Shown: in pieces, positions 1-64,000 of the stretch | Layout of the letters: each line of letters begins with the position of its first letter | Position numbering within the stretch: position 1 is the first letter of the stretch | Translations under genes and position numbers: made by a program | The notes under the pieces: model-generated | Seen by the model: only the letters and a program-made list of their open reading frames with translations | Databases searched by the model: none | What the model was told of the DNA's origin: nothing | Source: Bradyrhizobium sp. AZCC 1610 | GTDB taxonomy: Bacteria; Pseudomonadota; Alphaproteobacteria; Rhizobiales; Xanthobacteraceae | DNA: 64,000 nucleotides | Assembly: GCF_036924515.1 (NCBI RefSeq) | Contig: NZ_JAZHRR010000001.1 | Location: 1,955,001-2,019,000 of the forward strand | Direction of reading: 5' to 3'

Positions 1-1296
1 GATAGCGCCAACAAGGACGAGGACTCGCCGTTCCCGCCGGGTTCGCCGATGGAGCGCTTCTTCCGTCGCTTCGGCGGCCCGGATGGCTTGCCCCCGGGTC
101 TGCGCGGCGGACCGCGTGGCGGCCGTGGCCCGGTGACGGGTCAGGGGTCCGGTTTCTTCATCTCGCCTGACGGCTATGCCGTGACCAACAACCACGTGGT
201 CGACGGCGCCGACAAGGTCGAGATCACGATGGAGGACGGCAAGGTTTACACCGCGAAGGTGATCGGCACCGATCCACGCACCGACCTCGCGCTGATCAAG
301 GTCGAGGGCCGCACTGACTTCCCGTTCGCCAAGCTGTCGGACTCCAAGCCGCGGATCGGCGACTGGGTGCTCGCCGTCGGTAACCCGTTCGGGCTCGGCG
401 GAACCGTGACCGCCGGCATCGTCTCGGCCTCCGGCCGCGACATCGGCAACGGCCCGTATGACGACTTCATCCAGATCGATGCGCCCGTGAACAAGGGCAA
501 CTCCGGCGGTCCGGCGTTCGACACCAATGGCGAAGTGATGGGCGTCAACACCGCGATCTATTCGCCGTCCGGCGGCAGCGTCGGCATCGCGTTCTCGATC
601 CCCGCTTCGACGGTCAAGAGCGTGATCGCCCAGCTCAAGGACAAGGGCTCGGTCAGCCGCGGCTGGATCGGCGTCCAGATCCAGCCAGTGACGTCTGACA
701 TTGCCGACAGCCTCGGCATGAAGAAGGCGGAAGGCGCGCTGGTGGCGGAACCGCAGCAGAATGGTCCGGCGGCCAAGGCCGGCATCCAGTCCGGTGACGT
801 CATCACCGCCGTCAATGGCGAGCCGGTCAAGGATGCCAAGGAACTCGCCCGCACCATCGGCGGTCTCGCGCCTGGAGCTGCGGTCAAGCTCAATGTGCTG
901 CAGAAGGGCCAGGACAAGGTCATCAACCTGACGCTCGGCCAGTTGCCGAACACGGTCGAGGCCAAGGCCGACCCCGACAAGGAAGACAAGGGTGGCCCGA
1001 CCAAGGGAACCAGTGTGCCGAAGCTCGGCCTGACGGTTGCCCCCGCCAACAGCGTGGCCGGCGCTGGCAGGGAAGGCGTCGTGATCACCGAGGTCGACCC
1101 GAAGAGCGCGGCGGCCGAACGCGGCTTCAAGGAAGGCGACGTCATCCTCGAAGTCGCCGGCAAGAGCGTCGCCAGCGTCGGCGAGGTGCGTGAGGCGATC
1201 GACGCCGCCCGCACGGAGAACAAGAACAGCGTTCTCATGCGCGTGAAGAGCGGCGGTTCGTCGCGCTTCGTCGCGGTGCCGCTGGCGAAGGGCTAA
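1..1296 (+). CDS. Do-family (DegP/HtrA) periplasmic serine protease, 5' end outside the window
   Basis: Trypsin-like serine protease/chaperone that degrades or refolds misfolded envelope proteins in the periplasm. The reading frame is open from the first base of the window, so the signal peptide and true start lie upstream; the ATG at 49 is internal. The catalytic triad is visible: His in the NNHVV motif (codon 193-195), Asp in TDLALIKV, and Ser in GNSGGPAF (codon 502-504). Two PDZ domains follow, roughly residues 190-280 and 325-410 counted from the Met at 49, as in DegP, DegQ and MucD. A glycine/arginine-rich stretch precedes the protease domain. The gene ends at a strong terminator and is followed by a response regulator, an arrangement I recall from Bradyrhizobium-type genomes. 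The exact Do paralogue cannot be decided. Confidence 0.95.
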   Translation, partial: DSANKDEDSPFPPGSPMERFFRRFGGPDGLPPGLRGGPRGGRGPVTGQGSGFFISPDGYAVTNNHVVDGADKVEITMEDGKVYTAKVIGTDPRTDLALIKVEGRTDFPFAKLSDSKPRIGDWVLAVGNPFGLGGTVTAGIVSASGRDIGNGPYDDFIQIDAPVNKGNSGGPAFDTNGEVMGVNTAIYSPSGGSVGIAFSIPASTVKSVIAQLKDKGSVSRGWIGVQIQPVTSDIADSLGMKKAEGALVAEPQQNGPAAKAGIQSGDVITAVNGEPVKDAKELARTIGGLAPGAAVKLNVLQKGQDKVINLTLGQLPNTVEAKADPDKEDKGGPTKGTSVPKLGLTVAPANSVAGAGREGVVITEVDPKSAAAERGFKEGDVILEVAGKSVASVGEVREAIDAARTENKNSVLMRVKSGGSSRFVAVPLAKG

Positions 1297-1436
1297 ACGA
1301 GGACTAGATATCAGATGGAGGGTTTCGCCGGCATTCGTCGCCCCCGCCGACGTCTCCTTCCGGGGAGCGGGTGCAAAACTCGCTCCCTCAGGCAACCTTC
1401 CTTCGGAACACGCCCCCCTCCGTCGGAAGGGCCTAA

Positions 1437-1474
1437 GGGCGGTGAGGTCCCCCAGCTTCACCGCCCGCTTTTTT
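1437..1474 (+). terminator. Rho-independent terminator after the Do-family protease
   Basis: A 9-bp perfect inverted repeat, gggcggtga (1437-1445) and tcaccgccc (1458-1466), has a 12-base loop and is followed by a run of six T at 1469-1474. It separates the protease transcript from the response regulator gene. Confidence 0.8.
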
Positions 1475-1548
1475 CACTTCATCGACAGAATCGCCGGTCG
1501 CCTTGCATGTGCAGGGCGGCCGCGCCATGGTGAGAGGAAGCCAGTTCC

Positions 1549-2268
1549 GTGAGCGCCACCGAAGCCATCCCCACGCCTGTCACTCAGATGCGCCTGTTGA
1601 TCATCGAAGACGATCGCGAGTCCGCCGACTATCTGGTCAAGGCGTTCCGTGAAGTCGGCTATGTCGCCGATCTCGCCAGCGATGGCGAGGAGGGCCTGTC
1701 GATGGCCGACGGCGGCGATTACGACGTGCTCGTGGTGGATCGCATGCTGCCCAAGCGGGACGGCCTGTCCGTGATCGGCGCGCTGCGCGACAAGGGCAAT
1801 CGCACGCCGGTCCTGATCCTCTCCGCGCTCGGCCAGGTCGACGACCGCATCAAGGGCCTGCGCGCCGGCGGCGACGACTATCTGCCGAAACCCTATTCAT
1901 TTGCCGAACTGCAGGCGCGCGTCGAGGTGCTGTCGCGCCGCAATGTCGGCCCCGCCGAAGAGACCACCTACCGCGTCGGCGATCTCGAGCTCGACCGTCT
2001 CTCGCATCGGGTCGCCCGCGGCAAGGACGAGTTGACGCTGCAGCCGCGCGAATTCCGGCTGCTCGAATATTTGATGAAGCACGCGGGCCAGGTGGTGACG
2101 CGCACGATGCTTCTGGAAAACGTCTGGGATTATCATTTCGATCCGCAGACCAACGTCATCGATGTGCATATTTCACGGCTGCGCTCCAAGATCGACAAGG
2201 GCTTTGAGCGGCCCTTGCTGCACACGATCCGTGGCGCCGGATATATGATCCGTGACGGGATCAGATAA
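1549..2268 (+). CDS. OmpR/PhoB-family response regulator
   Basis: Two-component response regulator of 239 residues. The receiver domain (about 14-130) shows the acidic pair E20/D21/D22, the phospho-acceptor D64 in VLVVDRMLP, and the conserved Lys in LPKPYSF. A winged-helix DNA-binding domain (about 145-236) shows the family pattern LTLQPREFRLLEYL and DVHISRLRSKID. The GTG at 1549 is preferred because GAGGAAG lies about 8 bases upstream; the alternative ATG at 1588 has no ribosome binding site. The usual partner histidine kinase does not follow: the stop codon is followed within about 100 bases by island-type sequence, so the kinase may have been separated from it. The inducing signal cannot be read; linkage to a periplasmic protease hints at envelope stress. 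Confidence 0.93.
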   Translation: MSATEAIPTPVTQMRLLIIEDDRESADYLVKAFREVGYVADLASDGEEGLSMADGGDYDVLVVDRMLPKRDGLSVIGALRDKGNRTPVLILSALGQVDDRIKGLRAGGDDYLPKPYSFAELQARVEVLSRRNVGPAEETTYRVGDLELDRLSHRVARGKDELTLQPREFRLLEYLMKHAGQVVTRTMLLENVWDYHFDPQTNVIDVHISRLRSKIDKGFERPLLHTIRGAGYMIRDGIR

Positions 2269-2373
2269 GGTACAATAATTGTTGGACTTTTTCAGGCGTA
2301 TTGTTTTTAGATTGCCAACTATCTACCGCTTCTCCCAACCGTCTCAGTCGGCTCCGCAGCACCGCCGAAAAGT

Positions 2374-2399
2374 AAAAGCCCCGCCTAAGCGGGGCTTTT
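2374..2399. terminator. Bidirectional hairpin terminator, left copy of the island-end repeat
   Basis: Perfect 11-bp stem AAAAGCCCCGC / GCGGGGCTTTT with a 4-base loop (CTAA), with A/T runs on both sides, so it can act in either direction. It lies just past the truncated excisionase-like gene on the minus strand. A near-identical hairpin sits at 33387-33409 beside the intact copy. Confidence 0.75.
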
Positions 2400-2557
2400 C
2401 TTCAATCGGCTTGCGGGCGTCCGGCAGCGTTTTGAGCCATACTCTCAAATCGTCCGGCAGGATGATCGTACGCCTCCCATGCTTCTTGGCCTTGACATCA
2501 CCGCTGCTGATCGGCTCGCGAATGGAGGTCAACCCGATCCCGGTGAGGGCGCTTGCC
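2374..2557. repeat. Left copy of the ~184-bp island-flanking direct repeat
   Basis: This block matches 33387-33569 in the same orientation with scattered substitutions and a one-base length difference. It comprises the hairpin terminator and the 3' part of the excisionase-like gene. Similarity stops abruptly after gcgcttgcc at 2557. The two copies enclose about 31 kb of cargo genes. Confidence 0.8.
2374..2557 (-). pseudogene. Truncated excisionase/AlpA-like helix-turn-helix gene remnant
   Basis: Minus-strand remnant of a small DNA-binding protein. It shares GIGLTSIRE, the SSGD region and KKHGRRTIILPDDLRVWL with the intact gene at 33398-33634. The N-terminal third is missing: homology begins at ALTGIGLTS and upstream sequence is unrelated. 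A one-base difference near PIEE shifts the frame so that translation runs through the terminator hairpin instead of stopping. The reading frame formally extends over 2344-2559, but only the stated interval is homologous. Confidence 0.75.
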
Positions 2558-2620
2558 AATCGCGGCGGGGGCAGAGCGCACTTCGTCCGGGAAGCCCTTG
2601 AGCAACCTCGATCGCAAACG

Positions 2621-3601
2621 TCAATTGAGTGTGATGCCCGCTTCCTTGATGAGATCGCGCCATTTGGCGACCTCAGATGAGATCAACGCCTTGAATTCAG
2701 CCTGGCTCGTGTAGACAGGGTCGGCGCCAATATCGATCATCCGTTTCTGCACCGTCGGATCAGACATGATCCTGACCACCTCTTTGTGCAGTCGATCGAC
2801 AATCGGCTTTGGTGTTCCCTTCGGCACGAGCAGGCCGAACCACGCGAAGGAGTCCAGATCTGGAATACCCGCTTCGGCGATCGTGGGCACATTCGGAAGT
2901 GCCTTGCTGCGTTGCTTGCTGGTTACCGCAAGCGGCCGTAGCTCGCCGGCCTGAAGTTGGCTCGCAATGTTGGGTATGAGTTGAAAGCTTGCAGGCACGT
3001 CACCAGAGAGAAGATCCATCGCGAGTGGTCCGGCGGCGCGGTACGGGATGTGACGCAGACGCGTTCCCGTCCGGCGCTCGAACAGCACGCCTGCAAGATG
3101 CTGCGAACTGCCGTTGCCGATCGACGAATACATGACCTGCTCGGGCTGGGCCTTCGCGAAATCGATAAATTCTTGCACGTTGGATGCAGGGATTTTTTTC
3201 GGGTTGACCACAAGAACATTGGGCATCGTGGAGATCAGTGAAATCGGCTCGAAATCGGTCTCCGGATCGTAAGGGAGGTTTGGCGTGAGCGTTTTGTTGA
3301 CGGCGAGCGGGCCTGAAGAGCTTAACAGCAGGGTGTAGCCATCCGGAACAGCCCTCGCCACGCTGTGCGTTCCGATATTGCCGCCAGCGCCTCCCTTGTT
3401 TTCGACTACGATGGTGCCGCCCAGCGCCTCTCCCAATTTTTCTGCCAGGATGCGGGTTACCGCATCGCTTGCGCCACCTGCAGGAAATGGCACTACCAAC
3501 GTGATCGGGCGGGAGGGATAATTGTCTGCAACGGCCGACGGTCCGGATACGGCCAGAGCGGATAACATGCAGAGCGCAATAACAGCATGGCGGAGCAACA
3601 T
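2621..3601 (-). CDS. Bug/TctC-family periplasmic solute-binding protein
   Basis: Extracytoplasmic binding protein of the tripartite tricarboxylate transporter (TctC/Bug) family, which captures carboxylates and aromatic acids in the periplasm. There are 326 residues from the ATG at 3601, chosen because GAGGAGG lies 6 bases upstream. A cleavable signal peptide ends near AVADN, followed by the family hallmarks YPSRPITLVVPFPAGGASD and the GxxGG ligand loop. The C-terminal half contains the typical PDVPTIAEAGIPDL-like region. No TctA/TctB membrane genes are nearby, so it is an orphan receptor, as is common in proteobacteria rich in Bug proteins. Its position beside an aromatic acid cluster suggests an aromatic or hydroxy acid ligand (inference). 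Confidence 0.92.
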   Translation of the reverse strand: MLLRHAVIALCMLSALAVSGPSAVADNYPSRPITLVVPFPAGGASDAVTRILAEKLGEALGGTIVVENKGGAGGNIGTHSVARAVPDGYTLLLSSSGPLAVNKTLTPNLPYDPETDFEPISLISTMPNVLVVNPKKIPASNVQEFIDFAKAQPEQVMYSSIGNGSSQHLAGVLFERRTGTRLRHIPYRAAGPLAMDLLSGDVPASFQLIPNIASQLQAGELRPLAVTSKQRSKALPNVPTIAEAGIPDLDSFAWFGLLVPKGTPKPIVDRLHKEVVRIMSDPTVQKRMIDIGADPVYTSQAEFKALISSEVAKWRDLIKEAGITLN

Positions 3602-3950
3602 CGAGCCTCCTCGAAGATGGGTTCCTCGCAGAGCCTGCCCACTCGGATGGCACTGCAACTGCAGGACCGCGGGCTCGGCCTTTTCTTGTCACGGCGCTCT
3701 TGGGGCGCCCTTGTGACGTACTTTTGGGCCTATCGCTGACGCATCTCGATCCCACCGAGTCTCGCGACTTACCAAAGAGTCTCAAAAATTGCAGATGCCC
3801 TGTTCGGCGGCGCGCCGAGCTGGCGCGACCAGCCGTTAAAAGTCAGCCGAGATAAGGCATGGCGCGGCGCCTGAGTGTTTGCCTGGGGCGGCGGCGGCGC
3901 CGGAAACGAAGCGTACGCGGCTGTCGCGTGGGGTGTGCTCTTTGCGAACT
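3602..3950. promoter_or_regulatory. Intergenic region upstream of the Bug protein, with an imperfect palindrome
   Basis: No gene is seen here. It should hold the minus-strand promoter of the Bug gene. An imperfect inverted repeat at 3688-3717 (GTCAC-GGCGC against GCGCCCTTGTGAC) could be an operator or a hairpin; this is untested. Confidence 0.4.
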
Positions 3951-5195
3951 TCAGGTGAAATCGAACGCGTCCCGATGGCGAACTGACAGTTGCGGTAGCG
4001 CGTCGAGAGATGGCGTGCCCAGTTGCCCCATTGCGGTTTCCAACTCTTCCCTCAAAAGCCCGGCAACATAGGCTGCTCCTCGTTCGCCGAGTGCACCGAG
4101 GCCAAGAAGGAAGGCGCGACCGGCAAACGTGCCGTGGGCTCCGAGCGCGATGGCGCGCGCTACGTCCAGGCCTGAGCGGATGCCGCTGTCGAACAGGATG
4201 GTGGCCTTGGTGCCGACGGCTGCGGTGATCGCGGGCAGGACATCGATCGCCGCAGGCGCGGCGTCGAACTGACGCCCACCATGGTTTGAGACCAGTATCC
4301 CGTCGACGCCCACGGCAATCGCCCGCTCGGCGTCGGCAGGATGCAATACACCCTTCACGACCAGTGCTCCGGACCAGGCGTCGCGCATTCGCTTGACGAA
4401 ATCCCAGGAGAACGTGCCCTTGATCTGACTTTGCACAAACCCCGCGGTCTTCGCCAGCGTCGCCGGCTTTTCGACGTAGCGCTCCATGTTGCGGAAGGCC
4501 GGCATGCCTTCTCTCGCGAGCGCGAGCAGCCAGGCCGGCGACGAAGCAACATCAAAAATGGTCTTTACGGTAGGATGGAACGGGACAACCAGACCGTTGC
4601 GCAGGTCGCGCGGCCGCTTGGAGCGAACCGGCGCATCCAATGTTGCGGAGAGGACGCGTACCCCGGCCGCGGCGGCCCGCTTGATCAGATCGAATGTGAC
4701 GGAATGATCGTTTGCGGGCAGTCCGTAAAGCTGAAACCATCCGTAAGGACCTGCGAGTTCCGCGACCTCTTCGATTGCAGCGGTTGCGAGTGTACCGGCG
4801 ATGTAGGGGATTCGCATCTTGCCGGCAGCCGCCGCAAAGATCTTCGTGGCGCCAGGCCAAATGATGCCATCGACGCCCACCGGCGAAATACCGATCGGCG
4901 CGGCGCAGTCTATGCCGAAAAGCTCGGTCTCGGTACGGACCGGGGCCGGCGTGCCATAGCGCGGCACCAATTCCACCGCATCCAGAGCGTGCCGGTTACG
5001 CAGCGTGTTGAGATCGCTTCCCGTGCCGCCGTCGAGAAAGTCGAAGGCAAAGCGCGGAATGCGGCGATGGGCTCGACGTTCGATATCGTCCAGCGTCGGA
5101 AGCCTTCGCTGCAGTCGCGCCTCGGGGCCTGTCCTGCTGCCGGCGCCCCAAGCCCGCGCGAGCGGCAAAGCAGTGCGGCTGATATCGCCGGTCAT
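3951..5195 (-). CDS. FMN-dependent alpha-hydroxy acid dehydrogenase/oxidase
   Basis: Flavoenzyme of the L-lactate dehydrogenase (LldD), glycolate oxidase and (S)-mandelate dehydrogenase family, which oxidises 2-hydroxy acids to 2-keto acids. There are 414 residues from the ATG at 5195, preceded by CGAGGG; an upstream GTG at 5249 would add 18 residues without a clear ribosome site. Visible family elements are RIPRFAFDFLDGG near the N-terminus, the flavin-loop region PVGVDGIIWPGA, the catalytic His305 and substrate-binding Arg308 in SNHGGRQFD, and the phosphate-binding segment LFDSGIRSGLDVARAIALGA. The gene sits with a Bug receptor and, beyond the LysR gene, a TPP-dependent enzyme. A hydroxy acid to keto acid to decarboxylation sequence, as in mandelate breakdown, is possible, but the substrate is not known. 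Confidence 0.9.
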   Translation of the reverse strand: MTGDISRTALPLARAWGAGSRTGPEARLQRRLPTLDDIERRAHRRIPRFAFDFLDGGTGSDLNTLRNRHALDAVELVPRYGTPAPVRTETELFGIDCAAPIGISPVGVDGIIWPGATKIFAAAAGKMRIPYIAGTLATAAIEEVAELAGPYGWFQLYGLPANDHSVTFDLIKRAAAAGVRVLSATLDAPVRSKRPRDLRNGLVVPFHPTVKTIFDVASSPAWLLALAREGMPAFRNMERYVEKPATLAKTAGFVQSQIKGTFSWDFVKRMRDAWSGALVVKGVLHPADAERAIAVGVDGILVSNHGGRQFDAAPAAIDVLPAITAAVGTKATILFDSGIRSGLDVARAIALGAHGTFAGRAFLLGLGALGERGAAYVAGLLREELETAMGQLGTPSLDALPQLSVRHRDAFDFT

Positions 5196-5290
5196 GAGAA
5201 TAGCCCTCGTTGCGTGGCGTGACTTCCCTACGGCGAGCGCAGCCATCAACGCAAATAATTACGAATGATAACATAGATAACTCTGGATGA

Positions 5291-6277
5291 TTACCGGGGC
5301 CGCGACGAGCGCGGCTTGCGGCGGGGCGAGGTTCCAGGTTTGGAATCAACCGCGGTGGCTGGCCCCAGATAGATTCTGGCCGACGTCGCCGCCTCGACCA
5401 GGTTGTGGCGTATGATGTCGAGCACCGCCCTCGCGGCGGGGGATACCATCCGGCGCGGATGATGCACCCAGGCGATGGAGCGGGAAATCCTCGGGTCGGC
5501 AAAACGATGGGCTCGCACATTTCCCTTCGCCAGCGATTGCTGGAGCGCGATCGTCGGCAGCACGGTGACGAGATTCGTGGTGGCAATCACGTCGCAAAGC
5601 GCCGGCAGGGTGTCTAGCTCCAGCCGCGGCTTCAATTCGATGCCCGCCGCGGCAGCGTGCTCCTCGAGAATTATGCGCAGGCCGTGCCGCTTCGACGGTA
5701 GCACCACGTCGAAATCGGCCAGATGCGCGAACCGCAGGCTTGCCGGCAGCTTGACCGGTGCATCTTTTCGGCAGGCGAACACCATCTCCTCATCCAGCAC
5801 GTGATGCGCCGTCAGCGAAACGCGCCTGCGCGGCACGTTGATCAACGCAAAGTCGAGTTGCCCGGAGTTTACCCAGTCGGCCAACGTCTCCGTGTAGCCT
5901 TCGCACGCCGAGAGCGTGATTTCCGGATATAGATGCGCAACTGCTGCCGAAGAGCTTGCCATCGTGCTCTGCGCAACCGAGGTGATCAACCCAACCGAAA
6001 CCCTGCCTGAAATGCGGCCGTCAAGCCGCGCCATCTCCTGCTTGGCGTATTCAACGTCGCGCAGGATCGGGGTCACAAGCCGGAATAGGGCTTCGCCCGC
6101 GACGGTGAGCGTCATTCCGTGGATGCTGCGGTCGAACAGTTTTTGACCAAGCTCGGCCTCGATCTTGGCGATCTGCATGCTCAGCGCCGGCTGCACGATA
6201 TTGAGCTGGCGGGCGGCGCGCGTGACGTTCTTTTCTTCTGCGAGGCAAAGGAAGTACTGCATCTGCCTGAACTCCAT
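5291..6277 (-). CDS. LysR-family transcriptional regulator
   Basis: LysR-type regulator of 328 residues. The winged HTH occupies about residues 3-60, with the typical AEEKNVTRAARQLNIVQPALSMQI and LFDRSIHGMTLTVAG segments. The remainder is the periplasmic-binding-protein-like effector domain. The ATG at 6277 has GGGAG 6-10 bases upstream. It is divergent from the UbiX/UbiD genes with about 200 bp between, the classic arrangement for a LysR regulator of the neighbouring pathway. A dyad at 6334-6357 in that gap is a candidate operator. The C-terminal tail is long and basic. The effector is presumably a pathway substrate or intermediate. Confidence 0.93.
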   Translation of the reverse strand: MEFRQMQYFLCLAEEKNVTRAARQLNIVQPALSMQIAKIEAELGQKLFDRSIHGMTLTVAGEALFRLVTPILRDVEYAKQEMARLDGRISGRVSVGLITSVAQSTMASSSAAVAHLYPEITLSACEGYTETLADWVNSGQLDFALINVPRRRVSLTAHHVLDEEMVFACRKDAPVKLPASLRFAHLADFDVVLPSKRHGLRIILEEHAAAAGIELKPRLELDTLPALCDVIATTNLVTVLPTIALQQSLAKGNVRAHRFADPRISRSIAWVHHPRRMVSPAARAVLDIIRHNLVEAATSARIYLGPATAVDSKPGTSPRRKPRSSRPR

Positions 6278-6333
6278 TGACGCTCCCTTCCAGCCACCCG
6301 GCGTTGCAAACCCGCATCTTCCCATCATTTCAT

Positions 6334-6357
6334 ATGATCGAGTTGATCACCAATCAT
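6334..6357. promoter_or_regulatory. Candidate LysR operator in the divergent intergenic region
   Basis: ATGAT and ATCAT arms 14 bases apart surround a TGATCA palindrome, in the gap between the divergent LysR and UbiX-like genes. The size and position fit a LysR-type binding site, but the assignment rests on pattern only. Confidence 0.4.
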
Positions 6358-6476
6358 TATTTGTTCTGATCCCGTCTTCCCTCTACCGTCGCTTCGAACC
6401 GTTGCGGGTGGGCCGAAAGTTGCGGCCGACAGCGGGCGTTGGGCGAGTGACCGAACTGAGGGAGCCATTGAACGTC

Positions 6477-7088
6477 ATGCAGGATCGGGAGCCACGACGG
6501 CTGATCATCGGCAGCTCCGGCGCCTCAGGCGTCATCTACGGCGCACGGCTGCTGCAACTCCTGCGCAATGCCGGCATCGAGACGCATCTCGTCATGTCGA
6601 AGACGGCCGAGCAGACGTTCGCTTACGAAACCGACCTGAAGATCTCCGAGGTCAGGGCGCTTGCCAGTTTCAGCCATGCCATCGACGACATGGCGGCCCC
6701 GATCTCCAGCGGATCATTCCGTACAGCGGGCATGATTGTCGCCCCCTGTTCGATGCGCTCAATGTCGGAGATTGCGTCCGGCGTCACCACGACATTGTTG
6801 ACGCGGGCCGCCGACGTCGCATTGAAGGAGCGCCGCCGGCTCGTGTTGATGGTTCGCGAGACCCCACTGCATACCGGACATCTGCGTACCATGACCGCGC
6901 TTTCGGAGATGGGCGCCATTATCGCGCCGCCGGTGCCCGCGTTCTACGCCAAGCCCGACAGCCTCGACGAGATGGTCGAACATACCGTCGGACGCGTGCT
7001 GGATCTGTTCGACATCGATATCGGCGTCATCAGGCGTTGGGGCGAGGACGAAGACCTGAAGCGTCGTCCGCTGCGCAAAACTCCCTAA
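6477..7088 (+). CDS. UbiX-family flavin prenyltransferase
   Basis: Makes prenylated FMN, the cofactor of UbiD-type (de)carboxylases, from FMN and dimethylallyl phosphate. There are 203 residues from the ATG at 6477. The flavin-binding GSSGASG motif is at residues 12-18, and MIVAPCSMRSMSEIASG and the RRRLVLMVRETPLH segment are characteristic of UbiX/Pad1. It is directly followed by a UbiD family gene, which it presumably serves. A longer upstream frame exists but overlaps the LysR gene and lacks family similarity. It is probably a pathway-dedicated paralogue rather than the ubiquinone-pathway enzyme. Confidence 0.93.
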   Translation: MQDREPRRLIIGSSGASGVIYGARLLQLLRNAGIETHLVMSKTAEQTFAYETDLKISEVRALASFSHAIDDMAAPISSGSFRTAGMIVAPCSMRSMSEIASGVTTTLLTRAADVALKERRRLVLMVRETPLHTGHLRTMTALSEMGAIIAPPVPAFYAKPDSLDEMVEHTVGRVLDLFDIDIGVIRRWGEDEDLKRRPLRKTP

Positions 7089-7117
7089 AGCAAGAAAACC
7101 GCGGAAAGGATCGCAAC

Positions 7118-8542
7118 ATGCGGACCGAGAACCTGTCCGGGGTGGACGCCCCAAAGGATTTGCGCTCCTGGCTCACTCACCTTGCAGAGCACGGCAAGCT
7201 TGCCATCGCCCGCGAGGGGATCGATCTGACGGATGAGCTTGCGGCCGTATCAAAGCGGCTCGAGCGCGACCGGGCCGTGCTGTTTCCCAAGCCGGGCGGT
7301 CATGGCATCCCCGTCGTCGCCAACCTGTTTGCGGCACGCGACTGGGTTGCGGATGCGATCGGGGTCAAAGAGGATCAATTGCTGATCCGCTTTCTTGCCG
7401 CGGCGCGCGAGCCGCTTCCGGTCCGCGAGGTGGCAAGCGGGCCCGTGCAGGAAGTGGTGCACAAGGAAGTCGATCTTCTCAGGCAACTGCCGATCCCAAA
7501 ACACAACGAGCGCGACAGCGGGCCCTATATCACTGCGGGGCTGTTGATCGCCCGCAATCCGCGCACCGGCGTGCAGAACGTCTCGATCCATCGCTGCCAA
7601 ATCAGCGGGCCAAATCGGATCGGCGTTCTGCTGCTGCCGCGCCATACGCTTGCTTACTTTCGAATGGCAGAACAGGTTGGCGAGGCGCTCGAGATTGCCA
7701 TCGTGATCGGAGTGCATCCCGCCCTGATCCTGGCATCGCAGGCAATTGCAGCGCTGGACGAGGACGAGATGGGGATCGCCGGCGCGCTTCTCGGCCGCCC
7801 CGTCGACGTGGTGAAATGCAAGACCAATTCGGTTCGCGTTCCCGCTCATGCGGAGATCGTGATTGAGGGACGAATTCTTCCCGGCATTCGCGCGCCGGAA
7901 GGACCGTTCGGCGAATTTCCGCAGTATTATGGGCCGCGCGCAAATCGCGAAGTGATCGAAGTCGACGCGATTACCCATCGCGAGCGGCCGATCTTTCACA
8001 CGATCGTGGGTGGGGGCTACGAACATCTCGTTCTCGGCGGCGTGCCGCGCGAGGCGACGCTGCTGCAGCATCTGCGGCGCAGCTTTCCCAACGTGCTGGA
8101 TTTACGCCTCACCCGGGGCGGCGTCTGCCGTTATCATCTGGCCGTGCAGATCGACAAGACGTCCGACGGCGAGCCAAAGAATATCATCATGTCCGCCTTT
8201 GGCGCGCATTACGACATAAAGCAGGTGGTCGTCGTCGACCGGGACGTCAACATCAGCGATACTGACGAGATCGAGTGGGCCGTCGCCACGCGTTTCCAGG
8301 CCGATCGCGACCTGCTGGTTATCTCCGGGGCGCTCGGTTCCAAGCTGGATCCGACGACCAATGACGGGATCAGCGCAAAGATGGGGCTCGATGCGACCGT
8401 GCCAATCGCCGCGCCCGAGCTCGATTTCAAGCGCATTCATGTCAAAGGGGAGGAGCAGGTCGATCTCGAATCGGTCCTGCAGAAGGATTCCAGTGCTGCG
8501 TTCGCCAGCCTTGTTGCAAGGCTACGGCCAGAAAATGGCTGA
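7118..8542 (+). CDS. UbiD-family prenyl-FMN-dependent (de)carboxylase
   Basis: Reversible non-oxidative decarboxylase of aromatic or alpha,beta-unsaturated acids using prenylated FMN. There are 474 residues from the ATG at 7118, with GGAAAGGA upstream. The family signature EGPFGEFPQYYG starts at residue 261, and the HTIVGGGYEH region follows. It lies 29 bp after the UbiX gene, so cofactor synthesis and use are coupled. UbiD relatives act on protocatechuate, 4-hydroxybenzoate, vanillate, phthaloyl-CoA, phenylphosphate and others; the sequence alone does not reveal which. Genes downstream encode a CoA ligase and a molybdenum hydroxylase, suggesting an aromatic or heteroaromatic acid (inference). 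Confidence 0.93.
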   Translation: MRTENLSGVDAPKDLRSWLTHLAEHGKLAIAREGIDLTDELAAVSKRLERDRAVLFPKPGGHGIPVVANLFAARDWVADAIGVKEDQLLIRFLAAAREPLPVREVASGPVQEVVHKEVDLLRQLPIPKHNERDSGPYITAGLLIARNPRTGVQNVSIHRCQISGPNRIGVLLLPRHTLAYFRMAEQVGEALEIAIVIGVHPALILASQAIAALDEDEMGIAGALLGRPVDVVKCKTNSVRVPAHAEIVIEGRILPGIRAPEGPFGEFPQYYGPRANREVIEVDAITHRERPIFHTIVGGGYEHLVLGGVPREATLLQHLRRSFPNVLDLRLTRGGVCRYHLAVQIDKTSDGEPKNIIMSAFGAHYDIKQVVVVDRDVNISDTDEIEWAVATRFQADRDLLVISGALGSKLDPTTNDGISAKMGLDATVPIAAPELDFKRIHVKGEEQVDLESVLQKDSSAAFASLVARLRPENG

Positions 8543-8617
8543 GCCAATCGCCATGTCGACGAAGACGAGCGCGCAAAGGGTGTGGTCGTGGCCGACAATT
8601 CTGGAGAATAGCTGTCG

Positions 8618-10348
8618 ATGTTGAGCACCTCAGGCCTGCGCAGCGGCGGTGAAATTCTTGTTGACGCGTTAAAGATCCACGGCGTCGACACGGTGTTCTG
8701 CGTGCCGGGCGAAAGCTTTTTGGCGGCGATCGATGCGTTGGCCGGCGCGGGCAATGCGGTCAAGACGGTCGTGACGCGGCACGAGGCGGGCGCAGCGCAC
8801 ATGGCCGAGGCTTATGGAAAGCTGACCGGGCAGCCCGGCATTTGCTTTGTCACGCGAGGGCCGGGTGCAAGCCACGCGGCAATCGGCGTTCACACCGCCT
8901 CGCAAGACTCCACGCCGATGATCCTGTTCATTGGACAAGTCTCCCGCGGCATGCTGGGGCGCGAGGCCTGGCAGGAAGTCGACTTCAGGCAGATGTTCGG
9001 CGGCATGGCGAAGTGGGTTGTCGAGATCGATCGCGTCGAGCGCATTCCCGAATTGGTCAGTCGCGCATTTCATGTCGCCGTGTCAGGGCGACCGGGGCCG
9101 GTTGTGGTGTCGCTGCCGGAAGATATGCTCGCCGAACAAGCCGCGGTTGCGGATGCCGGACGTTATGCGCGCGCTGCGGCGCACCCCGGCGACGCTCAAC
9201 TGTCGCGGCTTCTCGAGATGATCGCGCGCGCCGAGCGGCCGCTGGTGATCGTTGGAGGCGGCGGGTGGAACGCCCGTGCGTGTGCGGACTTCAAGACGTT
9301 CATCGAAGCCTTCGACCTTCCGGTGGTGAGCGGTTTCCGGCGGCAGGACATCTTCGACAATCGCCATCCAAACTATGTCGGCCATGTCGGGCTTGGGCCA
9401 AGCCCAGGACTGGTTGAGCGTATTCGCAGCGCTGACCTGATCATCGCCATCGGCGGTCGCCTCGGCGAGACCACGACGTCGGGGTACACGCTGTTCGGGG
9501 TTCCGAAGCCGTCGCAGCGCTTCGTTCATGTCCATGCCGATCCGGCCGAACTCGGCCGCGTTTATCAAGCCGATCTTCTGATCAACGCCGGAATGCCCGA
9601 ATTGGCCGCGGCCGTCGCGCGACTGCGCCCCGATGGTGCAATGCAGCCGCGCGCGGAGGCGCGACGAAAGATTTGGGTTGCCGAGGCGCGAGCGGAATTA
9701 ATGGCCGACCAGACACCGCGCACCATGCCGGGTCCGGTCGATCTCGGCGCGGTGATGCTGCACTTGCGCAAGGTGCTGCCGGAGGATGCCATCATCTCCA
9801 ATGGCGCCGGAAACTACGCCATCTGGGTGCACAAGTTCCACCGCTACGGCGGTTTCAGAACCCAGCTCGCACCCACGTCGGGAGCGATGGGCTATGGCCT
9901 GCCGGCCGCGATCACGGCCAAGCTCGTCCATCCAGAACGTACCGCTGTCTGCTTTGCCGGCGACGGCTGTTTCCTGATGAGCGCCAATGAGCTTGCAACG
10001 GCGGCGCAATACGGTCTCGGCGTGGTCGTGATCGTCGTCAGCAACGGTATGTACGGGTCGATCCGCATGCATCAGGAGAAGGAGTATCCCGGACGGGTTC
10101 ACGCAACCACTCTGGAAAATCCGGATTTCGTGGCGCTGGCGCGCGCCTTCGGCGGCTATGGCGAAATCGTTCTGGAGACCGAAGGTTTTGCCGCCGCATT
10201 CGCGCGTGCCCGGACTTTCGCAGACGGAAATCGCAAACCCGCCCTTCTCGAGTTGAAGGTCGATCCCGAAGCGATCACGCCCAATGCCACCCTGACCCAA
10301 TTGCGGCAGCGTACGCTGAAAGTGGGGGTCGCTGCCTTGCAAGGATAA
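8618..10348 (+). CDS. Thiamine pyrophosphate-dependent enzyme (acetolactate synthase / benzoylformate decarboxylase superfamily)
   Basis: TPP enzyme of 576 residues that cleaves or joins 2-keto acids. It has the three-domain plan: N-terminal Pyr domain with catalytic Glu56 in RHEAGAAHMAEAYG, a central domain (about 195-330), and a C-terminal PP domain with the Mg-TPP motif beginning at GDG near residue 448 and ending at SNGMYG. It resembles the acetolactate synthase large-subunit class, but there is no regulatory subunit gene nearby and the context is catabolic. A decarboxylase or lyase acting on a 2-keto acid from the nearby FMN hydroxyacid dehydrogenase is a reasonable guess. Start ATG 8618 is preceded by CTGGAG. 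Confidence 0.88.
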   Translation: MLSTSGLRSGGEILVDALKIHGVDTVFCVPGESFLAAIDALAGAGNAVKTVVTRHEAGAAHMAEAYGKLTGQPGICFVTRGPGASHAAIGVHTASQDSTPMILFIGQVSRGMLGREAWQEVDFRQMFGGMAKWVVEIDRVERIPELVSRAFHVAVSGRPGPVVVSLPEDMLAEQAAVADAGRYARAAAHPGDAQLSRLLEMIARAERPLVIVGGGGWNARACADFKTFIEAFDLPVVSGFRRQDIFDNRHPNYVGHVGLGPSPGLVERIRSADLIIAIGGRLGETTTSGYTLFGVPKPSQRFVHVHADPAELGRVYQADLLINAGMPELAAAVARLRPDGAMQPRAEARRKIWVAEARAELMADQTPRTMPGPVDLGAVMLHLRKVLPEDAIISNGAGNYAIWVHKFHRYGGFRTQLAPTSGAMGYGLPAAITAKLVHPERTAVCFAGDGCFLMSANELATAAQYGLGVVVIVVSNGMYGSIRMHQEKEYPGRVHATTLENPDFVALARAFGGYGEIVLETEGFAAAFARARTFADGNRKPALLELKVDPEAITPNATLTQLRQRTLKVGVAALQG

Positions 10349-10453
10349 GGACTGACCTGCACCGGCGTGTCCGGACACGTTTCGAATCTCGCGATAATCG
10401 CGCACCTGGCTTATGCTGAGGCAAAGCCTGGCAAATCCGAAGGGAGGCTCCGG

Positions 10454-11296
10454 ATGTCGACAGCTTTGCGCATTGCTCATGGCGCCTTTGGCCGGGTTGC
10501 GCTGTTGGACATGGACCGTTCGCTGGTGCGGCATGCGCATCCGCATTGTCATGTCCTGTTGAAAGTTGAAGGCGCCGATACGCAGTTCGTGGTGGGCGAC
10601 CGCGTTTATCCTCTCACCGACAGCTGCGCCGTGCTGGTGGATGGCTGGAAGCCGCATGCCTATGTGCATGACCCGGAGCGGCCGCGAACGCTCATTCTCG
10701 CGCTTTATATCGAGCCGCAATGGCTGAAGGAGTTTCGCGCGGGATGGGCTGCGAGCGGAGCGCCCGGGTTTTTCGAGCAACCCACCGGGGAGGTGTCGCC
10801 TCGAATCCGCCAACTCGCCATGCGGCTGGCAAGCGAGATGATGACGCGCCCGGACTGCAAACGTGCCCACGAGCAGACGTTGTCGGAGCTGATGATCGCG
10901 GTGATCGAGCGCTTCACCCCGTGGCGCAACTTTCCCAACTCGATCCGCGGCATGAAAGCGATGGCCTGCGACTGGCGGATCAAACGGGTGGTGGAGGCGA
11001 TGCGCGCGCAGGAGGGCTCGTGCGCAAGCGTCGATCATTTTGTCAAGGAAGCTGGATTGTCGCGGGCGCAGTTCTTCCGCTTGTTTGAAGTGTCACTCGG
11101 CGTATCGCCCAAAATCTATCTGAATGTCGTTCGCATGGAGCGGGCGCTGGATGCCGTGATCCACCAGGATACGCCGGTCGGCGAACTCGGCGATCGCTTT
11201 GGGTTTGCCGAGCCGGCGCATTTCACGCGCTTCTTTCGCGATCACGCCGGCGTCGGCCCGCGCGAATTCCGCAATGTCTCGCGGCTTGCGAACTGA
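10454..11296 (+). CDS. AraC-family transcriptional regulator
   Basis: Regulator of 280 residues. The N-terminal part is a cupin-type sensor with a His-rich start (HAHPHCH). The C-terminal ~100 residues form the double HTH, with VDHFVKEAGLSRAQFFRLFEV and the second helix region ending in FTRFFRDHAGVGPREFR. The ATG at 10454 is preceded by GGGAGG; an upstream start at 10367 would add 29 residues. It lies inside the catabolic run between the TPP enzyme and the molybdenum hydroxylase, so it probably activates one or both parts. It gives the cluster a second regulator besides LysR. Confidence 0.92.
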   Translation: MSTALRIAHGAFGRVALLDMDRSLVRHAHPHCHVLLKVEGADTQFVVGDRVYPLTDSCAVLVDGWKPHAYVHDPERPRTLILALYIEPQWLKEFRAGWAASGAPGFFEQPTGEVSPRIRQLAMRLASEMMTRPDCKRAHEQTLSELMIAVIERFTPWRNFPNSIRGMKAMACDWRIKRVVEAMRAQEGSCASVDHFVKEAGLSRAQFFRLFEVSLGVSPKIYLNVVRMERALDAVIHQDTPVGELGDRFGFAEPAHFTRFFRDHAGVGPREFRNVSRLAN

Positions 11297-11430
11297 TGTT
11301 GCGGCGCACGATCGAGTTCTAAATGAGACGAATTGGTAAGTTGTGAGAATGGCAGATATGGCTCGCACGACGGACATTCTGGCAATTGCTCCAGACCGTG
11401 TCGGAGAGCGCGATCGGGAGGAGTGTCGGA

Positions 11431-14400
11431 ATGGCGAGAGCCGCTGTTCGATCCGCATCAATCATCGGTCAAGACGGGGCAGAGCATCGGCCCTGGGTCG
11501 GCCGTTCGATGGAGCGCGTCGAGGACGCGGCACTCCTGAGCGGTCGTGGCCGCTTCATCGACGATCTGGGTACGCCGCCTGGAACGCTGCACGCCGCTAT
11601 CCTCCGCTCGCCGCATGCGCATGCGGATATCGTTTCGATTGACGCCGAAGCCGCGAGCAGGGCGCCGGGTGTCGCTGCCATTCTCACCGGCGAACACGTC
11701 AAGGCATTGACGTCCAGCCTTGTCGTCGGTGTAAAAGCGCCGGTCGAATGCTGGCCGATCGCGACCGATCGCGTTCGCTATGTCGGCGAGCCGGTAGCCG
11801 TTGTCGTGGCAACCGACCGCGCCCGGGCTGAAGATGCGATCGACCTGATCAACGTCGAATACCGCCCACGTGTCGCTGTGGTCGCGCCACTTGCGGCGCT
11901 CGCACCGGGCGCGCCGGTCCTGCACGACGGTTTTCCCGGCAACCTCGCGAGCGACCGCAGCTTCCGTTATGGAGATCCGGAGCAGGCGTTCACCGAAGCC
12001 GCGCATCGCATTACCATCGATATCGAATACCCACGGAACTCCTGTACGCCGATTGAAACTTACGGCGTGATCGCCGGATATGACGCCGCCGAGGATGCAT
12101 TCGATGTCCTGGCCAATTTCCAGGGACCGTTCAGCATCCATACCGTCATCTCCCGTGCGCTGAAGGTGCCCGGTAATCGCATGCGGCTGCGAACGCCGCC
12201 CGACTCCGGCGGCAGCTTCGGCGTCAAGCAGGGCGTATTTCCCTACATTGTGCTGGTCGCTGCAGCTTCCCGCGCCGTCGGGCGCCCCGTGAAGTGGATC
12301 GAGGACCGGCTCGAACATCTGGCTGCGTCGGTCTCGGCGACCAACCGGTCGACGACACTGTCGGCGGCCGTTACGGCAGAAGGCAGGATTCTTGCCCTCG
12401 ATTGGGATCAAGTCGAAGACTGCGGTGCGCATCTGCGGGCGCCTGAGCCGGCAACGCTTTACCGTATGCATGGTAATCTCACCGGCGCCTACGACATCCG
12501 CCATGTGAAGGTGCGAAACCGGGTCGTGGTCACGAACAAGACACCGACCGGGCTGAACCGTGGGTTCGGTGGACCACAGGTCTATTTCGCACTGGAGCGC
12601 CTCGTGCACCGGATCGCGGTTGGCCTCGATCTCGATCCGCTGGAAATCATCAAGCGTAATCTCGTCCCTGCGAACGCCTTTCCCTATCGCACCGCGACCG
12701 GGGCGCTGCTCGATTCCGGCAATTATCAGGAGGCCATTGCGCGCGCCGTGGAGCAGGGCGCGTTCGCCGAACTGAAGACGCGGCGGGACGATGCTCGCGC
12801 GCAAGGTCGCCTGTATGGAATCGGTCTGGCCGCGGTGGTCGAACCCAGCGTTTCGAACATGGGCTACATCACGACGGTGCTTACCGCCGCGGAGCGTCGC
12901 AAGGCCGGCCCGAAGAATGGCGCGCAGGCTACCGCGACGGTCGCGCTGGATCCGGTGGGCGGCGTATCCGTGCACGTCGCCTCAGTGCCGCAGGGCCAGG
13001 GTCATCGCACCGTTTTGTCACAGGTTGTCGCTGACGTGTTTGGCCTCAATCCGAGGGATGTTCGCGTCAACACCGAGATCGACACCGCCAAGGATGCCTG
13101 GTCGATCGCCTCCGGAAACTATGCGAGCCGGTTTGCCGCCGCGGTGGCCGGCACGGCAAAGCTGGCGGCCGAGCGGATCGCCGGACGCCTGGCCCGCATC
13201 GCCGCCAGCCAGTTGAACGTCGAGGTCGCGGATATCGCGTTTGCCGACGGCTTTGTGGCGTCAAGGCACAATCCGGAAAACAGGATTGGGTTTTCGCGCG
13301 TGGCCGCGCTGAGCCATTGGTCGCCGGGCTCGCTGCCGGACGAAGCCGGACAGACCATCCGCGAGACGGTGTTCTGGACCCCGCCCGAGCTGACCGCGCC
13401 CGATGATGAGGACCGCATCAACTCGTCGCTGTGTCATGGCTTCATCTTCGATTTCTGCGGCGTCGAGATCGACCGCGCCACCCTCGAGATCCGCATCGAC
13501 CGCTATGTCACCATGCATGATTGCGGCACCATCCTGCATCCGGGCATGGTGGACGGTCAGATCCGTGGTGGGTTCGCCCAGGCTCTGGGAGCGGCGCTCT
13601 ACGAAGAATACGCCTATGGCGAGGACGGCAGTTTTCTGACCGGAACATTCGCCGACTATCTGCTGCCGACAGCGACCGAGGTTCCCGAACCGCAGATCAT
13701 TCACATGGAGACGCCGTCGCCTTTTACCCCGCTCGGCGCCAAGGGCGTCGGCGAGGGCAACTGCATGTCGACGCCGGTCTGTGTGGCGAATGCAGTCGCC
13801 GATGCGCTGGGGTTGAGCGACGTTACGCTGCCGTTGGTCCCCGCGAGGCTCGCGGATCGAGTTCGTGGGCCGGAGCAGGCCGCACCGGCAGGGCGATCGA
13901 GCGTGCCGGCCGCCGAACGCGGCGGCGATCGCCGGCTGCGCGGCGCGGGCAGCGCGACCGTCGATACCGCACCGGAGCAGGTATGGACCATGTTGCTCGA
14001 CCCTGTCACGCTGCAATCGGTGATCCCTGGGTGTCGACGCGTGGACAGGGTCTCCGACACGCATTTCCGTGCCGATGTAACGCTCGGCATCGGACCCGTG
14101 ACGGGACGTTATCGCGCCGACGTCACATTGTCCGATCTCGACCCGCCGCATGCCGTTACGCTGCGCGGCAGGGCCGAGGGCGCGCTCGGCTTCGGCAGCG
14201 CCGAGGGACGCATTACGCTGGAGCCCGACGACAAGGGCGGCACACGGCTACAATATGCTTACGAGGCGGCAATCGGCGGCAAGGTGGCCAGCATTGGCGG
14301 CCGCCTGCTCGATGGCGCCACGCGCGTCATCATCGGGCAGTTCTTTGCCGCGCTCGCGCGCAAGGCCGGTGGTGAGGCCCCATCCGGCTCCTGGCTGGCG

Positions 14401-14442
14401 CTGTTCGGCAGGCTCGCAAGCATGTTCGGAGGCCGGCGATGA
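11431..14442 (+). CDS. Xanthine dehydrogenase-family molybdopterin subunit with fused CoxG/SRPBCC domain
   Basis: Large catalytic subunit of a molybdenum hydroxylase (xanthine oxidase family: aldehyde oxidase, CO dehydrogenase and 4-hydroxybenzoyl-CoA reductase relatives), 1003 residues. An N-terminal a/b hammerhead domain (about 15-130) and the molybdopterin-binding domains follow in order. The catalytic Glu is E775 in GAKGVGEG. After a low-complexity linker (about 810-838), residues 840-985 form an SRPBCC domain of the CoxG type (VDTAPEQVWTMLLDP...VIPGC), normally a separate protein involved in cofactor or membrane handling. ATG 11431 is preceded by GGGAGGAG. The gene overlaps the FAD subunit gene by four bases. 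The substrate is unknown; context favours an aromatic or heterocyclic compound or its CoA ester. Confidence 0.92.
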   Translation: MARAAVRSASIIGQDGAEHRPWVGRSMERVEDAALLSGRGRFIDDLGTPPGTLHAAILRSPHAHADIVSIDAEAASRAPGVAAILTGEHVKALTSSLVVGVKAPVECWPIATDRVRYVGEPVAVVVATDRARAEDAIDLINVEYRPRVAVVAPLAALAPGAPVLHDGFPGNLASDRSFRYGDPEQAFTEAAHRITIDIEYPRNSCTPIETYGVIAGYDAAEDAFDVLANFQGPFSIHTVISRALKVPGNRMRLRTPPDSGGSFGVKQGVFPYIVLVAAASRAVGRPVKWIEDRLEHLAASVSATNRSTTLSAAVTAEGRILALDWDQVEDCGAHLRAPEPATLYRMHGNLTGAYDIRHVKVRNRVVVTNKTPTGLNRGFGGPQVYFALERLVHRIAVGLDLDPLEIIKRNLVPANAFPYRTATGALLDSGNYQEAIARAVEQGAFAELKTRRDDARAQGRLYGIGLAAVVEPSVSNMGYITTVLTAAERRKAGPKNGAQATATVALDPVGGVSVHVASVPQGQGHRTVLSQVVADVFGLNPRDVRVNTEIDTAKDAWSIASGNYASRFAAAVAGTAKLAAERIAGRLARIAASQLNVEVADIAFADGFVASRHNPENRIGFSRVAALSHWSPGSLPDEAGQTIRETVFWTPPELTAPDDEDRINSSLCHGFIFDFCGVEIDRATLEIRIDRYVTMHDCGTILHPGMVDGQIRGGFAQALGAALYEEYAYGEDGSFLTGTFADYLLPTATEVPEPQIIHMETPSPFTPLGAKGVGEGNCMSTPVCVANAVADALGLSDVTLPLVPARLADRVRGPEQAAPAGRSSVPAAERGGDRRLRGAGSATVDTAPEQVWTMLLDPVTLQSVIPGCRRVDRVSDTHFRADVTLGIGPVTGRYRADVTLSDLDPPHAVTLRGRAEGALGFGSAEGRITLEPDDKGGTRLQYAYEAAIGGKVASIGGRLLDGATRVIIGQFFAALARKAGGEAPSGSWLALFGRLASMFGGRR

Positions 14443-15254
14443 AGCCTCCCGCCTTCGACTATGTCCGCGCCGAATCCGTCGATGAGGTCCTTGATGGGCT
14501 GGCGAAGGAAGGTGGCGATGCGCGCGTGATCGCCGGCGGCCAGTCGCTGATGGCAATGCTCAATATGCGCCTCGCCAGGCCGAAATTCCTGATCGACATC
14601 ATGCGATTGAAGGAACTCGGCGGCATCGACGAAAAGAACGGCGCTGTGACCATCGGCGCGGGCGTGCGCCAGGCCGCATTGTTGGTCTGGCCCGAGTTGA
14701 CGCAGAGGCTGAATCTCGTTGCGCGCGCCTTGCCCTGGGTGGGACACGTCCAGACCCGCAGCCGCGGCACCGTGTGCGGCTCGCTGGCCCATGCCGATCC
14801 CAGCGCCGAGATGCCGCTCGCGCTGATCGCGCTGGGTGGCGAAGTGCATCTGCGCAGCAGGAAAAAGTCCCGCCGCGTGGCGGCGAAGGATTTTTTTGTT
14901 GGCATGATGGCCACCGCGCGCGCGGACGATGAGCTGATCGAGGCCGTATCGTTTCCCTGTCAAGGCAACAGCCGCTGCGCCTTCCGCGAGGTCGCGCGCC
15001 GGCACGGCGATTTCGCCATCGTGGCCTGCGCGGCGCTCGCCACATCGAGCGGCGTCCGCCTTGTGGTCGGCGGCGTCGCCGACGTTCCCACTGCGCGGGA
15101 TTGGCCGCGGCTGGATGGCAGCGCGCTGGACGATGCGCTGAACGGCTTCGCCTACGAGCTCGACGCGCGCGACGACGTGCACGCGACCGCGCGCTATCGG
15201 CGCGATCTGGTGCGGGCGATCGGACGCGATCTGGTACGCGAGGTGCTGCAATGA
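14439..15254 (+). CDS. FAD-binding (medium) subunit of the molybdenum hydroxylase
   Basis: CoxM/HcrB-type subunit of 271 residues that carries FAD and passes electrons between the iron-sulphur subunit and the final acceptor. The FAD pyrophosphate motifs are visible: AGGQSLMAMLNMRLARP near residue 29, and the second segment TRSRGTVCGSLAHADPSAEMP near residue 107. The C-terminal CO_deh_flav_C domain follows. The start overlaps the large-subunit stop (ATGA), and its own stop overlaps the start of the 2Fe-2S subunit, so the three subunits should be made in fixed proportion. It lacks the extra 4Fe-4S loop expected of HcrB, which argues against a true 4-hydroxybenzoyl-CoA reductase. Confidence 0.92.
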   Translation: MKPPAFDYVRAESVDEVLDGLAKEGGDARVIAGGQSLMAMLNMRLARPKFLIDIMRLKELGGIDEKNGAVTIGAGVRQAALLVWPELTQRLNLVARALPWVGHVQTRSRGTVCGSLAHADPSAEMPLALIALGGEVHLRSRKKSRRVAAKDFFVGMMATARADDELIEAVSFPCQGNSRCAFREVARRHGDFAIVACAALATSSGVRLVVGGVADVPTARDWPRLDGSALDDALNGFAYELDARDDVHATARYRRDLVRAIGRDLVREVLQ

Positions 15255-15769
15255 GCCACCTGTGCGCGGAGAAGCGTCACCTCGTTCGTTTCACGCTGAA
15301 TGGAAAGCCGGCGGAGGCGGAAGCCGAACCGCGCATGCTGCTGAGCGATTTCCTGCGCCACCAGATTGGCGCCACCGGTACCCATGTGGGCTGCGAGCAC
15401 GGTGTTTGTGGTGCGTGCACGATTGTGGTCGACGATATGCTGACGCGGGCCTGCCTGACGCTGGCCGTGCAGATCGACGGCTGCGACGTGCGAACGGTGG
15501 AAGGCCTTGCGCCGTCTCCCGACCGGCTCGGCGTATTGCAACTGGCATTCAGACGCAACCATGCCCTGCAATGCGGTTTCTGCACCGCCGGCATCTTGAT
15601 GTCGCTCGATCATTATCTGCAGGAACACACCACCCCAAGCGAGCGCGATATCCGCGACCTGCTCAGCGGCCATCTGTGCCGCTGCACCGGCTACACACCG
15701 ATCATACGGGCGACGCTCGAGGCAGCCGCCGAGTTTGCCGCAACCAGCCAAGAGAAGTCAGATGCTTGA
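15251..15769 (+). CDS. 2Fe-2S (small) subunit of the molybdenum hydroxylase
   Basis: CoxS/HcrC-type subunit of 172 residues with two [2Fe-2S] clusters. The plant-ferredoxin-like cluster is held by Cys48, Cys53, Cys56 and Cys68 (CEHGVCGAC...C). The second, all-helical domain uses Cys108, Cys111, Cys143 and Cys145 (CGFC...CRC). The ATG at 15251 overlaps the FAD-subunit stop by four bases (ATGA). The length is normal for the family. Together with the two preceding genes it forms a complete heterotrimeric enzyme. Confidence 0.95.
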   Translation: MSHLCAEKRHLVRFTLNGKPAEAEAEPRMLLSDFLRHQIGATGTHVGCEHGVCGACTIVVDDMLTRACLTLAVQIDGCDVRTVEGLAPSPDRLGVLQLAFRRNHALQCGFCTAGILMSLDHYLQEHTTPSERDIRDLLSGHLCRCTGYTPIIRATLEAAAEFAATSQEKSDA

Positions 15770-17306
15770 TCTCGGCAGCAGTTTTGTCGCCAGCGTCGCG
15801 CGTGATCCCGGCGCCGTTGCGCTTGTTGATGGCGATCTTCGTCTCACCTATCATCAATGGTATGGAAAGATCTCGTCGCTGGTAGCGTCGTTCGACCGGA
15901 TCGGGCTCAAACCCGGCGATCACGTCATCACTGTGCTTCAGAACCGCTGGGAGGCGGCGACGCTGCACTGGGCGTGCCAATTCGCAGGGCTCGTCATCAC
16001 GCCGGTCAATTGGCGTGCCAAGCCCGACGAGCTCGATTTCTGCATCGAGAATGCCGAAGGGCGCGCCGTCTTCTACCAGGACGTTTCCGCTGCAGCCGTC
16101 AGGGGATCCCGGCTTGCCGGAGTGCTGCAGCGCGTTGCCACCGATGGGCGTGATGACGGCGCGCTGGCGTTTGCCGATATGGTCGAAGGCCGCGCACCGG
16201 ATGCCGTCCCCCGGGTCGACGCCGAGGCCTGTTCGATCATGCTCTACACCTCAGGCACGACCTCCAAACCGAAGGGCGTGCCGCGCCGCCATCGCGCCGA
16301 ACGCGCTGCGGCGATTGCGCATGTGGCGCAGAATCTCTACGGCCGCAACGAGTGCACGCTGGGCGTGATGCCGCTCTACCACACCATGGGCGTCCGCTCA
16401 CTGCTCGCAATGTCCCTGATTGGTGGCACTTTCGTCTGCCTGCCGCGCTACGACAGCCGCCAGGCGTTGGCGCTGATCCAGGCCGAGAAGATCTCCAACC
16501 TTTACCTGGTGCCGACGCTCTATCACGACCTCGTCCACCACCAGGCATTCGCGGCGACGGACGTATCGAGCGTACGGAAAATCGGGTTCGCCGGCGCCTC
16601 AATGACGGACGGATTGCTGCAGAAGTTGAATCAGGCGTTCAAGCCGGCGCTTTTCGTCAATCACTACGGCAGTTCCGAAATCTACACCTTCACGATCGAC
16701 CAGAACGCTGTCGCCAAGCCGGGTTCGGCCGGGAAGGCTGGTATCAACCAGCACATCAAGGTGGTGCGGATGGGCGCGCGCTCGGTCACCGAGTTTGCGG
16801 CAACGGGCGAGGAGGGCGAAATCATCGCCTCGCTCGCCGGAGACGAGGCGTTCGAAGGCTACTGGCGGCGCCCGGATGCCGACGCCAAGGCGTTGCGGGA
16901 GGGCTGGTATTTCACCGGCGATACCGGCTTCATTGATCCCGATGGCGATCTGTTCGTAACCGGCCGGGTCGACGACATGATCATTACCGGCGGCGAAAAT
17001 GTCTCGCCGGTAGAAATCGAAAGCTGCCTTTCCCTGCATCCCGCGGTCTCCGAGGTCGCTGTCGTCGGTCTTGTAGACGAGAGGTGGGGCAAGATCGTCG
17101 CTGCCTTCGTCCGGCGCAACAGGCCGGTCTCGGAAGCGGAACTCGAGCAGTTCTGTCGCGCTTCCGGGCTGGCCAATTTCAAGCGTCCGCGACGATACGT
17201 CTTCGTCGGTTCAATTCCCAAATCGCCGGTCGGAAAACTGCTCCGGCGGCTGCTCGTCGCCGGAGAATACGAATCCGAGCGTGCACCGCCGTCGGGCGCC
17301 GCCTGA
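15762..17306 (+). CDS. AMP-forming acyl-CoA synthetase / aromatic acid CoA ligase
   Basis: ANL-superfamily ligase of 514 residues that activates a carboxylic acid to its CoA thioester through an acyl-adenylate. Motifs visible are the P-loop-like LYTSGTTSKPKGVPRRH near residue 163, the A5 region YGSSEIYTF, YFTGDTGFIDPDGD (A7), and the C-terminal catalytic Lys in PKSPVGKLLRR. The start ATG 15762 overlaps the end of the 2Fe-2S subunit gene. It is followed 31 bp later by an enoyl-CoA hydratase gene. It probably primes the pathway substrate, or an acid made by the UbiD or molybdenum enzymes, for beta-oxidation-like steps. Confidence 0.92.
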   Translation: MLDLGSSFVASVARDPGAVALVDGDLRLTYHQWYGKISSLVASFDRIGLKPGDHVITVLQNRWEAATLHWACQFAGLVITPVNWRAKPDELDFCIENAEGRAVFYQDVSAAAVRGSRLAGVLQRVATDGRDDGALAFADMVEGRAPDAVPRVDAEACSIMLYTSGTTSKPKGVPRRHRAERAAAIAHVAQNLYGRNECTLGVMPLYHTMGVRSLLAMSLIGGTFVCLPRYDSRQALALIQAEKISNLYLVPTLYHDLVHHQAFAATDVSSVRKIGFAGASMTDGLLQKLNQAFKPALFVNHYGSSEIYTFTIDQNAVAKPGSAGKAGINQHIKVVRMGARSVTEFAATGEEGEIIASLAGDEAFEGYWRRPDADAKALREGWYFTGDTGFIDPDGDLFVTGRVDDMIITGGENVSPVEIESCLSLHPAVSEVAVVGLVDERWGKIVAAFVRRNRPVSEAELEQFCRASGLANFKRPRRYVFVGSIPKSPVGKLLRRLLVAGEYESERAPPSGAA

Positions 17307-17337
17307 TCAAATCTCCCCAACAGAAGGAAACGCTCAC

Positions 17338-18144
17338 ATGCCGTCACCCTACACGTTTTCCGATCCCCGTCTGAGCAAGCTCGACGGGTTTCAGGTCGAG
17401 ATCGACGAAGCGCGCGAGCGGGCCGACATCATTCTCGTTCGACCTCCCTACAACGTCGTCGCGATGCCGGAGCGCGATCAACTCCGGTTGACTTTCGAGA
17501 CGCTTGACGAGGATGCGCGAGTGCGCGTGATCGTCCTGCGTGCGCAGGGAGAGCATTTCTCGAGCGGCGGCAATATCGGCGGCTTCCTGGAAGCGAGCCC
17601 CGAACACGTCTCCAAGCTTGCCTGGAACATCGCGTCGCCAGCGCGCTGTGCCAAGCCGGTGATCGTGGCCAATCGCGGCTATTGCTTCGGCGTCGGGTTC
17701 GAGTTGTCGCTGGCCTGCGACTTCCGGATCGCCTCTGGAACCACGTTGTACGCCTTGCCGGAACAGAAACTCGGCCAGATTCCAGGGTCGGGAGGTTCGG
17801 CTCGCTTGCAGAAGATGGTGGGCATTACCCGTACCAAGGACATCGTGATGCGATCCAAGCGCATTTCCGCCAAGCAGGCGCTGGAGTGGGGCATTGCCAC
17901 CGAATGCGTGCCCGATGCGGAATTGGAGAAGGCGACGGACATGCTGGTGGATGAACTGCGCACATTCTCGCCATTGGCACAGCGGACCGCGAAAAAACTC
18001 TTGAACGATACCGAGGACTCCACGTTGGCGATCGCCATCGAGCTTGAAGGCCATTGCTACAGCCGTCTGCGGCAGTCGGACGACTTCAAGGAGGGTGTCG
18101 AGGCCTTCAACGCCAAGCGTCCGCCGAAATTTGTCGGGCGCTGA
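17338..18144 (+). CDS. Enoyl-CoA hydratase/isomerase family protein
   Basis: Crotonase-fold enzyme of 268 residues. The oxyanion-hole segments are visible: SSGGNIGGFLE (about residue 78) and NRGYCFGVGFELSLACDFRIA (about 111-131), followed by the conserved LPEQKLGQIPGSGG with the catalytic-position Glu. ATG 17338 is preceded by AGAAGGAAA. It is the last gene of the catabolic run and presumably hydrates, hydrolyses or isomerises the CoA ester made by the preceding ligase. Crotonases have varied chemistry, so hydrolase or dehydratase activity (as in anaerobic aromatic pathways) is possible. Confidence 0.9.
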   Translation: MPSPYTFSDPRLSKLDGFQVEIDEARERADIILVRPPYNVVAMPERDQLRLTFETLDEDARVRVIVLRAQGEHFSSGGNIGGFLEASPEHVSKLAWNIASPARCAKPVIVANRGYCFGVGFELSLACDFRIASGTTLYALPEQKLGQIPGSGGSARLQKMVGITRTKDIVMRSKRISAKQALEWGIATECVPDAELEKATDMLVDELRTFSPLAQRTAKKLLNDTEDSTLAIAIELEGHCYSRLRQSDDFKEGVEAFNAKRPPKFVGR

Positions 18145-18434
18145 GTACGACCGGGCATGGCGACCACGATAGCTGCGGCCGACAGCGCCGCAAACACCGA
18201 GCGGTCAGCGAATATCGACTTTGCGTCTAGCGGCACGACGCCGACCGTCATTTCACCGGTAGACGTAGCTGGCGAACTGGCAGCATCCATACGAGGTTCG
18301 GTCCGAGTGATACACGTCTAGACCAAGGGGGCTACCGTTCTATCTGAGAACGCCGCAACGGATTGGGTGAAATGACCGTGAACAACGTGGCGGAAACGCC
18401 TGCCACAGCAAGAAAAATCAATAACTTAGAGGAT
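18145..18434. other. Non-coding gap after the catabolic cluster
   Basis: No convincing gene, terminator or RNA is seen between the hydratase stop and the LuxR remnant. Short open frames here have no recognisable family features. Confidence 0.5.
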
Positions 18435-18885
18435 ATTCACTGCGTACCTTCCTACACGGCTGATTCTTTTCACCGCATCTATCGACGACCGCGAACTTGT
18501 AATGGCAGCCGCCGCCGGCGCCTACGGCGTCATTCGGAAGGACGTGACGCCGGAAATTCTCGTGCAGTCCTTGCGCCGGATCGCAGATGGCCAGCGGCTG
18601 TTGCCGCCATCTTCCTCGGATCGGATCGTGTCCCGGGAACAAGGAAAGGTCGCGGTTGCGGAGAATGTGCTGGCGGTGCTGACAGAGCGGGAGCGCCAGA
18701 TCATGCATCTGGTGTCGGAAGGACTATCGAACAAGGAAATTGGGCGAAAATTGAACATTACCGACGGCACCATCAAAGTTCATCTTCATCACATCTTTCA
18801 GCAGCTCGACGTCAGCAGCCGGACAGTGCAGCACGGGCAGGAGGCGTGTCGATCGGGGGCGCGGTGGCTCGGTGGCAAGTCATAG
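18435..18885 (+). pseudogene. Truncated NarL/FixJ-type response regulator (LuxR HTH)
   Basis: The preserved part encodes the second half of a receiver domain (LILFTASIDDRELV, AGAYGVIRKD) and a LuxR-type HTH (LTERERQIMHLVSEGLSNKEIG...GTIKVHLHHIF). About the first 75 receiver residues, including the phospho-acceptor Asp, are missing. After SSRTV the frame departs from family sequence, consistent with a frameshift. It is clearly related to the N-terminal regulator part of the chimeric gene at 41679-44888 (compare LFTASI with FFTASV, and the shared GTIKVHLHHI). It was probably a paralogue that has decayed. An ATG at 18502 could still start a 127-residue protein containing the HTH. Confidence 0.75.
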
Positions 18886-19068
18886 GTGCCGAGATGCACG
18901 ATACGAGATCCGGTGACCGGCTTCGAATGACACGCAACAGTCAATCCACGACGAGTCTGGCGCGTTCCTGAAAAAGCGAGGCCTATTGCGTTGTCTCACG
19001 CAGGAAAAGCATGGCCGCTGGGCGAGAGCGCTCTCGTCTATCTTTCCTGCCAATTTCAACAGCACTGA

Positions 19069-19105
19069 TTTGGAATCTTCCAAGCATTTTTGGAATTGCT
19101 CCAAA
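19069..19105. promoter_or_regulatory. Two tandem TTTGGAA dyads, candidate iron-responsive operator
   Basis: TTTGGAATCTTCCAAG (19069-19084) and TTTGGAATTGCTCCAAA (19089-19105) are two near-perfect dyads whose left ends are exactly 20 bp apart. The second has the 7-3-7 layout of the rhizobial iron control element bound by Irr (TTTAGAA-N3-TTCTAAA), with matching A-to-G and T-to-C changes in the arms. They lie about 300 bp upstream of the TonB receptor start. Binding by Irr or another Fur-family protein is inference. Confidence 0.45.
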
Positions 19106-19354
19106 CACAATGTCAGCCGACTCGAGCCGTCGAGGATCGAGAAATTCTAAGTCGCGGCGCACGCATTTGCGTTGCGTCCACGATAGCGTCGCTCTAAGAG
19201 GCAATTCAGATCGCTAGCAATCGGACGTTGCCGAAAATGCGCAGGCAACCAATCCGGCGTGCGAGTCTGCGGAGGACCTGATTCACAGGGCCATAAGTGT
19301 TGGCCGTATTCGGACACGGAGAGCGGATCTTCGATCCACGGTCGTTGCAGGTCG

Positions 19355-19375
19355 AGCGTGAAGCAATTTCACGCT
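19355..19375. promoter_or_regulatory. 8-bp inverted repeat just upstream of the siderophore receptor gene
   Basis: Perfect arms agcgtgaa (19355-19362) and ttcacgct (19368-19375) flank five bases. It ends 34 bases before the chosen ATG. It could be an operator overlapping the promoter or a leader hairpin; no T run follows. Confidence 0.4.
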
Positions 19376-19409
19376 GGGCTACGTGCTGTTGATAAGGGAC
19401 TTTCTCGAA

Positions 19410-21701
19410 ATGCGACGTGCAGGTGGGGTTGGGGCGGTGGCTCGCTTTGGTGCGACACTGCTAGGTGGAGTGGCGTTGTTGGCGTGGTTCGAATCGCCCG
19501 CGCAATCACAAGCACCGCAAGGCGGCAACTCCCTTCCACCCGTTACTGTCGATGCGCCGGCGCAACAGTCAGTCCGCCGCGCGCCAACCAAACGAAGTGA
19601 CGCCCGGGTCCGATCGGCCTCGCGGCGCGCCACGGTGCCTGCCGCCCCGCAGGCCGGCCCCGTCGCGGTGCAATCGCAGCCGTCGCAGCCGGGTGTCGTA
19701 CCCGCCTTTGCAGGCGGCCAGGTCGCTCAAGGCGCGCGGCTGGGAATGCTTGGCAACACCAGCACAATGAAGTCTCCGTTCAACGTGACGAGCTACACGG
19801 ACAAGTTCATCCGGGATCAGCAGGCAGCAACCGGTGCGGATGCCTTGATCCTGGATCCTTCCGTGCGCAGTACCCACCCAACGGGCGGTATAGTCGATTC
19901 CTTCAACATTCGCGGCTTCCCGATCAATGAAGGCAACAATGGTGAGTTCGCCTTCGAGGGTGTCTACGGCATCGCGCCGAGCTACCGCATCTTCACGGAT
20001 TACGTCGAGCGCATCGAGGTGCTCAAGGGTCCCTCGGCCGCGCTCTCCGGGATCGCGCCCAATGGCGGCGTCGGCGGCGTCATCAATGTCGTGCCCAAGC
20101 GTGCCGGAGAGGACCTGACCCGCTTCACCGCGGGTTACGGTTCGGCCTCGCGGTTCGGCGGTCATTGGGACGTCGCGAGGCGCTACGGCGAGGGCAGGGA
20201 ATGGGGCGTGCGCGCCACCGGCAGCCTGCGCGGCGGCGACACGCCGATTGACCGCCAGTCTGAAACGACGGGCGTCGGATCGCTGGCCCTCGACTATCAG
20301 GGCGAACGGTACAGGTCCTGGCTCTACCTGATCGCCCAGACCGACCGGTTCAATGCGCCGTCACGTCCGTTCCTCATGGATCCCCTGCAGCCCAATCTGC
20401 AAGTGCCCAAGGCGCCGGACGGCGGGCTCAACGTGATGCAGCCTTGGGAATGGTCGCGCATCAACGATCAATCCGTCCTGTGGCGCAACGAATACGATCT
20501 GACCGATCAGGTGACGCTGTTCGCCGATGTCGGCGGATCGCACACCAATGTCGAGCGGTTCTTCGGTCTTCCGACGATCACCAGTGCGAGCGGCAACACC
20601 ACCTCGACGCCGCAATTCTTCGGGCTCAGCATCGATCGGCACACCTATGATGGCGGCGTCCGCGCCCGCTTCGATACCGGCTTCGTCCGGCATGCCGTCA
20701 CCTTCCAGGCCTCCGTCTATCACGACGTGCTGCACCGGCGGACGACCAATGGCAGTCCGGTCTCCTCGAACATCTATAGCCCGACTGTCGCGCCAACCCA
20801 GTTTGCGAACGAGATCAGCGATCGCCCCCGGTTCTCGGACAGCCAGCTCACGGGGCTGTCGATTGCCGACACCTTGTCCGTGCTCGACGAGCGCGTCCTG
20901 CTGACGCTGGGCGTCCGGCGCCAGGGCGTCGAGGCGACCAACTATGCCGCCAATCTCGGAACGTTTTCGAACTCCTACGACAAGAGCGCGACCACTCCCG
21001 TGGTCGGTCTCGTCGTCCGGCCCTGGGACAACGTCTCGCTGTACGCGAACTACGTTGAAGGTCTAAGCCGGGGCGATATAGCGCCGCAGCAGGCTTCCAA
21101 CCAAGGCGAAGTGCTCCCGCCTTACATCGCCAAGCAATACGAGGCCGGCATCAAGGTGGACTTCGGCCGGATCGCGACCACGTTCAGTGCCTTCGATATC
21201 TCGAAGCCGAGCGGCGAACTGTTGGCCGGGCGCTTCTCGGCGACTGCCGAAAAGCAGGTCCGTGGGCTCGAGTTCAACGTCTTCGGCGAGCTGAGGCCCG
21301 ATGTTCGTGTCCTCGGAGGCGTTTCGCTGCTGGATGGCACCCTCACGAAGACCGCCATCGCGGCAAACGTTGGCCATACGCCAATCGGCGTTCCGAACGT
21401 CCAGGCCAATATTGGAGCCGAGTGGGATCTCCCGTGGGTGAGGGGGCTCACTTTGAACGGGGCGGTCATCTACACGGGCAGGCAGTTCGTCGATGCCGCG
21501 AACAAGCAGCCGATCCCGGATTGGACGCGACTCGATCTCGGCGCCCGCTACACGACGGCGATCAACGGCAGGAAGACGATTTTCCGCGCCAACGTTCAGA
21601 ATGTGACCGGTGAGAACTACTGGTCCAGCGTGGCCTCATTCGGAACGTTCTTTCTGGGAGCACCGCGCACGTACCTCCTGTCGATGACCGTGGACATGTA
21701 G
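19410..21701 (+). CDS. TonB-dependent siderophore receptor
   Basis: Outer membrane beta-barrel receptor of 763 residues for ferric-siderophore uptake. A signal peptide covers about residues 1-33 (MRRAGGVGAVARFG... to SPAQSQA). A proline/arginine-rich linker follows and then the plug domain, with NIRGFPINEG and the TonB-receptor hallmark RIEVLKGPSAALSG and GGVGGVINVVPKRA. The rest is the 22-strand barrel, ending in YLLSMTVDM. The ATG at 19410 has AAGGGA ten bases upstream; a GTG at 19383 has none. It opens the siderophore locus and is likely specific for the compound made by the genes downstream. Upstream dyads suggest iron control. Confidence 0.93.
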   Translation: MRRAGGVGAVARFGATLLGGVALLAWFESPAQSQAPQGGNSLPPVTVDAPAQQSVRRAPTKRSDARVRSASRRATVPAAPQAGPVAVQSQPSQPGVVPAFAGGQVAQGARLGMLGNTSTMKSPFNVTSYTDKFIRDQQAATGADALILDPSVRSTHPTGGIVDSFNIRGFPINEGNNGEFAFEGVYGIAPSYRIFTDYVERIEVLKGPSAALSGIAPNGGVGGVINVVPKRAGEDLTRFTAGYGSASRFGGHWDVARRYGEGREWGVRATGSLRGGDTPIDRQSETTGVGSLALDYQGERYRSWLYLIAQTDRFNAPSRPFLMDPLQPNLQVPKAPDGGLNVMQPWEWSRINDQSVLWRNEYDLTDQVTLFADVGGSHTNVERFFGLPTITSASGNTTSTPQFFGLSIDRHTYDGGVRARFDTGFVRHAVTFQASVYHDVLHRRTTNGSPVSSNIYSPTVAPTQFANEISDRPRFSDSQLTGLSIADTLSVLDERVLLTLGVRRQGVEATNYAANLGTFSNSYDKSATTPVVGLVVRPWDNVSLYANYVEGLSRGDIAPQQASNQGEVLPPYIAKQYEAGIKVDFGRIATTFSAFDISKPSGELLAGRFSATAEKQVRGLEFNVFGELRPDVRVLGGVSLLDGTLTKTAIAANVGHTPIGVPNVQANIGAEWDLPWVRGLTLNGAVIYTGRQFVDAANKQPIPDWTRLDLGARYTTAINGRKTIFRANVQNVTGENYWSSVASFGTFFLGAPRTYLLSMTVDM

Positions 21702-21950
21702 TCGCTGCGCTTATAGTTCGGTGAGACGCTTCATGGATGCTCGTGATGGCTCGTTCTTTAATGGAGGTGTCGGCGCATTTGTTCGCGCGTTAACCCCGCC
21801 GCTGGACGCGCCGACCGAGCAGCTTGCTCGTGAACAGCCGGCGTGCCTGCAAACCATGTTCTTGTCTCTGTGCATCGGCACCAACGAAGCGGCTCCACCC
21901 TGAAGGCGCTTCATGAACGGTTCCTGCTGACAAAAATCAGGCTGGTCGAC

Positions 21951-22382
21951 ATGCAAGTTTGCCTCCTTTCGCCAACATGCTTGATTCCGACCGAAGAGGT
22001 CGATCTCGACAGGGTAGCGGAGCTCGAAGCGCAAATCCTCCGCACGGGTTACTGGACTGTTCCGATCACGGTGGAGAAGGACGCCCTCTTCGTGATGGAC
22101 GGTCATCACCGGCTGGCGGTCGCGCACCGTCTGCAACTGCCGCTGGTGCCAGTGATTCTCTTGAACTACAGCGCAGTGCGGGTGGAGAGCTGGCGCCCGG
22201 GCCAGACGATCACGCCCGCGTGCATCCTCGCGATGGCGCGCAGTGGCCGAAAATTTCCCTGCAAGACGACGCGACATATTTTTGATCAAGGCCTGCCCAA
22301 TTGCAACCTGCCGTTGGACAGCTTGCGCAACCTTGCTCAGACAGAACGCGCCGTAGCCTATGCCGAAAGGGCGAGGTCATGA
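21951..22382 (+). CDS. SbnI-like ParB/sulfiredoxin-fold protein (putative serine kinase)
   Basis: Small protein (143 residues from the ATG at 21951) of the ParB-like nuclease/SerK family. The core motif DGHHRLAVA, with an upstream acidic cluster (PTEEVD), matches the fold in which SbnI and archaeal SerK phosphorylate free L-serine. In staphyloferrin B biosynthesis SbnI supplies O-phospho-L-serine to SbnA; a SbnA-like enzyme is encoded two genes downstream, which supports the same role. The start is uncertain: an in-frame GTG at 21843 would add 36 residues, and neither start has a strong ribosome site. The stop overlaps the next gene (ATGA). It may also have a regulatory role, as SbnI does in Staphylococcus. 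Confidence 0.8.
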
Positions 22383-23773
22383 CCGTGCATTGCCACAAGC
22401 CCGGCGCGGGCCTCTCACCGATTCTGCGGCCAAGCACGGCGGAGCTCTTGGCTGGCAACGGCCCGCTGCTGATCGATTGGGTCGCCCGACACGGGTCTCC
22501 GGTCAATCTGATCTGGCCCGATGAGCTGCAGAAGAATTTCGCGGTACTCACAGGCGTCTTGCGAGAGAGCGGTGTCGCGCACGCGCTCTATTACGGAGCG
22601 AAAGTCAACAAATCGCCCGGGCTATTGGCGGCAGCTCTGCGCGCAGGGGCCGGCATTGACGTCTCAAGCCTTTATGAGTTGCGAGACGCCAGACGGCTTG
22701 GTGCCGAGGGCGCACAACTTGTGGCGACAGGCCCGGCGAAGACGGCGGCATTCCACAACGAGCTTATCAACTGCAACGCTCTAATATCGGTAGATTCACC
22801 GGAAGAGCTCGAGGATCTGATCCGCTGGCTTCCAGCAGGCGGCGGCCCGGTTCAGGCGGTGCTGCTGCGTTTGCGTCCCACCAACCAGGCGCGGAGTCGC
22901 TTCGGCATGTCGGCGGCGGCCATCCGGCATTGTCTGTCGCGCATTGCTGGCGAAAGCCGGTTGCGCTTTGACGGGCTGCACTTCCACCTGAGTGGCTATA
23001 GCTGGGAATCTCGTGCGCAAGCGATTAGAGAAGTCGCCGGCTTGATCAGCGAATCCCGCGCCCAAGGTTTTGCGCCACGCATGATCGACATCGGCGGCGG
23101 GTTGCCGATCCAATATGTCGATCAACGCGCCTATCAGGCGCATCTCGGGGCACAGATGCCCGAGGACTACCGTACCGGGAAGGTGCCGGCCTCGTTCTAT
23201 CCCTATGGGGGAGGGCTTTCCGCGGCCGAGTGGCTGCGCTGCCTGCTGCGCGCGCCGATGGCCGATGGCCGCAGCTTCGCGGACTATCTTGTCCATGAGG
23301 GGCTGGTGCTGGGGATGGAGCCTGGGCGAGCACTGGCCGATCAGGCCGCGATTTCCGTCTTCAGAGTGTTGCGCGTGAAAGCCGCTGGCCCTGATACCCA
23401 TGTCGTCTTCGTCGAAGGCAGCAGCTTCAGCGCTTGCGAAACCTGGTTTGGCTCCGAATTCCTGGTCGATCCCGTCCTGGTTCCGGCCATATCGCCGCCG
23501 GTCGCCGCAAAACCTATCCGAGGTTATCTGGCGGGCCATAGCTGTCTGGACGAGGACGTCCTTTGCAATCGATGGCTCACCTTTCCCATCGCTCCGCAGG
23601 CGGGAGACCTTCTGGTTTACGCCAACACCGGCGGTTACCAGATGGACCTCCTTGAAAACGAATTCCATCGCCATCCGATGCCGAGCCGCCTTTGCGTGGT
23701 TCAGGATGCAAAAGGGCAGCTAACGCTCGTTCCCGACAAAATAGGAGAGGCACAATGCTCTGCACGACCGTAA
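22379..23773 (+). CDS. SbnH-like PLP-dependent decarboxylase (alanine racemase-fold, type III)
   Basis: Fold-type III PLP enzyme of the Lys/Orn/DAP decarboxylase family, 464 residues from the ATG at 22379, which overlaps the previous stop. The PLP lysine is in [10 protein letters not shown] (about residue 77). Other family elements are HFHLSGYSW, the glycine loop [14 protein letters not shown], and the C-terminal active-site region [13 protein letters not shown]. Its closest functional parallel is SbnH, which decarboxylates a diaminopropionate-citrate intermediate to an ethylenediamine unit during staphyloferrin B assembly. The neighbouring SbnA- and SbnI-like genes make that parallel likely. 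Free diaminopropionate or another amino acid could be the substrate instead. Confidence 0.85.
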
Positions 23774-24765
23774 GCCAGTTGATCGGCCAAACGCCGGTGA
23801 TGCCGCTTGCCGTACCCAACAGCGATGCCACGCTGGTGCTGAAGCTTGAAAAGAACAATCCGGGTGGCTCCATGAAGGACCGCATGGCGCGCAGCATGGT
23901 GCTTGCCGCGCTTGAGGACGGGCGGCTCGCCTCGGGCGGCACGATCGTCGAATCGTCATCTGGAAACACCGGGATCGGACTGGCGTTGGTCGCATTGGAA
24001 TTGGGCCTGCGCTTCATTGCTGTTGTCGATCATCACGCCGCGCCAGACAAGATCCGCATGATGCGCGCGCTGGGCGCGGAAATTCGCTATGTCGAAGGCG
24101 ATTATCGGGAGGACGAGGTTGCGGTGGTGGAGCGCCAGCGGCTGGCCGCCCAACTCGGTGCCCAGCTTCCTGATGCGTTGTTCATGAACCAGTCCGACAA
24201 TCCGGCAAACCCGGAAGGCTATGCCGGTTTCGTCGAGGAACTCCTGGCACAGCTTCCAGACGGCGTCGACGCCTATGTCGGCTGTGTCGGTACTGGCGGA
24301 TCAATGACCGGTATCGCCCAGCGTCTGAAGCGGGTTAATCCTGCTGTCCGAACGATCGCTGTGGAACCGGCCGGCTCGATCGTCTTCGGCAAACCCGGCC
24401 ATCCCTACTACCAGTCGGGCACGGGAACGCCCGCCGGCGATGAAATCGGCAAGGTGCTCGACTATGGATGCATCGACGAAGGGGTACAGGTCACCGACAC
24501 CCAAGCCTTCGAAACAGCACGTTTTATCGCGCGGCGCCACGGGCTTCTGGTAGGGGGCTCGACCGGGGGCACCATCTACAAGGCACTGGAATTCATTGCG
24601 GCCGGCAAGCTGTCCGGCACGGTGGTCACGCCCGTTGCCGACGGCGGCGAGAAATATCTCAGTTCGGTCTTCGACGATGAATGGATGGCCAAGCGCGATT
24701 TGTTTGATCCGACAATCGTCGAACAGCTCGAGGCCTGGCTACCCGGAAGGGCGCGCGCAGCATGA
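23755..24765 (+). CDS. SbnA-like PLP-dependent synthase for the 2,3-diaminopropionate precursor
   Basis: Cysteine synthase-fold PLP enzyme of 336 residues. The PLP lysine lies in NPGGSMKDRMA (about residue 43), with SSSGNTGIG (substrate loop) and the phosphate-binding GTGGSMTG. In staphyloferrin B synthesis SbnA condenses O-phospho-L-serine with L-glutamate to N-(2-amino-2-carboxyethyl)-L-glutamate. The C-terminal region PVADGGEKYLSSVF is shared with that group. ATG 23755 has AGGAGAGG upstream and overlaps the SbnH-like gene by 19 bases. A general cysteine synthase is less likely in this operon. The step that would release diaminopropionate needs a dehydrogenase, and the next gene encodes one of a different family from SbnB. 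Confidence 0.88.
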   Translation: MLCTTVSQLIGQTPVMPLAVPNSDATLVLKLEKNNPGGSMKDRMARSMVLAALEDGRLASGGTIVESSSGNTGIGLALVALELGLRFIAVVDHHAAPDKIRMMRALGAEIRYVEGDYREDEVAVVERQRLAAQLGAQLPDALFMNQSDNPANPEGYAGFVEELLAQLPDGVDAYVGCVGTGGSMTGIAQRLKRVNPAVRTIAVEPAGSIVFGKPGHPYYQSGTGTPAGDEIGKVLDYGCIDEGVQVTDTQAFETARFIARRHGLLVGGSTGGTIYKALEFIAAGKLSGTVVTPVADGGEKYLSSVFDDEWMAKRDLFDPTIVEQLEAWLPGRARAA

Positions 24766-25901
24766 AGGTGACGATCTGCGGTGCAGGGCGCACTGGGCAT
24801 TTGAATGCCGTGCTCTTCAAGCAGCGTCCAGGTATCACTGTTTCCGTGCTGACGGGAGCGGCTGCCGTCGTCGATCGGTGGACGAGCGGAGACGGTGTTT
24901 GGTGGGCCCAGACGCCGGACGGCCACGTCTTGAGCGGGCGGCCCGACTATGTCGGCACCGATCCGAGTGAGGCGCTCATAAACACGGACATGGTGATCGT
25001 GACGCAGCCGGCCCACGCGCGGTCTGCGCTTCTACACGACTTCGCACGGCATCTCCCCCGGGACAGGCGCGTCTACGTCGGCGCGATTCCCGGCTTTTGC
25101 GGCTTCAACTGGCTCGCAGCCAAAACCCTTTCGGGCACAGACAATGTGGTGATCTGGGGCATGAAGGACGTGCCCCATACGGCGTTTGACCTGGTCCCGG
25201 GCGAGCGGGTGCGCATGGGAGGGGCCAAGGCTCAGCTCTTCGCGGCACTTCATCGCCGCGAAACCGCAGCGAGCCGCGCCAAGCTCCAGGCGATGCTGAG
25301 TCGCCTTTATGAAGCCCCCGTCACCCTGCTGCAGGATTATCTGGAAATCACGCTGACGCCGGGCAACGCAATGATGCATCCAGCCGTGCTCTATGCCTTG
25401 ATCGGCCCTGGCGCACCCTGGGAAAACAAGCCCTTTGACCGTCCCCTTTGCTGGTGGAGCGATTGCCCGCGCGCCGGCGCCGAATTGCTGGAGGCATGCG
25501 ATGCGGAAAACCAGGCAATCCGCCATGCGGTCGAGTCACGCCTGGGCATTGATCTGAGTTCGGTGAAGCCGCTCCGACAGGAATTGATTGAGGCTTATGG
25601 CAGCCAGATCGGCGACAACCGGACCATGTATACGCTGTTGCGAACTAACCGTGCTTACGCGGGCATTCGCGCCCCACTTGTTCCCAATCCGGACGGGCCC
25701 GGCCTTGTTATCGATCGCGCAAGCCGCGCTTTCCACGAAGACATAGCCTTTGGGCAGGCGCTGCTCGTGGAATTGGCCGCGCGGCTTGAAGTGGCAACTC
25801 CCGCTATCACGAAAACCTACAACTGGGCGCTCAACTACCACGGCGGGTTCACCGAAGGCGCCCCGGCCTGTTTGCCCGCCAACTGGCCGGAGGAAGCGTA
25901 A
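24762..25901 (+). CDS. Opine (octopine/nopaline-type) dehydrogenase
   Basis: NAD(P)-dependent opine dehydrogenase of 379 residues. The Rossmann motif is ICGAGRTGHLNA at the N-terminus. The C-terminal substrate domain has the family pattern EITLTPGNAMMHPAVLY, with the conserved Asn and His. Members join an amino group to a 2-keto acid reductively, or run in reverse; CntM of staphylopine synthesis is a relative. No nicotianamine-synthase-like (CntL) or racemase (CntK) gene is present. Its place directly after the SbnA-like gene (ATGA overlap) is where SbnB would be expected. It could release 2,3-diaminopropionate from the SbnA product, which is itself an opine-like secondary amine, or it could add a keto acid to a diamine to make the final metallophore. 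Both are inferences. Confidence 0.85.
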   Translation: MKVTICGAGRTGHLNAVLFKQRPGITVSVLTGAAAVVDRWTSGDGVWWAQTPDGHVLSGRPDYVGTDPSEALINTDMVIVTQPAHARSALLHDFARHLPRDRRVYVGAIPGFCGFNWLAAKTLSGTDNVVIWGMKDVPHTAFDLVPGERVRMGGAKAQLFAALHRRETAASRAKLQAMLSRLYEAPVTLLQDYLEITLTPGNAMMHPAVLYALIGPGAPWENKPFDRPLCWWSDCPRAGAELLEACDAENQAIRHAVESRLGIDLSSVKPLRQELIEAYGSQIGDNRTMYTLLRTNRAYAGIRAPLVPNPDGPGLVIDRASRAFHEDIAFGQALLVELAARLEVATPAITKTYNWALNYHGGFTEGAPACLPANWPEEA

Positions 25902-27790
25902 TGGACGAGAGGATGTCTTCCTCGGCAGATGCCGAAGCTCGGGCGCATTCCGCGCAGCTTCGGTTGGGCGCATCGCGCAATGCGCTCAACCGGTTGGTCC
26001 GCTGCCTGTTTGCCGAACGTCTTCTTGAACCGGATGCATTATTGTGGGCGCGCGAAGGCAACCAGGCATGGCTCCCCCTTTGGCAGTCACGCCGGGTCCT
26101 GCATTTCACCGACCTGCGTCGTGCGCCTGCCGGAACATTGCAAAATCGTGGTTCTGTCGAAGTACTGGACGAGACCGGTGCTCGGTACCGGATCGATGAT
26201 CCCTCCGACCTCATCGGACAGGTCGCGCCCGCCTTGGCGATCGCGCCTGCATCGGACGGCGTCCAGCATCTAATACGCGACGTCGAGGACAGCATGCGCA
26301 ACGACGTCCTGGCGCGTCGTCACCGGGAGCACTGGAGCGTCGAGCTGCGAGGGAAAGTAGCTGAAGCAGGCGCGCAGGGATTCCTCGCATATCTGGAAAA
26401 GAGCCTGCCGCCGCATCTGGCGGCCATGACTCTCGATCAGTGGGGCGCGCTGGAAGGTCACCCCTTCTATCCGACATGGAAGGCTAAATCCGACCTGTCA
26501 CCCGAGGACGTCACTGCTTTGTCGCCGGAGTTCGGTGCTCGCGTGCGCGTCCGAGTCGCAGCGCTGCGCAAGGAATGGTCCTTTGTGGAGAAGATGCCAC
26601 ATGTCGGCAGCTATTCGGATTGGTTCTCACAAAATTTCCCGGAGCTCTGGCGCGATTGGGCCGAAGGATTGAATAAACGTGGAAAGTCTCCTGAGGACTG
26701 GCTGCCTCTACCTGTCCATATTTGGCACCTTGACAACTTCGTGCGCCGTGAATTCGCGTCCGAAATAACTTCCGGAGTTTTCGACCCGGATGGCCCGGAG
26801 GTCGTGACGCTGCCGTCAATGTCGTTCCGCACGATGCTGCCGGACACACAGGAGCCGAGACCCTTTATCAAACTCCCGGTGGCGATCTGGATGACCAGCG
26901 AACAGCGCACTCTGCAGGCCAAGTCGATTCACATGGGGCCGCGTCTCAGCACCCTGATTTCCGATATTCTGTCAAAAGACAAGGATCTTTATGACAGGTT
27001 AGAGATCTTCACCGAAGAGCTGGGCGCAATCCTGCACCACCCCGTAACGGGCGACGAGCATCCGGGCCGCTTTCTTTCGGTCGTCTACCGCAACTCCACC
27101 GCTCTGGCGCGAAATGATGGACTGCTCTCGGTCACCGTCGCGGCACTCTTAGCGGCAAGCCCGATCGATGGCCGCCCGCTCATTTGCGAATTGATCGCGA
27201 GAAACGGCGATGAAAGTGAAGCAGCCGTATCTGCGTTCTTCCGTGCATATGTGAGGACCGTCATCGGCCCAACGCTCGCCATGTATCTGCTTTACGGAAT
27301 CGCCTTTGAGGCGCATCAGCAAAACAGCACGATCCTGTTCGATGAGGCCGGCCGCCCGAGAAAACTGTTGATCCGTGATTTTGGCGATGGCCGCAGTTTT
27401 GCACCCCTGTTTAAGGAACGAGGGCATCACCTCAAGCCCTTCACTCGCACGGGGATCTTACCCACTACATTTGATGACGATATAAGTCTCGTGCGCTCAT
27501 TTGTCATTGATGCCTGCTTCGTCTGCCACCTTCATGAGGTCGCACTGTGCCTCGACGAACAATATACAATGTCGGGCACAAGCCCTTGGCGCATCCTGCG
27601 GGAAGAGGCCGAGGCAGTTTTCGACGCGCTCAAGCCGCGCATGTTGTCAGACGCATTCTGGCTGGAAGAACGCAAGGCCTTTCTTGAGAAACCCTGGCCG
27701 AGCCGCTCGGTGCTGCGGATGCATCTGGAGCGTTATCACGACTATCGGGTTGAGCACGAACTTCCAAATCCACTGGCGGGAGCGGAATGA
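25901..27790 (+). CDS. IucA/IucC-family NIS siderophore synthetase
   Basis: ATP-dependent, NRPS-independent siderophore synthetase of 629 residues that forms an amide between a carboxylate (typically citrate) and an amine. The family motif [16 protein letters not shown] is at about residues 187-202, and the nucleotide-binding segment [18 protein letters not shown] at about 320-337. The C-terminal FhuF-like part contains [18 protein letters not shown]. The start ATG overlaps the stop of the opine dehydrogenase by one base. It is the only NIS synthetase in the locus, whereas staphyloferrin B needs three and aerobactin two, so the product should contain few amide bonds. The amine is probably derived from diaminopropionate. 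Confidence 0.93.
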
Positions 27791-29016
27791 CAAATGCTTC
27801 TGTCGCGTTTCGCGGCTTCGGACCTGTTTTTATTTTGTTGTTCGGGCTGCAATTCATTTCCATGGGCGCCATGGAAATGAGTGGTCCATTCTGGCCAATC
27901 CAAATCAAGGTGTTGAGCCCTTCCGACAGCGTCTTTGGACTCGCAGGCGTTGGTGTCTACGTTGGCCCGATGATTGGCATGTCGTTGACCAGCGCCTTTT
28001 GGGGGCGAATGGGCGATCGCTACGGCAATCGGCTGATGATGGTTCGGGCGCTCGGCGGTCTAGCGGTCACGCAACTACTTGTTGCTGTCGCACAGGATGT
28101 CTGGACGATCATGGCGCTGCGTCTCTTGCAGGGCGCCTGCGCCGGGTATATCGCCCCAGCGCAGGCCTATGGCGTGCAGATTACCGGCGGAAAGGATCGC
28201 GCCAGCCTCTTCGCCTGGCTTCAGGTTGCCACCAATGTGGGCTCGATGGGCGGCGCGTTCCTAGGCGGGCTCATTCTCGATTCCTTTCCTTTTGCCGCAA
28301 TAAATCTGACCGCTGGGGCAATTTGTGCGCTGTGCGCTGCTGTTGCCTGGTTGAGCCTGCCCGTACCGACGCCAGGAACTGTTGCCGCCAATCCCGGAAA
28401 CGCGGGTACCGCAAGACCTGCGGCGTCGACAGGTGCTCCGATCGCAGCTCTTCTTGCCTTGATGGGGATGCTGCTTGCCAGCCGCATGGTCCTGCAGGTT
28501 CCTTTCTCACTGTACATGACCCAGGTATTTGGTGCCCGGCACTGGGTCGCTGGCCTCACTTACGGGCTGCTGGCGTGCGGCTTTGTTGTGGCCGCGCCGC
28601 TATGGGCGCGGCTCTTCGAGAATCGAACGCCATCCTATGTGCTCGGCGGGAGCGCGCTAATTTCGGCTGCGTGCGTTTTGGTTACTTATCTGGCCGGCAG
28701 CACGAGCTCCGTTGCCGTATTCGCGTTCCTGTATTTTATCTGGGGCATTCTTCTTGGAGGAACGACGCCGGTCCTTCTTGCGCTCATTTCGGTAGCCGTG
28801 GCTAATGATCGGCAAGGTTCAGTTCTGGGCCTCGCGCAAGCTTGCCAGCAGGGCGCTTCCGCGAGCGGCATCGTTGCCGGCGTCGTGATCACCCAGCTCT
28901 TTGGTCTCGAAGCCGCTTTCCCGCTCGTCGCCACGCTTTACGCCTTGTCATTTTTGTTGGCTCTCGGCATATGGCTCAAAACTTCGCAGCCCACTCAAAA
29001 AGGAAGCCAGCCATGA
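27787..29016 (+). CDS. Major facilitator superfamily transporter, probable siderophore exporter
   Basis: Inner membrane protein of 409 residues with about 12 hydrophobic helices. An MFS loop-2/3 motif is visible as [13 protein letters not shown] (about residue 75), with a matching region in the second half. It overlaps the synthetase gene (ATGA), and exporters of this type are common in NIS siderophore operons (for example SbnD). Its role here is therefore likely secretion of the finished compound to the periplasm. Import of another solute cannot be excluded. A low-complexity Pro/Ala/Thr stretch lies in the central cytoplasmic loop. Confidence 0.9.
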
Positions 29017-30185
29017 CGGAACACCGATCGCTGCTGCTTGCCGCGGTGACGGCTATTGTCCTGATCGCTTTGCTTCCAACAGCAGCATTTGCGGGCAAGC
29101 CTGGACTGACACGGGCGCAAGCGCCGCTTACGCTCACTGATATCGCGGGCCGCCAGGTGACGCTTAACGCGCCCGTCAAGCGCATGCTTCTGGGTGAAGG
29201 CCGGCAGCTCTATCTCGTCGCATCGCTGGAACCCGAAGATCCTCTGGCCCATGTGGTTGCCTGGCGCACCGATCTGATCGTGGCCGACCCGACCACTTAC
29301 GCGCAGTATCTCGAAGTGTTTCCCGAGTTGGCGAAGCTCCCTTCCTTCAAGGGCCAAGAGGACAGCCTGATCGACATCGAATCGGCGATCATCCAGAAGC
29401 CTGATGTGGTGCTGCTCAATCTTGAAGCCATGCAGGCCAACAAGGACGCCAACTACATCGAGAAGCTCGCGGCACTGAACATACCGGTTCTTTATATCGA
29501 TTTTCGCCACCGCCCTCTGGAAAACACCGAGCCGACCATTCGGCTCCTGGGTAGGATCATGGGGCGTGAGGCGCGTGCGGAGGAGATCATCGCATTCCGC
29601 CGCCAAGCTATGGCTGCGGTTGCCAACGTCCTCGCCGCCAAACAACCGAAACGCCCCAATGTATTCGTCGAACGGATCGGTGGCTACTCGCAGGATTGCT
29701 GCCTATCTTTCGGCGCAGAGAATTTCGGCAAATATGTCGAACTCGCCGGCGGCCATAATATCGCCAGCGACATCATTCCTTCGACCTTCGGGCAGATCAG
29801 CCCCGAACAGGTTATCGTCGCCGATCCAGAACATGTAGTGGTTACCAGCGCCGACTGGAAAGCCTATGTGCCCGGCGGCCACTGGATTCCGCTCGGACCA
29901 GGGGCGGATCCTCGGGTGATGCGCAAGAAGCTCGAATGGTTCGTTACTCGCGACGCCTATACCGGTATCGCGGCAAAGAGGACGCGGAATTTTCACGGCA
30001 TTTGGCACCAGTTCTACAATAGCCCATACGAATTTGTTGCCGTCCAACAATTGGCGAAGTGGTTCCATCCCGACCTATTTGCCGATCTGGATCCCAATGC
30101 GACCTTTGCCGAATACCATCGTCGCTTCCTGCCCATAAACTACCGGCCCGGCTATAGCATCAGCCTTTCCGACAGCCAGCGATGA
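29013..30185 (+). CDS. Periplasmic iron-siderophore binding protein (FecB/FepB family)
   Basis: Substrate-binding protein of an iron-complex ABC importer, 390 residues. The signal peptide covers about residues 1-27 (ending AAFAG). The Peripla_BP_2 fold follows: [30 protein letters not shown] and the second lobe. The double Cys in YSQDCCLSF is unusual and may form a disulphide. ATG 29013 is preceded by AAAGGAAG and overlaps the MFS stop. It is followed by its permease and ATPase genes, which complete an uptake system beginning at the TonB receptor. Confidence 0.9.
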
Positions 30186-31249
30186 CAGATCTCCATACCG
30201 AAGCGCTGACCTTAGCCGGACGCGACGCCTATCAAGCGCTCAGCGTCAGACGGTGGATCGTTCTCCTTGTGCTGGCGGTCGGGGTTTGCATCGCATTGGT
30301 CGGCGACCTTTCGACTGGACCGGCCAGCTACGGGCTTGGAGAGGTTGTGCGCACGCTCGTTCTGCCAGCAGAGGCGGATGCGCAGATGCGCGTCATAGTT
30401 TGGTCGATCCGCATGCCGTCGGCCCTTATGGGCGTCGTGGTCGGCGTGGCGCTTGCCATCGGCGGCGCGCAAATGCAGACCATCTTGAATAATCCACTGG
30501 CGAGCCCATTCACGCTGGGCATTTCCGCCGGTGCAAGCTTCGGTGCGGCCCTTGCACTCGCCTTCGGTGTCGCGCTGGTTCCCATGGCAGGGGACTACAT
30601 CGTCGCGGCCAATGCTTTCGTCATGGCCATGGCAACCGCCTTCTTGATCCATTTGGCCAGCCTTCGGCGCGGAGCGTCGATCCAGGTGATCGTGCTTTTG
30701 GGCATAGCGCTGGTTTTCAGTTTCAATACGGCCCTCGCCATCATTCAATATTTCGCCGCCGAGCAGGCGGTCGCGGCCATCGTCTTCTGGACCATGGGCA
30801 GCCTCACCAACGCAACATGGCCCAAGCTCGCCATTACCGCGATCGTCGTGGGTCTAACCTTGCCGGTCTTTCTGCGCCGCCGGTGGCAGTTGACGGCCTT
30901 ACGTCTTGGCGAGGCGCGCGCGGCGAGCTTCGGCATTCCCGTGCGGCGCCTGCGGCTCGAAACCCTGATCCTTGTTTCCCTTTTGACGGCGATCCCCGTC
31001 GCGTTTGTCGGCACGATCGGTTTTATCGGTCTCGTTGGCCCGCACATCGCCCGCATGATGGTCGGCGAAGACCAGCGCTTCCTGCTGCCCGCGAGCGCGC
31101 TGACTGGTGCGCTGATCATGTCGTTCAGCTCCATCTTGGCCAAAATCGCGGTACCCGGGGCCGTCCTGCCGATCGGCATTGTCACCTCAGCGATCGGATT
31201 GCCGGTCTTCCTGTATTTGATCCTGAAAAGCGGAAGAGAGATATGGTAG
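30182..31249 (+). CDS. FecCD-family ABC transporter permease
   Basis: BtuC/FecD-like permease of 355 residues with about ten transmembrane helices. Characteristic stretches are SIRMPSALMGVVVGVALA, GGAQMQTILNNPLASPFTLGIS and the EAA-like loop FIGLVGPHIARMMVGEDQR. It probably works as a homodimer, since a second permease gene is absent. The start overlaps the binding-protein stop (ATGA), and it overlaps the ATPase gene by 7 bases. Confidence 0.93.
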   Translation: MTDLHTEALTLAGRDAYQALSVRRWIVLLVLAVGVCIALVGDLSTGPASYGLGEVVRTLVLPAEADAQMRVIVWSIRMPSALMGVVVGVALAIGGAQMQTILNNPLASPFTLGISAGASFGAALALAFGVALVPMAGDYIVAANAFVMAMATAFLIHLASLRRGASIQVIVLLGIALVFSFNTALAIIQYFAAEQAVAAIVFWTMGSLTNATWPKLAITAIVVGLTLPVFLRRRWQLTALRLGEARAASFGIPVRRLRLETLILVSLLTAIPVAFVGTIGFIGLVGPHIARMMVGEDQRFLLPASALTGALIMSFSSILAKIAVPGAVLPIGIVTSAIGLPVFLYLILKSGREIW

Positions 31250-31995
31250 TGCTGAGCACGCATCGCCTCGGCGCCCGCTTTGGATCACGCCAGGTACTAC
31301 GTGATGTGACGCTTCCGCCCTGTCATGGCGGCGAGGTGGTGGCCGTCATTGGACCGAATGCTGCGGGCAAGTCGACGCTGTTCCGGCGTCTGGCAGCCAT
31401 TCTTCCGGGGCCCGGCGAGTGCCGATTGGAGGGTGTGCGCGATGTAGATCGCGCCGTCGCCTACATGCCTCAGGACCAAACGGCAAGCGCAGTGCTGACT
31501 GTATTCGAATCCGTCCTTCTTGCGCGCAAGCAGGTGAGCGGCTGGCGTCTGGAGAGTTCTGATCTGGTAGCGGCGGAGCAGGCGCTGGCAGCACTCGATA
31601 TAGGCGATCTTGCCAATGAAATCCTTTCCGAACTGAGCGGTGGACAGCGCCAGCTCGTCGGGCTTGCCCAATGTCTTGTGCGCGAACCGCAGGTGCTGCT
31701 CTTGGACGAGCCGATCAGCGCGCTGGACATGCACCGCCAGTTGGAAGCGATGCGGCAGGTGCGCAGCCTTGCGCATGACGACGGTATGCTCGTGCTGATC
31801 GCGCTGCATCATCTCGACCTGGCACTGAAATTCGCCGACAAGGTCGCTATCCTCTCTGATGGGACGTTGCACGATTTCGGCACGGCGGCTGGTGTCCTGA
31901 CGCCGGAAAACCTTGCCGCAACCTTTCGCATTAGGGCACGTGTCGAATTCTGTTCGCAGGGCAAACCACATTTGATCGTCGACGACGCGATCTGA
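31243..31995 (+). CDS. Iron-siderophore ABC transporter ATP-binding protein
   Basis: ABC ATPase of 250 residues energising the FecCD permease. Walker A is GPNAAGKST (37-45), the signature is LSGGQRQ, Walker B is VLLLDEPISALD, and the H-loop is HHLDLAL. The start ATG at 31243 has GGAAGAGAG directly upstream. It is the last gene of the coupled siderophore operon. The following ~210 bp has no clear terminator. The usual length for FepC/FecE proteins is 250-270 residues, so it looks complete. Confidence 0.94.
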   Translation: MVVLSTHRLGARFGSRQVLRDVTLPPCHGGEVVAVIGPNAAGKSTLFRRLAAILPGPGECRLEGVRDVDRAVAYMPQDQTASAVLTVFESVLLARKQVSGWRLESSDLVAAEQALAALDIGDLANEILSELSGGQRQLVGLAQCLVREPQVLLLDEPISALDMHRQLEAMRQVRSLAHDDGMLVLIALHHLDLALKFADKVAILSDGTLHDFGTAAGVLTPENLAATFRIRARVEFCSQGKPHLIVDDAI

Positions 31996-32207
31996 CGTCC
32001 CACGCGTCGGGGGCTGGCCGGCCTCAGAAGTCCGTCGTGAAGGACAACTTCACCGTTCAGCGGCGCACCCAGGCCAAGGTGCCAAAGCTCGCGACACCGG
32101 CCCGGTATGTCTCTTAATCAGCGGCTCCATCGTTCCGACCTTGCGCCCGGTGCGGGAACCCGCTCGCGGTGAAGATCCGAACCGCGGCCCGGAGGGCGGC
32201 TTGCTGG
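31996..32207. other. Gap between the siderophore operon and the integrase remnant
   Basis: No gene or strong hairpin is recognised. The sequence looks like mixed debris between two convergent units. Confidence 0.4.
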
Positions 32208-33355
32208 TTAGGCGACCAGCTTGAGCTTTTGCCGCTTTCTTTCGGGCGGCTGCTCGCCCGACGTATTCTTGCGCGGCTTGAGGAAGTCAGCCCACGCCTG
32301 CAGCGCCTCGCGGCGCCGCCGGATCATCTCGCTGTCCCAATACGATAGTTCAGCCTCATCGCCGACGCGGTGCGACAGGCAGAACTCGAGCACTTCGCGG
32401 CGGAAATTGTGCTCCTTGTTGTCAGCGCCCCAATTTCGGAAGCTCGTGCGGCAGCCATGCATGGTGGATTTGACGGCAGTGCGCTCGATGGCCCCCACAA
32501 GCGCGTTCGCCCGGAACGGCTGATGTTGCTCGGCGTGGTCGGAGGGGAACACGTACTTATCCGTGCGCGCATCGATTGGATGATCTCGATGGCCTGATCT
32601 GACAGCGGGACGAGATGCGGCTTCGACTCTAGCTCGCCCTTAATCTTCATCTTCTCAGCCGGAACCATCCACGTCCTTGCTTCGAAGTCGAGCTCCGTCC
32701 ACTCCATCAGCCGGATTTCTTGGCTCCGCGACACGGTGAGGATGCCGACTTCTGTGCAGCGCGCGGCGTTGCCGAGATCATAGCGCAGCCCTGTCATCAT
32801 TTGCGGCATCTTCGTATATGGCGCGGACCGATGCCCCTTCTTACGATTCAGCTTGCGGGGCGACGGCAGCAGGTGTTTCAGGTTGCCGCGCCATGCGGCC
32901 GGGTTCTCGCCCGTGCGCAGTCTCAACGCTTTGGCCGCGTCCATCAGCCGCTCGATCCGCTGGCGCGTCCGTGACGCTGTAATCGGCTTCACGGTCCAGA
33001 TCGCCTTGAGCGCCTCCAACACGTGCTCGGTGGTGATCTCCTGGAGGTTCTTGTCGTGCAGGCTCGGCACGTCCCGGACGGAGCGCCGCCACTGCTTCAA
33101 CTCCTCTTCGGACAGCCCCTGGCACCAAACAGGGTACTGCTCCTCGGCAAACTCCTTGAACGTCTTGCTGCCCTGAGCGGTGGCCCGCTTCTTGACGCGC
33201 GGATCGATGCCCTCGCGCTTCAACCCGACCTTATAGTCGCGCGCCTTTTCGCGCGCGCTGCTGAGGGTCAGAACGTCACCGCTTGCGCTGTCGCGGTCGC
33301 CAGCCCTGGCGAACTCCATTTGCGCCCGCTTGCCCTCGAGGTCGGTGAAGCGCAC
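32208..33355 (-). pseudogene. P4-type tyrosine recombinase (integrase), frameshifted and N-terminally short
   Basis: Minus-strand integrase split between two frames. The upstream part (from 33355) covers the SAM-like core-binding domain and the start of the catalytic domain, with the first catalytic Arg in SRSQEIRLMEW. Near 32555-32580 a one-base change shifts the frame. The downstream frame reads DKYVFPSDHAEQ and then the box MHGCRTSFRNWGADN and SHRVGDEAELSYWDSEM, matching the His-x-x-Arg and C-terminal regions of P4-like integrases. The usual ~55-residue N-terminal arm-binding domain is largely missing. It is probably inactive unless the frameshift is a sequencing error. It lies next to the excisionase-like gene at the right edge of the 31-kb segment. 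Confidence 0.85.
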
Positions 33356-33386
33356 ACCCGATCACCGCTTTCGCGCACCACCAGAT

Positions 33387-33409
33387 AAAAGCCCCGCCTA
33401 AGCGGGGCT
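33387..33409 (-). terminator. Hairpin terminator after the excisionase-like gene (right copy)
   Basis: AGCCCCGC and GCGGGGCT form an 8-bp stem with a 4-base loop, followed on the minus strand by TTTT. The stop codon of the excisionase-like gene lies inside the hairpin. The copy at 2374-2399 is nearly identical. Confidence 0.7.
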
Positions 33410-33569
33410 CTCTTCAATCGGCTTGCCGGCGTCCGGCAGCATGTTGAGCCATACTCTCAAATCGTCCGGCAGGATGATCGTGCGCCTCCCGTGCTTCTTG
33501 GCCCTGAGATCACCGCTGCTGATCGCCTCGCGAATGGACGTCAGCCCGATCCCGGTGAGGGCGCTTGCC
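33387..33569. repeat. Right copy of the island-flanking direct repeat
   Basis: Matches 2374-2557 in direct orientation with a few substitutions and one indel. Here the block is part of an intact small gene, so this copy is likely the parent sequence. Together the two copies bracket the catabolic and siderophore genes. Confidence 0.8.
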
Positions 33570-33634
33570 TCCTCGGGTGACACCGAGAGCCGTTCCCAGA
33601 GCGGTACCTTTCCCTTCTGCCCGAACTCGTTCAT
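33398..33634 (-). CDS. Excisionase/AlpA-like helix-turn-helix protein
   Basis: Small DNA-binding protein of 78 residues with an excisionase-type HTH: LSVSPEEASALTGIGLTSIREAISSGD followed by a basic wing KKHGRRTIILPDDL. Such proteins (AlpA, Xis) control excision and transcription of P4-type elements. ATG 33634 follows an in-frame GTG by one codon. It lies upstream of the broken integrase on the same strand, the usual order. A truncated paralogue at 2374-2557 marks the other end of the island. Confidence 0.8.
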   Translation of the reverse strand: MNEFGQKGKVPLWERLSVSPEEASALTGIGLTSIREAISSGDLRAKKHGRRTIILPDDLRVWLNMLPDAGKPIEESPA

Positions 33635-33637
33635 CAC

Positions 33638-34129
33638 ATAAGCGCCTTATCGTTTGCGGGCCACGTCGTGGCTAGTCTCGTCGCCTTTGTCCTCGAACTG
33701 CGATTCCGGCACGGGCGACAATCTCACGCGCTCCTTGGCGTAGCTTGGTGCAGCGGCCAATAAAGAGCGCATCGGAAAACGTGATCATCCCCCACATGAT
33801 GCAATTGGCCGTGCCGAAGCAAAATGGTTGTCAGAAATGCGTGGTACAATTGGATGCCAAAGCGAATGAAAGGAGAGGTTCCCGCTTCCCAGTTTCTTCG
33901 CCCCTACTCAGGGCAATAGCTGCGACGAATTTCTGGAGTCTGGGGCGAAGCCCCTCACCACTGTGAAGGTGATCAGCTGCTGATATCGTAAATGGTTCGC
34001 CCGGACTTGAGCCTTCAACCAGACCGTTATGAGCGGGCAGGGCGCGTGCGCAAGTTCCATGACGTTCGATCGGCCTTTCAGCCGATCTAGCGATGCTGCT
34101 CTCGCCATGAAAGGGGCAGGGATTTTGGG
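33638..34129. other. Non-coding stretch between excisionase-like gene and recombinase remnant
   Basis: Open frames here carry no recognisable family sequence. It may contain degraded parts of the neighbouring mobile element. Confidence 0.4.
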
Positions 34130-34321
34130 ATCTGCTTCAGCTCGATAGTAGTCACCTTCTAGAGCTGCGCGCACTAGGTTAGTTGGGAGAAACGCCAGCC
34201 GCAGTCCTTGCCGGATTACCTTGGGATGGAGGTTCGCTTCCGCAGCGAGCACTTCGATGGATGCCTGGCGCCCGCTTGACAGATCGTCGAGCCACGCATG
34301 GGCTCGTATAATCGACTTCAA
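34130..34321 (-). pseudogene. C-terminal remnant of a large serine recombinase
   Basis: The minus-strand frame encodes RAHAWLDDLSSGRQASIEV and HPKVIRQGLRLAFLPTNLVRAALEGD. This resembles the HTH near the C-terminus of alphaproteobacterial resolvase/recombinase proteins, with the LAFLAP-type motif. No catalytic N-terminal domain is present nearby, and the frame continues into unrelated sequence down to 33908. It is best read as a fragment. Confidence 0.5.
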
Positions 34322-34499
34322 ATTCAGCCAAAAGTACCGAAGGCTTGGCGATGATCGAGGCCATCCTCTTGGCTGAGCACCAAATACAAGCCATTTCTGC
34401 GGGGAGGGGACTTAATTCAGCGACAGCATCAACCAATCAACTCGCTTTCCGTTCAGGCTCGAAAAGCGCATCGAGAATCGAATCCGGTTCGGTCGCGCC

Positions 34500-34889
34500 G
34501 TGTCGGAACAAATCATTGATCGCCGTCGACGCATCCTCTCATTTGCTCCCGGCAGCACATTTGGGTTCGTGCGATGGGCGTCCAACGATTTTGGCACTGT
34601 CATCTCGCGATTCGATATTTTGCGTGCGGCGACGCCTGGGCAGCGCTATTCGACGGTGCCTTGGGTCAAACCCGGCGGCGACGTCTTGTTGCGGCTTGCC
34701 GGCTGGCCAAAGGTCGAGCGCATCCTGCAACTGGTCGACGCGGTGGGAGCCCTCGACATCGATCCGGCGGATGTCGCGCCGGATTATTGGCATCACGTCC
34801 ACAACCGCTTGTCCGTGAATGAGACGCCCCGATCGTACACCCGCGCGCGCCACCAGGCGTGGCTGCGCCGCCGGGAGATTGCACCATGA
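34500..34889 (+). CDS. DUF2840 domain protein of conjugative element
   Basis: Protein of 129 residues matching the DUF2840 family found between parA and traF genes in rhizobial conjugative elements: SEQIIDRRRRILSF, FVRWASNDFGT, GWPKVERILQ and YTRARHQAWLRRREI. The frame is open further upstream (EKRIENRIRFGRAV reads in frame before the GTG at 34500) but has no start codon, so the N-terminus is probably truncated and the usual start lost. The stop overlaps traF (ATGA). Its biochemical role is unknown. The parA gene expected upstream is missing. Confidence 0.75.
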   Translation: MSEQIIDRRRRILSFAPGSTFGFVRWASNDFGTVISRFDILRAATPGQRYSTVPWVKPGGDVLLRLAGWPKVERILQLVDAVGALDIDPADVAPDYWHHVHNRLSVNETPRSYTRARHQAWLRRREIAP

Positions 34890-35395
34890 GAAATCGGCTG
34901 GCGACCACTCTCGTGACGGCTGCTGCGGTCGCTCTTGTGTCGTCGACGACTGGACCGGCAACACCAATTTACGTCTGGAACGCCTCGAAGAGTGTTCCGA
35001 TCGGCCTCTACCGATTGCAGCCCGCTGGCCGACTTGTCGTCACCGAACTCGTCGCAGTTCGCCCGCCAGAACCGCTTGCGACCTTTCTCCATCTGTATGG
35101 CTATCTGCCGGTCGGCGTTCTCATGCTCAAGCGCGTGGTCGCTCTTCCGGGGCAAACGGTCTGCAGGCGAGGCCTCAGAATCTCCGTCGATGCGATCGAG
35201 ATGGGCAACGCCAAAGCGCGCGATGGTCATGGGAGGCCGCTACCGGCCTGGCAGGGATGCCGCGTCGTTGGCGCGGACGAACTCTTCCTCATGAACTGGC
35301 AATCGGAAGACTCTCTGGACGGCCGTTATTTCCGGTTTCTCCCTCAGTCTTCGGTCATTGGCAAAGCGCTGCCCGTGTGGACTTGGGAGGAGTGA
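34886..35395 (+). CDS. traF: TraF-like S26 family signal peptidase of conjugative transfer
   Basis: Membrane-anchored peptidase of 169 residues with an N-terminal hydrophobic helix (about 5-22). It has the Ser-Lys dyad of S26 peptidases: Ser36 in SKSVPIGLYR and Lys82 in MLKRVVALPG, plus the C-terminal box DSLDGRYFRFLP. TraF processes pilin-like subunits (TrbC cyclisation in RP4) during mating-pair formation. It overlaps the DUF2840 gene and appears intact, but the following transfer genes are interrupted by an IS110-family element and a broken relaxase. Confidence 0.88.
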   Translation: MRNRLATTLVTAAAVALVSSTTGPATPIYVWNASKSVPIGLYRLQPAGRLVVTELVAVRPPEPLATFLHLYGYLPVGVLMLKRVVALPGQTVCRRGLRISVDAIEMGNAKARDGHGRPLPAWQGCRVVGADELFLMNWQSEDSLDGRYFRFLPQSSVIGKALPVWTWEE

Positions 35396-35594
35396 TCATA
35401 ATTTGCATACCGTCCGGGCTGTCGGAAGTCCTGGCAAGTTCGAAATTGGTTGAGAGTGCCGAGGAAGTGGTCGACCGCGGATGGCTCTTCAAATCGGGCT
35501 TCGAGAAACCGGTGCACGGGGATAACGCAGCCGTGGCCGAATCCGGAGCCTGGTGCAACGACTTAGACGGTCGTTGGCACAAAGGAGAGCTCCG
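35396..35594 (+). ncRNA. Non-coding left end of the IS110-type element, candidate bridge RNA region
   Basis: About 200 bases lie between traF and the transposase, with no gene. In IS110-group elements such as IS621 the non-coding end upstream of the recombinase encodes a structured bridge RNA. Length and position fit, and the sequence has several short complementary stretches, but no fold was computed. If the element belongs to the IS1111 group, the RNA would instead lie downstream. Confidence 0.35.
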
Positions 35595-36659
35595 ATGAAA
35601 CTTTACGTTGGATTGGACGTCGGCCTTGAGGAAACCAGTCTTTGCGTTGTCGACAGCGAGGGCCAGACGGTGCGCGAGCTGAAGGTTAGCACGGAGCCGG
35701 AGGCGATCCGCTGCGCTCTTGAAGGCTCCGCGGATCGCCTCGATCGCGTGGGCGTCGAGGCGTCCTCGCTGGGCATCTGGTTGTACCGCGAATTACAACC
35801 GGTCGGGATCCCGATCATCGTTGTCGAAGCCCGCCATATGCGCGTTTCACTGTCGACAATGCGCAACAAAACCGACCGGAACGACGCGCGCGGCATCGCA
35901 CAGATGATGCGCCTGGGCTGGTACCGCGCCGTTCACGTCAAGAACATCGACATGCAGAAGGTGCGTACGCTGCTGGCCAATCGGAAGCTGCTCAAACGCA
36001 AACTGATCGACATCGAAAACCACATTCGTGGGGCGCTGCGGGCCTATGGGTTACTGGTTGGAGCCGTCGCTCGAGGTGCCTACGAAGCACGCATTCGCGA
36101 GCTGCTCGAACGTAGCGATCCGATTTTCGCGATGACCATCGAAGCCATGCTCGACGTGCGGCGAGCGATCTTCGAGGGCTACGAGCGGTTACATCGCGTG
36201 CTCCTGCAAGTGGTCCAACATGATCCGGTCTGTCGGCGTCTGATGACGGTTCCCGGCGTCGGGCCCGTTGCCGCTCTTTCGTTCAAAGTGGGGTTAGATG
36301 ATCCCCGACGCTTTGCGCGATCTCGAACGGTCGGAGCGCATTTTGGCCTGACGCCGAGGCGACATCAGTCTGGAACGTCGATCGACTATGAGGGCCGCAT
36401 CAGCAAGCAGAGCGACGTTGCGGTTCGGGAGGCGCTATGCGAGGCGGCCGCAAGCCTGTTGCTACGGGTCAGGAAATGGTCGGCATTGCGGGCCTGGGGC
36501 CTGCGGATCGCCAAACGGTCGAGCATGCTGTGCGCGATCGTCGCGGTCGCGCGCAAGCTTGCCGGTATCCTGCACAGGATGTGGGTCAGCGAAACCGACT
36601 TCCACGTCGGGTTCGGCGCCAAGGTCACGCAACGATTGCGATTGAGGCCTGCACAGTAA
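35595..36659 (+). mobile_element. IS110-family transposase (DEDD recombinase)
   Basis: Complete transposase of 354 residues. The RuvC-like DEDD domain at the N-terminus shows Asp8 in YVGLDVG, the Glu in RVGVEASS, and the pair in NKTDRNDAR. The C-terminal Transposase_20 domain has LMTVPGVGPVAALSF and, with the likely nucleophile Ser, RRHQSGTSID. ATG 35595 is preceded by AAAGGAGAG. It sits between traF and the relaxase gene, and the genes normally found there are absent. Element ends were not defined, as IS110 elements lack clear terminal inverted repeats. Confidence 0.9.
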
Positions 36660-37206
36660 CTGCTGCAGCAGCACGAAAGATTAGCCTGGTGTTGCACCCA
36701 GCATGTTGAGGAGGAGCAAAGATTAAAGATCCGCGCGCGCGGTGAGCGTCCCCTGGCGGGGCCGCGAAACGGGGAATGTCCGCTATCTCTTGCCTGCTGC
36801 CGCCCTTCGGGGACGAGAGCGCCGGACTGCTTGGACAGCCCTGTTTACGAACCTGATGAAGAGCATGCGACAGCCCAAGTGCTGAACGCGAAGGAACGCA
36901 TGGACCCCGCCTGGAGAATGCAAATCGCGACCGTGCTGATGGCGAACGCTGCTCGCAATCGAAGCAGCGGGATAAGGAGCGCTGCTTGTTTAGAGAAGTC
37001 GCAAAAAAGCGTAGGACGGAGTTGACTTTGCACGCCCGATTAGGAAGGCAAGGGAAAAGCGCCGCCTCCGGTCGGGCGCATGTGGTTGGTGGAGTTGAGG
37101 TTTTAAGAGGCGTCGAGAATGATCAAGCCGTCGCTCCATTCCAAATCGTCAAGGAAATCAACGAAGCCGGAGCCGTCGGCCTGCACAAGTTTGCGGTGAA
37201 GCCATC
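36660..37206. other. Non-coding region between IS110-type transposase and relaxase remnant
   Basis: About 550 bases with only short frames and no recognisable family. It may include the right end of the IS element and remains of a transfer gene that normally lies between traF and the relaxase. Confidence 0.4.
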
Positions 37207-39041
37207 GTGAGCCAGCGCGACAATGACCTTCGTGTTCGCCCTGGTCGTATTCGCGACAGCGGACGTAGCTTCTCGCGTCCGAAGACCTTTGTCGGCCAGG
37301 TCATGCGGGCGGCCAAGAAGGCCGGGCATGTCGGCGACAGTTTCGGACGCGGTAAGGGTGGAGGGAGCCGGTCGCAGTTCGGACGAGGCCGGCGTGCCGC
37401 GCTCTCACTGTCACTCCGCTCGACTTCGCGGCGCGTGGTAATGAAGGCGCGCGTGGTCCGTCGCCACGGCACCCGCTTTCGCTCGGCACCGCTGAGCAAG
37501 CACATCACCTATTTGAAACGCGAGGGCGTGACACGTGATCGTGCGGACGCCCGTATGTTCGACGCGGGGTCGGATGCGGCGGATGAACGCGCCTTTGCCG
37601 AACGCTGCGAGAATGACAGGCACCATTTTCGATTTATTATTTCTCCGGAGGATGCCGCCGAACTAGGCGATCTCCGCACTTTCACCCGCGAGCTGATGAC
37701 CGACGTCGCGCGGGATCTTGGTACCCAATTGGACTGGATCGCGGTCGACCACTGGAATACCGACAATCCGCACATTCACGTCCTGATCCGCGGCCGCGCG
37801 GAAGACGGCTAATTTAGGATCTGGTTATCAGCCGGGATTACATCAGCCGCGGATTCCGGGATCGCGCGGCCGAGCGCGTCACGCTCGAGCTCGGGCCGCG
37901 CAGCGAGCGGGACATCCAGTCCGCCCTGGAAAGGGAGGTTGAGGCCGAACGCTGGACAAGCCTCGATCGGGCGCTGCGTGTCGCCGCCGACGAGGGCGCC
38001 GGCGTTGCGGACCTTCGGCCAAATGCATCTGGCGAAGACTTGAGCCTCCGCCGTCTGATGGTCGGCCGGGCAGGCAGGCTGGAGCGCCTCGGTCTTGCCG
38101 ATCAAGTTGCACCCGGCTGCTGGACGCTTAAGCCTGGTATCGATGACAAGCTGCGTGACCTCTCGATTCGTGGCGATGTCATCAAGACCATGCATCGGGC
38201 GATGAGCGTTCGTGGCCGCGAGCCGGATGTCTCCGGCTTTGCCTTGCACGGCGAGGTACCGACAGATTCCGTGCTCGGCCGGCTGGTCGAACGCGGACTG
38301 CATGACGAACTGAAAGGCTCGGCCTATGCGATCGTTGAGGGAATCGATGGACGAACGCATCACATCAGGTTCACCGATATCGAAATGACCGGCGATGCCG
38401 CGCCTGGCGCGATCGTGGAGGCGCGGTCTTACGACGATGCGCAGGGCCGCAAGCGGCTCTCGCTCGCCACGCGGTCCGATCTTGACGTCGAAGCCCAGGT
38501 TACGGCGCCGGGAGCGACCTGGATTGACCGGCAGTTACTCGCAGGGGATTCGACCGTGGCTAGGGGTGGCTTTGGATCCGAAGTGCGCGAAGCGATGGAC
38601 CGCCGGGTTGACTATCTCGCAGGTGAAGGCCTTGCACGCCGGCAGGGGGCAAGGGTCATCTTTGCCCGCGATCTCCTCAATACGCTAAGACAGCGGGAGC
38701 TCGATGCGACGGTCGCAAGCCTCTCGTCCGAGACCGGATTACGCCACAATCCTTCGTTGGAGGGGGAACGCATCGTGGGCGTCTATCGTCAGCGCGTAAC
38801 GCTGGCGTCAGGCCGGTTTGCCATGATTGACGGCGGGCTTGGATTCCAACTCGTACCCTGGCGGCCAGCATTGGAGCAGCATCTCGATCGACAGGTCTCC
38901 GGCCTCGCGGCTGGCGATCTGATCGCGTTCCTAAAGATCGCGAGACATCACGAGGCAAGGCAGCATGCTCAGGATGACAGGCGCGAGGCCGGCAGCTACC
39001 AGTCTGATGCGAGGGGGCTCGGCTGTTGGCCGCCGATTTGA
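37207..39041 (+). pseudogene. Relaxase/mobilisation nuclease (DUF3363 type), broken by frameshift
   Basis: VirD2-like relaxase that would nick the transfer origin of a rhizobial conjugative element. The first frame (37207-37812) contains KHITYLKREGVTRD, RHHFRFIISPEDA and the metal-binding His cluster in DHWNTDNPHIHVLIRGRAEDG. A stop and frame change follow at about 37810-37825; homology resumes in another frame with DLVISRDYISRGFRDRAAERVTLELGPR and the DUF3363 region to 39041. The C-terminal end (from about 38900) departs from the usual family ending. With the interrupted traF neighbourhood this shows the element can no longer mobilise itself. Confidence 0.85.
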
Positions 39042-39135
39042 GCCCACTGCGCATCGGAACAGCTTTCGGTGTCATGCTCGTGATTTTTGATTCTCGGGCC
39101 GAAATGCCGGGCGCAAGTGATCCAGATTTCCAGTT

Positions 39136-40195
39136 GTGACCCCGGATGAAGCAAAATCGGACGCCGATAGCCCGGTGTCCGGCATCACCCGCAATCCCTG
39201 GAACCGCGATCGGACCAGCGGCGGATCGAGCGGCGGTGCCGCGGCTTCGGTTGCCGCCGGATGCGGCCCGCTTGCGATCGGCACCGATGGTGTCGGCTCG
39301 ATCCGTGTTCCGTCAGCATTCTGTGGCGTGGTCGGTATCAAGCCGACCTTCGGGCTGGTCCCGAGATCGCCCGGATTCTCGCCGCCGTCGTGGGCGTCGC
39401 TGGCCCATACCGGCCCGATCGCGCGCACGGTTGCCGACGCAGCGCTTCTTCTGGAAGCGGTTTCGACCCACGATTTGCGCGATGCCGCCAGTCTGCCGGT
39501 GCCGGCGCGGAGCTTTGATGCGACAGCAGCAAAGCTCGACGGGATCAGGATTGGAAGCAGCGTCGACTTCGGCTATGCGGCAGTGGCGCCTGACATCCGC
39601 AAAGCGTTTCAGTCGGCGGTTGAGACGCTCGGTTCACTTGACGCCAGCATCGTTCCCGATTGCGTCCAATTTGAACCTGACATGCTCGATCGGATATTGA
39701 AGCCGATCGCCTATACCGAGCAAGCGGCGGCCGTCTCGGCCCGCGGCGCCAATGCGCTAATGGCCTCCGACAGCGACTACCGCGACGTTGTGACAAAAGG
39801 CGCTTCCTACAGCGGCATTGAATATGTCGAGGCCGGCTATCGTCGTAACGGCTTGCGCACGTCGTTCCTGGAAATATTCGGAAAGGTCGATGCGATCGTC
39901 ACCCCAACGGTTGCGGTGACGGCGTTTGCTGCGGGCGCCCTCGGCGTCGACGGCGTCGACGGCATCGACGGCGTCCCCGTCGACCGCCATCTAGGTTGGT
40001 CGCCGTTCTCTTGGCCGATAAATAAATCTGACCGGACTGCCGGCTGCTACGATTCCCTGCGGTTTCGACGCCGACGGGCTTCCGATTGGGCTTCAGATCA
40101 TTGCGCCGTGGCTCGACGAGGGCTTGATTGTGCGTATCGCTGCCGCGTTCGAGCGCGCGCGGCCCTGGAGCCAGTTTCGTCCCCGCATGTCCTGA
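39136..40195 (+). pseudogene. Amidase-signature enzyme, N-terminally truncated and frameshifted
   Basis: Amidase-family sequence starting near the signature: DRTSGGSSGGAAASVAAGCG and GTDGVGSIRVPSAFCG, which hold the cis-Ser and nucleophile Ser. The upstream ~130 residues, including the catalytic Lys, are absent. At about 40020-40030 the frame shifts; the other frame continues with NLTGLPAATIPCGF, DGLPIGLQIIAPWLDEG and ERARPWSQFRP to a stop at 40195, the normal C-terminus. It is therefore not functional as it stands. It is adjacent to, and convergent with, a LysR gene that is also frameshifted. Confidence 0.85.
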
Positions 40196-40211
40196 CCCGG
40201 GTTCGTCGCTG

Positions 40212-41114
40212 TCAGCGGTGTACAAAGGCAGCTCCTTGCCCAGCAGGAGTTTGTCGTCGAGATTGAGGTAGTGCGCCAGATAGTCGTGCAGGGCGCTTGC
40301 GGCCTTTGACGTTGCGGTCGGCGATTTGTACAGCAGAAGATCGACCTTCGGCAGCGGCGGCAGCCCCTCCTTGTCGCCGATCTCGCGCATGTTGGGTACC
40401 AACGCGGAGCGCCCGAGGACGGTGACCGCCATGCCGGCGAAAGCGGCCGCCTGCAAACCGCCAACGCTGTGGCTGACACATGCAATGCGCCATCGGAGCC
40501 TTGCGGCCTCCAGCTGCTCGATCGCATGGTCGCGAAAAATGTTGCCCGGTGGCAGCAGCGCGAGGGGGACCGGCTTTTCGTTGTGCGCTGTCGATTGCTC
40601 CCCGGTCATCCAGATCAATTGCCCCTGCCGCACCACCTGCCCGCCGGTGAAATCGTTCATGCGGGTCACCAGCGCGATATCGACTTCGCCGCGCTTCAGG
40701 CATCCGACAAGCGTGCGTCGAGAGTGAGCAGTTCAGCTCCAGTTGAACGCGCGGAAAGGCTTTGCGGAAAATCCTCAGGATCGAGGGAAGCATGAAGACG
40801 GCATAGAGGTCGGGGGTGCCGAGCACGACGTGGCCTTCGATGTCCGGAGAAGCGAGCTGCGACAACATTTCGTCGTGAAAACCGATGATAGACCGCGCGT
40901 AACTCAGGACCGTCTCGCCTTCCGCCGTCAGAAACAGCCGGCGGCCTTCGTGGATGAAGATCGCTTTTCCAGTGAGTTCCTCCAGCCGCTGCAGTTGAAG
41001 GGTGATTGCGGGCTGGGTGCGGCCGAGCCGCCGCGCGGTCTCGGCGATGCTGCCGGTTTCGACGACCGACATCAGCGAGCGCAGCATGCGGATGTCCAGA
41101 TTGATCAGGTTCAT
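40212..41114 (-). pseudogene. LysR-family regulator with a frameshift
   Basis: The N-terminal HTH is intact (MLRSLMSVVETGSIAETARRLGRTQPAI...), starting from the ATG at 41114. Near 40705 an extra base breaks the effector domain after ELNCSLSTH. The other frame continues with LVGCLKRGEVDIALVTRMNDF, HSVGGLQAAAFAGMAVTVLG and LPPLPKVDLLLYKS, as in LysR proteins. In that frame no stop occurs at the normal end, and translation would run into the amidase region. It probably once controlled the adjacent amidase. Confidence 0.82.
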
Positions 41115-41678
41115 GGCGGTGCTCGCTGTGCAGGCAGGGCAGTTCCATGCAATTTTCGTGCTTGAGAGTGCGGCGCCGGTGCCAACAAAAGAGGTCTAGT
41201 GCCCGCGATCGTCGTGGGATTTTCCGCAGCCCGGATGCAACGAGACTTGGTTCTTTCTATCGGTTGGATGCCAGCGCGTGCACAGAGCGGCCAAAACGAG
41301 GTGCAAGTCTGAAAAAATAATGTAAGATATTGAGATATAAAAACTACTCCCTCTTTTCCGTGGCGCCCATAATGAATTGGAGCGAGAGTGTTGGTTTCGC
41401 CGATCTCATAGCCGCGGGACGCCGGCGCCGGGAACTCCCACCGCAACAAGGGTACGGCGGCGATGGCCTCGTTACTTGCGTTCGCAGCGGCGTTAGCGAA
41501 AACGACACGGTGGATTGACTGAATCGCGGAAAGATAAGGTATAATTGCGCGGAGGCAGGCATGCCAGCGCCAGAACAGTTTGCGATGCAGCACCTGAACT
41601 GCGCTCACTGAGAAGAAATCCTATGCACTATATTAGGATTGGCGGGGTTTACCCTAGAGGGCAGGTCGAGGACCGCTC
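41115..41678. other. Intergenic region upstream of the regulator-VCBS gene
   Basis: About 560 bases with no supported gene. An AT-rich patch near 41315-41345 stands out from the high-GC surroundings and may be promoter DNA. Confidence 0.4.
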
Positions 41679-44600
41679 ATGCGTCGTACCCGGTTGGTGA
41701 TCGCAGACCGACACCCGATCGTTCTGCAGGGCTTGACGTCAATATTCGCGGCCCATCGTGACCTCGAGATTATTGCGTCCTGTCGCGATGGAGCCAGCTG
41801 TGTTGAAGCGATTCGGACTTTTGCGCCCGATGTCGCGCTTCTCGAGGACTCACTGCCTGATCTGACGGCATCTGAAATTCTCGCCATTGCCAACGCCGAG
41901 AATCTTTCCACCCGGCTGGTTTTCTTCACCGCATCAGTCGAACATGATCTCGCCGCGGCAATCGCCGCCGGTGCTTGCAGTGCGATTTCGAAGTACGCGA
42001 GCCCCGAATCTTTGCTGCAATCCCTGAGATCGGTGATGGAGGGCATCAGTTTGGTGCCAGAGCCGCCCCCAAATTTGGCGCCAACCGGCAAGGAAGTGAA
42101 CTGCGCCAATGTCGAAGATGTGCTGGCCGTGCTGACGGACCGCGAGCGCGAAATCATGCGTCTGGTGTCCGAAGGCCTGTCGAACAAAGCCGTTGCGCGC
42201 CGGCTGAACGTTTCCCAAGGCACCATCAAAGTGCACCTCCACCACATATATCAGAAGCTTGAGATCAACAATCGGACGGTGCTCGCGGCGCTCGCCATAT
42301 CACAACGATACGGCGGGTTCGGCACGCTGCCACTTGCAGCACTGACCTTCGCAGCGATGGACGATGTCCAGGCCAGCAGTTCCCGCGAGGATGCCATGCT
42401 GACCTACGACGGCACCGCTGGTGAAACGGTGTTGGACGATGTGTCGAGGACCGGCTTCTATGGTACGCTCTACCTGAACAGCGCGACCGGCGTTCACACC
42501 TATGTTCCCAGCAATGACCCGGGCAATGCGCTGGCGGCGCCCACGACCGAAATCTGTGCAATCACGGTTTCGGACGGCACCCTCTCGGGCAACCAAACCT
42601 ATAAGGTCACTATTGGCGTTGCTAATGCCGCACCGGGCACGCCGAGCGCGACCGGCAAACTCATCGATTCCGACGTCTACAACACCGCCAATACGTTCAC
42701 GGCAGTCAGCTCGACGAGGCCGAGTTCGGGCCGCTACGGCACCTTCATGATGACGGCCGCCGGAGTGTGGTCCTACACGCTCGACAACGCCAACAGCGCC
42801 GTGCAGGCGCTCGATGTCGGCGATACCCTGACCGATACCTTCACCGTGACTACTGCAGGCGGCACCAAGCAAGCGGTGACGGTCACCATCGGTGGCGGCG
42901 CCGATGCGGGCCCCAACAATTTCGACAACCTCGCCTTGGGAGACCGCGTAATACCCGATCCGCCATTCATCTTCGCGACTCCCCGAGGCGACACCTTCGC
43001 GGGAGGCGACGATGAATTTCAAATCGTCTATGCGGGCGACGGCGAGGACGCCGTCAACGGTACCGGCAGGGATGACCCTCTGTATACAGGATCCGGATCC
43101 GTCAACGGCAACAACGGCGCCGCCACCATCATCGGCGGATTTGGTGGCGACCGGCTGAAGGGCAGCAACGGCGACGACACCTTCGTCTATCTCGCTGTGG
43201 GGGGCTCCAGTTCGACCCAGTTCGATACCATTGCCGATTTCAAATCCGGGTCGGACAGGATCAATCTGGCGGCCTTTGGCGCGCTGGCGTTCATGGCGCT
43301 GTCTCCCACAGCTAAGACCGTGCCGCCGCATACCATCGCCTGGATCTATGACAGCGCTAACAATCAAACCATCGTGTACGTGAATCAGACCGATCAGACC
43401 CTCGATATCGGCGATTCGGCTCTGCTGGAAATCCACCTTCAGGGCGATGCGTTCGTTCAGGAGTCGGATTTCGTCCACGAGCCGGCAACAGCGACCGTCG
43501 CGGCCACCGGCGAGGCGATCGATCCGGCGCTGGCCGCGACGACGGCAGGAGACGTTCTGACGACGAGTGGCGCCGAGGCTTCCGGGGAAGCGACTGTCAG
43601 CGAGACTGCGCGCGTCACAGACAGCATCTGGACCACAGCCGACGAGAGCTTCAGCTTCCATTTCGCGCGGGAGCGGGTCGATTTAACCGGTTCTGCCCGG
43701 TTTGCCAGTCTCGGCGAAGCTCCGGAGCATGCGACCGAAGACGGCGAAGATGGCGCCGCTACCCTCGCCAGCGCGTCTTCGGTCGAGCTTCTCCGCAGTT
43801 ACACAACCGGACCAGCGGAGGATCACTTCACGTTCGATCAGGGGCCGATCCACGCAAGCACCGTCGCAATGACGACCAGCGATGCCGCCGCAACGCTTGC
43901 GGGAGGCGCGGTCGATCATGGTGGCTTCGCCGTGGCAACCGCAACGGCCGCGTCGCAGCACGCCGAGCATGGCGTAGCGTCCGGAAGCGCTGCCAATCAC
44001 GGCCAACCGCAGCGCGACTTGCCCGCCGCCTCTGAAGACGCCCTCGCAGCCGCCGAGCAGCATGCCGAGCATGTCGCAACACCGGGGAGCGGTGCCGATC
44101 CCGGCCAATCGCAGCGCGAGTTGCGCATCACCTCTGAAAACGGTCCCGCAGCCACCGAGCAGCATGCCGCGCATGATGCAACACCGGGGAGCGGTGCCAA
44201 TTCCGGCCAATCGCAGCGCGACTTGCATACCACTTCTGAAAACGGTCCCGCAGCCACCGAGCAGCACGCCGCGCAGGATGCAACACCGGTAAGCGGTGCC
44301 GATCCCGGCCAATCGCAGCGCGACCTGCATACTGCCTCTGCAAAGGGTCCCGCAGTCGCCGAGCAGCATGCCGAGCCTGGCACAACACCGGCAAGCGGTG
44401 CCGATCCCGGCCAATCGCAGCGCGACCTGCACGCAGCCTCTGAAAACGATCCCCCAGCCACCGAGCAGCAGCAGGCCGCGCATGGCGCAACACCGGTAAG
44501 CGGTGCCAATCCTGGCCAATCGCAGCGCGATTTGCACGCAGCGTCTGCAGACGCGTCCAACAACTCACATTCGGAATCGAACCCGAACGCTGCCAGCAAG

Positions 44601-44888
44601 GATCAACCTGCCCCCGCCGACGCCGGTCACGCAGAGCTGGCAGCCGCCCCGGCACTCGGAGATTCATTCCAGTTCAAGAGCGAGATGGCCGATTCCAAAC
44701 ATTCAGACACTGTGGCAGATGTGGGCAACGATCCGGCTTCGGCCGCGCATGACCGGCACATTGTCCAACATGATGGGCTGGAAGCGATCCAGGATACTGA
44801 ACCGGCCGGGCTTTCGCTCCCGGAGCAAAACGCCGCTGATCACGCCAAGGGCGCACAGCATCATGTGCCGCACGATCTGATCGTGTGA
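41679..44888 (+). CDS. Chimeric protein: NarL/FixJ response regulator fused to VCBS, RTX-like and repeat regions
   Basis: A single 1069-residue frame. Residues 1-120 form a receiver-like domain (VIADRHPIVLQGLTSIF; LLEDSLPD at the phospho-acceptor position). Residues about 145-205 form a LuxR HTH (LTDREREIMRLVSEGLSNKAVARRL...GTIKVHLHHIYQ). From about 230 to 408 come two VCBS/cadherin-like repeats (GTLYLNSATGVHTYVPS; GTFMMTAAGVWSYTLDN). Residues 480-560 resemble an RTX/serralysin C-terminal segment (GGFGGDRLKGSNGDDTF, DTIADFKSGSDRINLAAFG). Residues 762-960 are tandem 34-residue repeats rich in Gln, His and Ala. No signal peptide is present. VCBS and RTX parts are normally secreted and the regulator part is cytoplasmic, so the function is unclear. 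No frameshift is apparent at the junction. Confidence 0.85.
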   Translation: MRRTRLVIADRHPIVLQGLTSIFAAHRDLEIIASCRDGASCVEAIRTFAPDVALLEDSLPDLTASEILAIANAENLSTRLVFFTASVEHDLAAAIAAGACSAISKYASPESLLQSLRSVMEGISLVPEPPPNLAPTGKEVNCANVEDVLAVLTDREREIMRLVSEGLSNKAVARRLNVSQGTIKVHLHHIYQKLEINNRTVLAALAISQRYGGFGTLPLAALTFAAMDDVQASSSREDAMLTYDGTAGETVLDDVSRTGFYGTLYLNSATGVHTYVPSNDPGNALAAPTTEICAITVSDGTLSGNQTYKVTIGVANAAPGTPSATGKLIDSDVYNTANTFTAVSSTRPSSGRYGTFMMTAAGVWSYTLDNANSAVQALDVGDTLTDTFTVTTAGGTKQAVTVTIGGGADAGPNNFDNLALGDRVIPDPPFIFATPRGDTFAGGDDEFQIVYAGDGEDAVNGTGRDDPLYTGSGSVNGNNGAATIIGGFGGDRLKGSNGDDTFVYLAVGGSSSTQFDTIADFKSGSDRINLAAFGALAFMALSPTAKTVPPHTIAWIYDSANNQTIVYVNQTDQTLDIGDSALLEIHLQGDAFVQESDFVHEPATATVAATGEAIDPALAATTAGDVLTTSGAEASGEATVSETARVTDSIWTTADESFSFHFARERVDLTGSARFASLGEAPEHATEDGEDGAATLASASSVELLRSYTTGPAEDHFTFDQGPIHASTVAMTTSDAAATLAGGAVDHGGFAVATATAASQHAEHGVASGSAANHGQPQRDLPAASEDALAAAEQHAEHVATPGSGADPGQSQRELRITSENGPAATEQHAAHDATPGSGANSGQSQRDLHTTSENGPAATEQHAAQDATPVSGADPGQSQRDLHTASAKGPAVAEQHAEPGTTPASGADPGQSQRDLHAASENDPPATEQQQAAHGATPVSGANPGQSQRDLHAASADASNNSHSESNPNAASKDQPAPADAGHAELAAAPALGDSFQFKSEMADSKHSDTVADVGNDPASAAHDRHIVQHDGLEAIQDTEPAGLSLPEQNAADHAKGAQHHVPHDLIV
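43965..44560 (+). repeat. Six tandem copies of a 102-bp (34-residue) repeat
   Basis: The marker ggccaatcgcagcgcga or a close variant recurs at 44001, 44103, 44205, 44307, 44409 and 44514: exact 102-bp spacing except for the last interval, which has one extra Gln codon. The unit encodes TEQHAAHDATPGSGA followed by GQSQRDLHTTSENGPA-like sequence. It lies within the C-terminal part of the chimeric regulator/VCBS gene. Copies differ by a few substitutions, so expansion is fairly recent. Confidence 0.9.
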
Positions 44889-44919
44889 TGGTGCTGCCTT
44901 CCGGTCTTGAAGCGCGCGG

Positions 44920-44950
44920 CGGACGCGACCATCCATCGTTCGCGCGTCCG
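44920..44950. terminator. Possible hairpin between convergent genes
   Basis: CGGACGCGA and TCGCGCGTCCG pair with a small bulge between the convergent chimeric gene and acetyltransferase gene. No T run follows, so terminator function is uncertain. Confidence 0.3.
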
Positions 44951-44995
44951 ATCCTGCACAGCGCAGACATCGCGGCGTAAGGGCCGCGCAACCCG

Positions 44996-46156
44996 TCACC
45001 GTGCCCAGAGTTTTTTTACCGCTGCAACACTGCCGGCCGCGCGCCGAACCTTTCCGGCGAGCCGCGGATAGCGTCGCAGTCTCTCCACGGCCTGGTCGCG
45101 CAGCACATGGGGCGTGCCGCGCCAGGAAAGGGCGATACCGACATCCGTCAATGGAAGAGGTTCCGCGCCAAAACGCCGCTTGTAATCGTAATTGCCGATG
45201 CTGAAATCAAAGTGCCGCACACCTTGCCCGTGCAAGGCGGCCATCGTCCGCTCGATGCAAAGCCGGCTCGGTGAGAAATTGGACCACTGCTCTCCGTAGG
45301 TGTTCCGCAGCAGAGAATAGTGCCGGCCGTGCCTGAGTCCCAGGGTGGTGGCCACGACGCCGTCGTCGCAGATCAACGCCGAAACCACGGCGTAGCCTTC
45401 CGCGAGACCGCGACTTACGACGTCGCGATAAAACTTCGCGCGACGGGGTTCGTCGAGAACGAAGTTCTCTCCCAACTGCTTCATGCGCTTGTGCTGTTGG
45501 CGGTCCATCACATCGAGAATCCGCAGCGCTTCGTCGACGGTGGTGACGATTTCAAATCGGGCTCCGGGGTGGTGGCGGGTGAAGACGCGCCAGCACCGCG
45601 GCATCTGTATTTTGCGGATCGAGGCGCGATAGACCTCGAAATCATCGCCGAGTTCGACGAGATTGCCGTTCATCGAGCAGGATCGGGCCCCCTCGATCTC
45701 CGCCAACGGATTGGGACGCCCACAGATTTCAAGCGGCATCTTTTTCAGCCGGATCAGATCGGGACGATCAGGCAATTGGCGCAATGCCGCCAGCAGCGCG
45801 GAACCGATCGTGCGCAGGCTTGCGGCAACATACTGCGCGTTGGACGCCAGTATCGGCGCGTTGTAGTCGCTCAGGCCCAGATCCGCGAACTCGACCGAGC
45901 GAACGCCGTGTTGATTGCGGAACACCAGCGGAACGAGCGCGACATCGCGCTGCGTACTCGTGTCGCTGATGATGGCAATAACGGGATTGACGGTGTCGAA
46001 GGCGCGATACCATGCATCGAGCCAGTGCCTGTGCTGAAAGACCGTGGCGTCGCCGCCGTTGCCCCAGCGCGCCGAGGCTTTGGTCCAGTCGCGGACAAAC
46101 TCTACGCGGAACGACGCGGCTTGCTTCCCAGGCTCTAGAACAGCCAACCTGGCCAT
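44996..46156 (-). CDS. GNAT family N-acetyltransferase (BioF2/CelD-like)
   Basis: Protein of 386 residues with the Acetyltransf_6 (BioF2/CelD/BcsL-like) architecture: an N-terminal region with HRHWLDAWYRAFD and VALVPLVFR, and a C-terminal GNAT-type domain with GVVATTLGLRHGRHYSLLRNTYGEQWSNFSPSRL and DFSIGNYDYKRRFGAE. Such proteins are often linked to exopolysaccharide or cellulose production. The start is taken as the ATG at 46156; a GTG at 46165 adds three residues. It is convergent with the chimeric regulator gene and abuts the remnant of an acyl-CoA dehydrogenase gene. Substrate unknown. Confidence 0.85.
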   Translation of the reverse strand: MARLAVLEPGKQAASFRVEFVRDWTKASARWGNGGDATVFQHRHWLDAWYRAFDTVNPVIAIISDTSTQRDVALVPLVFRNQHGVRSVEFADLGLSDYNAPILASNAQYVAASLRTIGSALLAALRQLPDRPDLIRLKKMPLEICGRPNPLAEIEGARSCSMNGNLVELGDDFEVYRASIRKIQMPRCWRVFTRHHPGARFEIVTTVDEALRILDVMDRQQHKRMKQLGENFVLDEPRRAKFYRDVVSRGLAEGYAVVSALICDDGVVATTLGLRHGRHYSLLRNTYGEQWSNFSPSRLCIERTMAALHGQGVRHFDFSIGNYDYKRRFGAEPLPLTDVGIALSWRGTPHVLRDQAVERLRRYPRLAGKVRRAAGSVAAVKKLWAR

Positions 46157-46171
46157 GCTTCTCACTCACCG

Positions 46172-46749
46172 TCAAATTGAATGTGCTTGTCTCCGACGGG
46201 CGATCGTGATGATGCCGTCTGCCTCGGCGCCGCAGGAAATCACAGTCGCGTCGCGCAGCAGTGAGATCTCCGTGCCGGCGCGCTCCACTGCCGCCGAGCT
46301 GAAGCGCATGTTCCCGCCGTTCTGGCCTCCCGTTGTCGATGACGCCAGCAGCAGCTCATCTGCGGCCACGCGGCGCATCAGCCTTTCGTGCCGGCGCTGC
46401 CCGCGCCGTGTCGGACTAGACATGCGACCTTGGTCTGAAGCGTCGCGAAGGTCATGCCCGCTGATGCGCAGGCGCGACCGAGCGTGTAACACATGTCGGT
46501 CACCTCGGATATCGATGCGCCGTCTCCGCTGAATTCGATGGGATCTGGGTGCCCCAGAAGCCTCTGCTTGCGCACCCCGTCGATGGCCTTCCGCGGAAAG
46601 CGCGCCTCGCGGTCCGCGGCTTCGACCTCCGCCGCCGCAGCCTCTGCGACGGCGGCCGCGCGCTGCCGGAATGAGGCGCAGTCGGAACGGAATTGTACTC
46701 GGCTGCTTTCCAGGACGAAGTTGCGGAACTGGGCTTCCTGCACGTTCAT
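46172..46749 (-). pseudogene. Acyl-CoA dehydrogenase remnant
   Basis: The N-terminal part of an acyl-CoA dehydrogenase-like flavoprotein: FRQRAAAVAEAAAAEVEAADREARFPRKAI, then ASISEVTDMCYTLGRACASAGMTFA. After VACLVRHG the frame changes, and homology continues in another frame with HERLMRRVAADELLLASSTTGG and MRFSSAAVE. The catalytic C-terminal half is absent; sequence ends at the acetyltransferase gene. Both a frameshift and a deletion are evident. Confidence 0.7.
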
Positions 46750-47078
46750 AGCCCAAAGCCTCCCATTTGGTCGGACGATCCGCATCGCGTCGAGATGAAT
46801 GCCACGCAGATTTCGAGGGCGAGAATCTAACCCGACCGCGCCTGCGGAGTCGGCGGCGCAAAGGTGGATGTCGATGAGCAATGCGCTTCCGGACGAGGTA
46901 CCTCCGAAGTGTCGTTGGTCCCAAGGCCGTCAGCTCGCAAATCTGACCTGGCGGCTTGATGGGGCCGGACTATCGTGGTGGGCCGCGAGCGGGGAATGAA
47001 GTCGCCCGTGACGAGCTTCCAGGACGCTACGATAATCTAGCGATAACAGCGGCACATGACGGCTTGGCGACGCGTCGA

Positions 47079-47498
47079 TCAATCGTGCAAATTGGTGCGA
47101 TGTCTAATGTTGGCGGCCCGCTCGACAGTTCGGGTGCCTGCGGCGCGTAACAACCAGAAACGTGCTCGATCGAAACGTAGGACAGCGCGGCCAGCGAAAA
47201 CGCCTGCGGCGCCTCCAGCAATTTTTTGGAGTGCGTCTAAGGTTCGCGCGTGGCGATCCGGATTAAGAAACTGCAGAAGCTCAAGCAATGCGGCGCTGCC
47301 AAGTACGATGAATAGGACGGCAAGAGTGCGTCGAGGATAGGCTAAGCAGAAGAGCGTGCCGAGAATGGCAAATGCTGCAAGATGTTCCAGCTTCAACGAG
47401 GTCAGCAAAATCGGCCTATCTCTAAGCGGCGACAGAGTTAAATAAGCAATGACACACAGACCGGCCCATGCAGCGAACTTAAGTAGTTTTTGAGACAT
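47079..47498 (-). CDS. VanZ-like small membrane protein
   Basis: Protein of 139 residues with about three or four hydrophobic helices. The VanZ-type pattern is visible: KLEHLAAFAILGTLFCLAYP, VLGSAALLELLQFLNPDRHARTLDALQKIAGGAAGVFAG. VanZ family proteins are often found in polysaccharide regions, with unknown molecular role outside teicoplanin resistance. ATG 47498 is preceded by GAGAGG. It appears intact although surrounded by gene remnants. The last ~20 residues are less conserved. Confidence 0.8.
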   Translation of the reverse strand: MSQKLLKFAAWAGLCVIAYLTLSPLRDRPILLTSLKLEHLAAFAILGTLFCLAYPRRTLAVLFIVLGSAALLELLQFLNPDRHARTLDALQKIAGGAAGVFAGRAVLRFDRARFWLLRAAGTRTVERAANIRHRTNLHD

Positions 47499-47689
47499 GA
47501 GGTTTTCCTCTCGGCTTTGCTCTACTGCCTGGCGTAACTAGCCCAAGCGCAGAGCTTGCCATGGCGGCCCGCTCTCAGGACCGGGGTCGCGCCGTAAAGC
47601 CGGTGCGCCGGGCTAGCCTACGCAAGTGCACCGGGTGGAATAATTGCTAAAAAGGGGCACTCCTCTTGAGTTCCACCGGTTATGGTCGT

Positions 47690-47950
47690 CTCTGCAACCC
47701 GCCCATGAATTGAGAAGACGCCCTCAGGACGCCGCGCCAGCAGTTGTTCGAGGTCCATCTTGCGCGTCGAGAGGGGAAGCTTGCGGAGATCCGCGCCGCC
47801 TGCGGCCAGCACGTCGAAGGCGCAGAGCTGCACTTCTTTGTCGTGCTTGCGAGAAGGGAGCGCGTTGAAATCCGCGATGACGTCAACATCGAGCGCGACG
47901 GCCTCGCCACCGAGAACGAAATTGCCCAAGACCTTGCCATGCCGCCATGC
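47690..47950 (-). pseudogene. ATP-dependent DNA ligase fragment
   Basis: The minus-strand frame contains ALDVDVIADFNALPSRKHDKEVQLCAFDVLAAGGADLRKLPLS..., shown here in part, followed by LEQLLARRPEGVF. This matches the adenylation domain downstream of the catalytic lysine motif in LigD/LigC-type ATP-dependent ligases. The Lys motif upstream and the rest of the domain are missing. It is a short internal fragment and not functional. Confidence 0.6.
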
Positions 47951-47962
47951 CGAAGGCCTCAT

Positions 47963-48239
47963 CTACCCTTAGAGCTGGGGCCTTCTGTGTCGTCCACAGT
48001 GCTGGTCGGCATGTCGTATTTGAGCGAGGCAAAGACTCAGATAGATGGTCGAGGTTGCCAGCCGATCGTCAGTTGTGGTGAGAGGTTTCCGGCGTAGACC
48101 GCCATTGCGCTCGGGAAGGATGAGTTCCGGAACTTCCCATCGGGAGATTGTCGATCAAGGGCACGAATATGGTGGTTGGTTGGAGCAGCGCGAGCGACGC
48201 TTTAACGCTCCGCAAAATGTGTGCCTTTGCGCCGCTACC
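47963..48239. other. Gap between gene fragments
   Basis: No supported gene; the sequence looks like decayed DNA between the ligase and carbamoyltransferase fragments. Confidence 0.35.
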
Positions 48240-48700
48240 TCTGCCCTGCGCGGCGGACGAGTGTGTTCTCGAGGAAGAGAAACTCGATGCCTGTCCCGAA
48301 GAACGTGTCGATGGCTTTGCGCGGGGTGTTGACGATCGCCGACCCTTCGCGTTGAAGCTCATGTTCAGCACCCATTTCCCGACCAGTCACTTTACGGACA
48401 GCCTGCACCTACGCGTGGAATTCCCGATTGCCCTTGTTGATCGTCTGCAGCCGAGCCGCTGACGTGCGCGTAATCGCAGGCAGCGCGGCACGATGCTCAG
48501 GGCGAACGTCGGCGATCATAATCAGGTAGGGAAGTTCGAAGCCCTTCGGTACCTCGAACCAATCCTGTACCTGTTCGAGACTCACCGCCGGAGCGAACGG
48601 GCGGAAGGCTTCGCGCATCTTGACCATCGCGTCGATGCGATCACGCATCTCCGTATGGCCGGGATTGGCCAAGTTCAGCCGGCCACAAGCGACGACGGCT
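48240..48700 (-). pseudogene. Carbamoyltransferase (NodU/CmcH-type) C-terminal remnant
   Basis: The minus-strand frames encode MRDRIDAMVKMREAFRPFAP followed by RTSAARLQTINKGN, and after a frame change NTPRKAIDTFFGTGIEFLFLENTLVRR. These correspond to the conserved C-terminal domain of NodU-type carbamoyltransferases. The N-terminal Kae1-like domain is absent and at least one frameshift separates the pieces. A functional gene may have decorated a Nod factor or polysaccharide. Confidence 0.7.
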
Positions 48701-49033
48701 CCGACCTTGGCGCCGCGCTCTGGTCAGAGACCTATTATGGCCGGAGATGACGTAAGGAGCCACTGATCATCAAGAGCCGCTAGTTACCCCTTTTGGGGCA
48801 GGCACGATATCCCAATGGCTGGCTGTATCGGGCGTCGCCAAGCGTATTTTGGATGTTGGAAGGTGGGCAATCTTCGGCCGAGCCGAAAGCTGGTGGTCAG
48901 GAAGCCGTAAACAGATGAGGGCCGCTGCAATGCGTGCCGGCACTTGAAACGAAAGAGGTTGAGAAAGCACCAGTTGGTAGCATGACCAGGACAGGTCAGT
49001 CGTCGCTCAAGGATACTGGTTTGGGGAACTACG

Positions 49034-49831
49034 ATGTTGGACAAGGCCACTGAGATTTCACAGTACGCGCGATGGGCAGAGATGAGATACTGGCTCGGGA
49101 TGCGCAAGTGTTTTTGGCATGAGTACCTCCGCACTGGAGAATGGGAGCTGCGCGAATTGCACAAATATGTGCGCAGAGATGGTGTTGCTCTCGACGTCGG
49201 CGCCAGTACTGGGGTCTATGCATACCATCTCAGTCGGATGGCCCGCTACGTTTATGCTTTCGAGCCGATTCCAGAAGACGCCGAGCGCATTCGCCGGTTG
49301 AGAGTGAGGAATATTGTAGTCGAGAATGTTGCACTATCATCCCAGGAAGGCCGGGCAAAGTTGCGAATTCCGCTCGTTCCCTCTCAAGGAGAGGATAAAG
49401 GTATGGCCAGCCTTGAGCCGCGCGTGGTCGCTGACGAGCGCCTTTCTCGGACGATCGACGTTTCTCTGCGTCGGTTAGACGACTATGAATTCAAAAACAT
49501 TTCCTTCATCAAGATCGACGTCGAAGGCCATGAGGAGGACGTGCTTGACGGAGGACGAGAAACAATCGTCCGCGATCGCCCCTGCCTGCTGATAGAAATC
49601 GAGGAACGCCACAATCCAGGTGGGCTTAGCCGAATTGATAAGAGCCTGTCCGCTCTTGGCTACGAAGGGTTCTATTTTGAGCGTGGCAAGCGTCGTCCTG
49701 CCAGAACGTTCGACAACGCAGGCAATCAACTACCGTCGCTGGCTTTCGAGACTGGGAACGAACGTCGGAGGAGTCTCTCCTATATCAATAACTTTCTGTA
49801 CTGCCCGACGGTGCGCATGGGCAGTGCCTAA
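49034..49831 (+). CDS. FkbM family methyltransferase
   Basis: SAM-dependent O-methyltransferase of 265 residues. Motif I is VALDVGASTGVYAYHLS (about residue 51), the acidic motif-II position lies in YAFEPIPED, and the FkbM region is SFIKIDVEGHEEDVLDGG (about 156-173). Such enzymes often methylate sugars or fatty acyl groups in rhizobial surface polysaccharides and Nod factors. ATG 49034 lies after about 250 bp of non-coding DNA. It marks the left edge of the polysaccharide region. The C-terminus has the YINNFLYCP ending seen in several FkbM proteins. Confidence 0.9.
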   Translation: MLDKATEISQYARWAEMRYWLGMRKCFWHEYLRTGEWELRELHKYVRRDGVALDVGASTGVYAYHLSRMARYVYAFEPIPEDAERIRRLRVRNIVVENVALSSQEGRAKLRIPLVPSQGEDKGMASLEPRVVADERLSRTIDVSLRRLDDYEFKNISFIKIDVEGHEEDVLDGGRETIVRDRPCLLIEIEERHNPGGLSRIDKSLSALGYEGFYFERGKRRPARTFDNAGNQLPSLAFETGNERRRSLSYINNFLYCPTVRMGSA

Positions 49832-49859
49832 GCGAGCTTCTCGCTCGCAGAGACAGCCG

Positions 49860-49990
49860 GCCAAGATGAACCGCGAAGGCTAGATTCGGTGGTATGGATG
49901 CTTCCGAGGCCAAGCGGCTGAGGCCTTGGAAGAGGAGAACACGAAGCTGAAGAAGCTTCTGGCCGAGCGGATGCTCGACGCTGTCAATGC
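49860..49990 (+). mobile_element. IS3-family orfA remnant (plus strand)
   Basis: The plus strand encodes GGMDASEAKRLR and, after a frame change, ALEEENTKLKKLLAERMLD. This is the leucine-zipper-like end of an IS3-family OrfA. The HTH start is missing and nothing recognisable follows, so only a fragment remains. Confidence 0.65.
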
Positions 49991-50359
49991 CGGTTCAAAT
50001 TTCCCCAGATGTGGCGAAGCAGAAATTCCCCAGGCGCAGGGTACTCGGCGATCAGCCAGCTGGCTGGTGATCGTGGGCTCCATGTTTGGGTGGTCGACCG
50101 CGGCGGCGCGGCGGCAACTCTGGCAGCGTCGCGCTAACTGCTGCGCTTGAGTCGTTTTGCTGTTGGTGCTACTCGGTCAGCATACTCCAGCGTAGGATTG
50201 CCATGCCGTCAGCTCGGCGCCGAATCCGCGACGCACTTCGCCTGCCGGCCGCGGTGGGCGATGACGGCCTCGAGCCTGCGAACGACCCGCACTCCCGGCA
50301 GCGAGGTAGTATTTGGGAGGTCGCCAGTCGCACACGCGCGCCGCCTTCAGCCGCCGAGC

Positions 50360-50450
50360 GTCGGAGCCCCTCAGCGCGCCGTACCTCCACTTCCAGTAAC
50401 AGAAAGTCGCGCTGCTGATCCCGTGTGTCCGGCAGACGTCCACTGATAAG
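50360..50450 (-). mobile_element. IS3-family orfA remnant (minus strand)
   Basis: The minus strand encodes VDVCRTHGISSATFCYWKWRYGALRGSDARRLK, given here only as the motif region VCRTHGISSATF plus SDARRLK, typical of the HTH start of an IS3 OrfA. It abuts and replaces the 3' end of the O-antigen ligase-like gene. The stretch 49991-50359 between the two remnants holds no other recognisable gene. Confidence 0.6.
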
Positions 50451-51729
50451 TGCCGCGATCGAATCGCAAATACAATGGGATCGCGGTTAACGATAAGATA
50501 GTCAGCGCACCGAGCGGGTCCTGAACCCCGGACAATGCCGCCACCTCGAAGAATGAAGACAACAAGCCCAAAATAGGAAAACTCAAAAGCAGCATAAAGA
50601 AATCCCTTTCGGGGGCAGACGTCTTCACGCGGCCAATGCCTATTACTATGACTGACGAAATACAACATAGCAATAGCACCAGACCAACGATCCCTGTTCC
50701 AAGCAAGACGTCAAGATATCCATTATGAGCATCGACGGCAGCCTTTCCGATTTCGCCAACGAGAAGAGGTCGCATGAAATCGGCCGTTGCGGCGTAATAG
50801 CCGTATCCAAGGAGGGGCTTCTGCCAAATTGCGTCAAGCACGATGCGCCAGATGTCGGTGCGTCCAGAAAAGGTCGCGTCGCGCCCAACGACAGCTACGA
50901 GGTCTTCGCTGAAAAAAGAGAAGGCTGTAAACGCCAATGCGCTTACACCGACCACAATCAGCATTAGAGTGCTTCGGGAAGCACGAACAGCGCCTATCAG
51001 CCAGTAATAGACTAACAGCATGCACAAGGCGATCCACGAGTTTGCCGATTGCGCGCATATCAGGCACACAATCGCCGCGACAATACAAATCACGCGGAAA
51101 CCAACGGACACGTTTATGAGACGCCTGAGAAACAAGAAGGTGAAAACGCTGATAGACGCCGCGGCGCCCAGTTGATTTTTATGCGCGAATACCCCGCGCC
51201 ACCGGCCGACATTTTCATCTTGATGTATGCTATCATTCACTTGATGTATTCCATATTTCGGAAAAGCGACCGCCATCACCACGCTCGCGAGCATCAAAAA
51301 AACCAATAGTTTGACTATTATTTTGCAGAAGGTACCGATATCCAAAACCTGACAGACAGCGGCAATGGCAAGGATATATAGAAACACCAACGACGCTTGC
51401 TTGAATGTGTCGTATGGATCAACAGACCATACGGTCGATGCGAGGCAGATACCGGCATAAATCATAATCGCGCTCGGAAGACATACGCCTGAACCCCGAC
51501 ACATCAAGGCAATTACGAGGCAAAAAAACGGAAGTGCCATCTGTAAATAATAGACGTTTTTTGTCTCCGATTGACTTTCAATCGGAATAGTCGGATCCGT
51601 TCCGGAAATCACAAAAAAGAATGGATATATAAAGACCAGCAGCAGACCGATGAATAGCAGTTCGGCGACTCTCGAGTAGATGAGCCCGGATATCTGAGGA
51701 TGTGCATTTGACATTGTCAGGGATCGCAT
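50371..51729 (-). CDS. O-antigen ligase/polymerase-like membrane protein (Wzy/ExoQ type)
   Basis: Polytopic protein with about 10-12 transmembrane helices and the Wzy_C region WRGVFAHKNQLGAAASI (about residue 179), followed by the periplasmic loop with SGRTDIWR and DAHNGYLDVLLGTGIVG. ExoQ-like proteins polymerise or ligate repeat units of exopolysaccharide or O-antigen at the inner membrane. ATG 51729 is preceded by GGAG. The normal protein seems to end near ALTILSLTAIPLYLRF; the final ~30 residues (GTYQWTSAGHTGS...) are read from the IS3 remnant, so the 3' end was altered by insertion. It may still function. Confidence 0.82.
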   Translation of the reverse strand: MRSLTMSNAHPQISGLIYSRVAELLFIGLLLVFIYPFFFVISGTDPTIPIESQSETKNVYYLQMALPFFCLVIALMCRGSGVCLPSAIMIYAGICLASTVWSVDPYDTFKQASLVFLYILAIAAVCQVLDIGTFCKIIVKLLVFLMLASVVMAVAFPKYGIHQVNDSIHQDENVGRWRGVFAHKNQLGAAASISVFTFLFLRRLINVSVGFRVICIVAAIVCLICAQSANSWIALCMLLVYYWLIGAVRASRSTLMLIVVGVSALAFTAFSFFSEDLVAVVGRDATFSGRTDIWRIVLDAIWQKPLLGYGYYAATADFMRPLLVGEIGKAAVDAHNGYLDVLLGTGIVGLVLLLCCISSVIVIGIGRVKTSAPERDFFMLLLSFPILGLLSSFFEVAALSGVQDPLGALTILSLTAIPLYLRFDRGTYQWTSAGHTGSAARLSVTGSGGTAR

Positions 51730-51869
51730 CGGCGGTTCTCCACCAAAGCCCAGTCCAAATGTTTCTCTTTAAGTCAAGCATGCGGTCGGCAGCGAAATCG
51801 CGGCCACAAGTTGGGATGCTGTCCGTCCAACGGTTTCTCGCTCAAGCGGCTCGCTCGTCTGGAGAAAGT

Positions 51870-53873
51870 TTACCAAGGACATCGTACCTCCGGCTGGGAA
51901 TAGAGAGCTGGTCTCCTTGTTCCGGTGTCCGCCACCGATGCACCGCCCCACCGACGATGCCAATCCTGAAACATTAGAATGTTCCAGATGAAGAAATAGC
52001 GTCCATTATCTCCGCTCAAGAATTCGGCCCAGACCGAACGAACTGCCTCGACGTCAAAAATATCACCGGCGCTCAGGCCAGCCTCGTCCATCAGGTCTTC
52101 GGCCCAATCCCGCAACGGACCGCGCAACCAATCTGCGAGCGGAACTCCGAAGCCCATTTTCGGGCGCTCGACCAAACCATCGGGCACATAGCGGGCAAGA
52201 ACACGCCGGAGCAAGTGTTTGGGGCGCGGGGCGCGCGCGTTCTGAAATGACGGCAGCTTCCAGATCCATTCAACTAGACGATGGTCGAGCAACGGAGCGC
52301 GCACCTCAAGAGCGACAGCCATAGAAGCGCGATCAACCTTAGTTAGGATGTCATCGGGCAAATACGTGCACATGTCGAGGTAGCGCATACGGTCCACCGG
52401 ATCGGGCAGGAGGACCTTGAGGTTCTGACCCCAGCAGGCCGTCCGCACCTCTTGTGACCCGTTTACAAGATTGTCTGGGTTCTGATGGTGCGAGACAACT
52501 TGATAGTACACGGAGTCGATCGATGACGCTGAGAGGATGTGAGCCAACCGATGGGCCTTTTGGCCAACCTGTGGCACACGCCGAAAGTATGGTGCATAGC
52601 GCGCTATCCTGTCGAAGGCGCTAGGCGGCACAACGCGAATGCTTGAAGACGCGAGGCGGCGGAGTGCAAGCGGCACTTTCGCACTCGGCCGCCAAACGCT
52701 CTCCGTCCACCGATACAGGTCATACCCGGAAAACAATTCGTCTCCACCGTCTCCTGAGAGGGCCACCGTGACGCGCTTCCGCGTCAACGCGGAGACAATA
52801 TGGGTCGGGATCTGGGAGGAGTCAGCAAATGGCTCGTCATACATTTCGGCCAACTTCGGCACCACATCGAGAGCTTCAGCGCCGCTGACGGGAAACGTTG
52901 TATGCTCGGTCCCAAGATGCCGAGCGACAGCCTCAGCGTGTTTCGATTCGTCGAATGCCGCGTTCTCAAAGCTGATGGTAAACGTCCTGACTGGTCTCCG
53001 AGAAGCTCTTTGCATCAGTGCGACGACAGTAGATGAGTCATAACCGCCGGACAGAAAGGCGCCAAGCGGTACATCCGCAACCATGCGGCGCGATACTGCA
53101 TCATGAAGCAACGCGTCGAGTTCATCGACCAGTTCCTCTTCGTCGGCTCGAAGCGTAGTGCGCCGACCCTGAGAAACAACACCAGCGAGATCCCAGTACA
53201 CGCCCACTTCGGGGCCGCCGCCGCTCGCGATTTTTACGAACCCGGCGGGCGGCAGTTTGTAGACATCTTCATAGATCGTGAATGGACCCGGCACATAACT
53301 ATGCCGGAGAAAAGCGGCGATCGCTCCACGATTGAGACTTGGCTTCCAACCGGGATGAGCGCGCAGCGCCTTCAATTCTGATCCGAACAACACTAGTCCA
53401 TCGAAGATCGCCCAATAAAGCGGCTTCTCGCCCATTCGATCACGAGATAGGAACAGTTGACGCGCTCCCGCGTCCCACGCTGCAATTGCGAACATCCCGT
53501 TCAAGCGAGCGATGGTCGATTTGACGCCCCATTGGGCGAAGCCTTCGACAATAACTTCTGTATCTGATTGCCCGCGAAACCGAACTCCGCGACCCTCCAG
53601 CTCGGTCCTCAGCTCTCGGAAATTATATATTTCACCATTGAACGTAATTGTATATCGGCCGTTGGCCGAGGTCATCGGTTGATGTCCCATTGGGGACAAG
53701 TCGATAATTGCAAGGCGACGCTGCCCGAAGGCAATGCTGGCCTCCTGGCTCAACCAAACTCCACTGTCGTCTGGTCCGCGGTGACTCAGGGTTTTCGTCA
53801 TTGCAGACGCGCGCCTTTCTAGAACTTGCAGGCTGCAACCATTCCGCTCCCAAATTCCGGAAATTCCGCACAT
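51870..53873 (-). CDS. asnB: Asparagine synthetase (glutamine-hydrolysing)
   Basis: AsnB-type enzyme of 667 residues. The N-terminal nucleophile Cys2 in MCGISGIWER and the glutaminase motifs SHRGPDDSG and FNGEIYNF are present. The synthetase domain has the PP-loop SGGYDSSTVVAL, LSGDGGDELFSGYDLY, and a C-terminal region with DILTKVDRASMAVALEVRAPLLDH. Enzymes of this class inside polysaccharide clusters often amidate sugar carboxylates or act on unknown acids rather than making free asparagine. It is divergent from the polysaccharide genes to the right. A second, related gene begins at 63641. Confidence 0.93.
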   Translation of the reverse strand: MCGISGIWERNGCSLQVLERRASAMTKTLSHRGPDDSGVWLSQEASIAFGQRRLAIIDLSPMGHQPMTSANGRYTITFNGEIYNFRELRTELEGRGVRFRGQSDTEVIVEGFAQWGVKSTIARLNGMFAIAAWDAGARQLFLSRDRMGEKPLYWAIFDGLVLFGSELKALRAHPGWKPSLNRGAIAAFLRHSYVPGPFTIYEDVYKLPPAGFVKIASGGGPEVGVYWDLAGVVSQGRRTTLRADEEELVDELDALLHDAVSRRMVADVPLGAFLSGGYDSSTVVALMQRASRRPVRTFTISFENAAFDESKHAEAVARHLGTEHTTFPVSGAEALDVVPKLAEMYDEPFADSSQIPTHIVSALTRKRVTVALSGDGGDELFSGYDLYRWTESVWRPSAKVPLALRRLASSSIRVVPPSAFDRIARYAPYFRRVPQVGQKAHRLAHILSASSIDSVYYQVVSHHQNPDNLVNGSQEVRTACWGQNLKVLLPDPVDRMRYLDMCTYLPDDILTKVDRASMAVALEVRAPLLDHRLVEWIWKLPSFQNARAPRPKHLLRRVLARYVPDGLVERPKMGFGVPLADWLRGPLRDWAEDLMDEAGLSAGDIFDVEAVRSVWAEFLSGDNGRYFFIWNILMFQDWHRRWGGASVADTGTRRPALYSQPEVRCPW

Positions 53874-54470
53874 GCTTTGAAAAGAGCTCGCTGGAGGAGG
53901 TCAACGCGAGCATAGTCTTTTGAACCGGTCCGGGGCTCGACCCTTTCGGATTACCCATTCTCGATCACAGTAGAACCCCAGACCACCTGGTCTGTGAATG
54001 GTACAGATGCCGTTACCTTGATTTCGTACAGGACATGCACAACTCCCACGTTGGCCTGCAACGGAAACAAACAGACAAGGCTGGTGAAAGCGAACCGAAA
54101 TCCAATGAAGAAGCGGCTCGTCCGCTTCAAGTTGTCAGGGTAGCTATAATGGTCCATTGAGCCGCGGCAGTGTGGGATTAGGTTGTCAAAAAGCAAAGGA
54201 CGGCCTGCCAATCTGACCAATCCAGCCGCCAGCTATGTCTACGAACACCCGTGTCACGGTTTGGGTAACCCTCCTTGGCAGGCCCGTGTGGGGAGCTTTG
54301 CTATATCGTAGCGGGGCCTTCGATTGTTCACCTCGCGATGTCTCGGAGATTGCATCAGCGGAGGATAGTTGAGGGTGCGCCTTCAGCTGACGGCGTACCG
54401 GCCGCCCTTAGTGGCTTGCGGATAGGTCGGCAGCGATCGAGCGGCGTTATGGCTCGCCTGGAGTGCCGTC
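53874..54470. other. Intergenic stretch without a recognised gene
   Basis: About 600 bases. A minus-strand frame at 53951-54220 (89 codons) has no recognisable family and no clear ribosome site. The region should include the asparagine synthetase promoter. Confidence 0.4.
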
Positions 54471-54719
54471 GTGTCCAACAAAGTTCTCGTCGTGGCTTCT
54501 AGAGGTGTGCACTGGATTCAAATGCGGCGGCTGCAATCGGCATTCAATGGATTGGATGCTGCATTTGTAAGCGTTCATTCCACCTACGCCGAAGAGGTCG
54601 CCGGCCATCGCTTCCATGCCGTCCGCGATGTGGCGCGCTGGGACCGAATTGGTTTGACGATACTGGTCGCCCAGCTGACGTTTATGACGAGCTGGATTTT
54701 GCGATCGCCAGAGCCATGA
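54471..54719 (+). pseudogene. Fragment of an Alg14/PssD-like UDP-sugar transferase subunit
   Basis: The frame starts with KVLVVASRGVHWIQMRRLQ and continues with AAFVSVHSTYAEEVAGHRFHAVRD and WDRIGLTILVAQL. This matches the N-terminal half of Alg14/PssD/EpsD-like N-acetylglucosaminyltransferase components. It stops after SWILRSPEP, where the family continues with RPDVVITTGAAPG, so the C-terminal half is lost. It lies directly upstream of the oxidoreductase gene. Confidence 0.65.
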
Positions 54720-54828
54720 CGGACGGACATGTTGCCGACGGAGTTCTCGAGCTTTGCGCCGGAGTCGCTTCTCACGCGGGTACGAATTTCTGGCAACTAG
54801 AAGCGTTCCTCATGTTAGGGAGACCGCG

Positions 54829-55932
54829 ATGGTCAATGTTGGTTTGATCGGGCTTGGCAAGATGGGACTCTCCCATCTTGCGATTGTCAACGCGCATCCT
54901 GCGGCCAAGCTGGTTGGAATTTGCGATAGCGCGAGTTATTTGTGCGCCATCCTCCACAAATATACGGGCATCGAGGCCTTCTCTAATTATCGGGAACTGC
55001 TCGATCAGAAATCGCTGGATGCGGTCATCATGGCGACGCCTTCGCGATTTCATGGTGAGATGGTCCGCGAGGCTCTCAATAGAGGCCTGCACGTGTTTTG
55101 CGAAAAGCCATTTTGCCTCGATGTATCCGACGGTCTCGATCTGGCGGAGCTGGCTGAAAGGAAAGGTGTTGTCAATCAAGTGGGGTATCACCACCGATTC
55201 GTTGGATCGTTCAACGAGGCCAAACGTCTACTCGATGCGCACGCGCTTGGCCGGCTTCATCACGTCAGGGTTGAAGCCTATGGGCCGGTGGTGTTGCGAC
55301 CCAAAGGGGCGACATGGCGGTCGAAGGGCAGTGAGGGCGGCGGTTGCCTCTATGATTACGCATGCCATGCAATCGATATCGTGAATTATCTCGTTGGCAA
55401 GCCCGACGCTGTGTCCGGTACGGTGCTCAACAGGATCTTTTCCCGCGACGTGGACGATGAGGTCTACGCGACGATGCATTTTGCCGATGGCACGACGGGG
55501 ATGATCGCCGCCAACTGGAGCGACGACAGTTTTCGCAGAATGTCGACGCAGGTCACGCTCTGGGGCACGAATGGACGTATGGTCGTCGACCGTCAGGAAG
55601 TGAAGACATTCATTCGAGCCGCGGCGGGCAGCGCTGTTGCGGCGAAAGAGGGTTGGGACATTCGTCATACAACCGACTTTCATCGCGATGTCTGGTACTA
55701 CCTCCGGGGCGAGGAATATTCTGCGCAGCTCGACTACTTCTTTCAATGCATCGTGGAAGGTCGCCGGGAGAATATCTCGTCCTTCGAGTCGGCGGTTCAG
55801 ACTGATTGTGTCGTGGCTGCGATGTTGCAGAATGCGGGAGAAGCGTGGCGGCGAGTGGAGTCCGGACCCAGGAGTCCAACTCTGAGCCGAAACGGATCTG
55901 GAGGCTTCTTGTCCGCGGTCATGGGACGCTGA
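54829..55932 (+). CDS. Gfo/Idh/MocA family sugar oxidoreductase
   Basis: NAD(P)-dependent oxidoreductase of 367 residues. The Rossmann motif is VGLIGLGKMGLSHL at the N-terminus, the family EKP motif is VFCEKPFCLDV (about residue 91), and a catalytic-type His is in YDYACHAIDIVNYL. ATG 54829 is preceded by TTAGGGAGA. It probably oxidises or epimerises a nucleotide sugar for the polysaccharide. The next gene follows after 31 bases, and a decayed N-terminal paralogue lies at 58270-58605. An extended C-terminal tail follows the domain. Confidence 0.9.
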   Translation: MVNVGLIGLGKMGLSHLAIVNAHPAAKLVGICDSASYLCAILHKYTGIEAFSNYRELLDQKSLDAVIMATPSRFHGEMVREALNRGLHVFCEKPFCLDVSDGLDLAELAERKGVVNQVGYHHRFVGSFNEAKRLLDAHALGRLHHVRVEAYGPVVLRPKGATWRSKGSEGGGCLYDYACHAIDIVNYLVGKPDAVSGTVLNRIFSRDVDDEVYATMHFADGTTGMIAANWSDDSFRRMSTQVTLWGTNGRMVVDRQEVKTFIRAAAGSAVAAKEGWDIRHTTDFHRDVWYYLRGEEYSAQLDYFFQCIVEGRRENISSFESAVQTDCVVAAMLQNAGEAWRRVESGPRSPTLSRNGSGGFLSAVMGR

Positions 55933-55963
55933 GATAGATCTCCCAGCAAGGGAGGAGGGGCCA

Positions 55964-56827
55964 GTGGATCGAATATTGTTCGGCGATAATCAGTTCTTCG
56001 GCATCAATCACATGTCCGAGGAAAAGGCGCGTGCGCAGGCCATCCGCTTTGCGGATATCCAGGAAATCATTGATCTGCTGGATGCCGCCTATGACAGCGG
56101 AATCCACGTCTTCATGTGCACGACGCACGATCGAATCTTCGAGATCTGTGCGCACGTCCGTTCGCACCCGGAGCGATATTCGAAGCTGGAATTCTATCCC
56201 TGCATGCCATACGCCCACAAATATGCAAATGCCGTAACAGAGCACGGAATGATCGAGGCATTGAAGCGATTCTTGCCCGCGGAGGGCGCCTTTTCTGCGT
56301 TGGTCAGAGGTGGTGTATCTGTGGCCAGGCGCGATGTGGAGGGTATGGCGCGGCTCCTGATCGACGCTGAGATGAAAATGTTCAGCGGGCTGAGAACACC
56401 AGTCATCTTTCTTCAGAATGTGGTGACTGACCTATTGCTCGGGATGGGGATCAAAGAGGCATTTCGCATTTTTGCCGACCATGTGCAGGAGCGCTTCAAC
56501 GCTGAGCCGGGGTTTATAACGATGAATATGCCGCGTCTTCTCGACGTTCTAGAGGAGGTTGGCATAGAGAACCCAATCGTATGCGCGAATATAAATAAAC
56601 TGGGCTTTCGGATGTGCGGCGGTATCGAGCTTTACGAGAAAGCCATTGCATCCCGCAAGTTCAGGCCGGTGGCGATGTCCGTCTTGGCTTCGGGAGCGAT
56701 CAACCCGCGTGAGGCTATCGAGTACGTCTGCCGTCAGAAAGACATCAAATCAATTGTGTTCGGAGCTTCAAGCAAGAGCAATATTCTGAACACGAAACGC
56801 CTCATCGAGGAGTATAGTGTCGCGTAG
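55964..56827 (+). CDS. Unrecognised 287-residue protein, possibly TIM-barrel (aldo/keto reductase-like)
   Basis: I do not recognise this family with certainty. The start is a GTG at 55964 with a very strong GGGAGGAGGGG upstream. The protein begins RILFGDNQFFGINHMSEEKAR and alternates predicted helices and short strands, ending KSIVFGASSKSNILNTKRLIEEY. This end resembles the cofactor-proximal C-terminus of aldo/keto reductases (GASS plus following helix), and HVFMCTTHDRIFEIC could be a barrel strand-helix pair. It is coupled to the upstream Gfo/Idh/MocA gene (31-bp gap) and followed by a DUF354 gene. A role in nucleotide-sugar processing is inferred only from context. Confidence 0.7.
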   Translation: MDRILFGDNQFFGINHMSEEKARAQAIRFADIQEIIDLLDAAYDSGIHVFMCTTHDRIFEICAHVRSHPERYSKLEFYPCMPYAHKYANAVTEHGMIEALKRFLPAEGAFSALVRGGVSVARRDVEGMARLLIDAEMKMFSGLRTPVIFLQNVVTDLLLGMGIKEAFRIFADHVQERFNAEPGFITMNMPRLLDVLEEVGIENPIVCANINKLGFRMCGGIELYEKAIASRKFRPVAMSVLASGAINPREAIEYVCRQKDIKSIVFGASSKSNILNTKRLIEEYSVA

Positions 56828-57221
56828 GCTCCGCACGGCTTCTTACCAAGCTCTCAATCACAGCCGCCCGGATGACGCAATTGAAGTCGATGTGCAGCTC
56901 AGACAGCGCGTACGAAACGCCAGATCAGACACATCACACATCAAACGGGCGCCGCCAGCGATCGATTCCGCTAGCTGAGAGAGAGCAAGCACGAGGAATG
57001 TTCGGGGTGAGTTGGCCGTCAGTGGAAGGCGAGGCGAACTTCAGGCACGGGCGATATTTCTTTGATCTATTAATTCCAAGTAGGCGATGCGTAAGCGTCG
57101 TAGAGCGGCCTAATGTTCTGTGTGGAGATTTCCTCGGAGCCTCCCGCCCATGTCTGGCCGCATTCCTTCAAGGAGCTTGCCTGGTTCACCTGGGATTACC
57201 CGCTGAAGCAAGTTTGGACGA
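56828..57221. other. Gap with possible gene debris upstream of the DUF354 gene
   Basis: About 390 bases. An open frame (56872-57225) has no recognisable domain. Another frame near 57115-57220 reads EISSEPPAHVWPHSFKELAWFTWDYPL, here quoted in part, which looks protein-like but could not be assigned. Confidence 0.35.
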
Positions 57222-58259
57222 ATGATGAACATTTGGTTTGATCTCCATAACTCGCCCCACATTAACATGTTTCGAAAGCTTATTGGGGAGCTTCAAGGGG
57301 AACATGAAGTAGTTATAACGGCCCGACCACTTGCGAACACGATTGATCTGTTGGAGCTACATCAGCTCAATTACGAGGTCGTCGGTAAACACTACGGGGC
57401 GAACATCGCTAGAAAAATTCTAGGGTATCCCGTCCGAGTGCGCGACTTGTACCGTTTTCTCAAGGACCATTCAATTGACCTCGCGGTCTCGCAAAGCTCC
57501 TTCCATTCTCCGGTCGTCGCGCGACTTCTGGGCGCCCGGTCAATTTATCTGAACGACAATGAGCACGCTCTTGGAAACGTGCCAGCATTCCTGTTCGCCG
57601 ATGTGATCATGCTGCCAGAATTCCTTGACCCCCGGAACATTCGCTGGCAGGGCGCTCGCGCGGCTAAGGTGCGCCACTTTCCGGGAATAAAAGAAGGCAT
57701 GTATCTATGGTATTTTGCCGATCAATTCACGTCGCGACGCACTGATAGGACGGCGCGAGACCAGCGCAGAACGGTCTACGTGAGGCCGGAGCCCTGGATC
57801 GCTCAGTACTACAAGAGTGAAATCAACTTCTTGGATAGTCTTTTGCTTGGGCTTCGCGATCATGTCGCTTTGACCGTCCTTCCAAGAGGGCGTGCGCAGG
57901 GTATCCATTACAGAGATGAAAAATTCAAAGGCATACGCGTGATCGATACCGCGCTTGATCTGGCAGAAATAGCTCCAGATTGCGATCTATTTATTGGTGC
58001 TGGTGGGACGATGACCCGGGAGATGGCGGTGCTCGGTATCCCAACGGTCTCGATCTATCGATCGGAGCTGCTCGATGTTGATCGTTACTTGCTGCGGAGT
58101 GGATGTATGCAGCATCGGCCAGACCTCGACGCGGAAACAGCGCTGAGGATCCTTGACAACGCCGCCGAGCGGGGTCCGAACTTGGAATTGCTCCATAAGG
58201 GCAAAGTTGCCTACACCCAGCTGTACTCGCTGATTCTCGAGCTAGGCTGCCGCCACTGA
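57222..58259 (+). CDS. DUF354 domain protein (glycosyltransferase-like)
   Basis: Protein of 345 residues of the DUF354 family, a GT-B-fold group related to UDP-GlcNAc 2-epimerase and MurG-type enzymes. It starts NIWFDLHNSPHINMFRKLI, with SQSSFHSPVVARLLG and IYLNDNEHALGNVPAF, and has the C-terminal nucleotide-sugar-type region DLFIGAGGTMTREMAVLGIPTVSIY. Two ATGs in a row (57222, 57225) can start it. It commonly sits in surface polysaccharide clusters next to Gfo/Idh/MocA and polysaccharide deacetylase genes, as here. The acceptor is unknown. Confidence 0.85.
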   Translation: MMNIWFDLHNSPHINMFRKLIGELQGEHEVVITARPLANTIDLLELHQLNYEVVGKHYGANIARKILGYPVRVRDLYRFLKDHSIDLAVSQSSFHSPVVARLLGARSIYLNDNEHALGNVPAFLFADVIMLPEFLDPRNIRWQGARAAKVRHFPGIKEGMYLWYFADQFTSRRTDRTARDQRRTVYVRPEPWIAQYYKSEINFLDSLLLGLRDHVALTVLPRGRAQGIHYRDEKFKGIRVIDTALDLAEIAPDCDLFIGAGGTMTREMAVLGIPTVSIYRSELLDVDRYLLRSGCMQHRPDLDAETALRILDNAAERGPNLELLHKGKVAYTQLYSLILELGCRH

Positions 58260-58269
58260 CTGAAAGGCT

Positions 58270-58605
58270 GGATGATGATCTAAGCGGCCTCATTGGGCTC
58301 GGCAATGTGGGAATCTCTCATCAAGCCATTATCACGGCTCACCCCGATGTAAGATTGGTTGCGGTGTGCGACGGTGCTAATTTCATCCTGATGCTAATGA
58401 AAAAATGTACTGGCGTTAAGGCGTATGAGATACTGAGGAGCTGGACCGCTTGTTCATCGCGACGCCGTCGCGTTTTCATGGTGAAATGGTTCGACATGCA
58501 CTTGATCGAAACATGCACGCGTTTTGTGATGAACCGTTCTATCTTGACGTCGAACAGGGTGGAGTTGGCGAAACTGCGGGGCTCAATACTCATAATTGGG
58601 TAGCC
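58270..58605 (+). pseudogene. Remnant of a second Gfo/Idh/MocA oxidoreductase
   Basis: N-terminal fragment with IGLGNVGISHQAIITAHPDVRLVAVCD, then in shifted frames FIATPSRFHGEMVRHALDRNMHAF and DEPFYLDVE, closely parallel to the intact gene at 54829 (MGLSHLAIVNAHP, ATPSRFHGEMVREALNRGLHVF). Frameshifts and an early end show it is inactive. It suggests that the oxidoreductase gene was once duplicated in this region. Confidence 0.8.
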
Positions 58606-58705
58606 AGAATGCGCTCCAGTTGAGCTCGATCGAAGTGCTTTTATTCTCAACCCTCTCTTGCTTACACTTGCGTCGAAGCGGGAAGTGGCACGCTGCTCCT
58701 GCAGC

Positions 58706-59809
58706 ATGGTTAGAGCCCTGGCTGAACGCATTACTGCTGCGAGGTCGCCTCAATTGAAGCAGCTGTTTAAAGATGCCCTGTCTTATGCGATCGGAAGCGC
58801 TGGACTCTTTCCAGTTTTTCGCAGGGTCTTCGCTGGTAGGGCGGTGATCGTGATGTTCCACGAAATTCAGCGGGACTGTCGGTCGGAATTGAAGACCGGC
58901 ACTTCGGTTGAACTTTTTGAACATTCGCTGAGTTGGCTGAAGCGGGAAGGGTGGGCAATTGTCAGCCTCGAGGAGTGCCTTGAGCGGTTGGCTAGGAAGG
59001 ACTGGTCGCGCCGCTACGCGGTGCTCACTTTCGACGACGGGTACCGGGACAATGTCTCGGTGGCGCTTCCAATCCTCGAGCGCAACAACGCTCCATTCAT
59101 GATGTACGTGCCGACCACCGCGTTGACGCGAACCATGCAGTCCTGGTGGCTAGGATTACGCGAACTATTTCGCTCAAGAGAAGCGATAACGATCGACGCA
59201 ATGGGCGTTCGATTTCGTTGTCCCAACTTGCGGTGCAAGGAAGTCGCCCTGAGAGAAGTGGACCAGTGGGTCCACCAGGATTATAGGCGCGCCGCAGCGC
59301 TTACGACGACATTCGAGAACGCTGGTATTTCCATGTCGGCGCTGAACGACCGATACTTCCTGGATGCGCGCGCGCTCCAAAGTCTGGCGCGTCACCCTCT
59401 CGCATCAATTGGCGGGCACACAACCTCACATCAAGCGCTCGTAAACTTAGACGCGGCCTCAGCGCGGACCGAGTTGGCGGACAATCGTAACTATCTTGAG
59501 AATTTAGTTCAATTGCCCGTTCGGCACCTCGCTTATCCGTACGGCGCATGCGGTCTGCGAGAAGAGCATCTCGCCAATGAGGTGGGATATGTGAGCGCCG
59601 TAACAACACGGCACGGCCAGCTAAGCGGCGATCGTATCGACCGATTCGCGCTTCCCCGCATTGGGGTGAGCAGTGCGTTTGATTCAGAAGTTTCCTTCGC
59701 TGCTCGAATGAATGGGGTGCAGTTGGCGGCGCAAACGCTACTTTCGCGACGATCACATCGGGAGGGGTTGGAAGGTTCTTTGCGCCTGACTCGGCCGACA
59801 GTGGGCTGA
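58706..59809 (+). CDS. Polysaccharide deacetylase (NodB homology domain)
   Basis: Carbohydrate esterase 4-type protein of 367 residues. The metal and catalytic motif 1 is LTFDDGYRDN (about residue 109), motif 2 is GGHTTSHQALVNL (about 235), and later AYPYGACGLREEHLANEVGY is typical. It starts with VIVMFHEIQ, the usual YHxI-like N-terminal element. ATG 58706 is chosen; a TTG at 58658 is possible. The middle region (about 150-215) is an insert rich in charged residues. It probably removes acetyl groups from a surface polysaccharide or lipid-linked intermediate. The gene is followed by an IS5-type insertion. Confidence 0.9.
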   Translation: MVRALAERITAARSPQLKQLFKDALSYAIGSAGLFPVFRRVFAGRAVIVMFHEIQRDCRSELKTGTSVELFEHSLSWLKREGWAIVSLEECLERLARKDWSRRYAVLTFDDGYRDNVSVALPILERNNAPFMMYVPTTALTRTMQSWWLGLRELFRSREAITIDAMGVRFRCPNLRCKEVALREVDQWVHQDYRRAAALTTTFENAGISMSALNDRYFLDARALQSLARHPLASIGGHTTSHQALVNLDAASARTELADNRNYLENLVQLPVRHLAYPYGACGLREEHLANEVGYVSAVTTRHGQLSGDRIDRFALPRIGVSSAFDSEVSFAARMNGVQLAAQTLLSRRSHREGLEGSLRLTRPTVG

Positions 59810-59944
59810 GACCACCGCAAGTCTCCGGAGGGGCGCCCGTCAACTGCGGCCGTCACCGCTAAGGCGATCGCCGCTGCAGACACAGCAGTGGCGGATATAA
59901 TCTGCGTGAAGCTACGACTCGCGGATGCCAACAGTGCCAAGAAG

Positions 59945-61478
59945 CCAAATAGTCGTCGGTGAAGAATTCCCAAGTGACTGATATGGAATCTGAAAACGCG
60001 ACGTTTGGGCAGTCGAATTTGCCGGAAACCTGGCGTGCGGAAGGGGATTCCTTGCAAACTTGATTCGTGATTCTCTCGCCTGGGAATGATTTGGCGGGGG
60101 CGCAATGCGGCCACGGGAACGGCGAGAAACGGGTGAGCAGGATCTGTTCCGGTCCCGGCTCGATCAGATCATCGACATGAAGCATCCGCTGGTGACGCTG
60201 GGGCGCACGGTGGATTGGGGGTTCCTGGAAGGGCGCCTCGGCGAGGTCTACACGGACGGCCCCGGCCAGCCGCCGCTGCCGACGCGATTGATGGCGGGGC
60301 TGGCGATCCTCAAGCACAGCTATGACCTCTCCGATGAGGTGCTGTGCGAGCGTTGGGTCGAGAACCCCTATTACCAATACTTCTGCGGCGAGGAATTCTT
60401 CCAGCACCGGCTGGTGTTCGACCGCTCGTCGCTGACGCGCTGGCGAAGCCGCATGGGCGAGGAGCGGCTGGCTGCGCTGATCCAGGAAAGCCTGTCGGTT
60501 GCCACCAGGACCAAGGCGATCAAGCCATCCGAACTGTCACGGGTGATCGTCGATACCACGGTTCAGCCCAAGAACGTGACGTTCCCCACCGATGCGAAGC
60601 TTCTGAACCGGGCGCGCGAGAAATTGGTGCGGCTGGCGAAGCTGCGCGGGGTGGATTTGCGCCAATCCTATGCGCGGGTGGGCAAGCTCGCGCTGATCCA
60701 GCATCAGCGCTATGCCCACGCCAAGCAGTTCAAGCGCGCCAACCGGGTGCTCAAGAAACTGCGCACCTATCTCGGCCGCGTCATCCGTGACATCGCCCGC
60801 AAGATCGAGGGCGACGGCGGGCTCGAAACGGCGTTTACAAAGCTGCTGGCGCTGGCTCGGCGGGTGCGCGAGCAGAAACAGCATCAGCGCGGGCCGAAGA
60901 TCTATTCCCTGCACGCGCCGGAAGTCGAATGCATCGGCAAAGGCAAGGCGCATCGGCCTTACGAGTTCGGCGTCAAGGTGAGCGTCGCCACCACCCTCAA
61001 GCACTGCAAGGGCGGCCAGTTCGTCGCCCATGTGAAAGCGCTGCCCGGCAACCCTTACGACGGTCACACCCTGGCAAGCGTGATCCCGGACATGGAGGCG
61101 CTCGTCGGCAGCACCATCGCGCGCATCCTCGCGGACAAGGGATACCGCGGCCACAATGCGCCGCCCGACTACAGGTTCAGAGTCTTCATCTCTGGCCAGA
61201 AGCGTGGGGTGACGCCCAAGATCAAGCGCGAATTGCGCCGCAGGTCCGCCGTCGAGCCCGTCATCGGCCATCTCAAGGCCGAGCACCGCATGGGTCGCAA
61301 CTATCTCTGGTTCCGCCGCGGCGACGCTGCCAACGCCGTCCTCGCCGCCGTCGGCTACAACTTCCGCCGTCTGATCCGCTGGCTCACACTCTTGTTGCGC
61401 CAAATCCTGACGGCACTCTTCCCGGAGCCGTCGATCAATCAAACCTGAGATCAGGATTCTTCACGGGCGACCAAATAG
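59945..61478 (+). mobile_element. Complete IS5-family element with 8-bp target duplication
   Basis: Terminal inverted repeats tcgtcggtgaagaat (from 59953) and, at the right end read inward, tcgcccgtgaagaat (ending at 61470) match at 13 of 15 positions. The 8-bp sequence ccaaatag flanks both ends (59945-59952 and 61471-61478) as a target duplication. The element itself is about 1518 bp and encodes one transposase. Intact ends and an intact duplication suggest a recent insertion, into the gap between the deacetylase and the GT4 gene. Confidence 0.9.
60105..61448 (+). CDS. IS5-family transposase (DDE type)
   Basis: Transposase of 447 residues. The N-terminal DUF772-like region shows LPTRLMAGLAILKHSYDLSDE and WVENPYYQYFCGEEFFQH. 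The DDE catalytic residues are in VIVDTTVQPKNV (first Asp), ILADKGYRGH (second Asp) and RRRSAVEPVIGHLKAEHRM (Glu). No frameshift is seen, so the element may be active. The 8-bp target duplication fits one of the IS5 subgroups rather than the 4-bp-duplicating type. Confidence 0.93.
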   Translation: MRPRERRETGEQDLFRSRLDQIIDMKHPLVTLGRTVDWGFLEGRLGEVYTDGPGQPPLPTRLMAGLAILKHSYDLSDEVLCERWVENPYYQYFCGEEFFQHRLVFDRSSLTRWRSRMGEERLAALIQESLSVATRTKAIKPSELSRVIVDTTVQPKNVTFPTDAKLLNRAREKLVRLAKLRGVDLRQSYARVGKLALIQHQRYAHAKQFKRANRVLKKLRTYLGRVIRDIARKIEGDGGLETAFTKLLALARRVREQKQHQRGPKIYSLHAPEVECIGKGKAHRPYEFGVKVSVATTLKHCKGGQFVAHVKALPGNPYDGHTLASVIPDMEALVGSTIARILADKGYRGHNAPPDYRFRVFISGQKRGVTPKIKRELRRRSAVEPVIGHLKAEHRMGRNYLWFRRGDAANAVLAAVGYNFRRLIRWLTLLLRQILTALFPEPSINQT

Positions 61479-61489
61479 GGCGTCGGTGT

Positions 61490-62608
61490 CTACGCGAGTG
61501 TCTCCCGCTTTCGACAGCGTGCCGCCTTTCGCCAGATCGAGACCAGGCGCTTTACGTAGTTGTTGATTTCATATCGTTCCGCATGGTCGCGGCGGGCGGC
61601 GTCGCCCAGGCGACGCCTCAACGCTCCATCATCGAGCAATCGATTAAGCGCATTGGCAAGCGCTTCGACGTGCCCAACAGGCACGAGGAGCCCGTTGCGC
61701 TCGTGAGCAATGACTTCGGGAACGGCACCAACAGGAGTTGCGACCACAGCTACACCGTAAGCGAAGGCCTCGATGACTGCCATTGGGAGACTTTCGACAA
61801 AGGATGGCAGCGCAAGAATGTCGGTCCGCTGCAGTAGCGCGGCGGTTTCTGAAGGATCAAGCCAGCCCGGAAACTTCACGCGGTCGGCGATCCCGAGCTG
61901 TTGCGCCTGCTCTCGGGTTTGCTGTATTTCTCCGCTTCCAGCTATGGTCGCAATCCAGTCGGTGCGGCACGCTAGTTTTCCGAGTGCTTCGACGAGTTGT
62001 GGGACACCCTTTTCTGGAACAAGGAAACCGAGGAAGGTAATACAAATTCGTTCGGATTCCGACCGGCCCCGATTTGGTTGACTCGGGGACATGCTAGCGT
62101 TCGGAAGGATCGTGATCTTATCTCGAAGGCTGGGAAGCCGATCGAGAATGACGCGCGCACCATAGTCGCCTAGCACAATAATCGCTGCACTATCCACGAA
62201 CAATCGGTTGAGGCTTTGGCGCAGATATGTCCCGGCTCTTGCCCAGAAATCATCAAACTGGCCGGCGTGAAGATGAACGACATAGGGAATACCAAGAAAG
62301 CGCGCTATAGCCGCGATAATCAGCTTGCGGTACGCGCTTCCGCGAAATGCGAGGTGAATGTGGATTAGGTCAACCTCGCCACGCCTTGCAGCAACAACGA
62401 ATTGGACTAGCGCCTGGGCAAAGAGCACCACTGCCCAATAGATGTTCTTCTGTCCCCTGGTTATCAGGCGCTCGGCCTTGACGCCAAGGTCTCCGCGTTG
62501 GTCGATTGTATCGATAATGAGATCCGTAACGCGATCAATTCCTCCTCGCCCGTGCGGGCCGTAGGGTGTAGCTACGATCAAGCGAAGGGTATTCTGGGTC
62601 GTACTCAT
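61490..62608 (-). CDS. Glycosyltransferase family 4
   Basis: GT-B glycosyltransferase of 372 residues. The N-terminal domain starts LIVATPYGPHGRGGIDRVTD, with an acceptor-side region IPYVVHLHAGQFDDF. The donor-binding Glycos_transf_1 domain includes FLGFLVPEKGVPQLVEAL and the E-x7-E motif SFVESLPMAVIEAFAYG, then VATPVGAVPEVI. The start is taken at the ATG 62608, three codons inside a GTG. It probably adds a hexose during polysaccharide repeat-unit assembly on the cytoplasmic face. It is transcribed opposite to the flanking IS element and neighbours. Confidence 0.92.
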   Translation of the reverse strand: MSTTQNTLRLIVATPYGPHGRGGIDRVTDLIIDTIDQRGDLGVKAERLITRGQKNIYWAVVLFAQALVQFVVAARRGEVDLIHIHLAFRGSAYRKLIIAAIARFLGIPYVVHLHAGQFDDFWARAGTYLRQSLNRLFVDSAAIIVLGDYGARVILDRLPSLRDKITILPNASMSPSQPNRGRSESERICITFLGFLVPEKGVPQLVEALGKLACRTDWIATIAGSGEIQQTREQAQQLGIADRVKFPGWLDPSETAALLQRTDILALPSFVESLPMAVIEAFAYGVAVVATPVGAVPEVIAHERNGLLVPVGHVEALANALNRLLDDGALRRRLGDAARRDHAERYEINNYVKRLVSIWRKAARCRKRETLA

Positions 62609-62617
62609 CAAATACAC

Positions 62618-63109
62618 CGAAATCCGTCATCACGCTGAGCCGGAGCCATCCTCGGCAATTCCCGCCTAAGCCTGCTTGACTGGACTACGTGGGGAGGACA
62701 GACGCGCGGCCTGCCTTATAGCGACAGTCCGACAGAACACGATTGCGCAGCCTTCCAGCGGTCCGCCCGGACGTTCGCGGTACTGAGACGACGTTCGCTC
62801 CGATAGTCGCGCCACTGACCATCCTAGTCGCCTCGTCGAAATTTGCAATGTCGGGCTTCCTCGACGCCAATGGTGAGCGAGTATTGATCGCGCGACGTTC
62901 GCGCCACCAGCTAGCAGCCGGGTGGAAGCTTGCGGCCTTCCGCAGCGATTGCGGATGTGTTCGGGCTCCGCGTTAACGGGTGCGGACTTACGTGGACGGC
63001 AGCGATCGAAAATCGGTTCATCACCGAGTTACTCACAATTGGGTAGCCACTCAGCCCCACATAAACAACCCCTTTGCCTGCACTCGTTCAGCACGCCCCA
63101 AGGCTATTG
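62618..63109. other. Non-coding stretch without a recognised gene
   Basis: About 490 bases with only short frames. At 63031-63049 it repeats, with one change, a short sequence (actca-aattgggtagcca) seen at 58588-58606, at the end of the Gfo/Idh/MocA remnant. Confidence 0.4.
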
Positions 63110-63423
63110 TAGAAGAAATATTGCGGTGTTTGGACTTGGCATCGTCGACATGACGCGGCCGGGGAGTGGCGATGCGTAACCAACAGCGTTTGCAGCTCGT
63201 TGCGCTCAATGTCGCCAAGTTCGCCAACATGCGCTTTGATCCGGTGCTTGCGGCCGATGTCGCTGATAGCGATGTGATCAGCATTGATGGCATGGGCATC
63301 GTGTGGGGCGCGCGGGCGCTCGGGCTGCCAGTCAAGTCGCGTGTGACCGTACGCAAAAGCCTGGGCATGGCACCGCGAGCGAACAGCGGGCTGGCGCCCG
63401 GAACGAGCCGGGTAGGGGGGTGA
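63110..63423 (+). pseudogene. WecG/TagA/CpsF-family glycosyltransferase remnant
   Basis: Fragment with LQLVALNVAKFANMRFDPVL and DSDVISIDGMGIVWGARALGLPV, matching the conserved N-terminal half of WecG/TagA transferases (TxNxD-like start, then DGMGIVW). It breaks off after KSRVTVRK, where the family continues with TGIDL. The first ~25 residues are also not intact. It is one of several truncated polysaccharide genes here. Confidence 0.6.
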
Positions 63424-63640
63424 GGCTTGCAGAAGCATTTTCTCATTCTGTTAGGTGCCATCTGGAAGCGATCAAGCTGTTTCGACACGATAGCCAGCGC
63501 TAATGCGAGCGATCTTACCTGGGATACTGTTTTTCAGCCTTCTGGCGTTGTTCAGTTTGATTGATAGCTTAATCGCGACGGTCACCAGAACGAGGATTCG
63601 CGGACGATCGTCTAACTTTGTCCGGATAAGGCATTTAGCG

Positions 63641-64000
63641 ATGTGTGGGATATTTGGATGGGTTCTTGGGGCCGCGAAGGACGAGGATCGCGAGACTCTT
63701 ATCAGCCTTACGGATTTGATGTTTCATCGGGGGCCGGACGGCTCCGGCTACTGGCTTCACAAGACGCTTGATGAGCAGTTTCAAATCGGCTTCGGACACC
63801 GCCGGCTTTCGATCATTGACATCGGTGGCGGCGCCCAACCAATGTCGAGTGAGGATGGCCGATTCACGCTAATCTTCAACGGCGAGATCTACAATTACAT
63901 TGAACTGCGACAGGAGCTCGTTGCCCTTGGCCACCGGTTTCGCACGAACTCGGATACCGAGGTGCTCATTGAAGCATATCGCGCCTGGCAACTCAACGCA
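63641..64000 (+). CDS. asnB: Asparagine synthetase (glutamine-hydrolysing), 3' end outside the window
   Basis: The first 120 codons of an AsnB-type enzyme: MCGIFGWVLGA with the nucleophile Cys2, FHRGPDGSGYW, FGHRRLSIIDIGGG, FNGEIYNYIELR and the SDTEVLIEAY ending. The ATG at 63641 is required because the Cys must become N-terminal; the frame is open further upstream to an ATG at 63503. AAGG lies about 10 bases before the start. It is paralogous to, but clearly different from, the gene at 51870-53873. The ORF runs off the window end. Confidence 0.93.
   Translation, partial: MCGIFGWVLGAAKDEDRETLISLTDLMFHRGPDGSGYWLHKTLDEQFQIGFGHRRLSIIDIGGGAQPMSSEDGRFTLIFNGEIYNYIELRQELVALGHRFRTNSDTEVLIEAYRAWQLNA

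Follow-up and report, generated by a model that had tools for sequence, protein, structure and literature searches.

The analysed window, a 64,000-nucleotide stretch of the Bradyrhizobium sp. AZCC 1610 genome, contains an intact operon of ten genes at positions 19383-31995, all open and co-directional on the forward strand. The first gene (19383..21701) encodes a TonB-dependent siderophore receptor, scoring 295.8 bits against TIGR01783 (cut-off 223.5). It is followed by an SbnI/SerK-like free L-serine kinase (21951..22382), a Y4yA/SbnH-like PLP decarboxylase (22379..23773; PF02784) whose relatives are annotated as Y4yA family PLP-dependent enzymes, and an SbnA-like PLP beta-substituting synthase of the CysK/CBS type, a y4xP homologue (23755..24765; TIGR03945). 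An octopine/nopaline-type opine dehydrogenase (ODH), homologous to y4xO (24762..25901), precedes a single NIS synthetase with IucA/IucC and FhuF-like domains, a relative of y4xN and PbtA (25901..27790; PF04183, 153.8 bits; PF06276, 126.6 bits). The remaining genes encode an MFS exporter (27787..29016; PF07690), whose top NCBIfam model is the rhizoferrin exporter FslB, below its cut-off, a periplasmic siderophore-binding protein (29013..30185; PF01497), a FecCD-type ABC permease (30182..31249; PF01032, 260.3 bits), and an ABC ATPase (31246..31995; PF00005). With the starts chosen here, each gene from the decarboxylase to the ATPase overlaps the next by a few base pairs.

Pfam assignments across the operon comprise TonB receptor, Orn_Arg_deC_N, PALP, Octopine_DH, IucA_IucC with FhuF, MFS_1, Peripla_BP_2, FecCD, and ABC_tran. 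These searches, together with open reading frame and NCBIfam checks, bear out the gene set read in an initial annotation, namely a receptor, SbnI-, SbnH- and SbnA-like enzymes, an ODH, one NIS synthetase, an MFS exporter, and an ABC importer. IucA_IucC and FhuF domains above cut-off occur alongside an MFS protein, a TonB receptor, and an ABC importer, the combination that marks an NIS siderophore pathway. No tRNA was found within the 64-kb window. A candidate iron-regulatory palindrome, TTGGAATCTTCCAA (19070..19083), was spotted by eye and with one pattern some 300 bp ahead of the receptor gene; it is the sole match to TT.GAA(2-4)TTC.AA within the window, and we take it to resemble an Irr box. 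TTTGGA-type palindromes are visible in loci L003-L006 and partly in L007 and were not seen in L008, while an inverted-repeat scan yielded no clear iron box.

The SbnI-like protein has no Pfam match, and NCBIfam assigns it weakly to SerK (E 7.4e-8, below cut-off). Its predicted model, with a pLDDT of 90.6, matches the SerK/SbnI fold (its nine best PDB matches represent SbnI, a free serine kinase, or a single conserved hypothetical protein), and it retains a conserved Glu and a DGHHR-type motif. By analogy with the SerK E30 mutant entries, this Glu would be catalytic. Alignment places the likely start of the gene at 21951 rather than at the GTG at 21843 of a longer reading frame. The SbnA-like protein scores 241.7 bits against the TIGR03945 SbnA family, below the equivalog cut-off of 349.95, and is therefore not assigned as an SbnA equivalog; the SbnA residues Arg132, Tyr152, and Ser185 are named in PMC12414870. 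The ODH adopts the octopine/staphylopine fold, with octopine DH and CENDH as its nearest structures in structure comparison. Both of these enzymes use pyruvate. The PDB entry 3c7d is titled ODH-NADH-Pyruvate. For the NIS protein, the top NCBIfam model is FslA, the citrate-dependent rhizoferrin synthetase, far below cut-off, and the best PDB match is AsbB; a review places the proteobactin synthetase in type B together with Y4xN.

Conservation was assessed in 80 loci sampled by ODH similarity alone. Decarboxylase, SbnA-like, and ODH genes are present in all 80, and NIS and MFS genes accompany them in 79, an association greater than chance would produce in loci sampled in this way. The NIS gene is a full reading frame in 79 loci; the sequence of the remaining locus, L057, stops at the edge of its contig. 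Receptor and kinase homologues each occur in 75/80, the kinase gene not being found in five loci within the stretches examined. No locus among the 80 contains a second NIS reading frame, and three OCD (SbnB-type) queries matched none of them. A CitE-like (HpcH/HpaI) homologue appears in 29/80 and is absent from the window. The joint presence of kinase, decarboxylase, SbnA-like enzyme, ODH, single NIS synthetase, and MFS exporter places the operon in the y4y-y4x/pbt cluster family. Y4xP was reported earlier as a cysteine synthase, and on that account the locus could be read as a sulfur-metabolism or opine pathway, with a cysteine synthase and no siderophore link; however, the conserved neighbours are an NIS synthetase and, in most loci, a siderophore receptor, and the SbnA-like and NIS genes travel together in 79/80 loci, which leaves this reading scarcely credible.

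The rest of the host genome agrees with the absences noted earlier. PF02423, the OCD/SbnB family, has no match in the whole genome, as expected from the earlier statement that an SbnB homologue is missing, and NRPS condensation domains likewise have no match genome-wide. Pfam and NCBIfam detected no CntL/CntK-type (nicotianamine-synthase-like) protein among the ten operon proteins, again as previously described. The claim of a single NIS synthetase holds for the operon; one other IucA/IucC-type gene lies about 4.5 Mb along the contig (C1:6451630, locus L002). Its neighbour is a 271-aa protein without a Pfam match, and the gene was not counted as part of the pathway. A second Octopine_DH match is located at C1:5637405.

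One of the 80 loci (L069) belongs to Pseudomonas sp. FEN, which produces rhizobactin, composed of ethylenediamine, alanine, lysine, and malic acid, and also rhizobactin B, with citramalic in place of malic acid. FEN carries in this locus a homologous cluster sharing kinase, decarboxylase, SbnA-like enzyme, ODH, single NIS synthetase, MFS exporter, receptor, and binding protein with the window. The proteins are 45-70% identical (SbnA-like 70%, ODH 54%, NIS 50%, decarboxylase 50%), the binding protein being compared over 112 residues only. Unlike the window, the FEN cluster includes two further genes, one resembling citramalyl-CoA lyase and the other encoding a class V aminotransferase, and its kinase gene lies on the opposite strand. 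The FEN draft genome contains one IucA/IucC match and one Octopine_DH match, which are adjacent; the cluster of this chemically identified producer thus holds the only NIS and the only ODH genes found in the draft. The same draft gave 31 NRPS condensation-domain matches, and three OCD-family matches outside the cluster. The HpcH/HpaI protein of the cluster has RipC, a C-C lyase of itaconate degradation, as its top NCBIfam model (160.9 bits, below the cut-off of 375), and is a plausible source of citramalate.

The gene content, its conservation, its presence in a rhizobactin producer, and the fold families support, with a probability of about 87%, the reading that the operon is a complete rhizobactin-type siderophore operon, specifying an aminopolycarboxylate with a hydroxy-acid amide. 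The substrates, the sequence in which the enzymes act, and the identity of the amino acid and the hydroxy acid in the AZCC 1610 product are inferred. The SbnI-like kinase is proposed to supply O-phospho-L-serine, whose C3 unit the SbnA-like enzyme would transfer to the alpha-amine of lysine, with the side chain either free or already acylated. Decarboxylation of the serine-derived part by the Y4yA/SbnH-like enzyme would give N2-(2-aminoethyl)-lysine, and reductive coupling of pyruvate to the new primary amine by the ODH would create the N-(1-carboxyethyl) group that appears as alanine. The NIS synthetase would then join the lysine side-chain amine to the carboxyl on the CH2 side of malate, forming the amide of rhizobactin, or would use citramalate where a citramalyl-CoA-lyase-like gene exists, giving rhizobactin B. 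The MFS protein would export the product, with receptor, binding protein, and ABC transporter re-importing the ferric complex. In this proposal each rhizobactin unit can be assigned to one enzyme of the cluster.

Two roles for the ODH had been put forward in the initial annotation. The second, in which the enzyme links an ethylenediamine unit with a keto acid to yield a rhizobactin-like complexone, is well supported by FEN, whose homologous cluster has the only NIS and ODH found. The first has the ODH replace SbnB and oxidatively cleave the SbnA product to diaminopropionate. Extended to an NIS product, which would be a siderophore of citryl-diaminopropionate or dicitryl-ethylenediamine type, it would suit the FslA-like character of the NIS protein and the fact that an OCD occupies the ODH slot in related clusters. 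It is nevertheless highly improbable and found no support, given that FEN, whose draft genome yields a single match each for NIS and ODH, produces rhizobactin, and that the SbnA-like protein scores under the SbnA equivalog cut-off. A lone NIS synthetase, taken together with the FEN chemistry, is explained most simply if the product retains the amino acid on which the SbnA-like enzyme acts. Moreover, the OCD-bearing relatives lack an NIS gene in the stretches examined, so OCD there need not release diaminopropionate for an NIS enzyme.

The identity of the metal was weighed in the same way. The ODH fold is common to the staphylopine, yersinopine, and pseudopaline dehydrogenases, and rhizobactin B, according to a published abstract, binds Al, Cu, Mo, and Zn as well, both of which would fit an opine-type, staphylopine-like metallophore chiefly for zinc, nickel or cobalt. 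This is very unlikely, as the receptor is of siderophore type and the transporter of FecCD type, the pbt genes combine a Fur-box consensus with iron repression, and FEN takes up iron from rhizobactin B, again according to that abstract. A variant of the rhizobactin-type reading keeps the backbone logic but exchanges the amino acid (for ornithine, say) or the acid (for citrate), so that this strain would make a rhizobactin analogue. An NIS protein with no more than roughly 50% identity to its FEN counterpart, and with FslA as its top model, and a window without a CitE-like gene lend it some weight, yet the enzyme set is constant in 79/80 loci, and malate rhizobactin is known from an alphaproteobacterial species, having been first discovered in E. 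meliloti DM4. One strain of that species, S. meliloti AK83, has the cluster on a plasmid, with no CitE-like gene in the stretch examined. The analogue is accordingly regarded as unlikely.

The locus type is not new, and the operon of the window very probably adds a member to the known rhizobactin type. The title of a 2023 paper (Blanco Nouche et al., AEM 89:e00453-23) calls rhizobactin from Caballeronia mineralivorans PML1(12) an NIS siderophore; going by that title, the link between rhizobactin and NIS chemistry was probably published then, which limits the novelty of the present finding. The Caballeronia compound probably comes from this cluster type; another Caballeronia (L038) has the cluster, and no C. 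mineralivorans ODH is among the 120 matches listed. That study is said to cover gene content, mutants, and MS. The links of the FEN, proteobactin, and y4y-y4x clusters to rhizobactin, as well as the citramalate gene, may still be new, and they bear on a confused literature: the FEN producer paper points instead to homologues of rhbAB from rhizobactin 1021, a 2025 paper calls the hydroxamate of S. meliloti 2011 rhizobactin, and in a 2022 review rhizobactin appears under the hydroxamates and also under the catechols. If correct, the proposed pathway also yields a genetic marker by which the citramalate variant can be recognised.

Comparison with known systems delimits the assignment. Rhizobactin 1021 (rhb) shares its name and NIS chemistry with rhizobactin but is a structurally different hydroxamate, and identity with it was ruled out. 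The staphyloferrin B (sbn) system resembles the window in its SbnI-, SbnH-, and SbnA-like enzymes and its NIS chemistry, whereas it contains SbnB and three NIS synthetases (SbnC, SbnE, and SbnF) where the window has one NIS synthetase, an ODH, and no SbnB; membership was rejected on these absences and on the sub-threshold SbnA-like score. In EDDS biosynthesis, decarboxylase and SbnA-like genes are paired with an OCD. The window operon carries an ODH in place of this OCD-type reductase. The clusters L098, L099, and L103 likewise combine an SbnA-like enzyme and a decarboxylase with a subsequent reductase, but have OCD instead of ODH, a MATE exporter, and no NIS gene in the stretches examined. 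If the proposed pathway holds, ODH and OCD reductases fill the same slot in aminopolycarboxylate loci, which helps in mining for EDTA-like chelators.

The initial annotation's statement that no locus with this gene set had been described does not hold, since S. fredii y4yB-y4xM and P. mirabilis pbt have the same genes; as far as genes go, this is the first of the findings that the annotation itself named as refuting it. S. fredii NGR234 has six genes, y4yB-y4yA-y4xP-y4xO-y4xN-y4xM, in the same order as the window, with an ODH 77.6% identical; unlike the window, they lie between nopX and nopL in a region devoted to type III secretion, and the stretch examined there has neither a receptor nor an importer gene. 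Their role has been called enigmatic, and the present reading, if true, offers a likely function for these flavonoid-responsive genes. The proteobactin operon pbtA-I of Proteus mirabilis, as reviewed, shares NIS synthetase, TonB receptor, decarboxylase, PLP enzyme, ODH, MFS exporter, and binding protein with the window, and its locus (L105) has a kinase homologue; it differs in placing the NIS gene first and in an extra CitE-like protein, PbtI. Iron represses the pbt operon, and disruption of pbt together with nrp abolishes chelation. The product is described in a review just as a predicted hydroxycarboxylate, and the proposed pathway, if true, predicts its structure. On balance, it appears somewhat more probable than not that this one cluster family, found across alpha-, beta-, and gammaproteobacteria and often plasmid-borne, is the rhizobactin pathway and that proteobactin and the y4y-y4x product are themselves rhizobactins; an EDDS-like module with ODH for OCD would then be fused to an NIS synthetase, and the presence or absence of the CitE-like gene would predict citramalate (rhizobactin B type) or malate.

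The host genome is a single contig of 7.75 Mb, the window covering its positions 1955001-2019000, and an ORF reading of the window places ten open, co-directional genes at 19383-31995. Pfam and NCBIfam matches identify a TonB siderophore receptor, an Orn/DAP-type decarboxylase, an octopine dehydrogenase (ODH), one IucA/IucC synthetase (NIS), an MFS transporter, a binding protein, a FecCD permease and an ATPase, accompanied by a small SerK-like protein (serine kinase) with a weak NCBIfam match and a PALP enzyme for which the SbnA model is nearest, at a score under its cut-off. The gene set of the initial annotation is thereby borne out. A profile search of the genome returned no match to PF02423, the OCD/SbnB family. 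Elsewhere, the genome carries a second Octopine_DH family gene (C1:5637405), distant from both NIS-type genes found, and a lone second IucA/IucC-type gene (C1:6451630), possibly a separate small siderophore locus, whose neighbour encodes a 271-aa protein without a Pfam match.

Pseudomonas sp. FEN, represented among the 80 related loci by L069, is the strain in which Kugler et al. (2020; PMC7676072) identified rhizobactin, composed of ethylenediamine, alanine, lysine and malic acid, and rhizobactin B, with malic acid swapped for citramalic acid; passages of that paper indicate rhbAB homologues and defer biosynthesis to later studies. The FEN draft genome contains one IucA/IucC match and one Octopine_DH match, both within the cluster, along with 31 condensation-domain matches and three OCD-family matches outside the cluster. 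This producer, with its sole NIS and ODH matches in the cluster, gives good support to the earlier suggestion that the ODH leads to a rhizobactin-like complexone. The four biosynthetic enzymes of FEN and the window share about 50-70% identity, a homology that would predict lysine and malate in the window strain.

In the proposed pathway, the kinase, SbnA-like enzyme and decarboxylase would supply the serine-derived two-carbon unit and nitrogen, with lysine as the putative nucleophile for the SbnA-like enzyme, while the ODH would form the alanine part from pyruvate and the NIS synthetase would make the hydroxy-acid amide. We assign a probability of roughly 0.87 to this scheme of one enzyme per rhizobactin piece, with substrates and step order as we infer them, confidence in the mechanism being raised by a 2023 title on rhizobactin as an NIS siderophore. 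SbnB would be dispensable because the nucleophile amino acid remains in the product, leaving the other early option, replacement of SbnB by the ODH, unsupported. The relevant section of PMC11026637 assigns PbtA and Y4xN to NIS type B, a class with alpha-ketoglutarate as its known substrate, and this placement would fit an acid other than citrate, for instance malate. The NCBIfam match of the NIS protein to FslA leans away from a malate-type reading.

The small SerK-like protein, also SbnI-like, gave no match in a Pfam search. Its AlphaFold model (pLDDT 90.6) finds its best PDB matches in the free serine kinase SerK, some entries with phosphoserine, and SbnI, which provides O-phosphoserine in staphyloferrin B. 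Together with a Glu and a DG(H/N)HR motif almost invariant among 20-21 aligned relatives, the model supports this protein as a putative source of O-phosphoserine.

Two ODH peptide patterns scanned over genome contigs found 91 relatives, and the analysis used the best 80. Decarboxylase, SbnA-like and ODH genes occur at 80/80 loci, and NIS and MFS ORFs at 79, the exception (L057) stopping at a contig end; within the stretch examined, kinase and receptor are each present at 75 loci, the binding protein at 49, the ATPase at 28 and the permease at 24. Considering queried genes only, decarboxylase, SbnA-like and ODH genes adjoin in that order at 79 of the 80 loci, with the kinase interposed in four and L053 as the exception. 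A second NIS ORF was found at 0/80 loci, and three OCD queries likewise matched 0/80. The named loci nearest to the window are from Bradyrhizobium (seven loci, ODH 81-95% identical), the ODH being sporadic within the genus (6/146 genomes, own genome counted) and found in 2/198 of a family-wide sample, again counting the own genome. ODH matches occur in 46 of 72,556 plasmid records, including four distant ones (24-38% identical) and two 4-Mb Proteus records. A degraded tyrosine integrase directly downstream (32208-33355, minus strand) and an IS110-family transposase nearby (35553-36659, plus strand) raise the possibility that the operon is part of a mobile island; no tRNA was found within the 64-kb window. 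Upstream of the receptor gene lies the palindrome TTGGAATCTTCCAA (19070-19083), which we take to be possibly an Irr-type iron box, with similar palindromes at the related loci L003-L006.

An HpcH/HpaI protein gene adjoins the kinase gene in FEN, its best NCBIfam model being RipC (itaconate degradation), at a score below the cut-off, and it is therefore a RipC relative, not an equivalog. RipC cleaves citramalyl-CoA. Homologues occur at 29/80 loci (21 Pseudomonas, 6 Pectobacterium, one Samsonia, one Bosea) and adjoin a Serratia plasmid cluster, with none in the window or in the S. meliloti AK83 stretch examined. This CitE-like gene may mark the citramalate variant, a perhaps new and testable proposal. 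A class V aminotransferase (SufS/EgtE-like) is present at 21/80 loci, 19 of them Pseudomonas (FEN copy at L069:13305-14495), and is absent from the window.

Three comparison loci, from Aureimonas (L098), Rhodococcus (L099) and an M. intracellulare plasmid (L103), combine OCD, decarboxylase, SbnA-like and MATE genes, with an annotated ParB-like (ParB/SbnI-like) kinase gene in the first and no annotated kinase gene in the other two; no NIS gene occurs in the stretches seen. They suggest a shared core in which the reductase differs, as in the EDDS pathway, and are candidate EDDS-like chelator loci.

Blanco Nouche et al. reportedly linked an NIS gene region to rhizobactin by targeted mutants and LC-MS/MS. 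On the basis of L038, another Caballeronia with the full gene set, that region is likely of the window's cluster type, and the gene-to-rhizobactin link would therefore already be published. The study (2023) appears in the reference list of PMC12943173 under a title that presents rhizobactin as an NIS siderophore of Caballeronia mineralivorans. Among the 120 proteins listed in a search seeded with the L038 ODH, none carries the name C. mineralivorans. Naming varies: an ISME J 2025 paper (PMC12815270) uses 'rhizobactin' for the S. meliloti 2011 hydroxamate, and a 2022 review (PMC9694258) groups rhizobactin with the hydroxamates and has it as a catechol in a table.

The claim that no such locus had been described did not hold, since y4yB-y4xM of S. 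fredii NGR234 holds six genes of this set in unchanged order and the P. mirabilis proteobactin operon, as outlined in PMC11026637, carries the same genes, a content sequence-checked in another strain's record; the window locus is a member of a known cluster family. According to the same source, pbt is iron-repressed, and chelation of iron is lost only when pbt and nrp are both disrupted. The S. fredii cluster (pNGR234a 84142-97278) differs in its setting, being flanked by nopX and nopL in a type III secretion region, with receptor or importer genes absent from the stretch seen. A passage of PMC3973906 calls y4y-y4x a 'curious group' of enigmatic role, in which y4xP depends on flavonoids and encodes what is reported to be a cysteine synthase, and PMC10970691 mentions a second copy of the group on pNGR234b. 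Among the matches listed from open-access papers, in the portions available, none tied the FEN genes, proteobactin or y4y-y4x to the window's rhizobactin pathway. The FEN rhizobactins, proteobactin and the y4y-y4x product may all derive from one cluster family, a relationship that is perhaps new and is testable.
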